NCBI GenBank assembly: GCA_020353055.1
Contig: CP070686.1
Coordinates: 1 to 48,087, forward strand
Origin: Caldifarciminota bacterium
GTDB taxonomy: Bacteria; Hydrothermota; Tepidihabitantia; SM23-42
DNA: 48,087 nucleotides
Reading direction: 5' to 3'
Positions 1 through 48,087 of this stretch are shown here, one piece after another. The translations under genes and the position numbers were made by a program. Positions within the stretch are counted from its first letter, which is position 1. Every line of letters starts with the position of its first letter. The notes beneath the pieces are model-generated. The model saw only the letters and a program-made list of their open reading frames with translations, ran no database searches and was not told where the DNA came from.

Positions 1-794
1 CCGCGAAACATAACGTAAAGCTGATCGCCCGGATCGTATGCTTCCGTGACAATTATCTTGCGCACCACAAGAAACTCGGGATTAGAAACGACAGCGGTGA
101 AATATGGCTCGACTACAAAAATATGTCCTGGACAAACCCTTTCCACGCAGCGGTACAGGAATATCTTCTTGACGTCACAAAGGAAATCGTTGCGCAGGGA
201 GTGAAGGCAGTGGCATTCGACTATGTTCGCTTCCCGACTGACGGTGACGTCGCCCGCATACGACTGTCAAAGGTCAAGGGATCACGTGTCGATGCAATCG
301 CCGGTTTTCTTGAAAAGGTGAGGAAAGAAGTAGAAGCAGAGATCGGAATTTGCGTCTTTGGTTTCTCGGTCTGGCACCCTCTCCGTGCTGAAGGGCAGGA
401 CATCGAAAAACTCGGTGAATTTATTGATATATTGTATCCAATGCTATACCCGTCTCACTTCGGCAGGGATTTTAAAAATGAAGAAACCGAGAACTGGCGT
501 AATTACTGGATCTACTTCGACTCCGTCGTTGAGGCCTTTGATAAATTGCCGCATTCGGTCAAAACCGTTCCATTTGTCCAGGGTTTTGAATACCGGGCAA
601 AGAATTACGATGCAGACTATGTGTTCAGTCAGTTAAACGGCGTTCTTTCCGCTCGCGGTGATGGTTTCGTTATCTGGAACGCCCGTTCCGATTATTCTAT
701 CTGTTGGCGCGCCCTCGCTTGGGCACGTAATTCAATCCTAACGCGATGCGCTCGGATGTACCAAGATAACCGTAAGAGAGCAGAAGCGCACTAA
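1..794 (+). CDS. Putative glycoside hydrolase, DUF4015 family (5' partial)
   Basis: The frame is open from base 3 at the window edge, so this is the C-terminal part (about 264 residues) of a longer protein. The order of motifs resembles the DUF4015 putative glycosidase family, a TIM-barrel group related to alpha-amylase-like enzymes: an early KLIARIVCFRD strand, the FDYVRFPTDGD stretch whose Asp residues are likely catalytic, then LYPMLYPSHF, and VQGFEY followed by FVIWNARSDYS near the end. Family assignment is from memory of these motifs. The natural substrate is unknown, presumably a cell-surface polysaccharide. Recognisable family sequence ends near base 710. The last 25-30 residues are low in family character and overlap the 3' end of the convergent PorV-like gene by 98 bases, so the tail may be a stop-codon read-out extension. 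Confidence 0.72.
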   Translation, partial: AKHNVKLIARIVCFRDNYLAHHKKLGIRNDSGEIWLDYKNMSWTNPFHAAVQEYLLDVTKEIVAQGVKAVAFDYVRFPTDGDVARIRLSKVKGSRVDAIAGFLEKVRKEVEAEIGICVFGFSVWHPLRAEGQDIEKLGEFIDILYPMLYPSHFGRDFKNEETENWRNYWIYFDSVVEAFDKLPHSVKTVPFVQGFEYRAKNYDADYVFSQLNGVLSARGDGFVIWNARSDYSICWRALAWARNSILTRCARMYQDNRKRAEAH

Positions 795-1659
795 CATCAA
801 GATAAAGACCTGGGTTCACCAGAATTTCGAGAGAGAATCCCAATGAAAATCCGGAAAAAGTACCTTCACCGTATCCAGACTGATATCCGGCCATTAGCGC
901 AAAACCGGAAATCTTCCGCCCGCTCGATGAACCGAGAATCCTCGGGTCACGGATGAGCACTTCTCCACCGACTGAGAAAGTTGACTTAGAGTCTGGATAG
1001 TAAGAGTACTCACAACTCAACGCCAATTGGTTCGCGCTCACTGGTAATTTGAGTGCCAAGCCTTGCCGAAAGTTAACCGGCGGATACTCCCACATTTCGA
1101 TGAAACGGCGCCTTGTACCGATATTCTTGAGCACCGTTCCGAGATAGACGTATTTTACCGGATTGATAATCAACCCGGCATCGACAAGCAGACCATATGA
1201 ACTGAAACTATAAAGCTGGCTCCGCACGACTTTAACGGCGCCGCCAATACTAATCAGATCATGCCTCCCGAATGAACGCCCGTAGCCCAGATTCAGCAGC
1301 ATATCCGAATTGGTGAAATCACCGAGATTCTCGCCGCGTTCCGAGTACTCGGTATCGCTTGCGCCCAGATATGATATACCGATACCGACGGTACCCACGA
1401 CATCTGCAGGTATCGCCGATGTCATGTTATAATAATTCAAGTACGTAACGTGGTTCATGAACATACCCGCAACTTGATAACTATTCACGATACCCAGGCC
1501 GGCCGGATTCCAGAATACCGCATTTTCGTCATCACTCAAGGCAGAAAAGGCATTTCCCATGGCAACCGGTCTCACACCGACCCCTATCTTCATGAAAGTA
1601 TAGCCGATGGCGCTCGGATCAAATATCTGTGCGACAAGCAGGAGCGTTATGTATAACAT
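697..1659 (-). CDS. PorV/PorQ-like (UPF0164) outer-membrane protein
   Basis: This 320-residue protein has a hydrophobic N-terminus and then MKIGVGVRPVAMGNAFSALSDDENAVFWNPAGLG, here quoted as the two blocks KIGVGVRPVAMGNAFSAL and DENAVFWNPAGL, which are the hallmark of the PorV/UPF0164 family of FadL-like beta-barrels. The rest alternates aromatic/hydrophobic residues as expected for strands. In Bacteroidota PorV is the shuttle subunit of type IX secretion, and a protein with a type-IX-like sorting tail is encoded at 23646-25352. Whether this homologue does that job is inference. A weak AAGG ribosome site lies 7 bases before the start. It follows fbp by 91 bases on the same strand and may be cotranscribed. 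Its last 98 bases run into the convergent upstream gene. The signal peptide lacks the usual basic N-terminus. Confidence 0.75.
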   Translation of the reverse strand: MLYITLLLVAQIFDPSAIGYTFMKIGVGVRPVAMGNAFSALSDDENAVFWNPAGLGIVNSYQVAGMFMNHVTYLNYYNMTSAIPADVVGTVGIGISYLGASDTEYSERGENLGDFTNSDMLLNLGYGRSFGRHDLISIGGAVKVVRSQLYSFSSYGLLVDAGLIINPVKYVYLGTVLKNIGTRRRFIEMWEYPPVNFRQGLALKLPVSANQLALSCEYSYYPDSKSTFSVGGEVLIRDPRILGSSSGRKISGFALMAGYQSGYGEGTFSGFSLGFSLEILVNPGLYLDVSALLLSYGYLGTSERIALGLNYVPKRGRANR

Positions 1660-1750
1660 GACTCAACCTTCGAAGACCTCACAATCTATGATTCTTACCA
1701 AACGACAACGATGCCGCTATCCGACCTGTAGATTTTTGCCCAACGAGGTT

Positions 1751-2839
1751 TTACTTAAATTTGCCCTTCAGTTTCTTCAGCACCTGCGGCAGGGTAGTGT
1801 ATTCCATATCTGACAACGGAAGACGCTGCGGTTCAAACGGACCGTGCCGTCTTATGTAATTCGCGACCTCATTAGCCTGCTGCCTTGCAAGATCATAACT
1901 CGGATCCGCAAACATATCGCGTGGCCCGATAAGCGTTCCATTACACAGCTGGAACCCCAGGGCGATCACACGCGGTGGGCCGTCAAAACGTGTCGGGTGA
2001 GCATCTGCAACGGAGACGGGCATGAATGGTCCCCAATGCGAACCACGCATCCAACCGGTCACCATATAGGACATCGAGAATGGCTCTAATACCTCGCCGA
2101 CCGCGGGCAACCCGCTCTGACAGCGCACAATCATCACCGGATCGTCCTTGCCGACATATCGGCCGGCCATGAGATTCACTTTCTGGGTTGATGTCACAGC
2201 CGCAATCTCACCGCTCTTCTTGTGTATTCCCTTGATAATGTAATGCTCTGAAGCGCCGATGAGCACCAGCAGATCATACATGTCCTCTGGACAATTGAGC
2301 ATGACCGTTTTGTTATCGAAAACATCAAGCACATCAAAACTGAAACCGTCGTGCATTGAAGGGTCGATCACCAATCCGATCGTATTGAATGGATCGGCAA
2401 ACATCTTGTAGAGTGGAAAATTCCATGAACCAGGCGATGTCTTGTCGGCGGCAAAAATAATCACAGGCTCGCTCTTTCTCTCTTCGATCGTCATTTCCGC
2501 AACACCTGGACCCATCCCTTTGACATTCCCGGCGAAAGCATCAGAGAGCAGGTCCTGTCCCGCCCCGTACAGTTTCAATTCTTTCGCAATATCGGTGCAA
2601 TCCAGGAAAATATCCCAGGCCAGTTTGTGGATGTCGCCAGCATTTTCACCAAGCCGGTGAGTGATTATTAAATCGAGGTCATCACCGCAATGGGTGACGT
2701 GAAAATCTACGATCATGCCTTTGCCCTTTACCTTCTCGAGTGATTGCATGGCATTGGTCAGTATATTGGGATGCATACTGGAGTGTCCCACATAACCGCC
2801 GATGTCAGCCTTAATTACGCTAATTGTGATCTTTTCCAT
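1751..2839 (-). CDS. fbp: Fructose-1,6-bisphosphate aldolase/phosphatase (archaeal-type)
   Basis: This is a bifunctional gluconeogenic enzyme that condenses triose phosphates to fructose 1,6-bisphosphate and then dephosphorylates it to fructose 6-phosphate in the cytosol. The 362 residues align from memory with FBPA/P throughout: ISVIKADIGGYVGHS at the start, HCGDDLDL (about residues 50-57) for metal binding, ADKTSPGSWNFP (131-142), and GRYVGKDDPVM with Tyr228 and Lys231, matching the active-site Tyr and Schiff-base Lys of characterised archaeal enzymes. The length is normal. The start is set by an AAAGGAGG ribosome site and by a consensus promoter just upstream. The enzyme is widespread in archaea and deep-branching, often thermophilic, bacteria. 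Confidence 0.95.
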   Translation of the reverse strand: MEKITISVIKADIGGYVGHSSMHPNILTNAMQSLEKVKGKGMIVDFHVTHCGDDLDLIITHRLGENAGDIHKLAWDIFLDCTDIAKELKLYGAGQDLLSDAFAGNVKGMGPGVAEMTIEERKSEPVIIFAADKTSPGSWNFPLYKMFADPFNTIGLVIDPSMHDGFSFDVLDVFDNKTVMLNCPEDMYDLLVLIGASEHYIIKGIHKKSGEIAAVTSTQKVNLMAGRYVGKDDPVMIVRCQSGLPAVGEVLEPFSMSYMVTGWMRGSHWGPFMPVSVADAHPTRFDGPPRVIALGFQLCNGTLIGPRDMFADPSYDLARQQANEVANYIRRHGPFEPQRLPLSDMEYTTLPQVLKKLKGKFK

Positions 2840-2868
2840 TTTTTCCTCCTTTCAAACAAGGCAGCGTT

Positions 2869-2896
2869 ATTATAGTCAAAGATAAATGAGTGTCAA
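2869..2896 (-). promoter_or_regulatory. Sigma70-like promoter of fbp
   Basis: Read on the minus strand: TTGACA (2891-2896), a 16-base spacer, then TATAAT (2869-2874). The expected start of transcription is near 2862, which leaves a leader of about 22 bases holding an AAAGGAGG ribosome site. Confidence 0.85.
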
Positions 2897-2957
2897 CAAC
2901 TGAAAGGAATGCATCTAAAACCTTTAATATTGCGCTCCGCACGCAACACACAGTCCG

Positions 2958-2985
2958 TTGACATAGCCCGCATTTTCAATATACT
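2958..2985 (+). promoter_or_regulatory. Sigma70-like promoter of the lon-type gene
   Basis: TTGACA (2958-2963), a 16-base spacer and TATACT (2980-2985). The predicted leader is about 74 bases and ends in an AAGGAGG ribosome site four bases before the ATG at 3066. It is divergent from the fbp promoter. Confidence 0.8.
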
Positions 2986-3065
2986 TGTCCAAGGTTAGAG
3001 GAAAAGTATCAAGCTATCTTATTCAGCATATTTGAACCAACCGTACGTCTATTGAAGGAGGACTT

Positions 3066-5450
3066 ATGGCAAAAGGTTTGGAATTGAAACCAGCCCAATT
3101 ACGTTGGCAATGCGATCCAAAACTGCTCCGATTCAGCCATCTGAAAGAGGTCAGCTCCTGCGAGTGGATAATCGGTCAGCCGAGAGCGATTGACGCCATC
3201 AAACTCGGTCTTAACGTAAAGTATCCTGGATACAACATATTCATCACTGGCCCAGTAGGCACTGGCCGCACGACCGCAATCACCAAGTTATTGGATGATT
3301 TGAAGGTAAAAGGCGCCCTCAAAGATTTGCTGTATGTCAACAATTTTCGGAACCCAGACATGCCGAAACTCATCGAACTACCGGGCGGTCAGGGAAGAAA
3401 ATTCAAGAATGCGCTCCGTAAACTCATCCGAGGATTGCAGACAAATATCCCTGATGTTTTTGACAGCGAAGAGTACCAGAAGAGAAAACAGAAGGTCATT
3501 GAAAAATACGGAAATCAACACCGCACATTGCTCAAGAATTTTGAAAAGGAAGTCGAAAAGCAGGGGTTGAAGCTGACAACGATACAGATGGGGCCTTATG
3601 TGCGTCCGGCGATCGTACCCATTATCGATGGCAAACCGGTTAGCCTCGAAGAGGCGGAAAAACTCATAAAAGAGGGAAAACTAACCGAAGAGGATTACAA
3701 AGGGTTCGTCGACAAGATCCGTGACCTCGAAGTCGACATGGCTAAGATCTATAGTCAGATAAAGGACATCCAGGAAGCTGCCAACAGTGAACTGGAAAAA
3801 CTCAACGAGTGGATGGTAAAACCCGTCGTCGCCAATCTGGTCGATGACATCAAGAAACGATTCCCCGACGAGAAGATCGCCGATTATCTCAACGACGTAT
3901 TAAATGCGATAATGTCCAACCTCGAGAAATTTCTCAAGAAAGACACCAAGGAAGATGAGCTTAGAGAGTACAATGTAAATGTGATCGTCGATAACTCGGA
4001 AACTAAGGATGTTCCGATAATCTTCGAAACAAACCCAAATTACAAGAACCTTTTTGGAACCATTGAAAGACAAGCCATAATGCCCGGTGTGATGGCTAGC
4101 GACTACGTTAACATAAAAGCCGGATCACTGCTCCGCGCAAACGGCGGTTATCTGATAGTAAACGCGTTTGATGCGCTTATCGAGCCCGGTGTCTGGCAGG
4201 CACTGAAAAGAACCCTGCGCAACGGTGTTATCGACATCCAGGTATTTGATCCCTTCTATATGTTCAACACCTCGGCGTTGAAACCCGAACCAATTACGAT
4301 CGACGTCAAAGTCGTCATGATCGGCAGCCAAATGCTCTACTACCTGCTGCTGCATCAGGACGAAGATTTCAAGAAGATCTTTAAAGTGAAGGCGGATTTC
4401 GACACCGTGATGGATAAGAGTACAAGAAACATAAATGAATACGCATCATTTGTGAAATCAATATGTGATGGTGAATCGCTGCTACCATTCTCCAAAGAAG
4501 CGATCGCCGAAATTGTCGAATACAGTGTCCGCGTTGCAGGAAGAAAGAACAAACTAAGCACCAGATTCAATATCATTGCTGATACGATCCGGGAATCAGA
4601 TTACTGGGCAAGACAGGCAAATAAGAAAGAGGTACGGGGCGATGATGTTGAGAAGGCAATTCATTGCTGGCGTAAACGCATGAACATGTATGAAGAAAAG
4701 CTACAGGAAATGATCGACAACGACATCCTGATGATAGCCACAAAAGGAAAAGCAGTCGGACAGCTGAATGGTCTTTCAGTATATCAAATGGGTAACTACA
4801 CATTTGGGCGACCCGTACGTATCACGGCAAAGACATCGCTCGGCAAAGCAGGTATAATAAACATCGAGCGCGAAGCGAACCTCGGCGGCCGTACATATAA
4901 CAAAGGCGTCCTGATATTGAGCGGATTTCTGAGGTCGCGTTATGCGCAAGATCAGCCGATGGCAATAGATGCTACGCTGGGTTTCGAGCAGTCATATAGT
5001 GAAGTTGACGGCGACTCAGCATCGAGCGCCGAAGTCTATGCAATACTTTCCGCGCTTGCCGACGTTCCCCTCAGCCAGGAAATGGCCGTTACGGGCTCGG
5101 TTAACCAGAACGGCGAGGTCCAGGCGATAGGCGGCGTAAACGAGAAAATCGAGGGTTTCTACGAAGTATGCAAAGCTAAGGGACTAACCGGCAAGCAAGG
5201 TGTCGTCATCCCGCGCGCTAACGTCGACGACCTGATGCTAAAACAGGAAATTGTAGATGCTGTCACCAAGAAGAAATTCCACATATTCGCGGTCAAGACG
5301 ATCGACGAAGGTATCGAACTCCTCACTGGAATGAAGGCCGGCAAGAGGAAAAAAACGGGCTTTGAAAAAGACAGCATCAATTATCACGTGTCACAACGAT
5401 TGGCGGCATATGCCAATAAGATGAAAGGTTTCGCAAAACCCGAGAAGTAA
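3066..5450 (+). CDS. LonB-like ATP-dependent protease (S16, AAA_32 type)
   Basis: This cytosolic AAA+ serine protease belongs to the Lon family subgroup that lacks the classical N-terminal Lon domain. It has an ATPase region at the N-terminus with a P-loop at residues 62-70 (GPVGTGRTT), a long coiled helical insertion (about 130-280), the second half of the ATPase (GGYLIVNAFDAL as Walker B-like), and a C-terminal Lon protease domain. The catalytic dyad is visible as Ser653 in GDSASSAE and Lys694 in GGVNEKIEG. The invariant P-loop Lys is Arg here, which I recall seeing in this subgroup but have not checked. The 794-residue length fits the family. It has its own promoter and an AAGGAGG site, and is followed by a strong terminator. 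Likely role: degrading misfolded or regulatory proteins. Confidence 0.93.
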   Translation: MAKGLELKPAQLRWQCDPKLLRFSHLKEVSSCEWIIGQPRAIDAIKLGLNVKYPGYNIFITGPVGTGRTTAITKLLDDLKVKGALKDLLYVNNFRNPDMPKLIELPGGQGRKFKNALRKLIRGLQTNIPDVFDSEEYQKRKQKVIEKYGNQHRTLLKNFEKEVEKQGLKLTTIQMGPYVRPAIVPIIDGKPVSLEEAEKLIKEGKLTEEDYKGFVDKIRDLEVDMAKIYSQIKDIQEAANSELEKLNEWMVKPVVANLVDDIKKRFPDEKIADYLNDVLNAIMSNLEKFLKKDTKEDELREYNVNVIVDNSETKDVPIIFETNPNYKNLFGTIERQAIMPGVMASDYVNIKAGSLLRANGGYLIVNAFDALIEPGVWQALKRTLRNGVIDIQVFDPFYMFNTSALKPEPITIDVKVVMIGSQMLYYLLLHQDEDFKKIFKVKADFDTVMDKSTRNINEYASFVKSICDGESLLPFSKEAIAEIVEYSVRVAGRKNKLSTRFNIIADTIRESDYWARQANKKEVRGDDVEKAIHCWRKRMNMYEEKLQEMIDNDILMIATKGKAVGQLNGLSVYQMGNYTFGRPVRITAKTSLGKAGIINIEREANLGGRTYNKGVLILSGFLRSRYAQDQPMAIDATLGFEQSYSEVDGDSASSAEVYAILSALADVPLSQEMAVTGSVNQNGEVQAIGGVNEKIEGFYEVCKAKGLTGKQGVVIPRANVDDLMLKQEIVDAVTKKKFHIFAVKTIDEGIELLTGMKAGKRKKTGFEKDSINYHVSQRLAAYANKMKGFAKPEK

Positions 5451-5453
5451 AAA

Positions 5454-5479
5454 AAAGAGGGGGCTCAAGCCCCCTCTTT
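5454..5479. terminator. Bidirectional rho-independent terminator
   Basis: A 10-base perfect stem (5454-5463 with 5470-5479, AAAGAGGGGG against its complement) and a short loop lie between the convergent lon-type gene and the HARE-HTH gene. A-rich sequence on the left and T-rich on the right let it work on both strands. Confidence 0.88.
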
Positions 5480-5481
5480 CT

Positions 5482-5739
5482 CTATCTCAGTTTGTATGTC
5501 GCAGGTTTCGTCTTTTTGAAGATCTTCGGATAACGATTGATGATTATATAGACAGAGCGCTCAGGATCTTTGCGATGGAATCGATATCCACGTTTCTTCA
5601 AACGTTTTGTGATGTCCCGATAGTGCAAAGGCTTCTTGCTCCTCTTCAATATATCAATCGTCAGTTCCCTGATTGAAGGCTTCTTTTTTTTCTTTTTCTT
5701 CATAACCTTCCTCTTCTTCTTTCTCTTCACCTTCTTCAT
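5482..5739 (-). CDS. Small Lys-rich protein with HARE-HTH domain
   Basis: This 85-residue, very basic protein has an N-terminal run of Lys/Arg (about 20 residues) followed by a single winged-helix-like HARE-HTH domain: LTIDILKRSKKPLHYRDITK and a closing PATYKLR. HARE-HTH domains occur in the RNA polymerase delta subunit and in chromatin-linked proteins, where they are thought to bind DNA. The layout here (poly-basic tail plus a winged helix) looks like a small nucleoid or histone-H1-like protein; this is inference. The start at 5739 was chosen over an upstream ATG at 5760 because AAAGGAGGA lies four bases before it. It follows leuS by 27 bases, at the end of the minus-strand operon, and ends at the shared terminator. 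Confidence 0.75.
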   Translation of the reverse strand: MKKVKRKKKRKVMKKKKKKKPSIRELTIDILKRSKKPLHYRDITKRLKKRGYRFHRKDPERSVYIIINRYPKIFKKTKPATYKLR

Positions 5740-5766
5740 TCTTCCTCCTTTTATGAACACAATACA

Positions 5767-8214
5767 TCATGCCGCAACTATATTAAATATCTTATCCGGC
5801 ACATAGATAGTTTTTCTGATGCTCTTTCCTTCAAGATGACGCACTATACGCTCATCCCCAAGAGCCTTCTCTTTTACCTCTTCTTCTGATATCCCCCCAG
5901 TGACTTCGATATGTGAACGGACCCGACCGTTTATCTGAATCACTATGATCTTGGCTTTGCTCTCCGCATACCGAATATCGTATTCAAGCCACGTCTGCTC
6001 GACGAGACTGCCTTCGCCGTCAACCGAGGACCACAATTCGTCAGCCAGATGGGGAACAAACGGTGAGAGCATGTGAATCATCGCATAAATCCCATAGCCA
6101 AAAACCTCGTCACGCACCGATGAGCCGTAAAGGGCGTTCATGAGCTCCCATAAGGCCGCGATCGCCGTATTATACTTAAAAGATTCAAGATCGATTGTTA
6201 CCTTGGCGATCGTTTGATTGATCTTTATGTATAGTTCCTCGCTTTCCTTCGAGATGCGGGACGGCCGTTCCTCCTTAATGACTTCCCTGTTTTCCGTGAC
6301 CAAGCGGTACATGCGCTGCATGAAACGTTCGGCGCCGGTGACTCCTTCGTCACTCCATTCCATTTCCCGCTCCGGCGGGGCGGCAAAGAGTATGGTGAGG
6401 CGTGCGACATCTGCACCATGCTTGTCAATGAATTGACGCGCGGGGACTGCGTTTCCCTTGGATTTGGACATGACCTCACCATTCTTCAAAACCATTCCCA
6501 GGTTAAATAGATGAACCGCCGGCTCATCAACCGAGATGAATCCTGCATCGTGGAGCACTTTGGTGAAAAACCGGAAGTAGATCAGATGGCCGGTGGCATG
6601 TTCACTGCCGCCGCCGATATATTGATCAATGGGGAGCCAGCGATCCGCTTTATCTCTCGCGCAAAATTCCTTATCATTGTGTGCATCGAGATATCGCAGA
6701 AAATACCATGATGAGCATACAAAGGTATCCATTGTATCTGCATCACGCTCAGCTTTTCCGCCGCAGTTCGGGCAGGTTGTATTTATGAAATCCTCAACCG
6801 CCGCGAGCGGCGATCTTCCTTTCGGTACGAAATCTGTAACTTGCTTAGGCAGTAATACCGGCAAATCATTTTCGGGCACTGGTACCATACCGCACTTCTG
6901 ACAATAAATGATCGGAATTGGCGCACCCCAATAGCGCTGCCGCGAGATGAGCCAGTCCTTCAAGCGATAATTCACGCTCGGTCCACCCACATTCTTCCGA
7001 GCCAGAAAAGCAGAGACCTTTTTCGCACCTGCGGCAGTATCCAACCCCGTAAACTCACCTGAATCGACCATGACACCCGGGTCCTCGTAGGCATCTTTCA
7101 TCGAATCGACACTCAACTGACCATCGGGTGGATTTATCACCACGCGGATCGGCAGATCGTACTTCCGGGCAAATTGAAAATCGCGTGCGTCATGCGCAGG
7201 AACACCCATAACAACACCACTTCCATATTCAGGCAGCACATAGTCGGCAACGAATATCGGCACTTTCTCCCCATTCACTGGATTGATCGCGTAACATCCC
7301 GTAGCGACACCGTCCTTCGTTTTTTCGATACGTTCCCTTTCAGTCTTTTTTGTTGCTTCCTGAGCATAACGCCGCACTGCGGTTTCAAAACTTGTACCCT
7401 TTACAAGCTCATCGATCGCGGGATGCTCAGGGGCTACCGACATGAATGTCACGCCAAAGATGGTGTCCGGCCTGGTGGTGAATACTCTAAAACTGATATC
7501 ATGACCGACGACCTTGAATACTATATCACAGCCCGTGCTTTTCCCGATCCAGTTGCGCTGCATAACCTTCACATTCTCTGGCCAGGCATCCAGCTCATCC
7601 AACCCAGCCAGCAGTCTCTCGGCGTACTCTGTGATTTTAAAGAACCACTGATTGAGCTTTCGTTTTTCAATGGTCGCCCGACAATTGGATCTATAGCAAA
7701 TACCGTCGATCACCTGCTCGTTGGCAAGCACAGTTTGACAGCCGGGACACCAGTTGACGTACGCCTCCTTCTTATAAGCCAGCCCCCGTTTGTACAGTAA
7801 GAGGAACATCCACTGTGTCCATTTGTAGTAATCGGGCAAACATGTGATCACTTCGCGATCCCAATCATAGCTTATTCCAAGCAACTTCAACGATTCGTCA
7901 GACGTCTGGATATTCTCCAGCGTCCATTTTTCTGGATGGGTACCAATCTTTATCGCCTGGTTCTCGGCTGGTAATCCAAAGGCGTCCCACCCAAAAGGGT
8001 GGAGGACGTCATAACCCCTTCTCATCATGTAGCGAGCGTATACATCGCCGATAACATAGTTCTTGCAATGCCCCACGTGAATGTCACCGGATGGGTAAGC
8101 AAACATCACCAAATTGTAGAATTTCTTCTTGGGATCCTCAGCAGTCTGGAACAAACCTCTCTTCTTCCAATAATCCTGCCATTTCTTCTCTATTTTGTTA
8201 TGGTCAAGCTGCAT
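5767..8214 (-). CDS. leuS: Leucyl-tRNA synthetase
   Basis: Class I aminoacyl-tRNA synthetase charging tRNA-Leu in the cytosol. The HIGH motif is HVGH (residues 46-49), preceded by YPSGDI. The CP1 editing domain is present (TTRPDTIFGVTFM, the VPAHDARDF region), there is a zinc-knuckle-like CPGC/CYRSNC region near residue 160-180, and the KMSKS loop is VMSKS at about residues 581-585. The length, 815 residues, is typical of bacterial LeuRS. No clear ribosome site precedes the ATG, which lies 24 bases after the stop of the zinc-ribbon gene, so translation may depend on coupling. Confidence 0.97.
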   Translation of the reverse strand: MQLDHNKIEKKWQDYWKKRGLFQTAEDPKKKFYNLVMFAYPSGDIHVGHCKNYVIGDVYARYMMRRGYDVLHPFGWDAFGLPAENQAIKIGTHPEKWTLENIQTSDESLKLLGISYDWDREVITCLPDYYKWTQWMFLLLYKRGLAYKKEAYVNWCPGCQTVLANEQVIDGICYRSNCRATIEKRKLNQWFFKITEYAERLLAGLDELDAWPENVKVMQRNWIGKSTGCDIVFKVVGHDISFRVFTTRPDTIFGVTFMSVAPEHPAIDELVKGTSFETAVRRYAQEATKKTERERIEKTKDGVATGCYAINPVNGEKVPIFVADYVLPEYGSGVVMGVPAHDARDFQFARKYDLPIRVVINPPDGQLSVDSMKDAYEDPGVMVDSGEFTGLDTAAGAKKVSAFLARKNVGGPSVNYRLKDWLISRQRYWGAPIPIIYCQKCGMVPVPENDLPVLLPKQVTDFVPKGRSPLAAVEDFINTTCPNCGGKAERDADTMDTFVCSSWYFLRYLDAHNDKEFCARDKADRWLPIDQYIGGGSEHATGHLIYFRFFTKVLHDAGFISVDEPAVHLFNLGMVLKNGEVMSKSKGNAVPARQFIDKHGADVARLTILFAAPPEREMEWSDEGVTGAERFMQRMYRLVTENREVIKEERPSRISKESEELYIKINQTIAKVTIDLESFKYNTAIAALWELMNALYGSSVRDEVFGYGIYAMIHMLSPFVPHLADELWSSVDGEGSLVEQTWLEYDIRYAESKAKIIVIQINGRVRSHIEVTGGISEEEVKEKALGDERIVRHLEGKSIRKTIYVPDKIFNIVAA

Positions 8215-8238
8215 TTCGATATGTGAGGATAACTCTAT

Positions 8239-8952
8239 CTACGAGGGCCCAGCTGCACCAAGTATCTCGGCGCCGCATTTCTCGCAATACCATGAGTCAG
8301 CGGTATTGATATGATTACACTTTGGACATGCAACGCCTTTTTCCTTTTCGACGCTCTGTTCTGGAGCGCTTTCCCCAGCAGCGTCAGGCTTCAATGCCTC
8401 CTCTTCCGAGAGTAATTCTTCAAGAGCAACCTCTTCCTCTGGCAATTTTTCCTCCAGAATATGTTCATCTATTTTAAGTCCAGTATCTTCCTTTACCGGT
8501 TCGGGATGCGGTGGCGCTGCAGGGATTTCTGGCTCCTTTCCCTTTATGAAAGAACTGTAGTATTGAATGCTATCCCGTGTTCTCTTCAGCTCTTCGCTGA
8601 ATTGCTGCATGAGCGCATCATCCTCTGCCTTTACTTTCTTGAACGAACCCTCATCATACTCGCCGATCGAATAGCGTAACTCCACTTCCTCCATCTTGAA
8701 TTTTGTTTCCTTCATCCTCTTGGATATTTCTTCCTCTTCTGCCTTCAGTCGCTGTATCTCCTCGGTCACTATGTCAATATTGCTATTGAGTTGTTCATCA
8801 ATAGCTTTCAGTTTTTCGGCATACTCCTTCCTCACCTTATCATATACCTCGGCGCTGACCGAAGATTTCTTATCCTCAATACGGTTCAGCTTGCTGATGA
8901 CATCATTACGCTGTGCCTGGAGTCTTTTCAAGAGAGACATCTTATCTTCCAT
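8239..8952 (-). CDS. Coiled-coil protein with C-terminal zinc ribbon
   Basis: A 237-residue protein of unknown function. Residues 1-130 are charged heptad-like sequence predicted to form a long coiled coil. The middle is acidic and Pro/Glu-rich. The C-terminus is a zinc ribbon with CPKCNH and CEKCGAEI. No signal peptide or membrane helix is seen. The start at 8952 was chosen because GGAG lies six bases upstream; a longer reading frame to 9048 would overlap holA for more than 100 bases. The chosen start overlaps the holA stop by 11 bases, so the two are probably translationally coupled. Similar coiled-coil/zinc-ribbon proteins are usually annotated only as zinc-ribbon domain proteins. Confidence 0.75.
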   Translation of the reverse strand: MEDKMSLLKRLQAQRNDVISKLNRIEDKKSSVSAEVYDKVRKEYAEKLKAIDEQLNSNIDIVTEEIQRLKAEEEEISKRMKETKFKMEEVELRYSIGEYDEGSFKKVKAEDDALMQQFSEELKRTRDSIQYYSSFIKGKEPEIPAAPPHPEPVKEDTGLKIDEHILEEKLPEEEVALEELLSEEEALKPDAAGESAPEQSVEKEKGVACPKCNHINTADSWYCEKCGAEILGAAGPS

Positions 8953-9886
8953 ATAATACTCCATTCTTAAAAACACCTGCATTCCGCAGGATAAAAAGCT
9001 CCATTGAAAGACGTTCGAAAACGGAGCTCGTCTTGACCTTCCTGTCAATCACGGCCAGTTGTGCCACAACATCTACAAGTGCCGTCCGGTTTCTATGTGT
9101 TACCCCATCCTTTCGGCGCGCACGAAATACTATCCCCCTTGTGAGGGCATCAACCAACACCGCACTCGCCGGCACGGATGGCTGCAGTTCCTCAAAAATC
9201 TGGAGCGTATTAGAGTTGCCATTCATGAAAGCATCGACCATCTGGTATTTACTTAGATTACACAGACCCTTAGCCAGATCTTTCATGCCACTGCCGTCGA
9301 TATTACCCGCTTCATACAAATAGTTTTCGATCTTATCCAATTCATTTTTGAGTCCCGTAACATCATTGCTGAATTCTTTCTCGAGATACTCCACGAGAGA
9401 ATCACCAAGGTTCAAGTTATCGCGTCTGACCCTCGACTGTATCCACCTTCTAACTGAACCGTAGTCGGCACTGCAAAGTACGTCCTCTGCCTTTGGAAAC
9501 ATTGCCTTCAATTTACCAAGCATTGGTTTGTCGGTCCTGGAATTCCTATCGAGCTCATAGGTAAGCACCAAGCAATTGCTCGAATTTCTGCTGGATATCG
9601 TTTCGGCAAACACATCCAGCTCGCTCTTTAATACCTCTTCCAGGTCCCTGACCACCACCAATCTCTGCGCAGACACGAATGGCATAAGAAATAATTTCGC
9701 CATTATTTCCTCGAGCTCGGCATCGGGCAATGAGAAAACGTCCAGGTCGAATGATTCGTCCACCTTGAGTGACTCTTTTATTGCATCCAATGCACGGTCG
9801 ATGAGTAGTGGCTCCTTTCCGACCAGCAGATACTGGTTGCGGATCTCGCCTTTTTCCAGCGATTCTTCCAATTGCCTGCGTGTCAT
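8942..9886 (-). CDS. holA: DNA polymerase III delta subunit
   Basis: HolA opens the beta sliding clamp in the clamp-loader complex. The 314-residue length, the N-terminal YLLVGKEPLLIDRALDAI, the central LVVVRDLEEV strand and the helical second half with the LKNELDKIENYL segment are typical of the family. The partner gene dnaX lies in the same window at 25647-27050. The start codon sits six bases after a -10 hexamer and has no ribosome site, so the mRNA is predicted to be leaderless. It shares an 11-base overlap with the downstream zinc-ribbon gene. Confidence 0.9.
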   Translation of the reverse strand: MTRRQLEESLEKGEIRNQYLLVGKEPLLIDRALDAIKESLKVDESFDLDVFSLPDAELEEIMAKLFLMPFVSAQRLVVVRDLEEVLKSELDVFAETISSRNSSNCLVLTYELDRNSRTDKPMLGKLKAMFPKAEDVLCSADYGSVRRWIQSRVRRDNLNLGDSLVEYLEKEFSNDVTGLKNELDKIENYLYEAGNIDGSGMKDLAKGLCNLSKYQMVDAFMNGNSNTLQIFEELQPSVPASAVLVDALTRGIVFRARRKDGVTHRNRTALVDVVAQLAVIDRKVKTSSVFERLSMELFILRNAGVFKNGVLYGR

Positions 9887-9892
9887 ACGTTT

Positions 9893-9920
9893 ATTCTATA
9901 CATATTCAATATTCTGTCAA
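9893..9920 (-). promoter_or_regulatory. Promoter of holA giving a leaderless mRNA
   Basis: On the minus strand: TTGACA (9915-9920), a 16-base spacer, TAGAAT (9893-9898), then six bases and the holA ATG at 9886. Transcription should begin at or next to the start codon. Confidence 0.8.
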
Positions 9921-9983
9921 GAGCAAGCTGATTAGAGTGTAATATGTGTAACTACACTTGCAATTTACGTCACGCTTCTTCAA

Positions 9984-11129
9984 CTACTTCCATCGCCCAG
10001 CGATCTCTGTCCTGCAGTATCGACAGCAGCCAGAGTCCAGTTCGTATGAATGTACATGATAACCGGTGCGCCCGACCAATACCTTACCACATTTAGGGCA
10101 ATTAGTATTTTCTTCGGCAATTCCGGGAACGTTTCCGATATAAACGTAGTCAAGACCACTTGAATACGCTATTTCAGCCGCCTTTTTCAGCGTTTCAACT
10201 GGTGTTGGGGGCAGATTCTGCATTTTGTATTGCGGGTAGAAACGAGAAAAATGAACAGGCGTCTCCCTCCCTAATTCACTCTTCACCCACTGACATAATT
10301 CTTCTATCATGTTATCGGAATCGTTCTTCGTTGGAATCACCAGATTAGTTATCTCTACCCATACGCCACATTTCTTCAAGATTTTCAGCGATTCGAGAAC
10401 CGGTTTCAACGTCCCGCCTGTGACCTCACGGTAGAATGAATCACTGAAACCCTTGAGATCCACATTAGCGCCGTCCAGATGCTGCGCAAGGACAGCAAGA
10501 GCTTCCTGGCTTATGTAGCCGTTAGAATGATATATGTTCAGCACACCCTTGCGATGTGCGATCTTCGACGTTTCCAACATGTATTCGTAGAACACCGTGG
10601 GTTCTGTGTAAGTATAGGCGATGGTAGGTGTTTCATACTTCAGTGCTAAATCAACAACGTCCCCTGGCGATAACCTGATATTGACCGTATCGTCCGGACG
10701 TGCTTGTGATATATCATAATTCTGACAATTCTTACACGTAAAATTACATCCCGCAGTGGCTATCGACAGCGCAGCGGTTCCAGGACGGAAATGAAATAGT
10801 GGTTTTTTCTCAATCGGATCAATATGCACCGCGCATGGATTGGAATGCACGAGAGTGTAGTATTCACCGCCACGATTCTCACGAACCCGGCAGAAACCTC
10901 GTTCTCCATCACTCACAATGCATGCCCGCGGACACAACGTACACTGAACACGACGGTTCGACAGACGTTTATAATACAATGCTTTTTTCGCATCGACATA
11001 ACCAAGTTTTGCTTCCTGGGCATGGGCAAACTGGGATAATTTGGACACAACCACCCCGCTCATTGCCAGCCAACCGCATTTCTTCAAGAAATTGCGGCGT
11101 GAGATCAATTTTTCGAAGAAGAGTTCCAT
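9984..11129 (-). CDS. amrS: AmmeMemoRadiSam-type radical SAM enzyme with Tat-like signal
   Basis: This radical SAM protein belongs to the AmrS (pflA-like) family. The [4Fe-4S] motif CNFTCKNC has Cys128, Cys132 and Cys135, and the preceding CTLCPRAC...GFCRVREN region and IYHSNGYIS match the family. A further Cys-rich zinc-like tail, CPKCGK...CCRYC, closes the protein. The N-terminus carries a twin-arginine motif, SRRNFLKK (residues 10-17), a hydrophobic stretch and AHA as a possible cleavage site, which suggests Tat export or membrane attachment. The usual AMMECR1 and Memo partners are not in the window. The adjacent DUF362-ferredoxin gene is a plausible electron source. The substrate is unknown. 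The start is supported by a promoter nine bases upstream and there is no ribosome site. Confidence 0.88.
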   Translation of the reverse strand: MELFFEKLISRRNFLKKCGWLAMSGVVVSKLSQFAHAQEAKLGYVDAKKALYYKRLSNRRVQCTLCPRACIVSDGERGFCRVRENRGGEYYTLVHSNPCAVHIDPIEKKPLFHFRPGTAALSIATAGCNFTCKNCQNYDISQARPDDTVNIRLSPGDVVDLALKYETPTIAYTYTEPTVFYEYMLETSKIAHRKGVLNIYHSNGYISQEALAVLAQHLDGANVDLKGFSDSFYREVTGGTLKPVLESLKILKKCGVWVEITNLVIPTKNDSDNMIEELCQWVKSELGRETPVHFSRFYPQYKMQNLPPTPVETLKKAAEIAYSSGLDYVYIGNVPGIAEENTNCPKCGKVLVGRTGYHVHSYELDSGCCRYCRTEIAGRWK

Positions 11130-11138
11130 GATTACTTC

Positions 11139-11166
11139 ATTATACTCGATGCTGTTGTAGTGTCAA
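11139..11166 (-). promoter_or_regulatory. Promoter of amrS, near-leaderless
   Basis: On the minus strand: TTGACA (11161-11166), a 16-base spacer, TATAAT (11139-11144), then nine bases to the ATG at 11129. The expected leader is only two or three bases and contains no ribosome site. Confidence 0.82.
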
Positions 11167-11174
11167 TTGCAAGC

Positions 11175-12254
11175 TCATTTTTGAGAGCGCAAATAATGGC
11201 CAACCAGCCTGGACTTGTTTCTTATCGCCCTGTTGGGACATACCTCCACACAACAGTAACACCTTATGCATTTACTGTAGTCCACATGCCGATCAATGAT
11301 CGCCCTCGGCGGGCAGACGTTTTCACACGACAAGCACCTCGTACATGCAACCGAATCAATGACCGGAACACGAGCCAGCCATAATTTATACAATATCCGC
11401 GCAACAAATTCGACAACCGAATTCCGCAAAGGAAAACTGAAAGGCAAGCCAAACCCCTGGAGTCGCGGAAGGTTGCCTACGTATGTTATCATCTTTGGGT
11501 TGAACAAACCTGCATCGCGGGCTATCTTGATCGTCGGTACCCGCAGTGGATCTATCCCGGCCATAAGCGCACAGGCAAAATCGACGGCATGGCCATTATC
11601 GCCTGCGATCAGAATCCCCGGTCGGTGTTTTTTCCCCTTGGCATCAATAGTATCGAGGCAATCAACAATTATAACGTCAGGCACCCTCGTTTCATAAATC
11701 TCAATGAGAACCTTGCTGAAATCTTCGATTCGCGGAAATAACGAGTGTATGTACGGCTTGAGACCACCCGGGATTATTCCAAAATGGTTTTTGACAGACA
11801 GAGTCATCGTAGTCAATTCGTGGCTCTTGTATTTCGGTAGAGAAACCAGCATTTCGCAGTCAAATATTTCCCTCGATACATAGAATTCTTTGAGCAAGGC
11901 CTTCGGCTTCTTTACCTTCTTTGCATATCTGCTTATATTCCTGAAATTACCCTTCGCGACTTCGAGAAAACCACAGTAGTCGGCGATCTCATTAACATTG
12001 CGGAATCTACTATCTGGCATCGGGTTATCACCGACCATCACATCTGCACCGACGGAAGTCAGAAATGACACGGTCTCATCGATAAGAAGTGGACTAGTCA
12101 CCACACACTCATCCGGCTGCGCCGCCCTCAGCATGTTGGGCTTGAGGAGCACTCTTTTCCTTCTCAGGTCGTGCCAACCAAGATCCTTGAATATCTTCCG
12201 GACCGATGCTTGCAGGTTCTCGCCCTGGCTGATTATGACAATATGCTTTCTCAC
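11175..12254 (-). CDS. DUF362 protein with C-terminal 2x[4Fe-4S] ferredoxin domain
   Basis: A 359-residue DUF362-family protein of unknown reaction. The DUF362 domain covers about residues 1-290 (KRVLLKPNML, VGDNPMPDSR, LVSLPKYKSHELTTMTLSVK, VVDCLDTIDAKG). The C-terminus has two Cys clusters, CTRCLSCENVCPPRAI and CIRCYCCVEVCPNRAI, predicted to bind two [4Fe-4S] clusters. The gene starts with GTG in a GTGA overlap with rsmA and has GGGGGAG upstream, so it is translationally coupled to rsmA. It is followed by amrS. DUF362-ferredoxin proteins often sit beside radical SAM genes, so electron delivery is a reasonable but unproven role. Confidence 0.88.
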   Translation of the reverse strand: MRKHIVIISQGENLQASVRKIFKDLGWHDLRRKRVLLKPNMLRAAQPDECVVTSPLLIDETVSFLTSVGADVMVGDNPMPDSRFRNVNEIADYCGFLEVAKGNFRNISRYAKKVKKPKALLKEFYVSREIFDCEMLVSLPKYKSHELTTMTLSVKNHFGIIPGGLKPYIHSLFPRIEDFSKVLIEIYETRVPDVIIVDCLDTIDAKGKKHRPGILIAGDNGHAVDFACALMAGIDPLRVPTIKIARDAGLFNPKMITYVGNLPRLQGFGLPFSFPLRNSVVEFVARILYKLWLARVPVIDSVACTRCLSCENVCPPRAIIDRHVDYSKCIRCYCCVEVCPNRAIRNKSRLVGHYLRSQK

Positions 12255-13003
12255 CGCTCCCCCGAAACCATCGTGTATATCCGGTAATAATCTTCGATCC
12301 TCAAATCCTGCGGTCGTTTAGCGAGTAGCGTACTATCCATTTCCTGAGGATACCAGCCCAGATAGTTCGAGATCGCATTTTTCAAAGATTTACGCCGGTA
12401 GCGGAACACCCCGGCGACAAACTCAAAAAACCCTAATTCATCCCTCTCGTCATACACACCTTCCTTAGGTCGGAGCGTAACAACAACGGAACTTACCTTG
12501 GGTTTGGGTGAAAAATATCTTGCTGACACCACAAAATGCCTGTAAATATCAAAGTGATAGTTCACACAGATAGACGTGTATCCATACTGAGGATGACCTA
12601 ATGCCGCAGTCATCTTAGACCCGTATTCTTTTTGTAGGGTCAGCAATGCCTGCTTCAAGTATTTCTTGCTGAGTATCAACTTCTCGGTGATTGCCGAAGT
12701 TATGCCGTAAGGAATATTACCGACTATGACCGGGTGATCGAAATTGCGGAGGTCAACTTTCAAGAAATCAAGGTTCAAGACATCTACACGCGGTATTCTC
12801 AAAGCCCTCAGGGATGCTGCCAAACGGCTGTCGATCTCCACGGCGACTACTTTTGACGCAATTCTGGCAAGTTGCCTGGTCAATATCCCCTTACCCGGGC
12901 CGATCTCAACGACCAGTTCATTCTCGACCCCGGCCGTTCGGGCAATCCTCTCGGCCAATCTCGTACTATTCAGAAAATGCTGGCCAAGTCTTCTACTTCT
13001 CAA
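12251..13003 (-). CDS. rsmA: 16S rRNA dimethyladenosine transferase
   Basis: RsmA (KsgA) dimethylates two adjacent adenosines near the 3' end of 16S rRNA during 30S assembly. Visible motifs are LGQHFLNS near the N-terminus, the SAM-binding VEIGPGKGILTRQLA (about residues 31-45), VVAVEID, and the catalytic NIPYGI motif (NxPY/F). The C-terminal region VVTLRPKE and the RRKSLKNAI segment are typical. The length of 250 residues is normal. The start is a TTG at 13003, six bases after the tatD stop; no better start is available in frame. The stop overlaps the DUF362 GTG start by four bases. Confidence 0.94.
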   Translation of the reverse strand: MRSRRLGQHFLNSTRLAERIARTAGVENELVVEIGPGKGILTRQLARIASKVVAVEIDSRLAASLRALRIPRVDVLNLDFLKVDLRNFDHPVIVGNIPYGITSAITEKLILSKKYLKQALLTLQKEYGSKMTAALGHPQYGYTSICVNYHFDIYRHFVVSARYFSPKPKVSSVVVTLRPKEGVYDERDELGFFEFVAGVFRYRRKSLKNAISNYLGWYPQEMDSTLLAKRPQDLRIEDYYRIYTMVSGER

Positions 13004-13009
13004 GGGTAT

Positions 13010-13765
13010 TCATTTCTCAAAAGCAAACAGCAGCCGGGAATTTTTATCCAGGATCTCCTCCAGTCTTTCTGGCAGCATATTCAGAACATTGGCGGCAACG
13101 TGAAGTGTTTCAATAATAAAAGAAGGCTCATTGCGTTTCCCCCGATGTCCTGCCGGCGATAGAAACGGTGCGTCGGTTTCCAAGAGCAACCGATCAAGGG
13201 GCAGCTGTTTTATCATATCTCGTACCCGCCGCGAAAAAGTCAACACGCCCGCAAAACTTATGTAGAAACCCATATCGATGACCTTTTTGGCCTGCTCATA
13301 ACTGCCACTGTAGCAATGAAATACTCCATGATGACAATCCTCATCTTGAAGTATCGCGATCGCATCTTCGAGCGAATTCCTCGTGTGAATGAGAACAGGC
13401 AGGCTCCGACCTTTTGCCAGAGCAATATGGAGACGGAACAATTCCTTCTGGGCTTCACGTGGCGAGAAATCACGGTAGTAATCTAACCCGGTTTCTCCCA
13501 CCGCTACGATTTCATCATTCTCGAGCATTTCTCCGATCTTGTTCATCTCCTTTATGGACTGGTCAGCGGCTTCGTTGGGATGAATCCCCACCGCCGGCAA
13601 CAACCACGGGTGCTTACGCGCCATCAGAATCGCCTGGCCACTCGTCTCCGTATCATATCCAGCATTGATGATCTTGCTGACACCAGCTTCCTGTGCCCTC
13701 TGTAACACGCCATCAAGATCTTTCATGAACTGAGGATCTATTAGATGACAATGAGTATCAACCAT
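13010..13765 (-). CDS. tatD: TatD family metal-dependent hydrolase
   Basis: A TIM-barrel metallohydrolase of the TatD DNase family, with DTHCHL at the N-terminus (metal His pair), AVGETGLDYYRD, PVLIHTR, GVFHCYSG and LLLETDAPFLSP. The 251-residue length is typical. Family members have DNase activity and are linked to DNA repair or quality control. The gene lies between metG (47 bases upstream) and rsmA, the common bacterial order metG-tatD-rsmA. No strong ribosome site is visible before the ATG. Confidence 0.93.
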   Translation of the reverse strand: MVDTHCHLIDPQFMKDLDGVLQRAQEAGVSKIINAGYDTETSGQAILMARKHPWLLPAVGIHPNEAADQSIKEMNKIGEMLENDEIVAVGETGLDYYRDFSPREAQKELFRLHIALAKGRSLPVLIHTRNSLEDAIAILQDEDCHHGVFHCYSGSYEQAKKVIDMGFYISFAGVLTFSRRVRDMIKQLPLDRLLLETDAPFLSPAGHRGKRNEPSFIIETLHVAANVLNMLPERLEEILDKNSRLLFAFEK

Positions 13766-13812
13766 CTAATGATTCAAATTCGTTTTCATTTGCTGAGGAC
13801 CGATGGATATGA

Positions 13813-15783
13813 TCAGCGTATCTGGATACCTGAAGAAACCATTTTATCAGTTGTAACAACAACAACACCCTTATCATCAACCGCTGCCAGAAGCATACCT
13901 TCGGATAGAACGCCGCGTATCTTTGCCGGCTGCAGATTATCAACAATAACAATTGTCTTACCCAACAAATCTTCGGGTTTGTAGTCCTTGCCAATGCCGG
14001 CCACGATCTGTTTTTTCTGATCGCCAACCTCAACCTGGCATTTGATCAGACTCTTACTGCCTTCCACACGCTCCGCGGCTAAGATCTTTGCGCTCTTCAG
14101 CGACACCCTTGAAAAATAATCAAGATCGATCATTTCCTTCTTCAATCTATCAACTTGCATCCTGATAACATCGTCACCGATCTTATTGAACAGAATTGAA
14201 GTCTCCCCGACTTCTCCCGCATATTTCGCTTGCGCAATATCATCCCACCCTTCAGGCGTGATCTGTATCATTTCCTTCATACGCTTCGCGGTAAAAGGAA
14301 GAAATGGATCGACCAATGCCGAAAGAGCGGTCACGATTCTCATGCATACGTTGATTGTCTTCGCACATGCCGCCGGATCTTTCTTCCGCGTTGACCATGG
14401 TTCCTCGTAATCAAAATAGCGATTGCCTTCCTGCGCTATTTTCATTACTTCTTGAAGTCCGTTCTTGAACTCAAACTTCTCGATCCGGCTCCCGACCGTT
14501 GCCGGAGCGTTCTTCAGCATATCGAGTATGCGATTATCACGCTCGCTAAAAGAAGAAGCTTCCGGCACCGCGGAACCGTAATATTTTTTAACAAAAGTGA
14601 TTGTGCGATTTACGAAATTACCCAGTATGTCTGCAAGTTCATTGTTGTGCCACACTTGAAAATCCCGCCACGTGAAATCGGTGTCGCGCGCCTCCGGCGC
14701 ATTGCGGGTCAAGGCGTAGCGCAGCGAATCCGCCTTGAAGTCTTTCAGGTAATCCGGAAGCCATATTGCGTAATCCTTCGAAGTCGAGAATTTTCCACCT
14801 TCCAGATTCAGAAATTGATTTGCTGGTATGTCCGCGGGTAGGACATAGTCACCATACGCCATGAGCATCGCAGGCCATATCAGAGCATGGAAAACGATAT
14901 TATCTTTGCCAATGAAGTGCACTAATCTCGTATTCTTATCGAGCCAGTAATCTTTCCAGCGATCTGGCTTACCCTGTTTCTGAGACCACTCGATCGTAGA
15001 AGAGATATACCCGATCGGGGCATCAAACCAAACGTATAATACCTTACCCCGTGCTTCGTCAAGCGGTACCGGCACACCCCACGCCAGGTCTCTCGTGATC
15101 GGGCGGTCCTGCAAACCTTCACGCAGCCAGCCATGGACAAAGCTCAAAACCGTCTCTTTCCAGTCCTTCCTGCTCGATATCCAAGCATTCAGTTTATCCT
15201 GGAACTCGGATAGTTTAAAATACCAGTGCTTGGTCCGGGTTTTCCGTGGTGTTTTACCGCATATCCCGCAGCGTGGGTCGATCAATTCAAATGGTTCGAG
15301 CCAGTGTCCGCATGCTTCACATTGATCACCCCGCGCACCGTCATTACCGCATTTCGGACATTTCCCCACGATATAGCGATCCGGCAAAAATCTCTTGCAC
15401 TCATCACAGTAGAACTGCTCGATTTCCTTCGGATAAATAAAACCCTTTTCATATATCCTCGAAAAAAAATCCTGGGCAAGACGATGATGTACTGGCAGCG
15501 ATGTGCGCGAGAAATTATCGAACGTCATGCCGAAATCACTGAAGGATTTGCTGATTGATTTGTAGTAGCGGTCAACGATCTCGCGCGGTGCCTTTCCTTG
15601 CTTCTCGGCACTTATCGTAACCGGCACACCATGTTCGTCAGTGCCGCAAATATAAATGACGTCGCGCCGCTTCAATCGCTGATACCGAACGTATACATCG
15701 GCCGGTAGATATGCACCCGCCAGGTGACCCAGATGAATATCACCGTTGGCATATGGCAGGGCACTGGTTACCAGAATTCTCAT
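13813..15783 (-). CDS. metG: Methionyl-tRNA synthetase
   Basis: Class I synthetase charging tRNA-Met. The HIGH motif is HLGH (residues 17-20). Eight Cys in CDEC, CPKC, CEAC and CGIC (about residues 128-182) mark the double-zinc-knuckle type. The KMSKS loop appears as FSTSK (about residues 330-335). An anticodon-binding helical domain follows, and the last 100 residues form the tRNA-binding OB-fold (LKSAKILAAERVEGSKSL, KQIVAGIGKDYKPEDLLGK). The 656-residue length fits. The ATG lies six bases after a consensus -10 box, so translation should be leaderless. metG is the first gene of the minus-strand run. Confidence 0.97.
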   Translation of the reverse strand: MRILVTSALPYANGDIHLGHLAGAYLPADVYVRYQRLKRRDVIYICGTDEHGVPVTISAEKQGKAPREIVDRYYKSISKSFSDFGMTFDNFSRTSLPVHHRLAQDFFSRIYEKGFIYPKEIEQFYCDECKRFLPDRYIVGKCPKCGNDGARGDQCEACGHWLEPFELIDPRCGICGKTPRKTRTKHWYFKLSEFQDKLNAWISSRKDWKETVLSFVHGWLREGLQDRPITRDLAWGVPVPLDEARGKVLYVWFDAPIGYISSTIEWSQKQGKPDRWKDYWLDKNTRLVHFIGKDNIVFHALIWPAMLMAYGDYVLPADIPANQFLNLEGGKFSTSKDYAIWLPDYLKDFKADSLRYALTRNAPEARDTDFTWRDFQVWHNNELADILGNFVNRTITFVKKYYGSAVPEASSFSERDNRILDMLKNAPATVGSRIEKFEFKNGLQEVMKIAQEGNRYFDYEEPWSTRKKDPAACAKTINVCMRIVTALSALVDPFLPFTAKRMKEMIQITPEGWDDIAQAKYAGEVGETSILFNKIGDDVIRMQVDRLKKEMIDLDYFSRVSLKSAKILAAERVEGSKSLIKCQVEVGDQKKQIVAGIGKDYKPEDLLGKTIVIVDNLQPAKIRGVLSEGMLLAAVDDKGVVVVTTDKMVSSGIQIR

Positions 15784-15789
15784 AGGCGT

Positions 15790-15817
15790 ATTATAAACGA
15801 ATGTTGGTCAAAGTCAA
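15790..15817 (-). promoter_or_regulatory. Promoter of metG giving a leaderless mRNA
   Basis: On the minus strand: TTGACT (15812-15817), a 16-base spacer, TATAAT (15790-15795) and six bases to the metG ATG at 15783. It stands back to back with the A1 promoter, with only 11 bases between the two -35 boxes. Confidence 0.85.
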
Positions 15818-15828
15818 CTGGTTGGTAA

Positions 15829-15856
15829 TTGACAGCAAATGGTCTTTCAGTACAAT
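15829..15856 (+). promoter_or_regulatory. Promoter of A1 giving a leaderless mRNA
   Basis: TTGACA (15829-15834), a 16-base spacer and TACAAT (15851-15856). Five bases later comes the in-frame GTG at 15862. The TTG that a gene finder would use as a start at 15829 is the -35 box itself. Confidence 0.82.
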
Positions 15857-15861
15857 ATCGT

Positions 15862-16998
15862 GTGGTATTACTACTTGTCCTTTTGTGCCATTGTTCTCCC
15901 GTATTATTGTCGCCCTGCCTCTCCTTTTCCCTGTTCACCGCATCGCCAAGCCGCATAGAGGCAATCGACAAGCCGAATGATGCGGGTTCGACGATACAAA
16001 TCTTCTGGACTCCGTCACCAATCGATTCTCGGGTCGAGAGCTATATTGTGCTGAGAAAAGCAGAGTCGGACACTCTGTATCAACGTATCGGTTCCACCAT
16101 AAGAGGCGTTTCATTGTTTGAGGACGACGAAATAGAGGATGGTATCGTTTACACCTATATTGTAGCAGCCCTGATCGACGGCGTGCAATATTCATCGCAG
16201 CAGAGTAACGCAGTGAGCTCCGGCCCCCAGATATTCCACACCGGAAGAATAAATATCCTGGTTGCACTTATCATCTACACCCTGTTGCTCGCATACTTCG
16301 TGTACAAAGCGCGCTCCGGTAAGAATCTCTACATCCGGCAGATCGCCGGTTTGACCGCGGTCGAAGAAGCCGTTGGCCGGGCAACGGAAATGGGCAAACC
16401 CATACTCTACGTACCGGGCCTCGGAGACATCGACTGGACCGCAACCATTGCCTCGATGAACATTCTTGGTGAAGTCTCGAAAAAGATCGCCCTATATGAT
16501 ACAAAAATTATAGTACCGAACACCTGGTCGATCGTATATACCGTGTCAAAAGAGGTCGTTAAAGAATCCTTTGTGAGTGAAGGCAGACCAGAGAAATTCC
16601 AGGAAGATTATGTGCGCTACGTGACCGAAGCTCAGTTTGGTTTTGCAGCCGCGGTTAATGGCATAATGATCCGTGAAAAGCCGGCCACCAATTTCTTCGT
16701 CGGCAAATTCTGGGCCGAATCATTGATCATGGCAGAAACCGGCGCCCAGACAGGCGCCTTTCAAATCGCCGGCACCGATTCGGTTTTACAGCTACCATTC
16801 TTTGTGACTGCATGCGATTATACCTTAATGGGTGAAGAATTGTACGCCGCAAGCGCATATCTGTCGCGCGAACCAGTCCTGCTCGGATCACTCAAAGCGC
16901 AGGATTATGGAAAACTCATCGCGCTCGTGATACTCGGCGGATTCACGATCCTGGCATTTCTGGGCATCAATCTACTTTCCCTGCTCAGGGTGCAATAA
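15862..16998 (+). CDS. Cassette protein A1: FN3 membrane protein (DUF6754-like), orphan copy
   Basis: A 378-residue paralogue of the A proteins. It has an N-terminal hydrophobic stretch (signal peptide or anchor, longer than in the others), one fibronectin type III-like domain beginning at DKPNDAGST, a TM helix (ILVALIIYTLLLAYFVY), the conserved A domain (GRATEMGKPILYVPGLGDI, ATNFFVG, AETGAQTG, QIAGTDS, FFVTACDYTLMGEELYAA) and a C-terminal TM helix. Predicted topology: FN3 outside, conserved domain in the cytosol. Function is unknown. I associate the conserved domain with DUF6754 from memory. Unlike the other A genes it is not followed by B, C and D; A2 starts 58 bases downstream. The GTG start follows from the promoter geometry, identical to A2. 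Confidence 0.78.
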   Translation: MVLLLVLLCHCSPVLLSPCLSFSLFTASPSRIEAIDKPNDAGSTIQIFWTPSPIDSRVESYIVLRKAESDTLYQRIGSTIRGVSLFEDDEIEDGIVYTYIVAALIDGVQYSSQQSNAVSSGPQIFHTGRINILVALIIYTLLLAYFVYKARSGKNLYIRQIAGLTAVEEAVGRATEMGKPILYVPGLGDIDWTATIASMNILGEVSKKIALYDTKIIVPNTWSIVYTVSKEVVKESFVSEGRPEKFQEDYVRYVTEAQFGFAAAVNGIMIREKPATNFFVGKFWAESLIMAETGAQTGAFQIAGTDSVLQLPFFVTACDYTLMGEELYAASAYLSREPVLLGSLKAQDYGKLIALVILGGFTILAFLGINLLSLLRVQ

Positions 16999-17023
16999 CC
17001 GTATAATTCCAATCCCCTTTAGG

Positions 17024-17051
17024 TTGACATAACACGCTTTTCGTATATAAT
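17024..17051 (+). promoter_or_regulatory. Promoter of A2 giving a leaderless mRNA
   Basis: Perfect hexamers TTGACA (17024-17029) and TATAAT (17046-17051) with a 16-base spacer. The GTG start of A2 lies five bases further on, at 17057, and no ribosome site exists. Confidence 0.9.
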
Positions 17052-17056
17052 AATCG

Positions 17057-18151
17057 GTGACATTTTTGCTGATTTTCCTCAGCTTTCTACCCCCAAATGA
17101 CGTCATAGCCCGTGATAGACCCAATGACGCTGGTTCCACGATATCCCTTCACTGGAATCTCTCGGTTGACGATTCTCTGCTCGACGGTTACGTTATTCTA
17201 AAAAGGGAATTATCCGCCGGAGAAATGGACTTTGAAAAGATTGGCTCAACCGTGCGCGGGGTAACGAATTTCGAGGACGAGAATGCACAAGACGGTGTAC
17301 AATATGAATATGTCGTTGCCGCGGTCAAGAACAATGAAGTGTTCCACTCGGCACCAAGCGTGCCGGTTGCTTCTTCGCCGCAGGTATTCCACACCGGTCG
17401 AATAAACGTGCTCGCTGCCATTGCAATTTTTACAGGGATGCTTGCTTATTTTGTCACCAAAGCGCGCTCCGGCAAAGGGTTGTTCATTCGCAAAATTGCC
17501 GGGCTCGCCGCTGTCGAAGAGGCGGTGGGCCGAGCCACCGAGATGGGTAAACCGATTCTGTACGTGCCCGGTCTCGGCGACATCGACTGGACCGCAACAA
17601 TCGCTTCGATGAATATTCTCGGCGAAGTCGCAAAAAAGATCGCCCGCTACGACACTGCCCTGATCGTTCCCAATAGATGGTCGGTAACCTATACCGTCGC
17701 AAAAGAGGTGGTCAAAGAAGCTTTCATATCCGAAGGCAGTCCGGAAAAATTCAGAGAAGAGTACGTGCGCTACGTGACCGAAGCCCAATTTGGCTTTGCC
17801 GCTGCAATCACTGGTATCATGATGCGCGATAAACCAGCGACTAATTTCTTTATCGGCCGATTCTGGGCAGAATCATTGATTATGGCAGAAACCGGCTCCC
17901 AGGCAGGGTCGTTCCAGATCGCGGGTACCGATTCAGTACTCCAGTTACCGTTCTTTGTCACAGCGTGTGACTACACGCTCATTGGTGAAGAACTCTACGC
18001 GGCCAGCGCGTATCTATCGAGGGAACCGCTTCTGCTCGGCTCATTGAAAGCTCAGGATTATGGAAAGTTGATAGTGTTATTAATTTTATTGAGTTTTACT
18101 TTCATCTCATTTTTTAATATCAATCTGCTTCCGATATTGAGGGTACAATGA
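17057..18151 (+). CDS. Cassette protein A2: FN3 membrane protein (DUF6754-like)
   Basis: A 364-residue protein: signal peptide (1-18), FN3-like domain (about 19-105), TM helix (116-134), basic KARSGK stop-transfer, conserved soluble domain (about 145-335) and a C-terminal TM helix (338-360). Invariant blocks shared by all five A proteins are GRATEMGKPIL (158-168), a Gly-rich PGLGDI turn (171-176), ATIASMNILGEV (180-191), ATNF (261-264), AETG (277-280), QIAGTD (287-292) and the stretch from FFVTACDYTLIGEEL to YAASAYLSREP. The conserved domain is therefore cytosolic by the positive-inside rule. The A2 stop overlaps the B2 start by four bases. It is very similar to A1 in the conserved domain and much less so in the FN3 domain. 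The biochemical role is not recognised. Confidence 0.85.
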   Translation: MTFLLIFLSFLPPNDVIARDRPNDAGSTISLHWNLSVDDSLLDGYVILKRELSAGEMDFEKIGSTVRGVTNFEDENAQDGVQYEYVVAAVKNNEVFHSAPSVPVASSPQVFHTGRINVLAAIAIFTGMLAYFVTKARSGKGLFIRKIAGLAAVEEAVGRATEMGKPILYVPGLGDIDWTATIASMNILGEVAKKIARYDTALIVPNRWSVTYTVAKEVVKEAFISEGSPEKFREEYVRYVTEAQFGFAAAITGIMMRDKPATNFFIGRFWAESLIMAETGSQAGSFQIAGTDSVLQLPFFVTACDYTLIGEELYAASAYLSREPLLLGSLKAQDYGKLIVLLILLSFTFISFFNINLLPILRVQ

Positions 18152-18771
18152 AACGCAAAATTCCACTTGCGCTTTGCTTCATCATGGGTATCTCCATGAT
18201 CGTTCAGTTTTTCATCCCACATCCAGCATCACTGGAGTTCAGCAGCGTGATCTACAAATGGATCATTGTGCTGATGGCTTTTGCGTTGGTCCTCGCTATC
18301 GGCAATCTTATCCGCCATCATGGTAATAAGATCCATAGGAGAAAAGAAGATTGGCAATACAGTATCGTCACGCTTGCCGGAATGGTTGCCATGGCGACAA
18401 TTGGACTTGCGTGGGGAATAGACCCTGATTCATTGTATCAGAGGATTTATCTAAACGTCATGGCTCCTCTGGGTGGAACAATGTTCGCTCTTCTGGCCTA
18501 CTACATGGCATCAGCCGCGTACCGGTCATTTCGTGCCAGGAGCCTCGAAGCGACATTGCTACTGTTATCAGCATTCATCGTCATGATCGGCTTCATGCCG
18601 TTTGGGCAGTATCTGCATCCGAGATTCCCCGCATTTGCTGAATGGATCATGAAGGTTCCTAATATGGCTTCACAGCGCGGTATCCTCCTCGGTGTTGCGT
18701 TTGGTTCGATCGCTACGGCGTTGAAGATAATCCTGGGGATCGAGCGCTCATGGCTCGGAGGAAAAGAATGA
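18148..18771 (+). CDS. Cassette protein B2: polytopic membrane protein
   Basis: A 207-residue integral membrane protein with about six hydrophobic helices: an N-terminal signal-anchor-like helix after MKRK, VIYKWIIVLMAFALVLAIG, IVTLAGMVAMATIGLAW, GGTMFALLAYYMASAAY, ATLLLLSAFIVMIGFM and ILLGVAFGSIATALKIILG. Conserved among the B copies are the IPHP motif near residue 24, the KIHRRK-type cytosolic loop, YMASAAYRSFRARSLEATLLL, WIMKVPNMASQRG and the closing LKIILGIERSWLGG. No known catalytic motif is recognised. It is ATGA-coupled to A2 upstream and overlaps C2 downstream. It most likely forms the membrane part of a complex with A, C and D. Confidence 0.83.
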   Translation: MKRKIPLALCFIMGISMIVQFFIPHPASLEFSSVIYKWIIVLMAFALVLAIGNLIRHHGNKIHRRKEDWQYSIVTLAGMVAMATIGLAWGIDPDSLYQRIYLNVMAPLGGTMFALLAYYMASAAYRSFRARSLEATLLLLSAFIVMIGFMPFGQYLHPRFPAFAEWIMKVPNMASQRGILLGVAFGSIATALKIILGIERSWLGGKE

Positions 18772-19643
18772 AGTGGTATGATAGGATTACTACGATCGAT
18801 CGCCGTATCATTTATCTACTCCTGACCGTTCTCGTAATCCTGCCATTTTTCGTTAAAGTTACCATTCCTCAGAAGGTCATGCCTCAAACCCAGCGATTGT
18901 TTGATTTTATCGAATCGATCCCACCAAAGGACAAAGCAGTGATGATCTCATTCGATTACTCACCACAGACCCAGCCCGAGTGTCATCCAATGGCAAAAGC
19001 GATCTTGAAACATTGTTTTGCCCGTGAAATTCCGGTCATCGGCCTCTCGTTTGACCCGGAGGCACCAGGCCTGGCGGTCGATGCCCTGGTCTCAGTCGAG
19101 CGTGAAATCGACAGTCTGGCTGCAAGGAAAGAAGATTCGCTCATCTACGGTGTTGACTATGTGTATCTTGGGTGGAAATCCGGAAGAATCGCGGCCCAGC
19201 TGGACATGGGCGAAGCGATATCCGGAGTCTTCCCCCGGGATTATTTTGGCAATCTCATAGACTCTCTGCCACTGATGCAGATTGTGAAGAACTATAAGAA
19301 CATCGCCATAGTTGTTATTCTTGCCTCGGCAGATTACCCGATTGACTGGATACGTTATCCTCAGACGCGATACGGGGTAAAGGTCGGGGCCGGCCTGACT
19401 GCAGTTATGGCACCGCAATACTACCCATTCGTGCAGACCGGGCAGGTTTCAGGACTGATGTCCGGGATGAAGGGTGCTGCGGAGTACGAGAAGCTGGTAC
19501 TCGAACATGGCTATGCGCGCACGCTTGGCAACGCCGAGACCGGCATGAATTCCCAATCAATGATCCATATTCTCATAATGCTCTTCATAATTCTCGGCAA
19601 CCTGGGTTATTTCTTCTCACGCCGGGCCAAGAAGGAGAAGTGA
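18768..19643 (+). CDS. Cassette protein C2: membrane-anchored ectodomain protein
   Basis: A 291-residue protein with an N-terminal TM helix (about 14-34), a soluble domain of about 220 residues and a C-terminal TM helix followed by basic residues. This places the large domain outside the cytosol. The soluble part alternates beta-strand-like and helical segments like a Rossmann-type fold. Conserved in all C copies are DRRIIY, a D-Y-S/D-PQ motif (FDYSPQTQ), IYG-DYV-LGW, the MGEAI/MGESI turn, a QTGQ-GLM-GMKGAAEYE block and a short basic tail. The start at 18768 has GGAGG six bases upstream and overlaps the B2 stop. The family is not recognised. Confidence 0.82.
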   Translation: MKWYDRITTIDRRIIYLLLTVLVILPFFVKVTIPQKVMPQTQRLFDFIESIPPKDKAVMISFDYSPQTQPECHPMAKAILKHCFAREIPVIGLSFDPEAPGLAVDALVSVEREIDSLAARKEDSLIYGVDYVYLGWKSGRIAAQLDMGEAISGVFPRDYFGNLIDSLPLMQIVKNYKNIAIVVILASADYPIDWIRYPQTRYGVKVGAGLTAVMAPQYYPFVQTGQVSGLMSGMKGAAEYEKLVLEHGYARTLGNAETGMNSQSMIHILIMLFIILGNLGYFFSRRAKKEK

Positions 19644-19690
19644 TGAGAGTTATTTCCTTTCATCATCACAATCGACGGAGAATCCAATGA
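19643..19690 (+). CDS. 15-codon bridging ORF between C2 and D2
   Basis: The C2 stop TGA shares its last base with an ATG at 19643 that has AAGGAG upstream. The frame stays open for 15 codons (MRVISFHHHNRRRIQ) and its stop forms an ATGA overlap with the D2 start. It may only pass ribosomes from C2 to D2, but cassette IV has a 54-codon ORF in exactly the same place. Protein function is not claimed. Confidence 0.3.
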   Translation: MRVISFHHHNRRRIQ

Positions 19691-20307
19691 GCGGTGATCC
19701 CTGGATCTGGATAGGCGCAATCTTGACCCTGATGATATTTTCATTTTTGTACAAGGATAACCCGTTCTACAAGTTTGGCGAGCATCTTTTCGTAGGTGTG
19801 GCTAACGGATATTATATTGTCTATTATTGGCAGAATGCACTGAAACCGAATCTCTTTGAGCCGCTCAGTGCAGGACAGTTTATCTACATCGTACCGCTCT
19901 TGCTGGGGCTCATGTACTTTGCCAGATTTATACCAAGAATAGCGTGGGTTGTACGGATTCCCATTGGATTTACCATTGGATGGGGAGCGGGACTTTCGAT
20001 ACCGGCGCTTTTCCAGGCCGATGTTCTCCGACAACTCGAAGGTACCGTAGTGACACCGGCAACCTTCTCAAATCCAGCAAGCGGCATCTGGGCGGTCATC
20101 ATACTGGTTGGTGTTGTGTGCACGCTCATCTACTTTTTCTTTTCAAAAGAACACAAGGGAATTCTCGGTCACACGTCGAGGATCGGAATTATCTTCATCA
20201 TGATCGGTTTCGGCGCTTCATTCGGTTACACGGTGATGGCAAGAGTCAGCCTTCTCATCGGCAGAATACAGTTCCTGCTCGGCCCCTGGCTGGGGCTCAT
20301 AGATTAA
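19687..20307 (+). CDS. Cassette protein D2: polytopic membrane protein
   Basis: A 206-residue integral membrane protein with about six TM helices. Conserved in all D copies are DPWIWI at the N-terminus, a FLYKDNPFYKFGEHLFVGVANG block, the TRFIPRI-like ARFIPRIAW, IPIGFTIGWGAG, then VCTLIYFFFSKEHKG, RIGIIFIMIGFGASFGYTVM and a LLGPWLGLID end. The charged FSKEHKG loop is probably cytosolic. No transporter or enzyme motif is recognised. The ATG has GGAG six bases upstream. It closes cassette II; a PPC-domain gene follows after 56 bases. Confidence 0.83.
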   Translation: MSGDPWIWIGAILTLMIFSFLYKDNPFYKFGEHLFVGVANGYYIVYYWQNALKPNLFEPLSAGQFIYIVPLLLGLMYFARFIPRIAWVVRIPIGFTIGWGAGLSIPALFQADVLRQLEGTVVTPATFSNPASGIWAVIILVGVVCTLIYFFFSKEHKGILGHTSRIGIIFIMIGFGASFGYTVMARVSLLIGRIQFLLGPWLGLID

Positions 20308-20363
20308 AACAGCACAGGAGCACATAGCAACAACAACTATCGGCTATAGAACTGGAGTTGCAG

Positions 20364-20783
20364 ATGAAGATAAAAAGATATGAAAATTATGTTGTAATAC
20401 GTCTCGAGAAAGATGAAGAAATTGTTACTGCATTGAAGGAAGCGCTGCAGCGAGCTGGAATTGAAGGCGGTTTCTTCTATGGATTGGGTGTTGGAAAAAA
20501 CCTCCAACTGGGTTATTTTGATGCCGTCGAGAAAAACTACACAAGAAAGGATTTTACGGGCGAATACGAATTCACTAACCTCTCCGGCAATGTCTCTGTA
20601 GCCGATGGTCAAATCATGGTCCATTGTCATGTAACCATCACCGATAACGAATTTCAGGCTTTTGGCGGCCACTTATTTGAAGGTTTGGTGCCAGCAACTC
20701 TGGAAATCATCGTCTTTCCATTCAGTAAACCCCTGACTCGTAGTCAAGATAAGACCACCGGATTGAATCTCTTGGACTTGTGA
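20364..20783 (+). CDS. PPC (DUF296) domain protein
   Basis: A 139-residue single-domain protein of the PPC/DUF296 family: RLEKDEEIVTALKEAL, GIEGGFFYGLGVG, LSGNVSV, HCHVTITD and GGHLFEG. The His-x-His and GHLFEG motifs match the bacterial family, which forms trimers and is fused to AT-hooks in plants. Bacterial members are often called DNA-binding, but the biochemical role is unclear. The ATG at 20364 was chosen over a TTG at 20358 because GGAG lies six bases upstream. It may be cotranscribed with the preceding cassette. Confidence 0.88.
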   Translation: MKIKRYENYVVIRLEKDEEIVTALKEALQRAGIEGGFFYGLGVGKNLQLGYFDAVEKNYTRKDFTGEYEFTNLSGNVSVADGQIMVHCHVTITDNEFQAFGGHLFEGLVPATLEIIVFPFSKPLTRSQDKTTGLNLLDL

Positions 20784-20827
20784 AATATTCATGGCCGTGT
20801 TTTTATGTTTCAAAGGAGTAACAAAGC

Positions 20828-22234
20828 ATGATTGAATACAGATCACCAGAAATAAGCAAGAAAGCCAAAGCCGTCATTGATCGGGACAGGAAGATCATGT
20901 TTGGTGCCCATACCCGCACCAGCGAAATCCCGTTGGTGGTTGATCATGCTCAAGGAGCAAAGGTCACCGACATTGACGGCAGAACGTATCTCGATTTTGG
21001 TGCCGGTTTCGCCGTCGTGGGAACGGGTCATTGCCACCCTGATGTTATAACAGCAATTGAGCAGCAAATCAGAAAACTGATCCATATATCGGGCTCTGAT
21101 TTTTACTACACGCCACAGATTGAACTTGCCGAAAAATTGATAGAGATAACGCCCGGCGATTATGATAAACGGGTATATTTCGGAAGTTCTGGTGCTGAGG
21201 CAGTCGAAGCTTCGCTCAAGATTTCCCGCTGTTTCACCAGACGACCAAGAATGATAAGTTTCCTTGGTGCATTCCATGGTCGTACCTTTGCTGGCATGAC
21301 CATGTCGGGCAGTAAAAAGGTACAGCGTGCACATTTTTCCGGGTTGATACCGGAAGTCTACCACGTACCATACCCATATTGTTACCGGTGTGCGTTCGCA
21401 CAGACATATCCAGAGTGCATTAGGAAAGAATATAAGGGCATCCCGTTAATCTATTGTATGTCCTATCTCACCGACATAATATTTGAAAGACTGATCGCTC
21501 CAGACGATGTCGGTTTGATCATGGCAGAACCTATTCAGGGTGAAGGTGGATACATTGTTCCGCCCAAGGAATTTCTGCCTCTCTTGAGAAAGGTCTGCGA
21601 TGAGCATGGAATAATTTTTATTCTCGATGAGATACAAAGTGGTTTGGGCAGAACGGGAAAATGGTTCGCGTGCGACCATGTCGGCATAGCACCGGACATA
21701 ACGCTCACGGCTAAGGCAATCGCCTCGGGACTGCCCATGAGTGCGACGATCGGTAAAGCCGCACTCATGGATCCGGACGTCGACCCGAGAGCGTGGGTAC
21801 CCGGATCCCATGGATCAACCTTCGGTGGTAATCCAGTAATCGCCTCAGCAGCCATTGCCACATTGAAGATCATTGAACAACAGCTGATCAAGAATGCCGA
21901 CGAAGTGGGCGGATTTTTGAAGCAAGAACTTATTGCCATGATGGACCGTCACAGGATAATCGGAGAGGTCCGTGGTCTGGGGTTGATGCTAGGCATCGAA
22001 CTTGTACAGAAGAAAGAAGACAAAACATTCTTCCCACCTGAGGTAACGCGTGAGGGGAAAAATATCAAAGAAGTAATAACCGGCGAATGTTTTAAAAGAG
22101 GACTCATACTTTACGGCGCCGGCATAAGCTCACTGCGCATGTCCCCGCCTTTGATGGTGACAAGGGACGATGCCGAAGCCGCCATAAAAATCCTCGACGA
22201 GGTGATTACCAACGTCGAGAACCAGATGAAATGA
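20828..22234 (+). CDS. Class III aminotransferase (GABA/ornithine type)
   Basis: A 468-residue PLP-dependent fold-type I aminotransferase. The PLP lysine is Lys296 in TAKAIASGLP. Other motifs are SGAEAVEASLKIS, FLGAFHGRT, AEPIQGEGGY, DEIQSGLGRTGK and GSHGSTFGGNP. The insertion PYCYRCAFAQTYPEC with several Cys is characteristic of the archaeal-type acetylornithine/4-aminobutyrate subfamily. The amino donor cannot be told from sequence; ornithine, 4-aminobutyrate or a branched-chain amino acid are possible. AAAGGAG lies 9 bases before the ATG. The stop overlaps the next gene by ATGA. Confidence 0.9.
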   Translation: MIEYRSPEISKKAKAVIDRDRKIMFGAHTRTSEIPLVVDHAQGAKVTDIDGRTYLDFGAGFAVVGTGHCHPDVITAIEQQIRKLIHISGSDFYYTPQIELAEKLIEITPGDYDKRVYFGSSGAEAVEASLKISRCFTRRPRMISFLGAFHGRTFAGMTMSGSKKVQRAHFSGLIPEVYHVPYPYCYRCAFAQTYPECIRKEYKGIPLIYCMSYLTDIIFERLIAPDDVGLIMAEPIQGEGGYIVPPKEFLPLLRKVCDEHGIIFILDEIQSGLGRTGKWFACDHVGIAPDITLTAKAIASGLPMSATIGKAALMDPDVDPRAWVPGSHGSTFGGNPVIASAAIATLKIIEQQLIKNADEVGGFLKQELIAMMDRHRIIGEVRGLGLMLGIELVQKKEDKTFFPPEVTREGKNIKEVITGECFKRGLILYGAGISSLRMSPPLMVTRDDAEAAIKILDEVITNVENQMK

Positions 22235-23577
22235 TTAATCCTTCGATATTTAGAGAATATGACATCCGTGGATTGGCAGAGACTGACCTGAGTGATGAGA
22301 ACGTAGCCGTGTTTGCACGTGGGGTCGGCACGTATTACAGGAATCTTGGACAGACAGAAATCCTCGTCGGACGCGATATGCGTATTTCTTCGCCCCGTAT
22401 TTCCAGCGAGTTGGTCAACGGACTGAACGCGACCGGCTGTGATGTCATCGACATTGGTATGGTCCCTACGCCAGTACTTTACTTCTCTCTTTTTCATCAC
22501 GATATTGGAAACGGCATAATGATCACAGCGAGTCACAACCCAAAAGAATTCAATGGCTTCAAGGTCGCATTTGACCGTAAGACAATATACGGAAACGAAA
22601 TACAGAACCTCAGAAAACTCATCGAGCGCGGAAATTTTGAATCGGGGAAAGGAACAACTAAGAAAAGCGACATTACAGATGACTACATTGACCATGTGAT
22701 AAACTCTGTGAAAATAAGGAAAGGCATTAGAATTGCGGTTGATTCGGGAAATGGCACCTGTGGTCCGTTATTCGAGCAAATACTCACTAAGTTGGGCGTC
22801 GACCACGTCATGTTGTTCAAGACACCTGATGGTAATTTCCCCAACCATATTCCGGATCCGGTGGTTCCGGAGCATATCAAAGAATTGATCGAAGAAGTCA
22901 CAAATGACGGATACGCATGTGGAATCGGATTCGATGGAGACGGTGATCGTGTCGGAGCGCTCGATGAAAACGGTAAGATCATATGGGGTGATGTCTTGTT
23001 GGCAATCTATGCGGAAGACCTTCTCTCGCGTATGCCAGGCGCCAAGATCATCTTTGAAGTAAAGTGCTCAAAGGGACTGATCGAAAGGATCACGGAACTA
23101 GGTGGTAAGCCAATTATGTACAAAACTGGGCATTCGCTGATCAAGGCGAAAATGAAAGAAGAAGGTGCGCCTCTGGCCGGAGAAATGTCTGGGCACTTAT
23201 TCTTCGCTGACCGTTACTACGGGTATGATGATGCAATGTACGCGGCATTACGATTATGCGAAATTATCAGCAGAGGTGAGCCACTGTCAAAACTTGCCTC
23301 CAGGGTTCCCAAGTATTACTCCACCCCTGAAATACGCATCGATACTACGGACGCCGCCAAATTCGACATTGTCGAAGCGCTGAAGTCAGATTTCAAGAAA
23401 TCATACAATGTCATTGACATCGACGGTGTGCGGGTTGACTTCGACGATGGTTGGGGATTGATAAGACCATCAAATACCCAGCCTGTCCTCGTTCTCAGAT
23501 TTGAGGCGAAGACCGAAGCCAGGCTCGACGAAATAAGAGAATTATTTTTCAGCAAATTGGCTCACTACAAAGACTAG
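22231..23577 (+). CDS. Phosphomannomutase/phosphoglucomutase
   Basis: An alpha-D-phosphohexomutase interconverting hexose 1- and 6-phosphates for cell-surface sugar synthesis. The phosphoserine is Ser101 in TASHNPKEFNG. The metal loop is GFDGDGDRVG, the sugar-specificity loop is GEMSGHLFF, and the phosphate-binding RPSNTQPVLVLRFEA lies near the C-terminus. The GEMSGH form is that of the ManB/AlgC-like dual-specificity group. The 448-residue length is normal. It is ATGA-coupled to the aminotransferase. Confidence 0.93.
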   Translation: MINPSIFREYDIRGLAETDLSDENVAVFARGVGTYYRNLGQTEILVGRDMRISSPRISSELVNGLNATGCDVIDIGMVPTPVLYFSLFHHDIGNGIMITASHNPKEFNGFKVAFDRKTIYGNEIQNLRKLIERGNFESGKGTTKKSDITDDYIDHVINSVKIRKGIRIAVDSGNGTCGPLFEQILTKLGVDHVMLFKTPDGNFPNHIPDPVVPEHIKELIEEVTNDGYACGIGFDGDGDRVGALDENGKIIWGDVLLAIYAEDLLSRMPGAKIIFEVKCSKGLIERITELGGKPIMYKTGHSLIKAKMKEEGAPLAGEMSGHLFFADRYYGYDDAMYAALRLCEIISRGEPLSKLASRVPKYYSTPEIRIDTTDAAKFDIVEALKSDFKKSYNVIDIDGVRVDFDDGWGLIRPSNTQPVLVLRFEAKTEARLDEIRELFFSKLAHYKD

Positions 23578-23645
23578 TCGAGGCACACCGACAGCCCGAT
23601 GAATACTGACTTGATAACCAGATTGCAGTAATTACTGGAGGTTCT

Positions 23646-25352
23646 ATGAACATATTGTTAATGGCAATGCTACTGGTCTCCCAGAGCGAGCCACTATTAC
23701 CACAATGGATGACCAAAGAAGAAAGCCTGATGGTAGATCAGATCGGTGCTGGACACAAGACAACCGCACCGCCCGGTGGATGGGTTGAGACCCCTGCCGA
23801 ATTCGAGCGGCTGCGAGGTATATTCATAACATGGATATACGGTTCATCATCAACCGATCCAATTTTCAGACAAATCGTTGAGGAAACAGGTGAGATCTGC
23901 AGAGTATACATTATCGTTGGAAGCACCAGCGAGCAGAACAGCATTATTAGCTATCTACAATCTCACAACGTTTCTCTCGATTCGGTGGATTTTTACATCT
24001 GGCCCAGAAATTCGATATGGGTTCGAGATTACGGACCATGGTTCATGCATAAAGAGGATAACTCAGAAGGGATCGTTGATTTCATGTACAATCGCCCCCG
24101 CCCGCTCGACGACACAATACCCTGGCGCATTGGTCAATCCTGGATGATTCCGGTATACGGGTCACCACTCGAGCATGCCGGAGGTAACTTCATGGTCGAC
24201 GGTCTGGGAACCGGATTTGTTAGTACGCTGATACTCCAGGAAAATCCATGGTATACACAGGCGGAGGTCGAATCGCTGATGCTGGCGTACAGTGGCTTGG
24301 AGCAGTTAGTAATATTACCAAGAATAAATATTGAATACACGGGGCATATCGACCTGTGGACCAAGATATTGAATGACACACTCGTCATGGTCGGCGAATA
24401 CGCGCCGGGACATCCTAATTATAATATGCTGAACGATAATGCCGATTCCATCAATCGTTGCAGAAACCGTGAGGGTTTTCCTTACCGGATCGTTCGAATC
24501 CCAATGCCCTGGTCCACATCGAGCGCACCGCCGTCTTACCTCAATTCACTTTTTGTCAATAACAAAGTCCTGGTGCCGCTCTACAATCTGGCAGAAGATG
24601 ATACTGCCCTAATTGTATACCAGCAGGCTTTGCCAGATCATGAAATCATCGGCATCGATTGCTCTGCTATGTCGGGTTGGGGTGGCGCTATACACTGTAT
24701 CACCATCACAGCGCCCGAATCCGAATATTTACATGTCAAGCATTACCCCTTGCCCGATACTAACGATACGTTGAATGATTATCGAGTACGTGCCCAGATA
24801 ATTACATCGAGCAACCCGATCAATGATTCAACACTGATCTACTACAAAGTGAACGACGGAGCCTATACTCCGGTGCCACTAACCCCTGTCATCGACACAC
24901 CAGGTGTCTATTCAGGGTTCATACCTGCACAAAATATTGACGACACAATTTACTACTATTTGTCAGTACAGAACGATGAAGGAATCCGGCGCACCTCACC
25001 CAGGCATGTACCTCCGCAGACCTATTCGTTCAAAATCTATGAAAATTCTGGCATTTCCGAGCATTACACGGCACATCTTTTGGGCGAGATATCGACATCA
25101 CCGAATCCGGCGCGAAACGCAGTATCATTCGCCTTCGACCTCCGCGAATCAACGAACATTAAGATCGAAGCGTACAACGTGCTCGGGCAATCTGTCAAGA
25201 TAATTACCGACCGTGAAATCAATGCGGGGCTTAATGAAATTTCATGGGATTTGTGCGATGAGAAAGGCAGAAAGCTACCGCAGGGTGCCTATTTCTACAG
25301 AATATCCAGCAACCTGGAAGAAAAGACTGGAAAAATACTGCTGGTTGAGTGA
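23646..25352 (+). CDS. Secreted agmatine/peptidylarginine deiminase family protein with type-IX-like sorting tail
   Basis: A 568-residue protein. After a short hydrophobic N-terminus comes a Porphyromonas-type deiminase domain (about residues 35-370): RNSIWVRDYGPWF, EHAGGNFMVDG, YTGHIDLWTK, and the nucleophile Cys351 in GGAIHCIT. An FN3/Ig-like region follows (about 375-470), then a C-terminal sorting domain (SPNPARNAVSFAFDL ... YNVLGQ ... LPQGAYFYRI ... KILLVE) like those that direct proteins to type IX secretion. It probably hydrolyses guanidino groups (agmatine or peptidyl-arginine) outside the cell. The ribosome site TGGAGG lies four bases before the ATG. The presence of a PorV-like gene at 697-1659 supports the secretion route. 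Confidence 0.85.
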   Translation: MNILLMAMLLVSQSEPLLPQWMTKEESLMVDQIGAGHKTTAPPGGWVETPAEFERLRGIFITWIYGSSSTDPIFRQIVEETGEICRVYIIVGSTSEQNSIISYLQSHNVSLDSVDFYIWPRNSIWVRDYGPWFMHKEDNSEGIVDFMYNRPRPLDDTIPWRIGQSWMIPVYGSPLEHAGGNFMVDGLGTGFVSTLILQENPWYTQAEVESLMLAYSGLEQLVILPRINIEYTGHIDLWTKILNDTLVMVGEYAPGHPNYNMLNDNADSINRCRNREGFPYRIVRIPMPWSTSSAPPSYLNSLFVNNKVLVPLYNLAEDDTALIVYQQALPDHEIIGIDCSAMSGWGGAIHCITITAPESEYLHVKHYPLPDTNDTLNDYRVRAQIITSSNPINDSTLIYYKVNDGAYTPVPLTPVIDTPGVYSGFIPAQNIDDTIYYYLSVQNDEGIRRTSPRHVPPQTYSFKIYENSGISEHYTAHLLGEISTSPNPARNAVSFAFDLRESTNIKIEAYNVLGQSVKIITDREINAGLNEISWDLCDEKGRKLPQGAYFYRISSNLEEKTGKILLVE

Positions 25353-25362
25353 TCTAAGGTAA

Positions 25363-25650
25363 TCAAAGAGGAGGTAAGGGAAAGCCGGTGAGCGACTTCA
25401 GACTCTCCTGAGTTTTTTCGAGAATCCTTCTCCGTGCGTCGCCATATGCAGCAACGATAAGATCCTCGAGCATTGTTACATCCTTCTCTTCAAAAATCTG
25501 TGGTTCGATCTTGACGGAAATTACATTTTGCTCACCATCCATCTGAATTCTCACCATACCACCGCCCGCACTACCCTCAACCTTTATCGCGCGGAGCTGT
25601 TCCAACAACTTCGACTGCAATTTCTGGGCTTCTTTCATGAAATTTTTCAT
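25363..25650 (-). CDS. ebfC: YbaB/EbfC family nucleoid-associated protein
   Basis: A 95-residue DNA-binding protein that forms small dimers. Motifs: MKEAQKLQSKL, GGGMVRIQMDGEQNVISVKIEP and DLIVAAYGDARRRI. It starts inside the dnaX stop (ATGA overlap), the classical dnaX-ebfC order. The end is 10 bases from the convergent deiminase gene, with no visible terminator. Confidence 0.93.
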   Translation of the reverse strand: MKNFMKEAQKLQSKLLEQLRAIKVEGSAGGGMVRIQMDGEQNVISVKIEPQIFEEKDVTMLEDLIVAAYGDARRRILEKTQESLKSLTGFPLPPL

Positions 25651-27050
25651 CTTACTTCCTCTCCGTCGAACAGCGCTCTTATTGCATCTTCGAGATTATT
25701 GTCTTTCTTCACATTCTGACCGACATCTACCTGTAAGACAACATCGTGCTTCAATACTTGCTTCAAAGTTTTCTCCAGGATGTCCTTACTACTCATAAGA
25801 AGTTTACGGGAAAAATCCTGATCCACAGTTATACGAACATTCTTTCCTTCAACCTCAATCGACGAGCTCTGTATCAACGCAGATAGTTTAGGGCTTTGTA
25901 CCTGGAGCGCCTTCTGCAATTCATCACTAAAATCATTCGCCGATGCTTGGCCATGTTTTTGCGGTAACGGATCGTTGCCCATCGCCAACCGGCAGAACAA
26001 TAATTCGGCGGCAATTCGGGTATTCATCGACCTCTTCACAAGGTCTTCCGATCTCAACAGTACCTCGAGCATGCTCATTATCTTCTCTTTGTTCAATTCC
26101 AGCGACCGTATTCTTTGTATCTCATCGTCACTCAAATCGATGAATTCCTGTGGCATATTACTGTACACAAGTAGTGCACTACGTAGATAGTCGACGATAC
26201 CGCGATATATCTCCAGCGGGGCGGCACCATCCTCAATACCCTCGTTCAATGCACGTAGCACATGCGCATGATTTCCCTTCACTATCTTCTGCATGAAATC
26301 AAAGTAGAACTCACTGCTCAGGAACCCGATGAGTTTGAACACATCGTCTTCGGCGATCTTCCCTTCAACAAACGAAACGAGCTGTTCCAGGACGCTCTCT
26401 CCGTCTCTTATGCTGCCTTCGGCCCTCAACGCTATGTAGTGCAATGCCTTATCGGTAATACTGATGTTTTCCTTATCCGTAATCGATTTCAAGCGACTGC
26501 AAATCTCTTTAACCGATAGACGCTTGAACGCGAATCGTTCACAACGTGACAGTATTGTCTGGGGCACCTTGCCCGGATTTGTCGTGGCGAATATAAATTT
26601 GACGGAAGGTGGTGGTTCCTCAAGTGTCTTGAGAAGCGCATTGAAGGCTTGGTCTGTAAGCATATGCACTTCGTCTATGATATAAATTTTGTGTTTACCG
26701 TGCAGTGGCGAATACTGTACGGCTTCACGCAAATTTCTTATTTCATCAATGCCCCGATTCGACGCACCATCGACTTCTATTACATCGATACTCCGGCTCA
26801 ATGCAATCTCGCGGCAAGACTGGCACTTTTGACACGGATGAACGGTGGGACCTTCTGCACAATTCAAACTCTTGGCGAATATTCGAGCTGCCGTTGTCTT
26901 ACCAACCCCGCGCGGGCCCGAGAAAAGGAAGGCATGACCTATGCGGCCACTTTTTATCGCACCTTTGAGCGACAGTACCACGTGACTCTGCCCGGTCAAT
27001 TCATCGAAATCCTGCGGGCGATATCGCAGCGAAATCACACGATGAGTCAC
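25647..27050 (-). CDS. dnaX: DNA polymerase III gamma/tau subunit
   Basis: The clamp-loader ATPase. The P-loop GPRGVGKTT is at residues 45-53, the zinc cluster Cys64/73/76/79 (CAEGPTVHPCQKCQSC), Walker B IIDEVHML near 122, and the sensor ATTNPGKVPQTILSRC. About 467 residues, close to a short tau. The GTG at 27050 was chosen over a TTG at 27074 because GAGG lies six bases upstream. No programmed-frameshift slippery run was evident on inspection. SRP RNA lies upstream and ebfC downstream, a widely conserved neighbourhood. Confidence 0.94.
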   Translation of the reverse strand: MTHRVISLRYRPQDFDELTGQSHVVLSLKGAIKSGRIGHAFLFSGPRGVGKTTAARIFAKSLNCAEGPTVHPCQKCQSCREIALSRSIDVIEVDGASNRGIDEIRNLREAVQYSPLHGKHKIYIIDEVHMLTDQAFNALLKTLEEPPPSVKFIFATTNPGKVPQTILSRCERFAFKRLSVKEICSRLKSITDKENISITDKALHYIALRAEGSIRDGESVLEQLVSFVEGKIAEDDVFKLIGFLSSEFYFDFMQKIVKGNHAHVLRALNEGIEDGAAPLEIYRGIVDYLRSALLVYSNMPQEFIDLSDDEIQRIRSLELNKEKIMSMLEVLLRSEDLVKRSMNTRIAAELLFCRLAMGNDPLPQKHGQASANDFSDELQKALQVQSPKLSALIQSSSIEVEGKNVRITVDQDFSRKLLMSSKDILEKTLKQVLKHDVVLQVDVGQNVKKDNNLEDAIRALFDGEEVR

Positions 27051-27299
27051 AATAATCCTCGCAGTGCTCGGCAAATACTAAATTCTAAGCACGAAATTCT
27101 GCTTCGTGTATATTCGAATCTTCGATCTGACGGTTGTTGGGAGAATCTCCGAAGGAGTAACAATTTCAAAATCCTAAACTCAAACAACCATAACTATTTG
27201 AAATTTCGGGTTTCGCATTTATGCTAAAGTAATTCAAAGCCGTCTCCTCATGATTCGAGTCTCATCTCTTGAAGATACAAATTTATGGGACGGAACAAA
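27051..27299. other. AT-rich intergenic spacer between dnaX and SRP RNA
   Basis: No gene is supported here. The stretch contains an inverted repeat of nine bases (27162-27170, AATTTCAAA, with 27197-27205) and several degenerate copies of words such as CTAAATTC, ACGAAATT and AATCCTAA near 27073-27205. It looks like a decayed repeat or the long leader of dnaX. No convincing promoter with the local 16-base spacer was found. Confidence 0.4.
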
Positions 27300-27592
<293 letters not shown>

Positions 27593-27594
27593 AA

Positions 27595-28596
27595 TTATCT
27601 CGCGAAATTAACTTTGTCGAAGAGAAACTCAGCGGGCTTTATGCCACATGTACCGATGCCTCTCTTGACCAATTCTGTCTGCAAATTCTCGATACTCTTG
27701 ACCCCGATTTCAGCAAGCCGTTCAAATTCCGGCGTTCTCATATTCGTGGCCAATTCCCCCTCTTCAGGTATGTTATTGAGCCGCAATACGTAGCGTTTTG
27801 CCACATCAGGATTACGCGACAGATAAGCCAATGCCGCCTCAACCGCATTCTTCACGCGAATTGCGGCAAGTCTTTTCTCGTCTGTAACGAAATTCTTACG
27901 CATGACAACAGCACCGTATGGTATATTAGGAATAATATAGGTCGATGCTAAACCTTCGGCAAGTACTGTATTACCCGAGTATAGCATATACGCCCGGTAC
28001 GGATCGAGCACATAAACAACATCTGCCTTATTCTCTTCAAAAGCACGGCCTATTTCCTCAACACTCATCGGTACATATTCAACTCTTTTGAGATTCAGGT
28101 CTTCGACCATTTCGGTCATTATCAAATTGACGAAGTATTCGTCACGCGCGAGATATCCCAAACGCTTGCCGCTCAGATCCCTTAACCGTGTGATCCTCGA
28201 TTCTGGAGGTACGATGAATGCGTCCAATGATCTGCCTGATTTTATTTCCAGTGAACCAAATGCCTTCACCGTATCGCCGTTCGAACTCGGCGATATTATC
28301 AGCCAGTACCATGGAACGACGGCAACATCATACTCGCCGTTCTTTATGCCCTCTAGGGGATCACCGGTAACCTCTATGAATTCAGCCCTGACCTTTTCGA
28401 GAGCGAAGTAATTCCTCGTCGTATCCATCAACGCGACATAGAAAGGTACGGTGTTGTAGGATTTATCGACACCAAACCTTACTTCAGAAGGCAGGGATTC
28501 TCTGTAGATCGGATAACCAACCACGATCAAGAGACCCACCAGAGCGAAGAAGATAAGAATGGTTAGTAGCCTTTCTTTTGCTTTTATGTTGTTCAT
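27595..28596 (-). CDS. Periplasmic solute-binding-like protein (NMT1/SBP fold), membrane-anchored
   Basis: A 333-residue protein with an N-terminal TM anchor (about 11-30) and a two-lobed SBP-like domain: VRFGVDKSYNTVPFYVAL, EYDVAVVPWYW, LRDLSGKRLGYLARDEYFVNL, NKADVVYVLDPYRA and PYGAVVMRKNFV. It resembles NMT1/nitrate-taurine binding proteins, but no ABC permease or ATPase is nearby, so it may be a sensor or an orphan. The ATG at 28596 is preceded by AAAGGAG at six bases; the ribosome site overlaps the end of the TPR gene. The stop lies two bases from the SRP RNA helix. Confidence 0.75.
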   Translation of the reverse strand: MNNIKAKERLLTILIFFALVGLLIVVGYPIYRESLPSEVRFGVDKSYNTVPFYVALMDTTRNYFALEKVRAEFIEVTGDPLEGIKNGEYDVAVVPWYWLIISPSSNGDTVKAFGSLEIKSGRSLDAFIVPPESRITRLRDLSGKRLGYLARDEYFVNLIMTEMVEDLNLKRVEYVPMSVEEIGRAFEENKADVVYVLDPYRAYMLYSGNTVLAEGLASTYIIPNIPYGAVVMRKNFVTDEKRLAAIRVKNAVEAALAYLSRNPDVAKRYVLRLNNIPEEGELATNMRTPEFERLAEIGVKSIENLQTELVKRGIGTCGIKPAEFLFDKVNFAR

Positions 28597-28599
28597 CAA

Positions 28600-29811
28600 T
28601 TACTCCTTTTGTAGTTTCTCCGCCTTAGTTAACCATTCCAATGCCTTCTTGTTATTCCCCATCTCTCTATACACATAAGCCAAATTCGTCATTGCATCAA
28701 CATTCTCGGGTTCCAGCGCAAGCACCTTATTCTCATAAATATCAACCGCCTTCTGATAATCTTTCTTCTGAGTATAATTGACGCCAAGATAGAACCATGC
28801 GTACGTGTCGTCTTCTTGGATTTCGGTTATCTTGCTAAAGAGCGCTATTGATTCATCATATTTTTTCTGTCTCAAATATAACTCGCCAGTATAGTATAGC
28901 GCGTCAATGTCATCACTCTTTAAGCCAAGACTTTTCTGCAAATTCTGCATAGACATCTTTTCGTCTTTTAGATTGTAGTAGGCCATTCCCATGTAGTAGT
29001 AGGTGCGAGACAAGCCGTCCGCGGTCTTATAGAATTGTTCCAGTGTTCTCCTGTGTTCACTCAATCCTCCATCGAATCCGAGCCTGACTTTCACAAGCTG
29101 GTCCAAAGCATCATCGTCTTTTTTCGCCCACAGTACGATGATCTCCTTCGCAATATCCTCATCAACCGCTGGTAAATTCTGGAAAATCACATTCGACGTA
29201 CGGTCGTACCTCTTATTGAAGTATTTATCCGCCTCTTTGAAACTGACAAGCGATGAATCGTATGCACCCTTTTCGAATATTGCCTTACCGACGAGAAAAT
29301 ACGCCTCAGGATTCTCAGGATCGATACTCAACGCCTTTGCATAGGCTGCATTGGCCTTGTCAATTTCACCCAATTCGCTGTATATCCCTCCCTCGAGAAT
29401 ATATTGGCTCACGTTAGTAGGGTCGTATATCTCACAATAACCCAGATTCAGCAGAGCCTGGTCATACTTCTTTTCGCCCATCAAACTTATCGCAGCATTG
29501 TAGAGAGCTTGCCAGTACACCGGGATATTCTGCTTGTCGCTCATCATCCAGTTTATGGTCTTGGCTGAATCAATCGCTATGCCCCGCATGAACGCATCGT
29601 TGGCGGCCAACCAGTTGGCCATTCCGATTTCCACCTTTGCCAACAGGCCATAGTACTCAAAATCATCGGGTGTTTCTTCAAGACCGGCCAGAATCTGTGC
29701 TTTTGCGGCTTCATACTCGCCTTGTTGAATGTATATCCTAGCCGCATTCTTTGCGGTGGGTGGACAAGCAAGGAAAAGAAAAACAATACCCAGGAAGAAT
29801 AGCTTTTTCAT
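28600..29811 (-). CDS. TPR lipoprotein
   Basis: A 403-residue protein with a lipoprotein signal (MKKLFFLGIVFLFLAC, lipobox LFLAC with Cys16) and at least eight TPR-like helical repeats, e.g. NAAYAKALSIDPENPEAYFL, DALYYTGELYLRQKKYDESI and NLAYVYREMGNNKKALEWL. It is predicted to be attached to the periplasmic face of a membrane as a protein-binding scaffold. AAGGAGG lies four bases before the ATG. It is the first gene of a two-gene unit with the solute-binding-like protein. Confidence 0.88.
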   Translation of the reverse strand: MKKLFFLGIVFLFLACPPTAKNAARIYIQQGEYEAAKAQILAGLEETPDDFEYYGLLAKVEIGMANWLAANDAFMRGIAIDSAKTINWMMSDKQNIPVYWQALYNAAISLMGEKKYDQALLNLGYCEIYDPTNVSQYILEGGIYSELGEIDKANAAYAKALSIDPENPEAYFLVGKAIFEKGAYDSSLVSFKEADKYFNKRYDRTSNVIFQNLPAVDEDIAKEIIVLWAKKDDDALDQLVKVRLGFDGGLSEHRRTLEQFYKTADGLSRTYYYMGMAYYNLKDEKMSMQNLQKSLGLKSDDIDALYYTGELYLRQKKYDESIALFSKITEIQEDDTYAWFYLGVNYTQKKDYQKAVDIYENKVLALEPENVDAMTNLAYVYREMGNNKKALEWLTKAEKLQKE

Positions 29812-29829
29812 CGTGCCTCCTTGATTCTA

Positions 29830-29857
29830 ATTCTAATTAATATTCCCTCAAAGTCAA
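29830..29857 (-). promoter_or_regulatory. Promoter of the TPR lipoprotein gene
   Basis: On the minus strand: TTGACT (29852-29857), a 16-base spacer and TAGAAT (29830-29835). The leader is about 12 bases and contains an AAGGAGG site. Confidence 0.78.
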
Positions 29858-29924
29858 TACTAAAAGTTCGCATTTCTATCGACTGAAACCAGTGCCGGAG
29901 CTCGGGCCATTGAAAACCAAACCC

Positions 29925-29952
29925 TTGATTTTCTGAGTTTTTAGTCTAATAT
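29925..29952 (+). promoter_or_regulatory. Promoter of the SPOR gene giving a leaderless mRNA
   Basis: TTGATT (29925-29930), a 16-base spacer and TAATAT (29947-29952), then five bases to the ATG at 29958. The geometry equals that of A1 and A2. There is no ribosome site. Confidence 0.65.
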
Positions 29953-29957
29953 TACCC

Positions 29958-31226
29958 ATGTTAATATCTATGCTCGTCATGCCATTCCTTTACAATGCAT
30001 TTTTCGTCGATTCCACGCTCTACACAGTAGATCCCGAGCGCGCAACGATCGGTGAAATTGCCTTTCAGAAACCGATTATTGACTACGTGGCAGATGATTT
30101 TCTGTACCTGAACACGGATGATTATTTATACAAGATCGATCCGGCAAAAACACAAATAATCGACAAGACACCATTGCCATTGCGGTTCAATCATATTCTG
30201 CTGCAACAACAGGAGATCGTCTTGATATCGACAGACGAGATAATAGTCCTCGATCGCGGGAATCTTGCCTTCAAATCTGGCATCGGCATCGAGCGCGGCG
30301 ACCACCGGCCAATCGTCAAGGTTCAGCGAGTCAATGTCAGCTATCCTGGACGAAGCATCTACCTGATAAGTGACGCCGGTGCACAAAGCACGTTGAGAAT
30401 CCTTGATCTCGGATCGGGAAAAACAATAAAAAGGACAACGGTCCAACGCATAACAGACTTCATCTACCATCCGCGAGACATGAATTTCATAGGGCTGGAG
30501 ACCACCAAAGACCTTTCGATCTACGACCTTACGATGAAACGTCTAAAAAGACTACACCTGAACGTCGATGTGCAGAACCTTGTCAGCCGGGCCGAGGGTT
30601 TCTCAGCTGTATCCGAACAGGGTATTTTCTTCTATACAAAATCCGGGGAGATGATTGATTTCCAGCCAATACCGAAACTGCAAGACGTGTGCGGCTCAGT
30701 GATCTTGACCGAGCATGCGATTTGCTGGCTGGATACTCTGACTTTGCGCGTCGATGGATGGTTACTGAACCATCAGAAAATTGCGCGGCTGTTTCTCGAC
30801 TCTGAATCGAAGGAGGTCGTCGGTTTGACCCTTAGTGGCAAACCCTATCTCATCCGAAATACACCCGGTAGCATGATATCACTCGCCCGGCAAAGAAAAG
30901 AGTTAACACCCGCCATGCCCGTATCAATCAGATATGATTCACTCTGGTATTTGCAGCTCGGAGCGTTCACAAATGCAACCAATGCTTTACTCATGTATCA
31001 TGAGTTGCGAAAAACAGGCCTCCCGGTAAGGGTCGACACGGCAGATCTTTACCGCGTTAAATTTGGGGGATTTACGGACAAACCTACGGCACTCTCCTTC
31101 CTCGAGGAAGCTCAACTCGACGGCTGGCTGGTATTCGAGCATAGAACACACGATGAAACAACCGAAGTATTCTATATCGGCACCGAAGAATTCGTCATTG
31201 AAAAAGGTGTCGTAAGAAAGGAGTAA
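29958..31226 (+). CDS. SPOR-domain protein with beta-propeller-like N-terminal region
   Basis: A 422-residue protein. A short hydrophobic N-terminus may act as a signal peptide. Residues 20-310 consist of short repeated strands (YTVDPERATIGEIAF, IYLISDAGAQSTLRILDLGSG and so on) like a beta-propeller. A SPOR domain closes the protein (about 325-385: WYLQLGAFTNATNALLMYHEL, VRVDTADLYRVKFGGF). SPOR domains bind peptidoglycan denuded of stem peptides at the division site. The propeller is my inference. ridA starts four bases downstream. Confidence 0.75.
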   Translation: MLISMLVMPFLYNAFFVDSTLYTVDPERATIGEIAFQKPIIDYVADDFLYLNTDDYLYKIDPAKTQIIDKTPLPLRFNHILLQQQEIVLISTDEIIVLDRGNLAFKSGIGIERGDHRPIVKVQRVNVSYPGRSIYLISDAGAQSTLRILDLGSGKTIKRTTVQRITDFIYHPRDMNFIGLETTKDLSIYDLTMKRLKRLHLNVDVQNLVSRAEGFSAVSEQGIFFYTKSGEMIDFQPIPKLQDVCGSVILTEHAICWLDTLTLRVDGWLLNHQKIARLFLDSESKEVVGLTLSGKPYLIRNTPGSMISLARQRKELTPAMPVSIRYDSLWYLQLGAFTNATNALLMYHELRKTGLPVRVDTADLYRVKFGGFTDKPTALSFLEEAQLDGWLVFEHRTHDETTEVFYIGTEEFVIEKGVVRKE

Positions 31227-31229
31227 TTC

Positions 31230-31607
31230 ATGAAAGATGTAGTCAGCACCGACAAGGCCCCGGCCGCCATCGGGCCGTATTCACAGGCGATAAAGGCAAA
31301 TGGATTCGTCTTCACAGCAGGGCAGATAGCCCTCAGTCCAACCACCGGAGAAGTCATCACCGGAGGCGTTGCCGAGCAGACAAAACAGGTGCTCCGAAAT
31401 ATCGATGCCGTTCTTGGGGCTGCAGGAGTTAATCTAGCAGCGGTCGTGAAGACGACAGTATATCTGACTAGACCCGAAGACTTTACGCCGATGAATGAAG
31501 TATACGCCCAGTTCTTTGCTACCGAACCCCCGGCCCGTACAACGATATTCGTTGCTTCATTACCCATGAACGTTGCTGTGGAAATAGATGCCATCGCTAA
31601 ATTATAA
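31230..31607 (+). CDS. ridA: RidA-family reactive intermediate deaminase
   Basis: A 125-residue enzyme that hydrolyses reactive enamine/imine intermediates of PLP enzymes. The N-terminal APAAIGPYSQAIK, FTAGQIAL, and PPARTTIFVASLPMNVAVEIDAIA with the catalytic Arg are present. AAGGAG lies six bases before the ATG and overlaps the stop of the SPOR gene. The 3' end overlaps rnc by 20 bases. Confidence 0.94.
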   Translation: MKDVVSTDKAPAAIGPYSQAIKANGFVFTAGQIALSPTTGEVITGGVAEQTKQVLRNIDAVLGAAGVNLAAVVKTTVYLTRPEDFTPMNEVYAQFFATEPPARTTIFVASLPMNVAVEIDAIAKL

Positions 31608-32274
31608 GACAATCGAAAGAAAACTGAAGGTGAGTTTTCGTAAGAAGGCACTACTACGGCTCGCCCTCACCCATTCGTCGTTTCAGGGCAACAGGGTCAA
31701 GAAATCACATAAATCCAATGAGACTCTGGAATTCCTGGGCGACGCGGTACTCGAGCTGATCGTACGCGAATATCTGCACAAGAAATTTCCAGAATCACCC
31801 GAAGGCAAACTGAATGAGATAAAAATAAAGTATACCAACACCGACACACTCCACCGTATAGGTAAGGAACTGAATGTTGGCGAGTTCCTCTTGATGGACA
31901 GGGGCGAAGAACTTACCGGTGGAAGACAGCGGCCATCGAATATCGCCGGTGTGATCGAGGCACTCATCGGTGCAGTATACCTTGATGGAGGATTGAAAGG
32001 TGCGCGGTCGTTCGTGCGAAAACATATTCTCAAAAGAGATTTTTCCGGACTGCTTGACTACAAATCCCTGCTAAACAGGTGGGCAATGAAGAATCAATGT
32101 AGTATCGGATACCGAGTCGCAAAATCGCACGGGCCGCCTCACCGGAAGGTTTTCCATGTCGATCTTTACATAGATAAAAAACGGGCCAGTCGTGGTTCGG
32201 GAGATTCAAAGAAAAAAGCACAGCAAGCAGCCGCAAGGAAGTACTTCGAGGAACACCTTCAGCATAAAACATGA
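31588..32274 (+). CDS. rnc: Ribonuclease III
   Basis: Double-strand-specific endoribonuclease for rRNA and mRNA processing. The signature NETLEFLGDAVLEL (about residues 44-57; Asn replaces the usual first Glu/Asp) contains the catalytic Glu and Asp, followed by NIAGVIEALIGAVYLDGG with the second metal-binding Glu. A double-stranded-RNA-binding domain ends the protein (GSGDSKKKAQQAAARKYFEEHL). 228 residues, normal. The start overlaps ridA by 20 bases without a strong ribosome site, suggesting coupling. It ends 25 bases from the convergent PEP-utilising gene. Confidence 0.93.
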   Translation: MPSLNYKTIERKLKVSFRKKALLRLALTHSSFQGNRVKKSHKSNETLEFLGDAVLELIVREYLHKKFPESPEGKLNEIKIKYTNTDTLHRIGKELNVGEFLLMDRGEELTGGRQRPSNIAGVIEALIGAVYLDGGLKGARSFVRKHILKRDFSGLLDYKSLLNRWAMKNQCSIGYRVAKSHGPPHRKVFHVDLYIDKKRASRGSGDSKKKAQQAAARKYFEEHLQHKT

Positions 32275-32299
32275 TGTTCGGTTGATCTTGATACTAAAA

Positions 32300-34702
32300 C
32301 TACGAACGCTTTTTGCTCGCAGATTCAGTCAATACTACCCTGCCTTCATCCGCATCCAATTCAATGATCGAACCGTCGTTGATGAGCGAAGTCGCGCCGG
32401 TGATCGACAGCGCCGGTATGCCAAGCTCGCGAGCGACCATGGCCGCATGACAGATGACTCCTCCCACTTCTATTATAAGGCCGGACGCAATGGTAAACAA
32501 CGGGGTCCAACCAGGGTCTGCGTGATGTGTGACCAGTATCTCGCCCTGTTTTAGCCGGCCGATTTTCGAAAAATCACCAATGATACGCGCCCGACCCCTG
32601 ATCAGACCCGAACTCAAGGGTTCTCCAGTCAGAACATCCGATCTCCTAACTCTCGTTATCACACGAGCGCCGTTCTCATAGATAATATCAGGTACTTCAG
32701 CGTGTGCGTATTCGCGCCATTGTCTCTTGCGCTCCTCGACAATGGCTGCCACGCCTTTTTTTGTCAACCGCGAGTCTGCGATACGCTCCAAATCGGGCAG
32801 AGTCAGGAAGAAGATATCACGCACTTTCTTAATGTATCCTTTCTCAGCCAACTGCTTCCCGATTAACAGCAATTGATCTTTTGTCTTCGCCGTTGTTCTC
32901 AAGTAGTAATGCTTACCATTTTCCCTTAGCGGCACGAATGCTTCAAGGCGTGGCACTATCATCTTGAGCACGAAACGCTCGTACGGTCTAGCCGTATCCA
33001 AAATATTCTTAATGATTCCGTCACGTCGTACAGAATATTCAGCGCTGTCCTTTGCTGCCGCAATGACCCTGAACAGCATGGAATAATCCTCGCGCCAGTT
33101 GACGCTTGCGATATCAAACTCAGCCGGACCACGGTGGCCAAAATCAGCCATGAAATTCTCTACACTTTTCCGGAATTCTTGGTTCTCACGATAAAGCCTT
33201 TTGAGACGGTGCACATTCACGGCGGTTAACTCTCTTCTGGCAATTGCCGCCAGCCGATTGATACTTATAGCCATCTCTCCTGTTTTGTCGATGATGCCGA
33301 TAATAGACCTCCGCGCAAGAGTCTCTCCTTTTTTGCCGAGCCTTATGCTCAGCAATCCACCCAGCAATGCCAGATAGAAAGCACCCAAGAAGATACCACC
33401 GAAATATTTCCTTGCGAATCTATTCAGAATCAGCTTTTCCCACTCCGACGTTTTCTGAGTCATCACCTTTATTTCATCGCTCAGCGTGAAATTTCTGTAG
33501 TAATCATCAATCTCTTCATTCGCTTGGGCGATTTTATTGCGCATCCAGCCGTACCTGAAGAACCCGAGACCCAAGTAATAAAGAAGACGAATTATGGCAA
33601 TAATGCTAAAAGCTATCATCCTTGGCTTGGGAAGAATCTCGGGCAGATTATCGATGTCGACCGATCTGAAGGCAGCAGCCATCTGCGGATCTATGGCATT
33701 ATCACCGCTTACAAAATCGAGAATCGGGCTTATTGCTTTTCCATAGCCAAGGGTATTATTCATATTCCAGTACAATCTTCCTGAAAGCATTTCCACGGGA
33801 CGGAATCGCCGGTATTCCTCTTCACTAACCGGGAATCCGAAAACATCGATCATAATAGCCGGGAAAAACGAGGTGTCGAATATCGACCAGGTCATGGGCG
33901 ATACCGGGTCAGGGATCGTCTCCCTGACATTCGCGTTACACCATACAGTGCCCTTCTTGCCAGGAACAGGGATCTGTACAAATATGGGGCGCGACTGAAG
34001 GATGAAAAGCTTACCCTTCTGGAATGCCCATTCTACATCCTGAGGCGATTTGAAGATACGCTCGATCTTCTTGCCTGCTTTCACAAGTTCGGATAACTGT
34101 TTTTGGGAAAGGATGTCCTTTCCCTTCTGCTCGACCATTCTATTATTCCTTATCCGGTAGCGCGTAGGCATAACCTTGCCGCTGACCAATTTGTCGCCGA
34201 GACCTTCGCAGCACTCAATCAACACTTCATTTATAGAAAAAGGGCTCTGGGTCACCATCACGCCGCTCGTCTGGGGATCAAGCTGGTGCTGAATGATCAC
34301 CGCCATATCACCCGGGGCAACATTCATCTGCCGGCTGTATTCCCTTACCCGCGATGAATCGGCCGAGTCCCAAACATGCCGGACCGCCTGGACACCATCG
34401 ACCGTATCCCGGACATCGAGGACGGTTTCATACATCCCCGCGAAAGACACACCAGCAAGGTCCTCAGCAGTGCACGATGAACGCACCGCAATCTTCCCCT
34501 TTGACAAGAAATCCGCCAGAGTGATTTCTATCTCACTGCGCAGTGCCGGCGACATTGTCCCGTTGTCCTTGTATTCTCTATATCCCCGGGTCGAAACGAC
34601 TGCAAGTTCGGGCACCCTGAACACCCTCGCAAGTCTAAGAAGATTGTATGCTTTCACGCCAATCACGCGCGGCTTCCTTATCTTACTCTTCTTTACGTAC
34701 AT
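32300..34702 (-). CDS. PEP-utilising ATP-binding enzyme, rifampicin-phosphotransferase-like
   Basis: An 800-residue protein with an N-terminal PPDK-type ATP-grasp domain (KAYNLLRLARVFRVP, IAVRSSCTAEDLAGVSFAGMYET, SGVMVTQSP, VEWAFQKGKLFILQSRPI), a long helical middle, and a C-terminal swivelling phosphohistidine domain with His752 in GGVICHAAMVARELGIPAL. The PEP-binding TIM barrel of PpsA/PPDK is missing, so it follows the rifampicin phosphotransferase architecture rather than PEP synthase. The middle contains strongly hydrophobic helices around residues 370-395 and 440-470. The substrate is unknown. The start at 34702 has GGAGG six bases upstream; it overlaps the ABC-F gene by 20 bases. Confidence 0.85.
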   Translation of the reverse strand: MYVKKSKIRKPRVIGVKAYNLLRLARVFRVPELAVVSTRGYREYKDNGTMSPALRSEIEITLADFLSKGKIAVRSSCTAEDLAGVSFAGMYETVLDVRDTVDGVQAVRHVWDSADSSRVREYSRQMNVAPGDMAVIIQHQLDPQTSGVMVTQSPFSINEVLIECCEGLGDKLVSGKVMPTRYRIRNNRMVEQKGKDILSQKQLSELVKAGKKIERIFKSPQDVEWAFQKGKLFILQSRPIFVQIPVPGKKGTVWCNANVRETIPDPVSPMTWSIFDTSFFPAIMIDVFGFPVSEEEYRRFRPVEMLSGRLYWNMNNTLGYGKAISPILDFVSGDNAIDPQMAAAFRSVDIDNLPEILPKPRMIAFSIIAIIRLLYYLGLGFFRYGWMRNKIAQANEEIDDYYRNFTLSDEIKVMTQKTSEWEKLILNRFARKYFGGIFLGAFYLALLGGLLSIRLGKKGETLARRSIIGIIDKTGEMAISINRLAAIARRELTAVNVHRLKRLYRENQEFRKSVENFMADFGHRGPAEFDIASVNWREDYSMLFRVIAAAKDSAEYSVRRDGIIKNILDTARPYERFVLKMIVPRLEAFVPLRENGKHYYLRTTAKTKDQLLLIGKQLAEKGYIKKVRDIFFLTLPDLERIADSRLTKKGVAAIVEERKRQWREYAHAEVPDIIYENGARVITRVRRSDVLTGEPLSSGLIRGRARIIGDFSKIGRLKQGEILVTHHADPGWTPLFTIASGLIIEVGGVICHAAMVARELGIPALSITGATSLINDGSIIELDADEGRVVLTESASKKRS

Positions 34703-36530
34703 CACTCTCCTCCCTGCCAAGCCGGTCCCGAAGGTCTTGGATTTCAACGGTCAACCTCTGATATTCTTCAAATAAACGTCTTGATTTCTTCGAATGGCTG
34801 TCTGGCACTCCACGCATGAAGGCGGCTCGTAGTCTTTCCTGCCGCTCCTCCTTGATCGTGATTCGTTTTCTTATTATCTCAGTCCGTGAAGGTTTTCTCT
34901 TAGAGTTCTTCTTCTGGTCGGAAACATCAACGCCCCTTTTCTTCCGTAAGTAGTAGGAGAAATCGCCCGGATAATCGCAGGCCCGCCCGCCTTTCAATTC
35001 GATTATCCTACGTGCAAAGACGTTGATGAGATCGCGGTCATGAGTCACAAGAACCACCGCCCCCTTGTATAGCTGCACTGCGTGCTGTATTGAATCGGTC
35101 GATTCCTTGTCGAGATGATAGGTTGGCTCATCGAGGACCAGAAGATTGGAGGACATCAACATTGCTTTCAGAATTACGAGCCTCGTTTTTTCGCCACCGC
35201 TCAAAACACCCACCTTCTTGTTGACGTCATCACCTGAAAAAAGGAACAGCCCCAAATAGTTACGGATCTTTTGCCTGACATCGGGGAGCGCGTCTTTGAG
35301 CACCTCATCAACGACCATGGCGTTCGGGTCAAGCTCGCGTACGAGATCATGCGAGAAGACCCCGACCCGCAGGCGTTCGCTCACCCGTCGCTGGCCTCCT
35401 GATGGTTCTTCGAACCCGCAGATGATCCGGCTGAGCGTAGATTTACCTGCTCCGTTCTTGCCAATCAAGGCGATCTTATCACCTTTTTCTATGGTCAGAT
35501 TGATGTTTCTGAAGATGATTTTATCATCGTATCTTTTCGTGACATTCTTCAGGTCTACCAACCGGCGGCTGTGAACATCGGCGAGTGGAAAGTCTAACCT
35601 CAGCTTTTTTCGCTCGCGCTCAACCCGAATGCGCTCGAGCCGCGCGAGGTATTTTTCTCGGCTCTTCACCAATTTTGCTTTCGATTTATTCGCCTTGTTA
35701 CGGGCTATGAATTCTTCAATTTCCTTTATACGCTTTTCCTGAACCTTGGCGCGGTGCACAAGCTTTTCTTTTCTCAGATTTGATTGCCTCAGATAATCAG
35801 TATAGTTCGCACGGTAGGTACGGAAAAAACCTTCATCCAACTCCCAAATACCGCACACGCCAACAGAACTTTGAAGCAACTTGTCAAGAAAATATCGATC
35901 ATGAGAAACGACTACCATGGCGCCCCCGAAACTCAGAAGATAATCCTCCAACCACTGAATCGACTCGATATCCAGATGATTGGTCGGCTCATCAAGCAAG
36001 AGTATGTCGGGATTATCGAGCAGTATGCGTGCCAGGACGATACGCATCTGCCATCCGCTCGAGAACTCTTCGACCTTCTTGTCATATTCATCTCGCGCAA
36101 AACCTAACCCCGAAAGCACGCGATACGCCTTATTCTCGTAACCGTATCCACCAATCTTTTGAAACTTTTCTTCTGCACGCTCACATGTAAGCATTGACTC
36201 TCGCGAGTGTGGTGCTGAGCCAATTTTCTCCCGTGCGATTGCAAGTTCCCGCATGCAATCGTTATATTCACGTAACACTTCATCAATCAGCGTATTACCA
36301 TGTAAAACCATGTCCTCCTGAGGAAGATATCCGAATTTTACGCCACGAGAGCGTTCGACCGAACCATTGGTAGGCATTAGGTCACCCTTAAGGATACGCA
36401 ACATCGTCGTTTTGCCACTACCATTAGGGCCGACCAGTCCTACGCGGTCATTGTTGTTTATACTCGCGTTGACTTTATGCATCAGCATACGTTCGCCGAT
36501 TGAGTATTCGATATCACGGAGTTTTATCAT
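34683..36530 (-). CDS. ABC-F family ATPase (translation factor type)
   Basis: A 615-residue soluble protein with two ABC ATPase domains and no TM helices. P-loops are GPNGSGKTT (residues 34-42) and GKNGAGKST. Walker B segments are LLLDEPTNHLD and LVLDEPTYHLD, and the second signature is LSGGEKTR. The linker between the domains is rich in Lys/Arg (RKEKLVHRAKVQEKRIKEIE and following), as in ABC-F proteins that act on the ribosome. The C-terminus is a charged coiled coil. The start at 36530 was preferred over the ATG at 36548, which lies inside the predicted transcription start of its promoter; a weak GGGA precedes the chosen ATG. Confidence 0.9.
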   Translation of the reverse strand: MIKLRDIEYSIGERMLMHKVNASINNNDRVGLVGPNGSGKTTMLRILKGDLMPTNGSVERSRGVKFGYLPQEDMVLHGNTLIDEVLREYNDCMRELAIAREKIGSAPHSRESMLTCERAEEKFQKIGGYGYENKAYRVLSGLGFARDEYDKKVEEFSSGWQMRIVLARILLDNPDILLLDEPTNHLDIESIQWLEDYLLSFGGAMVVVSHDRYFLDKLLQSSVGVCGIWELDEGFFRTYRANYTDYLRQSNLRKEKLVHRAKVQEKRIKEIEEFIARNKANKSKAKLVKSREKYLARLERIRVERERKKLRLDFPLADVHSRRLVDLKNVTKRYDDKIIFRNINLTIEKGDKIALIGKNGAGKSTLSRIICGFEEPSGGQRRVSERLRVGVFSHDLVRELDPNAMVVDEVLKDALPDVRQKIRNYLGLFLFSGDDVNKKVGVLSGGEKTRLVILKAMLMSSNLLVLDEPTYHLDKESTDSIQHAVQLYKGAVVLVTHDRDLINVFARRIIELKGGRACDYPGDFSYYLRKKRGVDVSDQKKNSKRKPSRTEIIRKRITIKEERQERLRAAFMRGVPDSHSKKSRRLFEEYQRLTVEIQDLRDRLGREESDVRKEE

Positions 36531-36550
36531 ATTCCCAGTGCGTTTCATAC

Positions 36551-36578
36551 ATCATACAGCAATAGCGTAATTAGTCAA
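36551..36578 (-). promoter_or_regulatory. Promoter of the ABC-F gene
   Basis: On the minus strand: TTGACT (36573-36578), a 16-base spacer and TATGAT (36551-36556). Transcription should begin near 36544, which excludes the ATG at 36548 and supports the start at 36530. Confidence 0.75.
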
Positions 36579-36603
36579 GCCAAGAAATTCTCGAGCACTA
36601 ATC

Positions 36604-36631
36604 TTGACAGATTGCGAATGTTATGTATAAT
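36604..36631 (+). promoter_or_regulatory. Promoter of the outer-membrane protein gene
   Basis: TTGACA (36604-36609), a 16-base spacer and TATAAT (36626-36631): a perfect consensus. The leader is about 96 bases and holds a short ORF with a strong ribosome site. Confidence 0.88.
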
Positions 36632-36678
36632 TCGAACAGTGATACAGTATCACATTCTATAGGGTCAAAAGGAGGTGA

Positions 36679-36708
36679 ATGCACAGTATATACAAGGTTT
36701 TTGTCTGA
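36679..36708 (+). CDS. Nine-codon leader peptide ORF
   Basis: An ATG at 36679 follows AAAGGAGGTGA, a near-perfect complement of the 16S rRNA tail. The frame runs nine codons (MHSIYKVFV) to TGA, 25 bases before the ATG of the outer-membrane protein gene. It could regulate the downstream gene or be incidental; the ribosome site is too good for an obvious accident, although its spacing to the ATG is short. Confidence 0.4.
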   Translation: MHSIYKVFV

Positions 36709-36733
36709 ATCACTATTCTAAAGGAGGAAAAGC

Positions 36734-38377
36734 ATGAAATATATCGTGATCTTCACGATTATGGTTTCGCTCTCATTCGGTTTGGTGACCGAATCTTTCA
36801 GGTACCAGTCAACTGCCGGACTCTTTGAGGATGATTATGACCTCTTGTTTGAACCGGCGAGAATACCTGAAATCACAGGTGCTCGGCTCTGGACGAGCCT
36901 TGCAAACTTTGTGACCGGCGATGAGCATCTTTTCTCAGGTGGCAGCCAGCCACATATCATCATAGGTGGCGTTACCGGTCTAGGCAATCTCTATCCAGGT
37001 GTCATGTATGATCGAATGGCCGAAAAGACCGCTCTGAACACGGGGCTAGTAGACCCGTACGGTAATCCAATCTACGGTGAAGGAGAATTGACAATCGAGA
37101 ATCTGAACAACCCGGATACCCTGGGCAACTTTACGAACCGGACGGTTGAAACGAGGACAAGCTCGGCATACGATCTCATTACGAGCAGCGACTGGTACCT
37201 TGCGCTGGCAACGAAACTCAATAACCTTCGCCTGGGATTAGGGTTCATGCACAGCGACTATCGCGTGACATTAACCAACCCGGATAACAACTATACCTAT
37301 TCATTCTTTAATGAGGACCTGCTGGCGGATACCATGGAGTATCTCCGTACCGAAAGCTTCATCGGTGATGAGATCAGCAAGAACAGCAGAAACGCATTCA
37401 TGTTCAGCGCATGGAATGATTATGACAACATTGCATTTGGTCTGAACGTCGGCTTTGATCTACTCAGTGAGACGAACGAAGCCATAATTCTCGGCGATTC
37501 GGCTGAATATGATTACCCGATGAATCCCGATACCAGTTTCACCATTGTTTCGATATTTGACTCATTAATGCAACCACAGTCAGGCAACAGAATAACGATC
37601 GGATTGAAATCTTTCTATGACTACAACGATAATGCTCAGGGTAGATTCTATCTGGACTTCTTCATGCAGTCCTTAGACTACGGCGACGATGCAATGGATT
37701 ATTTCTTCAAGACACGCGAGGAGAGCTACAGTACTTTCACCTACGATACCATTAACACGGTCACTACGTATGAAGGTGGCAGCAATGCCAAAGGGCTCCG
37801 GGTCGGCACGAAGCATCTGTTCAATATTTCCCCACACGTGAAATTCGGCATCGGCCTTTTCTTCAACACCTCAACATATTCAGATTCGACAACGGCGGCA
37901 GATAACACACTATCGATAAGAGTGTTTGACAACGGCGACACTATATCGGGTCCCGAGGATTATACGCGAACAATCACCCAAAGTGAAACGTGGATGACGC
38001 TGGTCGATGGAAGTGTTAATAGTTTTGTGATTCCAGTTGGTTTGGAATTCCTGGTCGCCAAGCCCCTGGTATTTCGCTTAGGTGCCCAGCATACACTTTC
38101 CTACAGAGATTACACTACCACCACGGAACGCATCGCCTTTGAACCTCAGCGAACACTGACCGTCTACGGCGATGGCAGCCAGACCGAGGTAATTGACGAC
38201 CCTGGGCCTACACCGACGACATCCGTCGAGCAGGAAACTGAGAAAGTTCCGGAAACAGATTATTATTTTGGAATCGGCTGGATGGTCACTAACAATCTCC
38301 AGATCGATCTTATGGGATTCAATGAACTCACCGATCTCTCAAACTGGAGGCTATCTGCTACATTGAGATTTGACTAA
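36734..38377 (+). CDS. Predicted outer-membrane beta-barrel protein
   Basis: A 547-residue protein with a signal peptide (MKYIVIFTIMVSLSFG) and many alternating hydrophobic/polar segments rich in Tyr, Asn, Gly and Asp, e.g. LRLGLGFMHSDYRVTL, FGLNVGFDLLSETN, VKFGIGLFFNTSTYSDS, PLVFRLGAQHTLSYRDY, ending in LSATLRFD, where the penultimate Phe resembles a BAM signal. No family is recognised. An AAAGGAGG site lies seven bases before the ATG. It has its own promoter and terminator, so it is monocistronic; a perfect promoter suggests high expression. Confidence 0.78.
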   Translation: MKYIVIFTIMVSLSFGLVTESFRYQSTAGLFEDDYDLLFEPARIPEITGARLWTSLANFVTGDEHLFSGGSQPHIIIGGVTGLGNLYPGVMYDRMAEKTALNTGLVDPYGNPIYGEGELTIENLNNPDTLGNFTNRTVETRTSSAYDLITSSDWYLALATKLNNLRLGLGFMHSDYRVTLTNPDNNYTYSFFNEDLLADTMEYLRTESFIGDEISKNSRNAFMFSAWNDYDNIAFGLNVGFDLLSETNEAIILGDSAEYDYPMNPDTSFTIVSIFDSLMQPQSGNRITIGLKSFYDYNDNAQGRFYLDFFMQSLDYGDDAMDYFFKTREESYSTFTYDTINTVTTYEGGSNAKGLRVGTKHLFNISPHVKFGIGLFFNTSTYSDSTTAADNTLSIRVFDNGDTISGPEDYTRTITQSETWMTLVDGSVNSFVIPVGLEFLVAKPLVFRLGAQHTLSYRDYTTTTERIAFEPQRTLTVYGDGSQTEVIDDPGPTPTTSVEQETEKVPETDYYFGIGWMVTNNLQIDLMGFNELTDLSNWRLSATLRFD

Positions 38378-38418
38378 ACACGTTCTCTCTAGCGAACAGT
38401 ACTCAATCAAGTAATAAA

Positions 38419-38450
38419 TAAGAGGGAAGGGGTTTCACCCTTCCCTCTTA
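38419..38450 (+). terminator. Rho-independent terminator of the outer-membrane protein gene
   Basis: A 12-13 base perfect stem (AAGAGGGAAGGG at 38420-38431 with 38438-38449) and a six-base loop lie 42 bases after the stop codon. The T-run after it is weak. Confidence 0.85.
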
Positions 38451-38462
38451 CATTTATAAGCC

Positions 38463-38490
38463 TTGATTTTTAAATCACTACAGTTATAAT
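38463..38490 (+). promoter_or_regulatory. Promoter upstream of the 40-codon ORF and mazG-like gene
   Basis: TTGATT (38463-38468), a 16-base spacer and TATAAT (38485-38490), just after the terminator. With no other promoter seen before 39426, it may also drive cassette III. Confidence 0.75.
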
Positions 38491-38503
38491 ATTACAGATA
38501 TCC

Positions 38504-38626
38504 ATGACAGAACAAACATACAAAATATCGCAACGCCCAGAACGTTCTTCCACCGAACATACCGATCTGCGTCCCGTCATCAATCCATCTCCACCATCCC
38601 AACCAAAAACCAATAACTATCATTAA
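38504..38626 (+). CDS. 40-codon ORF upstream of mazG-like gene
   Basis: An ATG about seven bases after the predicted transcription start opens a 40-codon frame (begins MTEQTYKISQRPERSS, Pro-rich end) that stops two bases before the GTG of the MazG-like gene. It has no ribosome site and no recognised domain. It may be a real small protein whose translation feeds the next gene, or merely the leader. Confidence 0.3.
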   Translation: MTEQTYKISQRPERSSTEHTDLRPVINPSPPSQPKTNNYH

Positions 38627-38628
38627 GA

Positions 38629-38931
38629 GTGGATCTGAGCAAGTACCAAGAACTAATACGAACCCTGTACTTTGAGAAAGATTCGAGGCGAGGGCTTGAT
38701 AAGACTTTCAACTGGTTTGTCGAAGAAATCGGCGAATTTTCGAGAGCAATCCGCCAGAGAGATCGAAAAAAGATAGCGGAAGAATTCGCCGATTGCCTTG
38801 CCTGGCTTCTTTCCGTTGCTTCAATACTGGGAATCGATGCCGAAGACGCCATGACCAAATACAGAAACGGTTGTCCGAAATGTCACGCTACGCCGTGTGT
38901 CTGTGAAGAACACCGTAATCGTGATTCGTAG
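38629..38931 (+). CDS. MazG-like nucleotide pyrophosphohydrolase
   Basis: A 100-residue all-helical NTP pyrophosphatase domain: the EEIGEFSRAI (ExxE) and EEFADCLAWL (ExxD) metal-binding motifs are intact. The C-terminal CPKCHATPCVCEE is a four-Cys zinc-like tail seen in archaeal-type MazG-like proteins. It probably hydrolyses non-canonical NTPs. The start is GTG without a ribosome site; a TATCAT hexamer stands five bases before it but has no -35. The last codons and stop (RDS, TAG) lie within the left inverted repeat of the four-helix-bundle element, so the original C-terminus may have been changed. Confidence 0.8.
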   Translation: MDLSKYQELIRTLYFEKDSRRGLDKTFNWFVEEIGEFSRAIRQRDRKKIAEEFADCLAWLLSVASILGIDAEDAMTKYRNGCPKCHATPCVCEEHRNRDS

Positions 38932-38943
38932 TTCGTATTCGTA
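38914..38943 (+). repeat. Left inverted repeat of the four-helix-bundle element
   Basis: A 30-base sequence built from TTCGTA-like words. It matches the reverse complement of 39367-39396 at 25 of 30 positions by eye. It overlaps the 3' end of the MazG-like gene. Confidence 0.75.
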
Positions 38944-38973
38944 ACAAACATGATATATGACAACGGAGGATAT

Positions 38974-39357
38974 ATGAAAAGAACAAAAATAAGAAATGTG
39001 TGGGACATGGATGTCTTTAAGTTAGCACATGAACTCACTCTCAGAATCTACAAGGAAACTCGTGCCTTCCCGCGGTTTGAATTGTACTCGTTGGTTTCCC
39101 AAATGAGGAGAGCCGCAAGTTCCGTTCCAATGAATATTGCAGAAGACGCGGCACGAAATTCAAGGGGCGAACATAGAAGATTTACGTCGACGGCAAAAGG
39201 CTCAGTTGGTGCAATATCCTATCAGATCATCCTGAGCAGAGACCTCGGTTATATAAACATAGATGGTTCAGATGATTTAACAGAGGCATATGATCGAGTC
39301 GGCATGATGCTCAAGAGATTAGCCCGGAGTTTGGAGAAAAAGACATTAGTAGATTGA
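38974..39357 (+). CDS. Four-helix-bundle protein (23S rRNA intervening-sequence protein family)
   Basis: A 127-residue helical protein of the S23/IVP family: VWDMDVFKLAHELTLRIYKE, LYSLVSQMRRAASSVPMNIAE, then a Gly/Arg-containing turn and KGSVGAISYQIILSRDLGY. Such proteins are encoded inside intervening sequences of 23S rRNA genes and as free-standing multi-copy genes; their function is unclear. The start at 38974 is set by GGAGG four bases upstream. The gene is flanked by 30-base imperfect inverted repeats and sits between mazG and cassette III. Confidence 0.88.
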   Translation: MKRTKIRNVWDMDVFKLAHELTLRIYKETRAFPRFELYSLVSQMRRAASSVPMNIAEDAARNSRGEHRRFTSTAKGSVGAISYQIILSRDLGYINIDGSDDLTEAYDRVGMMLKRLARSLEKKTLVD

Positions 39358-39366
39358 AATCTTCAA

Positions 39367-39396
39367 GACGGATACGAAATACGATTCACGAATACG
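39367..39396 (-). repeat. Right inverted repeat of the four-helix-bundle element
   Basis: Reverse complement of the left repeat with five mismatches in 30 bases, starting 10 bases after the stop of the four-helix-bundle gene and 30 bases before the A3 start. The pair bounds a 483-base unit (38914-39396). Confidence 0.75.
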
Positions 39397-39425
39397 ACAG
39401 TGTTAAGAAGGAGTAAGGAGGTTAG

Positions 39426-40511
39426 ATGATATTGATACTACTATGTGCGTTAGTGGGTTTGGCGCCTCCGACTGACGTCCGAGCGTATGATACACCAAGT
39501 GACGGTGGAGGTGAGGTAGTCGTCGAATGGCGGTTATCGACGGATGACGAGACGATCGACGGTTATGATATCTATCGCAGTGAAAACGGTGCGGATTTCG
39601 TAAAAGTCGGCTTCATTGGGAAAAACCGTTCATCCTACGGTGATCGGACAGAAGATGGCGTCACTTATCAGTACAAGGTTGCTGTTGTTTCGGATACCCT
39701 ACGGTCCTTTTCGCAACCGAGCGCCGAAGTCGCAAGCAGTGCATCCTGGATAAATGTTGCCAAACTGAATATTTATGTCGCGATGATCTTATTTGGCGGA
39801 CTGATCCTGTATTTCATCTATCACGCACGTAAAGGTAAAAAGTTGTTCATAAGAAAGATCGCCGGGTTGCAGGCAATCGATGACGCTGTTGGCCGCGCGA
39901 CCGAAATGGGCAAACCCATACTATACACGCTGGGGCTCGGATACATCGAGGATATCGCCACGATCGCAAGTCTCAATATCCTTGGAGAAGTCGCAAAGAA
40001 GACGGCACAATATGACACGAAATTGATCGTCCCTAACGCTGATCCTATCGTATACACAGTAGCACGTGAAATAGTCAAAGAATCTTATACAAAAGTAGGC
40101 AGACCAGATGCTTACGATCCTGACAGCGTCTTTTTTCTGGCACGCGAGCAGATGGCTTATGCTGCCGGTATCGATGGTATCATGACCCGGGAAAGACCCG
40201 CCACCAATTTTCTGGTCGGATATTTTGCCGCAGAGTCGCTGGTGCTTGCCGAAACTGGCGCGGCAACCGGAGCGATCCAGATCGCCGGAACCGATGCCCT
40301 GGCCCAGTTACCGTTCTTCGTGACGGCTTGCGATTATACCCTGATCGGCGAAGAATTATATGCTGCATCTGCCTATATTTCAAAACGACCATTGCTTCTT
40401 GGTGCCATAAAGGGCGAGGACTGGGCAAAGGTCATTATTGCGACGGCACTCATATTAGCATCAGTTATTGGTCTGTTATCTCGATTTCCAATACTCAATT
40501 TATTTCAATAG
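39426..40511 (+). CDS. Cassette protein A3: FN3 membrane protein (DUF6754-like)
   Basis: A 361-residue A protein. Signal peptide with APPTDVRAYD, FN3-like domain (PSDGGGEVVVEWRLSTDDET to about residue 100), TM helix (NIYVAMILFGGLILYFIYH), then the conserved domain. Compared with A1/A2 the Gly-rich turn reads TLGLGYIEDIATIASLN instead of PGLGDIDWTATIASMN, and the C-terminal linker is KGEDWAK instead of KAQDYGK, features shared with A4 and A5 (A5 has LVDYIATIASFN). An AAGGAGG site lies four bases before the ATG, unlike the leaderless A1/A2. B3 begins 10 bases downstream. Confidence 0.84.
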   Translation: MILILLCALVGLAPPTDVRAYDTPSDGGGEVVVEWRLSTDDETIDGYDIYRSENGADFVKVGFIGKNRSSYGDRTEDGVTYQYKVAVVSDTLRSFSQPSAEVASSASWINVAKLNIYVAMILFGGLILYFIYHARKGKKLFIRKIAGLQAIDDAVGRATEMGKPILYTLGLGYIEDIATIASLNILGEVAKKTAQYDTKLIVPNADPIVYTVAREIVKESYTKVGRPDAYDPDSVFFLAREQMAYAAGIDGIMTRERPATNFLVGYFAAESLVLAETGAATGAIQIAGTDALAQLPFFVTACDYTLIGEELYAASAYISKRPLLLGAIKGEDWAKVIIATALILASVIGLLSRFPILNLFQ

Positions 40512-40520
40512 GAGCCGAAC

Positions 40521-41180
40521 ATGAAAAAAACGATACCTTTAACCCTTATATTCATTGCCGGATTGCTCGGCGTGATCTCATTTGTCATTCCTCACCCTTC
40601 ATACCAGGTCTATGACGAATGGATACGCAACGATCTACTACGCGTGCTCTCCGCATTTGCGGTGGTGCTTGCACTAGGTAGTCTCCTCAGGGTGCACTTC
40701 GATAAAATCAGACGCAAGCGGAAGAACTGGCAATTTTCGTGGCTGCTCCTCGTCGCATTCGGTGCTTCGGCAATTATTGGACTATTCGGCGGCGTCGCCG
40801 CCGATGGCATTTTGCCGACCACGATCGGCTCGTTCCCATTCGATATCCAGACTTTGTACGAAAATATCGTGATACCCCTTGCCTCTTCCATGTTCGCACT
40901 CCTCGCTTTCTTCATGGCTTCGGCAGCATATCGGGCATTCAGGGTGCGCTCAATGGAAGCGACACTACTTCTGGGCGCGGCGTTCATCGTGATGATCGGG
41001 GTACTGCCGCTCGGGTACAGTATATCACAACACCTCCCCGGATTTGTCCAGTGGATACTGAACGTTCCTAATGTCGCGGGACAGCGAGGAATCGTGTTCG
41101 GCATCGCCCTTGGCGTGGTCGCAACATCCCTGAAGATTATCCTTGGTATTGAACGGGCATGGCTTGGAGGTGGCGAGTGA
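40521..41180 (+). CDS. Cassette protein B3: polytopic membrane protein
   Basis: A 219-residue paralogue of B2 with about six TM helices. It has an N-terminal Lys pair and the hydrophobic IPLTLIFIAGLLGVISFVIP, the cytosolic VHFDKIRRKRKNWQFSW loop, an extra 12-residue insertion between helices compared with B2, FFMASAAYRAFRVRSMEATLLL, the NVPNVAGQRGI turn and LKIILGIERAWLGG. It shares the 4-base GTGA overlap with C3. Ribosome site GGAG precedes the ATG. Confidence 0.83.
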   Translation: MKKTIPLTLIFIAGLLGVISFVIPHPSYQVYDEWIRNDLLRVLSAFAVVLALGSLLRVHFDKIRRKRKNWQFSWLLLVAFGASAIIGLFGGVAADGILPTTIGSFPFDIQTLYENIVIPLASSMFALLAFFMASAAYRAFRVRSMEATLLLGAAFIVMIGVLPLGYSISQHLPGFVQWILNVPNVAGQRGIVFGIALGVVATSLKIILGIERAWLGGGE

Positions 41181-42040
41181 AGCTATACGAAAGACTGATG
41201 ACAATTGACCGCAGAATCATCTACGGTATCCTGCTCGCCGTAGTCATGCTGCCCCTTATTTTCCCCTCCGTCGTAAAGGTCACACCGATGTCACCGGTTG
41301 AGAAGCTCTTCACGGCGGTGGACAATACAACAGACGACAAGGCGCTCATCCTCGACTGCAGCTACTCACCCCAGATAAAAGCAGAGGTCGAACCCATGGC
41401 CATTGCCGTGCTCAGGCACGCGTTCAAAACGAGAAAAAAGGTTCTCGTCTTGAGCCTGTATGTGGAGATGATCGGATTGGCAACGAGGGCAATAAATCAG
41501 GTGGTCGAAGAATTCAATGCAACCGCACAAACGTACGAGGATAGTATTATCTACGGGCGCGATTACGTTTTTCTCGGCTGGCAACCGCCACCGATCGTAC
41601 CGATGCTGGGTATGGGTGAAAGCATATCCAACATATATGTTGTTGACTACTACGGAAATGAAACCGATACCCTCCAGATGATGGAAAGAATCAGGAATTA
41701 TAATGATATAAGTATCCTCGTAGCACTGAGCGGGTCGCGCATCCCGATCTCTTGGGTTGCCTATGCACAGAACAGATACGGTCTTGCAGTCGGTGTTGGA
41801 TGTACGGCTGTTTCAGGAGCTGATTTCTATCCCTACTACCAGACGGGTCAATTCACGGGTCTCATGGTCGGCATGAAAGGAGCGGCAGAATACGAAGAAC
41901 TCGTTGAAGCAAACTACGCAGTAAAAGGAAGGCGTATCGCCAGCGAGGCAATGCTCTCTCTCACTTACGCACATCTTGCGATCATGCTCTTCATCGTCAT
42001 AGGAAACATTGGATTTTTTCTGCATAGGAGGAAAAAATGA
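41177..42040 (+). CDS. Cassette protein C3: membrane-anchored ectodomain protein
   Basis: A 287-residue paralogue of C2. N-terminal TM helix (IIYGILLAVVMLPLIF), ectodomain with CSYSPQIKAEVEPM, RHAFKTRKK, IYGRDYVFLGWQPPP, MLGMGESI, DYYGNETDTLQMM, YYQTGQFTGLMVGMKGAAEYE, and a C-terminal TM helix ending in HRRKK. The start is the GTG of a GTGA overlap with B3, with GGAGG upstream. The stop overlaps the D3 start (ATGA). Confidence 0.83.
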   Translation: MKLYERLMTIDRRIIYGILLAVVMLPLIFPSVVKVTPMSPVEKLFTAVDNTTDDKALILDCSYSPQIKAEVEPMAIAVLRHAFKTRKKVLVLSLYVEMIGLATRAINQVVEEFNATAQTYEDSIIYGRDYVFLGWQPPPIVPMLGMGESISNIYVVDYYGNETDTLQMMERIRNYNDISILVALSGSRIPISWVAYAQNRYGLAVGVGCTAVSGADFYPYYQTGQFTGLMVGMKGAAEYEELVEANYAVKGRRIASEAMLSLTYAHLAIMLFIVIGNIGFFLHRRKK

Positions 42041-42678
42041 ATATCTCAACTGACCCGTGGATCTGGATATCATCGATTTTGAGTTTGGCAATACTCTCTT
42101 TTCTCTACAGAGAAAATCCGTTCTTCCGAGCCGCAGAACACATTTTCTTGGGCGTCGCCAATGGTTACCTCGTCACCTTCTACTGGCACCGCATTCTAAT
42201 GCCAATCCTCTTTAGACCCCTATTCCAGCAAGGGGATCTACTGCTCATCATTCCATTTACTATCGGTATCCTCTACTTAACGCGGTTCATCCCGAGAATA
42301 TCGTGGCTTGTACGCATACCGATCGCCATTTACATGGGATACTGGACGGGCGTTCTGATACCGGCAACGATCCAGGCGCAAATCATCAAGCAGGTTCAGG
42401 GTACCGTACTGACATCCGCCAATTTTCAATCATGGAACGCAGGTGCATGGGGCATAGTGTGGTCGGTCATCGTATTCATAGGCGTACTATGCACTCTCTC
42501 CTATTTCTATTTCTCACGCGAACATAAGGGGGTAATCGGTGTTACCTCACGCGTGGGCATTGTTTTCGTCATGATTGGATTCGGTGCGGCGTTCGGCTAT
42601 ACCGTGATGGCACGTATCAGCCTTCTGATAGGCAAGCTGCAGTTCTTGCTGGGAGATTGGCTAGGGTTGATCAGATAG
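42037..42678 (+). CDS. Cassette protein D3: polytopic membrane protein
   Basis: A 213-residue paralogue of D2 with about six TM helices. The conserved DPWIWISSI start, FLYRENPFFRAAEHIFLGVANG, TRFIPRISWLVRIPIAIYMG, SREHKGVIG and FGYTVMARISLLIGKLQFLLG blocks are present. It is coupled to C3 by an ATGA overlap with GGAGG upstream, the tightest C-D junction of the three cassettes. Confidence 0.83.
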   Translation: MNISTDPWIWISSILSLAILSFLYRENPFFRAAEHIFLGVANGYLVTFYWHRILMPILFRPLFQQGDLLLIIPFTIGILYLTRFIPRISWLVRIPIAIYMGYWTGVLIPATIQAQIIKQVQGTVLTSANFQSWNAGAWGIVWSVIVFIGVLCTLSYFYFSREHKGVIGVTSRVGIVFVMIGFGAAFGYTVMARISLLIGKLQFLLGDWLGLIR

Positions 42679-42710
42679 GCGTAAGCCGGCGCTTGTCCCA
42701 TAAGGCATTC

Positions 42711-42746
42711 CGACGCACCGCCTAAATTGACACGGGCGGTGCGTCG
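42711..42746 (+). other. Hairpin between cassettes III and IV
   Basis: A 12-base perfect GC-rich stem (42711-42722 with 42735-42746) and a 12-base loop stand 32 bases after the D3 stop and 15 bases before the A4 promoter. No T-run follows, so it is either a non-canonical terminator or an RNA-stability element. A similar hairpin stands before A5. Confidence 0.75.
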
Positions 42747-42761
42747 CACCTCATAAATCTC

Positions 42762-42789
42762 TTTACTTATCATTTTTCTCAAATATAAT
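42762..42789 (+). promoter_or_regulatory. Promoter of cassette IV
   Basis: TTTACT (42762-42767), a 16-base spacer and TATAAT (42784-42789). The same sequence and spacing recur before A5. The start of transcription is expected near 42796, giving a leader of about 187 bases. Confidence 0.78.
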
Positions 42790-42795
42790 GTCGTT

Positions 42796-42982
42796 TCACC
42801 AACTTTTAATGAAGGATTCGATACAAGAATCTCTGAATTCTGGACAATGCGTTTTGCGTCTAAGTCAGATAGGCGCGCGTAACCGTTTTGTTACTTGCGC
42901 GTACCTGCGTTTCTATGGCAACAGGGAGCAATCTGGAGTGAATTCAAACATCCCCTTTTCCAGCAACAAGTAAGGAGGTCTA
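42796..42982 (+). other. Long 5' leader of cassette IV
   Basis: About 187 bases between the predicted transcription start and A4. It contains an imperfect hairpin around GCGCGTAAC and GTTACTTGCGC near 42875-42905 and an open frame from the ATG at 42809 to a TAA (42971-42973) that overlaps the A4 ribosome site. No known riboswitch is recognised. Confidence 0.45.
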
Positions 42983-44068
42983 ATGACTGGTATGTTACTG
43001 GCGGGCATCTTCGCGCTTGCGCCGCCGACCGCTGTTCATGCATACGATACGCCAGATGACGGCGGCGGGGCGGTAACGATAGAATGGCAACTATCGGCCG
43101 ATGATATGCACTTGCAGAAATACGAAGTATACCGCAGCGAAAACGGCGTTGATTTCGAAAAGGTTGGCCTCATAGGTCGGGGCCGTAACCAGATCGAAGA
43201 TGAAACCGAAGATGGTAAACAGTATACGTACAAGGTGGCGGCGGTTGCTGATACCGCAACGGTATTTTCCGAACCATCCTCAGTGGTAATAAGCACTGCG
43301 CAGTGGCTCAACCGTAAGAAGATCAACATAATCGTAGCAGTTGTCGTCCTCGGCGGTTTGATAATGTTCTTCATTCAGCATGCGCGCCGCGGTAGAGAAC
43401 TCTTTGTCAGAAAAATCGCCGGATTGCACGCGATCGATGATGCCGTGGGCAGGGCTACTGAAATGGGGAAGCCGATCCTTTACTGTCCGGGTATAGGATA
43501 TATTGAAGACATTGCCACGATCGCTTCTCTCAACATCCTTGGCGAGGTTGCAAAAAAATGTGGTCAATACGACACTAAGCTTATCAACCCTCATTTCGAT
43601 CCGATCGTCTACACAGTAGCAAGAGAAATCGTAAAAGAATCCTACACAAACGTTGGAAGGCCTGACGCATTCGACCCGGATAGTGTATACTATGTAACCG
43701 ATTCACAATTCGCATATGCGGCCGCCGTTGATGGGATCATGCTACGAGAATTGCCAGCAACGAACTTTTTGGTTGGTTGGTTTCGTGCGGAATCCCTTAT
43801 TCTCGCAGAAACCGGCGCATCAACCGGCGCAATTCAGATCGCCGGCACCGACCAGGTTTCGCAATTACCATTCTTTGTCACCGCCTGCGACTATACTCTG
43901 ATCGGCGAGGAACTCTATGCGGCTTCCGCTTATATCTCGCGCGAACCGTTGTTACTGGGTGCCATAAAAGGCGAAGACTGGGGCAAGGTGATAATCGGTG
44001 CCATCCTCATTGCCGGTTCAATCATCGGACTGCTTACTGTCTTTCCAATAATGAGTTTGTTTGACTAG
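42983..44068 (+). CDS. Cassette protein A4: FN3 membrane protein (DUF6754-like)
   Basis: A 361-residue A protein: signal peptide ending near APPTAVHAYD, FN3-like domain (PDDGGGAVTIEWQLSADD), TM helix (INIIVAVVVLGGLIMFFI) and RRGRELFVRK, then the conserved domain with GRATEMGKPILYCPGIGYI, AETGASTG, QIAGTDQ and the CDYTLIGEELYAASAY block, and a C-terminal TM helix. Closest to A3 by eye. The ribosome site AAGGAGG lies four bases before the ATG. B4 follows after nine bases. Confidence 0.84.
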   Translation: MTGMLLAGIFALAPPTAVHAYDTPDDGGGAVTIEWQLSADDMHLQKYEVYRSENGVDFEKVGLIGRGRNQIEDETEDGKQYTYKVAAVADTATVFSEPSSVVISTAQWLNRKKINIIVAVVVLGGLIMFFIQHARRGRELFVRKIAGLHAIDDAVGRATEMGKPILYCPGIGYIEDIATIASLNILGEVAKKCGQYDTKLINPHFDPIVYTVAREIVKESYTNVGRPDAFDPDSVYYVTDSQFAYAAAVDGIMLRELPATNFLVGWFRAESLILAETGASTGAIQIAGTDQVSQLPFFVTACDYTLIGEELYAASAYISREPLLLGAIKGEDWGKVIIGAILIAGSIIGLLTVFPIMSLFD

Positions 44069-44077
44069 GGGGCTCGA

Positions 44078-44740
44078 ATGAAAAGAAATTTTCCTTTATT
44101 GTTGGTTTTTGTTTTCGGAATACTCGGCATCATCCCATTTATCGTACCCCATCCCGCGGTTCAAAACACCGATGAATTCCTCCGCAACAACCTCCTGAAG
44201 ATACTTGCTGCTTTCGCTCTGATACTGGGATTGGGCAGCCTGTTGAGAGTACATTTCGACAAAATCCGGCGCAAGGGACAGAACTGGGAATACTCCTGGG
44301 TACTCATCGTCACTTTTGTCGTTACCTCGATCATCGGTCTATTCGGAGGCGTTTCCGGCACGGGCATACTGCCGACGAGAATCGGATCTTTTGCATTCGA
44401 CATCTGGACGATCTATTTCAATATCGAAGTACCACTGGGTGCTGCGATGTTTGCCTTGCTGTCGTTTTTCATGGCCTCGGCAGCCTACCGCGCATTCCGT
44501 GCTCGTTCCGCCGAGGCAACCCTGCTGCTTGCTTCGGCATTCATCGTCATGCTGGGCGTTCTTCCTCTCGGTAACGATATTTCTCCCCACCTCCCGTCTT
44601 TTGCACAATGGATCATGGACGTACCCAATGTTGCCGGGCAGCGCGGCATTCTTTTCGGCGTTGCGCTCGGCATGCTGGCAACCGCACTTAAGATCATACT
44701 CGGCATCGAACGCTCATGGCTTGGCGGAGGTGGCGAGTGA
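44078..44740 (+). CDS. Cassette protein B4: polytopic membrane protein
   Basis: A 220-residue B paralogue with about six TM helices. It shares with B3 the VHFDKIRRKGQNWEYSW loop, FMASAAYRAFRARSAEATLLL, MDVPNVAGQRGILFGVALG and the LKIILGIERSWLGGGG end, and the SGTGILPTRIGSFAFD insertion. GTGA overlap with C4. Confidence 0.83.
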   Translation: MKRNFPLLLVFVFGILGIIPFIVPHPAVQNTDEFLRNNLLKILAAFALILGLGSLLRVHFDKIRRKGQNWEYSWVLIVTFVVTSIIGLFGGVSGTGILPTRIGSFAFDIWTIYFNIEVPLGAAMFALLSFFMASAAYRAFRARSAEATLLLASAFIVMLGVLPLGNDISPHLPSFAQWIMDVPNVAGQRGILFGVALGMLATALKIILGIERSWLGGGGE

Positions 44741-45636
44741 AGATCATCGACCTTCTGACGAAGATTGACCGGCGCATCATCTACCTGATACTCTTTACGG
44801 TCGTGACCCTGCCGATCATCTTCCCATCCGCGAAATCCATACGGGTAATGCCGCCGGTCGAGAAGCTTTACGACGCCATAGACAACATCCCGGAAGATAA
44901 GGCATTGATCATCGATTTTGACTACGACCCGCAGACCTTACCGGAGATCGAACCGATGGCTTTTGCCATACTTCGACACGCATTCAGGAAACGCATAAAG
45001 GTGCTGGCATTGAGCCTGTATGTACAACCGCTTGGTCTTGCGCAGAATGCGCTCGTCAATGTGTCTGAAGAATTTAACAGCGTGGCAACGACGATTGCAG
45101 ATAGTATCATATACGGACGCGACTACGTATTCCTCGGATGGCAGCCGCCACCTCTCATTCCCATCCTCGGCATGGGCGAGAGCATTGTCAATGTCTACAG
45201 GACCGATTACTACGGTAACCAAACCGACACGTTGCCGCTCATGAAAGAAGTGAAGAACTACGCCGACGTCGGGTTACTCGTATCACTGAGCAGCGGCGAC
45301 CCTCCGAAGTGGTGGGTCGAATACGCACAAAACAGATTCGGTGTGAAAGTCGGCGCCGGGATAACTGCAGTTAGCGCCTCCGAATTCTACCCTTACTTGC
45401 AGACCGGTCAATTTTCCGGACTCATGGTCGGGATGAAGGGTGCTGCCGAATACGAAGAACAGATCGAAGCCGAACTCAACATCAAAGTGCGGCGTAAAGC
45501 GAGCGAGTCCATGTCTTCACTTACCTATGCCCATCTGGTCATAATCATCTTCATTCTTATCGGCAACACCGGCTACTTCATATCCCGCCGCAAGGCCAAG
45601 CCGTCACCGACCTCACCCACAGGGAGGACAAGATGA
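44737..45636 (+). CDS. Cassette protein C4: membrane-anchored ectodomain protein
   Basis: A 299-residue C paralogue. N-terminal TM helix (IIYLILFTVVTLPIIF), ectodomain with FDYDPQTLPEIEPM, RHAFRKRIK, IYGRDYVFLGWQPPP, ILGMGESIVNVY, DYYGNQTDTLPLM and YLQTGQFSGLMVGMKGAAEYE, then a C-terminal TM helix. Its tail (SRRKAKPSPTSPTGRTR) is longer than in C3. The start is GTG with GGAGG upstream. The stop overlaps a 54-codon ORF rather than D4 directly. Confidence 0.83.
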   Translation: MKIIDLLTKIDRRIIYLILFTVVTLPIIFPSAKSIRVMPPVEKLYDAIDNIPEDKALIIDFDYDPQTLPEIEPMAFAILRHAFRKRIKVLALSLYVQPLGLAQNALVNVSEEFNSVATTIADSIIYGRDYVFLGWQPPPLIPILGMGESIVNVYRTDYYGNQTDTLPLMKEVKNYADVGLLVSLSSGDPPKWWVEYAQNRFGVKVGAGITAVSASEFYPYLQTGQFSGLMVGMKGAAEYEEQIEAELNIKVRRKASESMSSLTYAHLVIIIFILIGNTGYFISRRKAKPSPTSPTGRTR

Positions 45637-45797
45637 CCGCTCGAACGAACCATCAGCTCATATATACGCAAAATATTGAACATCACTGTAGTCTGTTTTT
45701 CATCACCGTCCCGCTCCGCGGGATCCTCGACTTTCGTTATACGCATTCTTTCAAACGATGGAAAATCGGGATAATCAACGCGAGGAGGCTCCCATGA
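45633..45797 (+). CDS. 54-codon bridging ORF between C4 and D4
   Basis: The ATG at 45633 overlaps the C4 stop (ATGA) and has GGAGG five bases upstream. The frame runs 54 codons and its TGA overlaps the D4 ATG (ATGA), so it is stitched in at both ends. The product (begins MTARTNHQLIYTQN, ends INARRLP) is basic and not recognised. It could be a small subunit specific to this cassette, or an insertion of about 160 bases that kept translational coupling. By chance an open frame in the right phase would occur in about one case in forty (rough estimate). Confidence 0.4.
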   Translation: MTARTNHQLIYTQNIEHHCSLFFITVPLRGILDFRYTHSFKRWKIGIINARRLP

Positions 45798-46435
45798 ATA
45801 TTTCACTTGACCCCTGGGTTTGGATAAGCGCGCTTTGCACAATCGCCATTTTTTCATTTCTCTGGCGTGACAATCCATTCTATAAAGTTGCCGAACACGT
45901 TTTTGTTGGCGTTGCCAATGGCTGGGCTGTTACCTTCTACTGGCACAATGTACTCATGCCCACCCTGTTCGACCCGCTGTTCAGACAAGGCCAATTACTC
46001 TTCATCATTCCGTTCATTATTGGTATGCTATATCTGACGCGGTTTATACCGCGCGTGTCATGGCTCGTTCGTATTCCCATCGGTATATCAATGGGTTACT
46101 ATGTCGGAGCATCGATCCCCGCCGTAAGTCAGGCACTCATCATCAAGCAGATACAAGGAACCTTCCTGACGCCGCAGAATTTCCAGGCATGGCATGCCGG
46201 CAATATGGGTGTAGTGTGGTCGGTAATCTTGTTAGTCGGCGTACTGTGTACGCTGTCGTATTTCTACTTCTCCAAAGAACACAAAGGCGTTCTCGGCACG
46301 ACGTCACGTATCGGTATTATCTTTGTCATGATCGGTTTCGGCGCTGCATTTGGTTACACGGTCATGGCACGTATCAGCCTTCTTATCGGGCGAATCCAGT
46401 ACCTACTCGGTCCCTGGTTGGGCATCGTCGATTAA
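45794..46435 (+). CDS. Cassette protein D4: polytopic membrane protein
   Basis: A 213-residue D paralogue with about six TM helices: DPWVWISALCTIAIFSFLW, RDNPFYKVAEHVFVGVANGW, TRFIPRVSWLVRIPIGISMG, SKEHKGVLG, IIFVMIGFGAAFGYTVM and LLGPWLGIVD. The ATG at 45794 was chosen over one at 45758 because GGAGG lies five bases upstream and the protein then begins MNISLDPWVWI, as in D3. Confidence 0.83.
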   Translation: MNISLDPWVWISALCTIAIFSFLWRDNPFYKVAEHVFVGVANGWAVTFYWHNVLMPTLFDPLFRQGQLLFIIPFIIGMLYLTRFIPRVSWLVRIPIGISMGYYVGASIPAVSQALIIKQIQGTFLTPQNFQAWHAGNMGVVWSVILLVGVLCTLSYFYFSKEHKGVLGTTSRIGIIFVMIGFGAAFGYTVMARISLLIGRIQYLLGPWLGIVD

Positions 46436-46469
46436 GTAGCACAAAACCAGTTCTGAAAAAAACGCCATA

Positions 46470-46500
46470 GCGGCGTACGGCAAATCACGCCGTGCGCCGC
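46470..46500 (+). other. Hairpin between cassettes IV and V
   Basis: A 12-base stem with one G-T pair (46470-46481 with 46489-46500) and a seven-base loop. It lies 34 bases after the D4 stop and 19 bases before the A5 promoter, as in the preceding junction. No T-run follows. Confidence 0.75.
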
Positions 46501-46519
46501 GCTTCTTCAATCAAGAGTC

Positions 46520-46547
46520 TTTACTTATTACCCTCTTCTAATATAAT
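46520..46547 (+). promoter_or_regulatory. Promoter of cassette V
   Basis: TTTACT (46520-46525), a 16-base spacer and TATAAT (46542-46547): same hexamers and spacing as cassette IV. The predicted leader is about 300 bases. Confidence 0.78.
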
Positions 46548-46566
46548 ATAACACATTGCAGGATTA

Positions 46567-46857
46567 ATGGACAATCACTATCCATTGAGTTACAAGACTA
46601 CACACGGATCATCGGAAACGATGGTCAATAATGAACTCATAGTATATAGCACGTTGGTTGTCATCCCGACTTCAGATACCGTCAGTCGGTTAATGGCCTC
46701 GAAAAGCGAATCACACTACGATTACGATGTCTGTTTTGTACAACCGGACGCCCCACCATACGGACTCGAAACCGCATTCCGACCGACGTATTGCATTTCC
46801 AAACCGTACAACCTCAACCTGATGTCATTTGTTTACCTATCCAAGGAGGTTCAATGA
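46567..46857 (+). CDS. Possible 96-residue leader ORF of cassette V
   Basis: This ORF opens 13 bases after the predicted transcription start and ends in an ATGA overlap with A5. A weak GGA precedes the ATG at three bases. The product shows no signal peptide, domain or similarity to the shorter leader ORF of cassette IV. It may be a regulatory leader, a fast-evolving small protein or chance; otherwise the 418 bases between D4 and A5 hold only the hairpin and promoter. Confidence 0.3.
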   Translation: MDNHYPLSYKTTHGSSETMVNNELIVYSTLVVIPTSDTVSRLMASKSESHYDYDVCFVQPDAPPYGLETAFRPTYCISKPYNLNLMSFVYLSKEVQ

Positions 46858-47939
46858 TTTATGTTCTATTAGCCGGTGTCTTTGCCCTCGCTCCACCGAC
46901 CGGCGTGAATGCCTATGACACACCGAACGACCGTGGTGACGCGATCACGGTTGAATGGCAGCTTTCATCTGATGATGCGCAGCTCGAGGGATATGAGATA
47001 TACCGAAGCGAACAAGGTAAAGAATATGAACTCGTTGGTTTTATCGGTTCCGGCCGGACCCGTTATGAAGATCGAGTCGAAGAAGATAAGGAATACGAGT
47101 ACAAAGTCGCCGCCCTGTATGATTCAGAACGGGCGTATTCAGAACCCTCCCCAACGGCACGCAGCAAACCTCAGTGGTTCGACGCAGAATCGATCAATTT
47201 ACTCATCGGTGTCATCATCTTCTGTACGATAATCCTCTATTTTATCAATCAAGCAAGAAGAGGCAAGAAACTCTTCATCCGTAAAATCAGCGGCCTCGAT
47301 GCCGTAGACGAAGCAGTCGGCCGGGCAACGGAAATGGGAAGACCAATTCTGTATTGCATGGGCATCGGTCTCGTTGATTATATCGCCACCATTGCGTCAT
47401 TCAATATCCTTGGTGAAATTGCGAAAAAAACCGGTCAATATGAGACACCGTTAATAGTACCGACTTCCAACCCGGTCGTTTACACCGTGGCGCGCGAAAT
47501 AGTCAAAGAATCATACACCACGATCGGCAGACCCGATCTCTTTGATTCAGATCAGGTGTATTTCGTGACCGACTCACAGTTCGCTTTTGCCGCGGCAGTG
47601 GACGGCGTCATGCTAAGAGAAAAACCGGCTGCGAATTTTTTCATTGGATATTTCAAAGCCGAATCCTTGATCATGGCCGAGACCGGTGCCTCGACCGGTG
47701 CGATCCAGATCGCCGGAACCGACCAGATAACCCAACTACCTTTCTTTGTGACTGCCTGTGACTTCACGCTGATCGGCGAGGAATTATATGCCGCATCCGC
47801 TTACTTATCTAAAGAACCACTGCTACTTGGAGCGATCAAAGGCGAGGATTTGGGTAAGGTGGTGATCCTAAGCGTTCTCGCCGTCGCTTCGCTCATCGGA
47901 CTCCTGACAAAATTCCCTGTACTCAATGTGTTTCGATAG
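46854..47939 (+). CDS. Cassette protein A5: FN3 membrane protein (DUF6754-like)
   Basis: A 361-residue A protein: signal peptide (MIYVLLAGVFALAPPTGVNAYD), FN3-like domain (PNDRGDAITVEWQLSSDD), TM helix (LLIGVIIFCTIILYFI), RRGKKLFIRK, conserved domain (GRATEMGRPILYCMGIGLV, FDSDQVYFVTDSQFAFAAAV, AETGASTG, QIAGTDQ, CDFTLIGEELYAASAY) and a C-terminal TM helix. CDF replaces the CDY of all other copies. The start at 46854 is set by AAGGAGG four bases upstream. B5 starts nine bases after the stop. Confidence 0.84.
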   Translation: MIYVLLAGVFALAPPTGVNAYDTPNDRGDAITVEWQLSSDDAQLEGYEIYRSEQGKEYELVGFIGSGRTRYEDRVEEDKEYEYKVAALYDSERAYSEPSPTARSKPQWFDAESINLLIGVIIFCTIILYFINQARRGKKLFIRKISGLDAVDEAVGRATEMGRPILYCMGIGLVDYIATIASFNILGEIAKKTGQYETPLIVPTSNPVVYTVAREIVKESYTTIGRPDLFDSDQVYFVTDSQFAFAAAVDGVMLREKPAANFFIGYFKAESLIMAETGASTGAIQIAGTDQITQLPFFVTACDFTLIGEELYAASAYLSKEPLLLGAIKGEDLGKVVILSVLAVASLIGLLTKFPVLNVFR

Positions 47940-47948
47940 GAGCATGTT

Positions 47949-48087
47949 ATGAAAAGAAGATTTCCATTAATGTTGGTTCTCATATTCGGAATCCTGGGCA
48001 TAATACCGTACTTCGTGCCGCATGGAGGATACCAGGATTTCGACAATGCTTTGCGGAACGATTTCATTAGAATACTTTCCGCATTCG
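47949..48087 (+). CDS. Cassette protein B5 (3' partial)
   Basis: The first 46 codons of a B paralogue cut by the window end. MKRRFPLMLVLIFGILGII, YFVPH and LRNDFIRILSAF match the N-termini of B3 and B4 (IPFIVPHP and LRNNLLKILAAF in B4). This shows that the cassette V gene order continues beyond the window. Confidence 0.8.
   Translation, partial: MKRRFPLMLVLIFGILGIIPYFVPHGGYQDFDNALRNDFIRILSAF

Follow-up and report, generated by a model that had tools for sequence, protein, structure and literature searches.

What is a four-helix-bundle gene of the S23/IVP family, a family encoded in intervening sequences (IVSs) of 23S rRNA, doing between two inverted repeats at the junction of a mazG-like gene and a DUF6754 gene? 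The arrangement is found in a 48,087-nucleotide stretch of DNA, hereafter the window, from a Caldifarciminota bacterium (CP070686.1), whose genome is a single 2.69 Mb contig, 96.9% complete. We know of no function for S23/IVP genes since their first description; to our knowledge the spread of rRNA IVSs has so far been guessed at, and the heptameric repeats of bacteria have no known source. The explanation which we favour, and consider probable, is a mobile element of approximately 420–480 bp, consisting of one IVP/S23 gene between inverted arms of 7- or 8-nt words, which inserts mostly at the stop codons of upstream genes and whose IVP protein would bind its own words. It draws on the anatomy of the unit, exact empty sites, arm words kept within protein lineages, dispersed words, purifying selection and one copy with a similar arm in 23S rRNA, all of which were observed.

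The unit at the mazG/DUF6754 junction

The features of the region are listed in Table 1. An earlier note on this DNA had described 30-base inverted repeats enclosing only an S23/IVP gene, and this description holds: the left arm (CGTAATCGTGATTCGTAGTTCGTATTCGTA) and the reverse complement of the right arm (CGTATTCGTGAATCGTATTTCGTATCCGTC) are identical at 25 of 30 positions, and the 483-base unit encloses a single ORF, assigned to PF05635/TIGR02436, with no HUH/Y1 transposase gene between the arms. A gapped comparison of 6,784 positions across the window, at similar spacing, ranked the arm pair first (46, against 34 for the best elsewhere); under the scoring of the flank survey described below it reached 38, a value that the best of 1,179 swapped flank pairs equalled and none exceeded. 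The final codons of the mazG-like gene and its stop are left-arm sequence, in agreement with the claim that the unit altered the end of this gene. The long stem suggested for the flanks was also recovered, the arms pairing as a long imperfect stem in the predicted minimum-energy and centroid RNA folds. The promoter placed at 38463 fared less well; a promoter-like match is present, but such matches are no more frequent than expected by chance (3 vs 2.2).

Table 1. Features of the mazG–IVP–DUF6754 region of CP070686.1
Feature	Position	Strand	Remarks
mazG-like pyrophosphohydrolase gene	38629..38931	+	PF03819, E 1.1e-11; TAG stop at 38929-38931, inside left arm
Left (5') arm	38914..38943	+	CGT spacing 6-7-7-6; word ~ATTCGTG
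S23/IVP four-helix-bundle gene	38974..39357	+	127 aa; ATG behind Shine-Dalgarno-like GGAGG; 38950..39357 from first ATG (alternative start)
Right (3') arm	39367..39396	-	inverted copy of left arm word; CGT spacing also 6-7-7-6
DUF6754 gene	39426..40511	+	PF20539, E 1.4e-113; with mazG marks insertion site in relatives

Three DUF6754 paralogues are located within 39426–48087 (at 39426, at 42983 and near 46854), the first two each being followed by three smaller membrane-protein-like ORFs; relative genomes contain up to eight.

Both sequence and fold place the product of the enclosed gene in the S23/IVP family. It scores 101.6 bits against PF05635 (cut-off 33.8; E 3.4e-29) and 93.8 bits against TIGR02436, "four helix bundle protein" (cut-off 24; E 7e-27). 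The AlphaFold model has four helices (pLDDT 91.8), and its best fold match is XCC0516 (2GSC; Z 20.0, rmsd 1.2 over 115 residues), a homopentamer (PMC4990558). Further matches are 2RLD (Z 17.3) and Avd in an RNA–protein complex (Z ~15). The protein is under purifying selection, with dN/dS or pN/pS values of about 0.1–0.3 against relatives; dN/dS was 0.07–0.2 in most pairs, the maximum being 0.47 in a truncated Xanthomonas case.

DUF6754 was found in 41 of the 41 relatives searched, which allowed the junction to be followed among them. An empty site between mazG and DUF6754, proposed in the earlier note as something to look for in relatives, was read at L041, L047, L053 and L062–L065, where mazG lies directly 5' of DUF6754 and ends shortly past its CPKC..CxCxE motif. 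The window type of IVP gene, with TTCGT arms, occupies the junction in the window and at L037, L038, L045 and L055, while a second IVP type with other arms is present at L049, L054 and L058, plus L046 and L051. L040 (G005) is a hybrid in which a TTCGT left arm is joined to the end of the second IVP type and the right flank of that type, and at L048 an arm remnant stands next to a solitary palindrome. At L042, L043 and L052 a DUF559-like nuclease gene, identified by eye, lies between CTCCTCACCCTAACCC / CTCCTCACCCTAACCCTCTCC repeats, which shows that the site is also used by other single-gene units bounded by repeats. With such varied occupancy the junction is a place of turnover; the unit is thus not common to all relatives, whereas it was its presence at this site in every one of them that the earlier note had held would speak against mobility. 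The arm makes both the end of mazG and its stop in the window and at L040, L045 and L055 (e.g. R-I-R-D-S-stop, encoded by CGTATTCGTGATTCGTAA). Since the window-type protein is still 68–75% identical across three genera, the unit is probably old at its own site, and its presence is hence not evidence for a recent jump there.

A search for further copies in the same genome, also suggested earlier, gave four IVP genes in all and one more copy of the window arm, a solitary one without an IVP gene at 719670–719697. The flanks of L004 carry a CGTTA-type word (TAACGATAATAACG) and those of L006 a TTTAGTA-like word (TTTAGTATTTAG); no arm word was seen in the inspected flanks of L005. Runs of N mask parts of the flanks or IVP genes at L004, L006 and L058, where the arms are only partly readable. 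None of the genome's three other IVP genes therefore has the window word, an absence which the earlier note had named as a finding against its proposal. The absence is real and harmless: each IVP lineage has its own word, and for this reason it strengthens the case.

Arms, words and insertion sites of IVP loci

The flanks of 186 IVP loci were surveyed, 99 of them from relatives and 87 from a broad set covering many phyla and plasmids, and strong inverted flanks were defined as a best inverted match between the 200-bp flanks scoring at least 30. Such flanks were present in 29% of the relatives' loci (0.7% with swapped flanks, 1.5% for other ORFs) and in 54% of the broad set (0.85% and 3.6%, respectively). 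At this threshold some 46–70% of IVP genes are without a strong inverted arm, for which decay, other arm types or domestication of the gene may be the reasons.

Self-repeat periodicity of the flanks peaked at 7, 8, 14 and 16 nt, with none at lags 5, 6, 10 and 12; at lag 7, 61% of the flanks in the broad set exceeded the threshold, against 6% inside the gene. The arms are imperfect tandem-like words of 7 or 8 nt. These vary by lineage, examples being AGCTNAC, ATAGTCGG, GATTGGAA, CGTTANNN, AGTCAGR, GTGAATC and GGGAATC, and the 5' arm is purine-rich on the gene strand (G 0.34, C 0.11), which is mirrored in the 3' arm. Among IVP pairs at different sites, i.e. without a homologous neighbouring ORF, the word was shared by 32% of those with 60–70% protein identity, by 56% at 70–80% and by four out of four above 80%; almost no pair below 50% shared one. 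Where a word was shared, its orientation with respect to the gene was always the same (opposite, 0%). Arm words therefore stay with the protein lineage across sites, and units move whole. This cohesion is no proof of recognition, being also expected from plain copying of the whole unit.

Exact empty sites were observed on cyanobacterial plasmids. Plasmid C of Trichormus variabilis ATCC 29413 (L162) and plasmid2 of Nostoc linckia NIES-25 (L249) differ by a single 428-bp insertion, the flanks being identical at 547/553 and 513/520 positions (99%). The insert contains an IVP gene with AGTCAGR arms, lies at a stop codon, and has GTAAT on either side, a sequence of which the empty site has a single copy. 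Nostoc C052 (L163, a 417-bp unit) and Nostoc ATCC 53789 (L258) provide mutual empty sites, the latter having, at the gene junction that follows, a second IVP unit of ~506 bp bounded by GGGGAAAA arms. The direct repeats next to the inserts are short; of the three clean cases one is clear (GTAAT/GTAAT), and TAATG/TTATG and TTCT(A)/TTCT are imperfect. The same plasmid family includes gene-less units of inverted AGTCAGG words (L257, L261; absent from L163 and L258), and in pC052_E of Nostoc C052 (L251) a decayed unit, consisting of one arm and a gene fragment, occupies the site at which L162 has an intact unit. The element is thus mobile in evolution, and the proposal that genes of this family act as small mobile units beyond rRNA as well is supported by the empty and filled sites, by arm words kept at different sites and by the variable occupancy of the mazG/DUF6754 junction.

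Insertions were found at many unrelated sites without homology to the element. A 5' arm was clear in 102 elements; in 62 of these, an ORF of 80 aa or more on the same strand ends no more than 20 nt from the start of the arm, so the usual target is the stop codon of the upstream gene. The arm shortens the upstream gene or takes the place of its stop at L157 and L160. Because an arm can supply a new stop on insertion, operons and even rRNA tolerate the element. At L156 the unit lies between nrdB and nrdA on the strand opposite to both. Three cyanobacterial plasmids have an IVP gene among cas genes (L159, L164, L165), its neighbours being either cas6 and cas4 or cmr2 and cmr3; these look like insertions and not like CRISPR components. 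The proposed element would explain IVP genes at such places, and in other operons, as insertions rather than partners.

Dispersed words and known repeat systems

The arms also occur without the gene, as inverted pairs resembling MITEs or as solitary arrays. Genome-wide maps of the words were based on pattern searches. The TTCGT arm consensus CGTATTCGTGATTCGTNNNTCGTATTCGT (up to 3 mismatches) gave some 70 matches, spread over 14 of 41 genomes, and its reversed-pattern control gave none. Solitary copies were present in every one of the six genomes that have a cognate IVP gene and in 8 of the 35 others (Fisher p 6.7e-4, indicative only since the genomes are related). The CGTTA word CGTTANNNT was found 105 times in the genome of the window, 247 in G003, 64 in G007, 26 in G025 and 24 in G009, and at most five times in each of the other 36, the reversed control never exceeding one per genome; an IVP gene with CGTTA arms is present in three of these five rich genomes, G007 and G025 being the exceptions (Mann-Whitney p 4.7e-4, indicative for the same reason). 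Many words without a cognate IVP gene thus occur in G007 and G025 (CGTTA) and in G013 (TTCGT). Among the CGTTA arrays inspected in the genome of the window, 18 of 25 were outside ORFs, and some were gene-less inverted pairs which start 7 nt past a stop codon (L294, 737–842 and 2168–2272). A search with the ATAGTC word was no clean test, as its reversed control is nearly the word itself and some matches are the elements' own arms. Two genomes have a solitary TTCGT arm, in frame, close to the beginning of an apparent prepilin gene (L083, L093).

In Xanthomonas and Luteimonas the orthologues of XCC0516 are flanked by GGGAATC words and apparently sit between accB and accC. The arm word of XCC0516 is the published Xanthomonas heptamer GGGAATC. 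Arrays of this heptamer number 186 and 183 in two Xanthomonas genomes, 70 and 75 of them in convergent pairs, lie at a mean distance of 28 nt from the upstream ORF and often have about four units, their source being unexplained (PMC4692102). There, the G-rich heptamers of Xanthomonas and Nostoc (GGGAATC, GGGGA[T/C]T) were presented as G-quadruplex repeats, generally unassociated with mobile elements, and the text mentions neither XCC0516 nor S23. No published link between S23/IVP genes and heptamer repeats was found in the literature covered, which leaves out preprints and most subscription journals.

The IVSs in 23S rRNA of Coxiella and Leptospira have in common with the window unit an ORF of the S23p/IVP family, a similar size and inverted ends. 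They differ in lying within an rRNA gene, the window unit being placed between mazG and DUF6754. The Coxiella IVS has 428 nt and heptameric GACAGAT repeats beside its ORF, and is excised by RNase III (PMC4990558). An IVP copy of Azospirillum lipoferum (L166) likewise lies inside 23S rRNA (Rfam RF02541) and has a heptad 3' arm (CCGTCCTCTGTCTTCTGTCATCCGTCTTCTG). Most simply, the IVSs of rRNA can be viewed as copies of this one element. In the literature examined, no description of IVSs was found to mention heptad words particular to a lineage, arms dispersed elsewhere or insertion at stop codons.

Inverted ends and exact empty sites are features which IVP elements share with classical insertion sequences and MITEs. 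The REPtrons (RAYT/TnpA-REP, PMC8266576) resemble them in having one gene between inverted repeats, gene-less repeats dispersed elsewhere, and cohesion of protein and repeat; dispersal of the cognate repeat is weak for the window word (one solitary copy) and strong for the CGTTA word (105 places). A REPtron, however, has a HUH/Y1 transposase and palindromic REP hairpins, whereas the arms of the window element are arrays of 7/8-nt words and a transposase is absent, for which reason it is not a REPtron despite the like architecture. Avd of the diversity-generating retroelements (4DWL, 8UB7), an oligomeric ribonucleoprotein partner, has the same fold as the window protein, but is only ~8% identical to it, and the reverse transcriptase is absent from the genome of the window.

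Possible mechanism and alternative explanations

Arms whose step is constant but whose word is free to vary suggest that they are read by something with evolving specificity, and the IVP protein is the candidate since it is the only conserved product of the unit. As a homologue of the pentameric XCC0516 and of the Avd ring proteins, it would bind, on single-stranded DNA or RNA, the word array of its own lineage, with perhaps one protomer to each word. It might then draw the two ends together, and host or other enzymes would do the cutting and copying. In transcripts RNase III may cut the paired arms, by analogy with the rRNA IVSs.

The IVP gene might instead be a passenger with some other function, its arms being mobilised in trans by another enzyme, either a reverse transcriptase or a REP transposase of the Y1/HUH type. 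No catalytic signature is seen in the gene, three Y1_Tnp genes are present in the genome of the window, and the IVP protein is related to Avd, the partner of a DGR reverse transcriptase. Both candidate enzymes were considered and rejected: the genome, a nearly complete single contig, has no RVT_1 reverse transcriptase, and no TTCGT arm lies within 1.5 kb of any of the three Y1 genes, one of which has different repeats of its own. Moreover, each IVP lineage has wholly different words, yet all keep the 7/8-nt step and the inverted layout, so that a single shared enzyme could hardly read them, and we regard this explanation as unlikely. Somewhat less likely still is an RNA element similar to the rRNA IVSs, whose arms would serve only as an RNase III stem and which, lacking its own transposition mechanism, would spread through homologous recombination or gene conversion. 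It would accord with the predicted pairing of the arms, with RNase III excision in Coxiella and with the IVP copy inside 23S rRNA, but what is conserved is the word repeats and not the stem. Mismatches in the arms are not systematically G-U compatible (42/177 vs 29.5 expected, not significant), unusual stability was not found for the fold of the whole-element RNA (z -1.2), and the many unrelated insertion sites share no homology with the element.

The period itself could have been selected because a stop-bearing word repeated every 7 or 8 nt closes all three frames at the insertion site. Periods of 7 and 8, not 6 or 9, do dominate, and the arms do supply upstream stops; three-frame stops, however, show only a modest excess (47% vs 37% after word permutation), and we hold this explanation to be about as improbable as the RNA element. 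An ordinary, vertically inherited operon gene, flanked by unrelated simple-sequence expansions, would account for the position of the window type upstream of DUF6754 in several genera, at the protein identity given above, and for purifying selection. It is very improbable given that other relatives have this junction either empty or occupied by a different unit (another IVP type or a DUF559 gene), that inverted flanks are far above the swapped-flank and other-ORF controls, and that exact empty and filled sites elsewhere contradict it.

The mobile element with its own reading protein may extend to a wider class, for which the balance is even: in such a class a non-catalytic, ring-forming four-helix-bundle protein would read lineage-particular 7/8-nt words, the dispersed heptamers of Xanthomonas, cyanobacteria and others would stem from it, and rRNA IVSs would be copies that landed in rRNA. 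There is a fair chance that the whole class may merit its own name. It would join the function of IVP proteins, the spread of IVSs and the origin of the heptamers in one object with testable parts, namely a solved protein (2GSC), a GGGAATC array beside its gene, and exact empty sites on sequenced plasmids.

The Y1 transposase gene with its own repeats mentioned above (L263, 2554599–2554934 in the genome of the window) is flanked by AAAAATGTTAAAAATGTTATGCCTGTCCCCG and is apparently REPtron-like.
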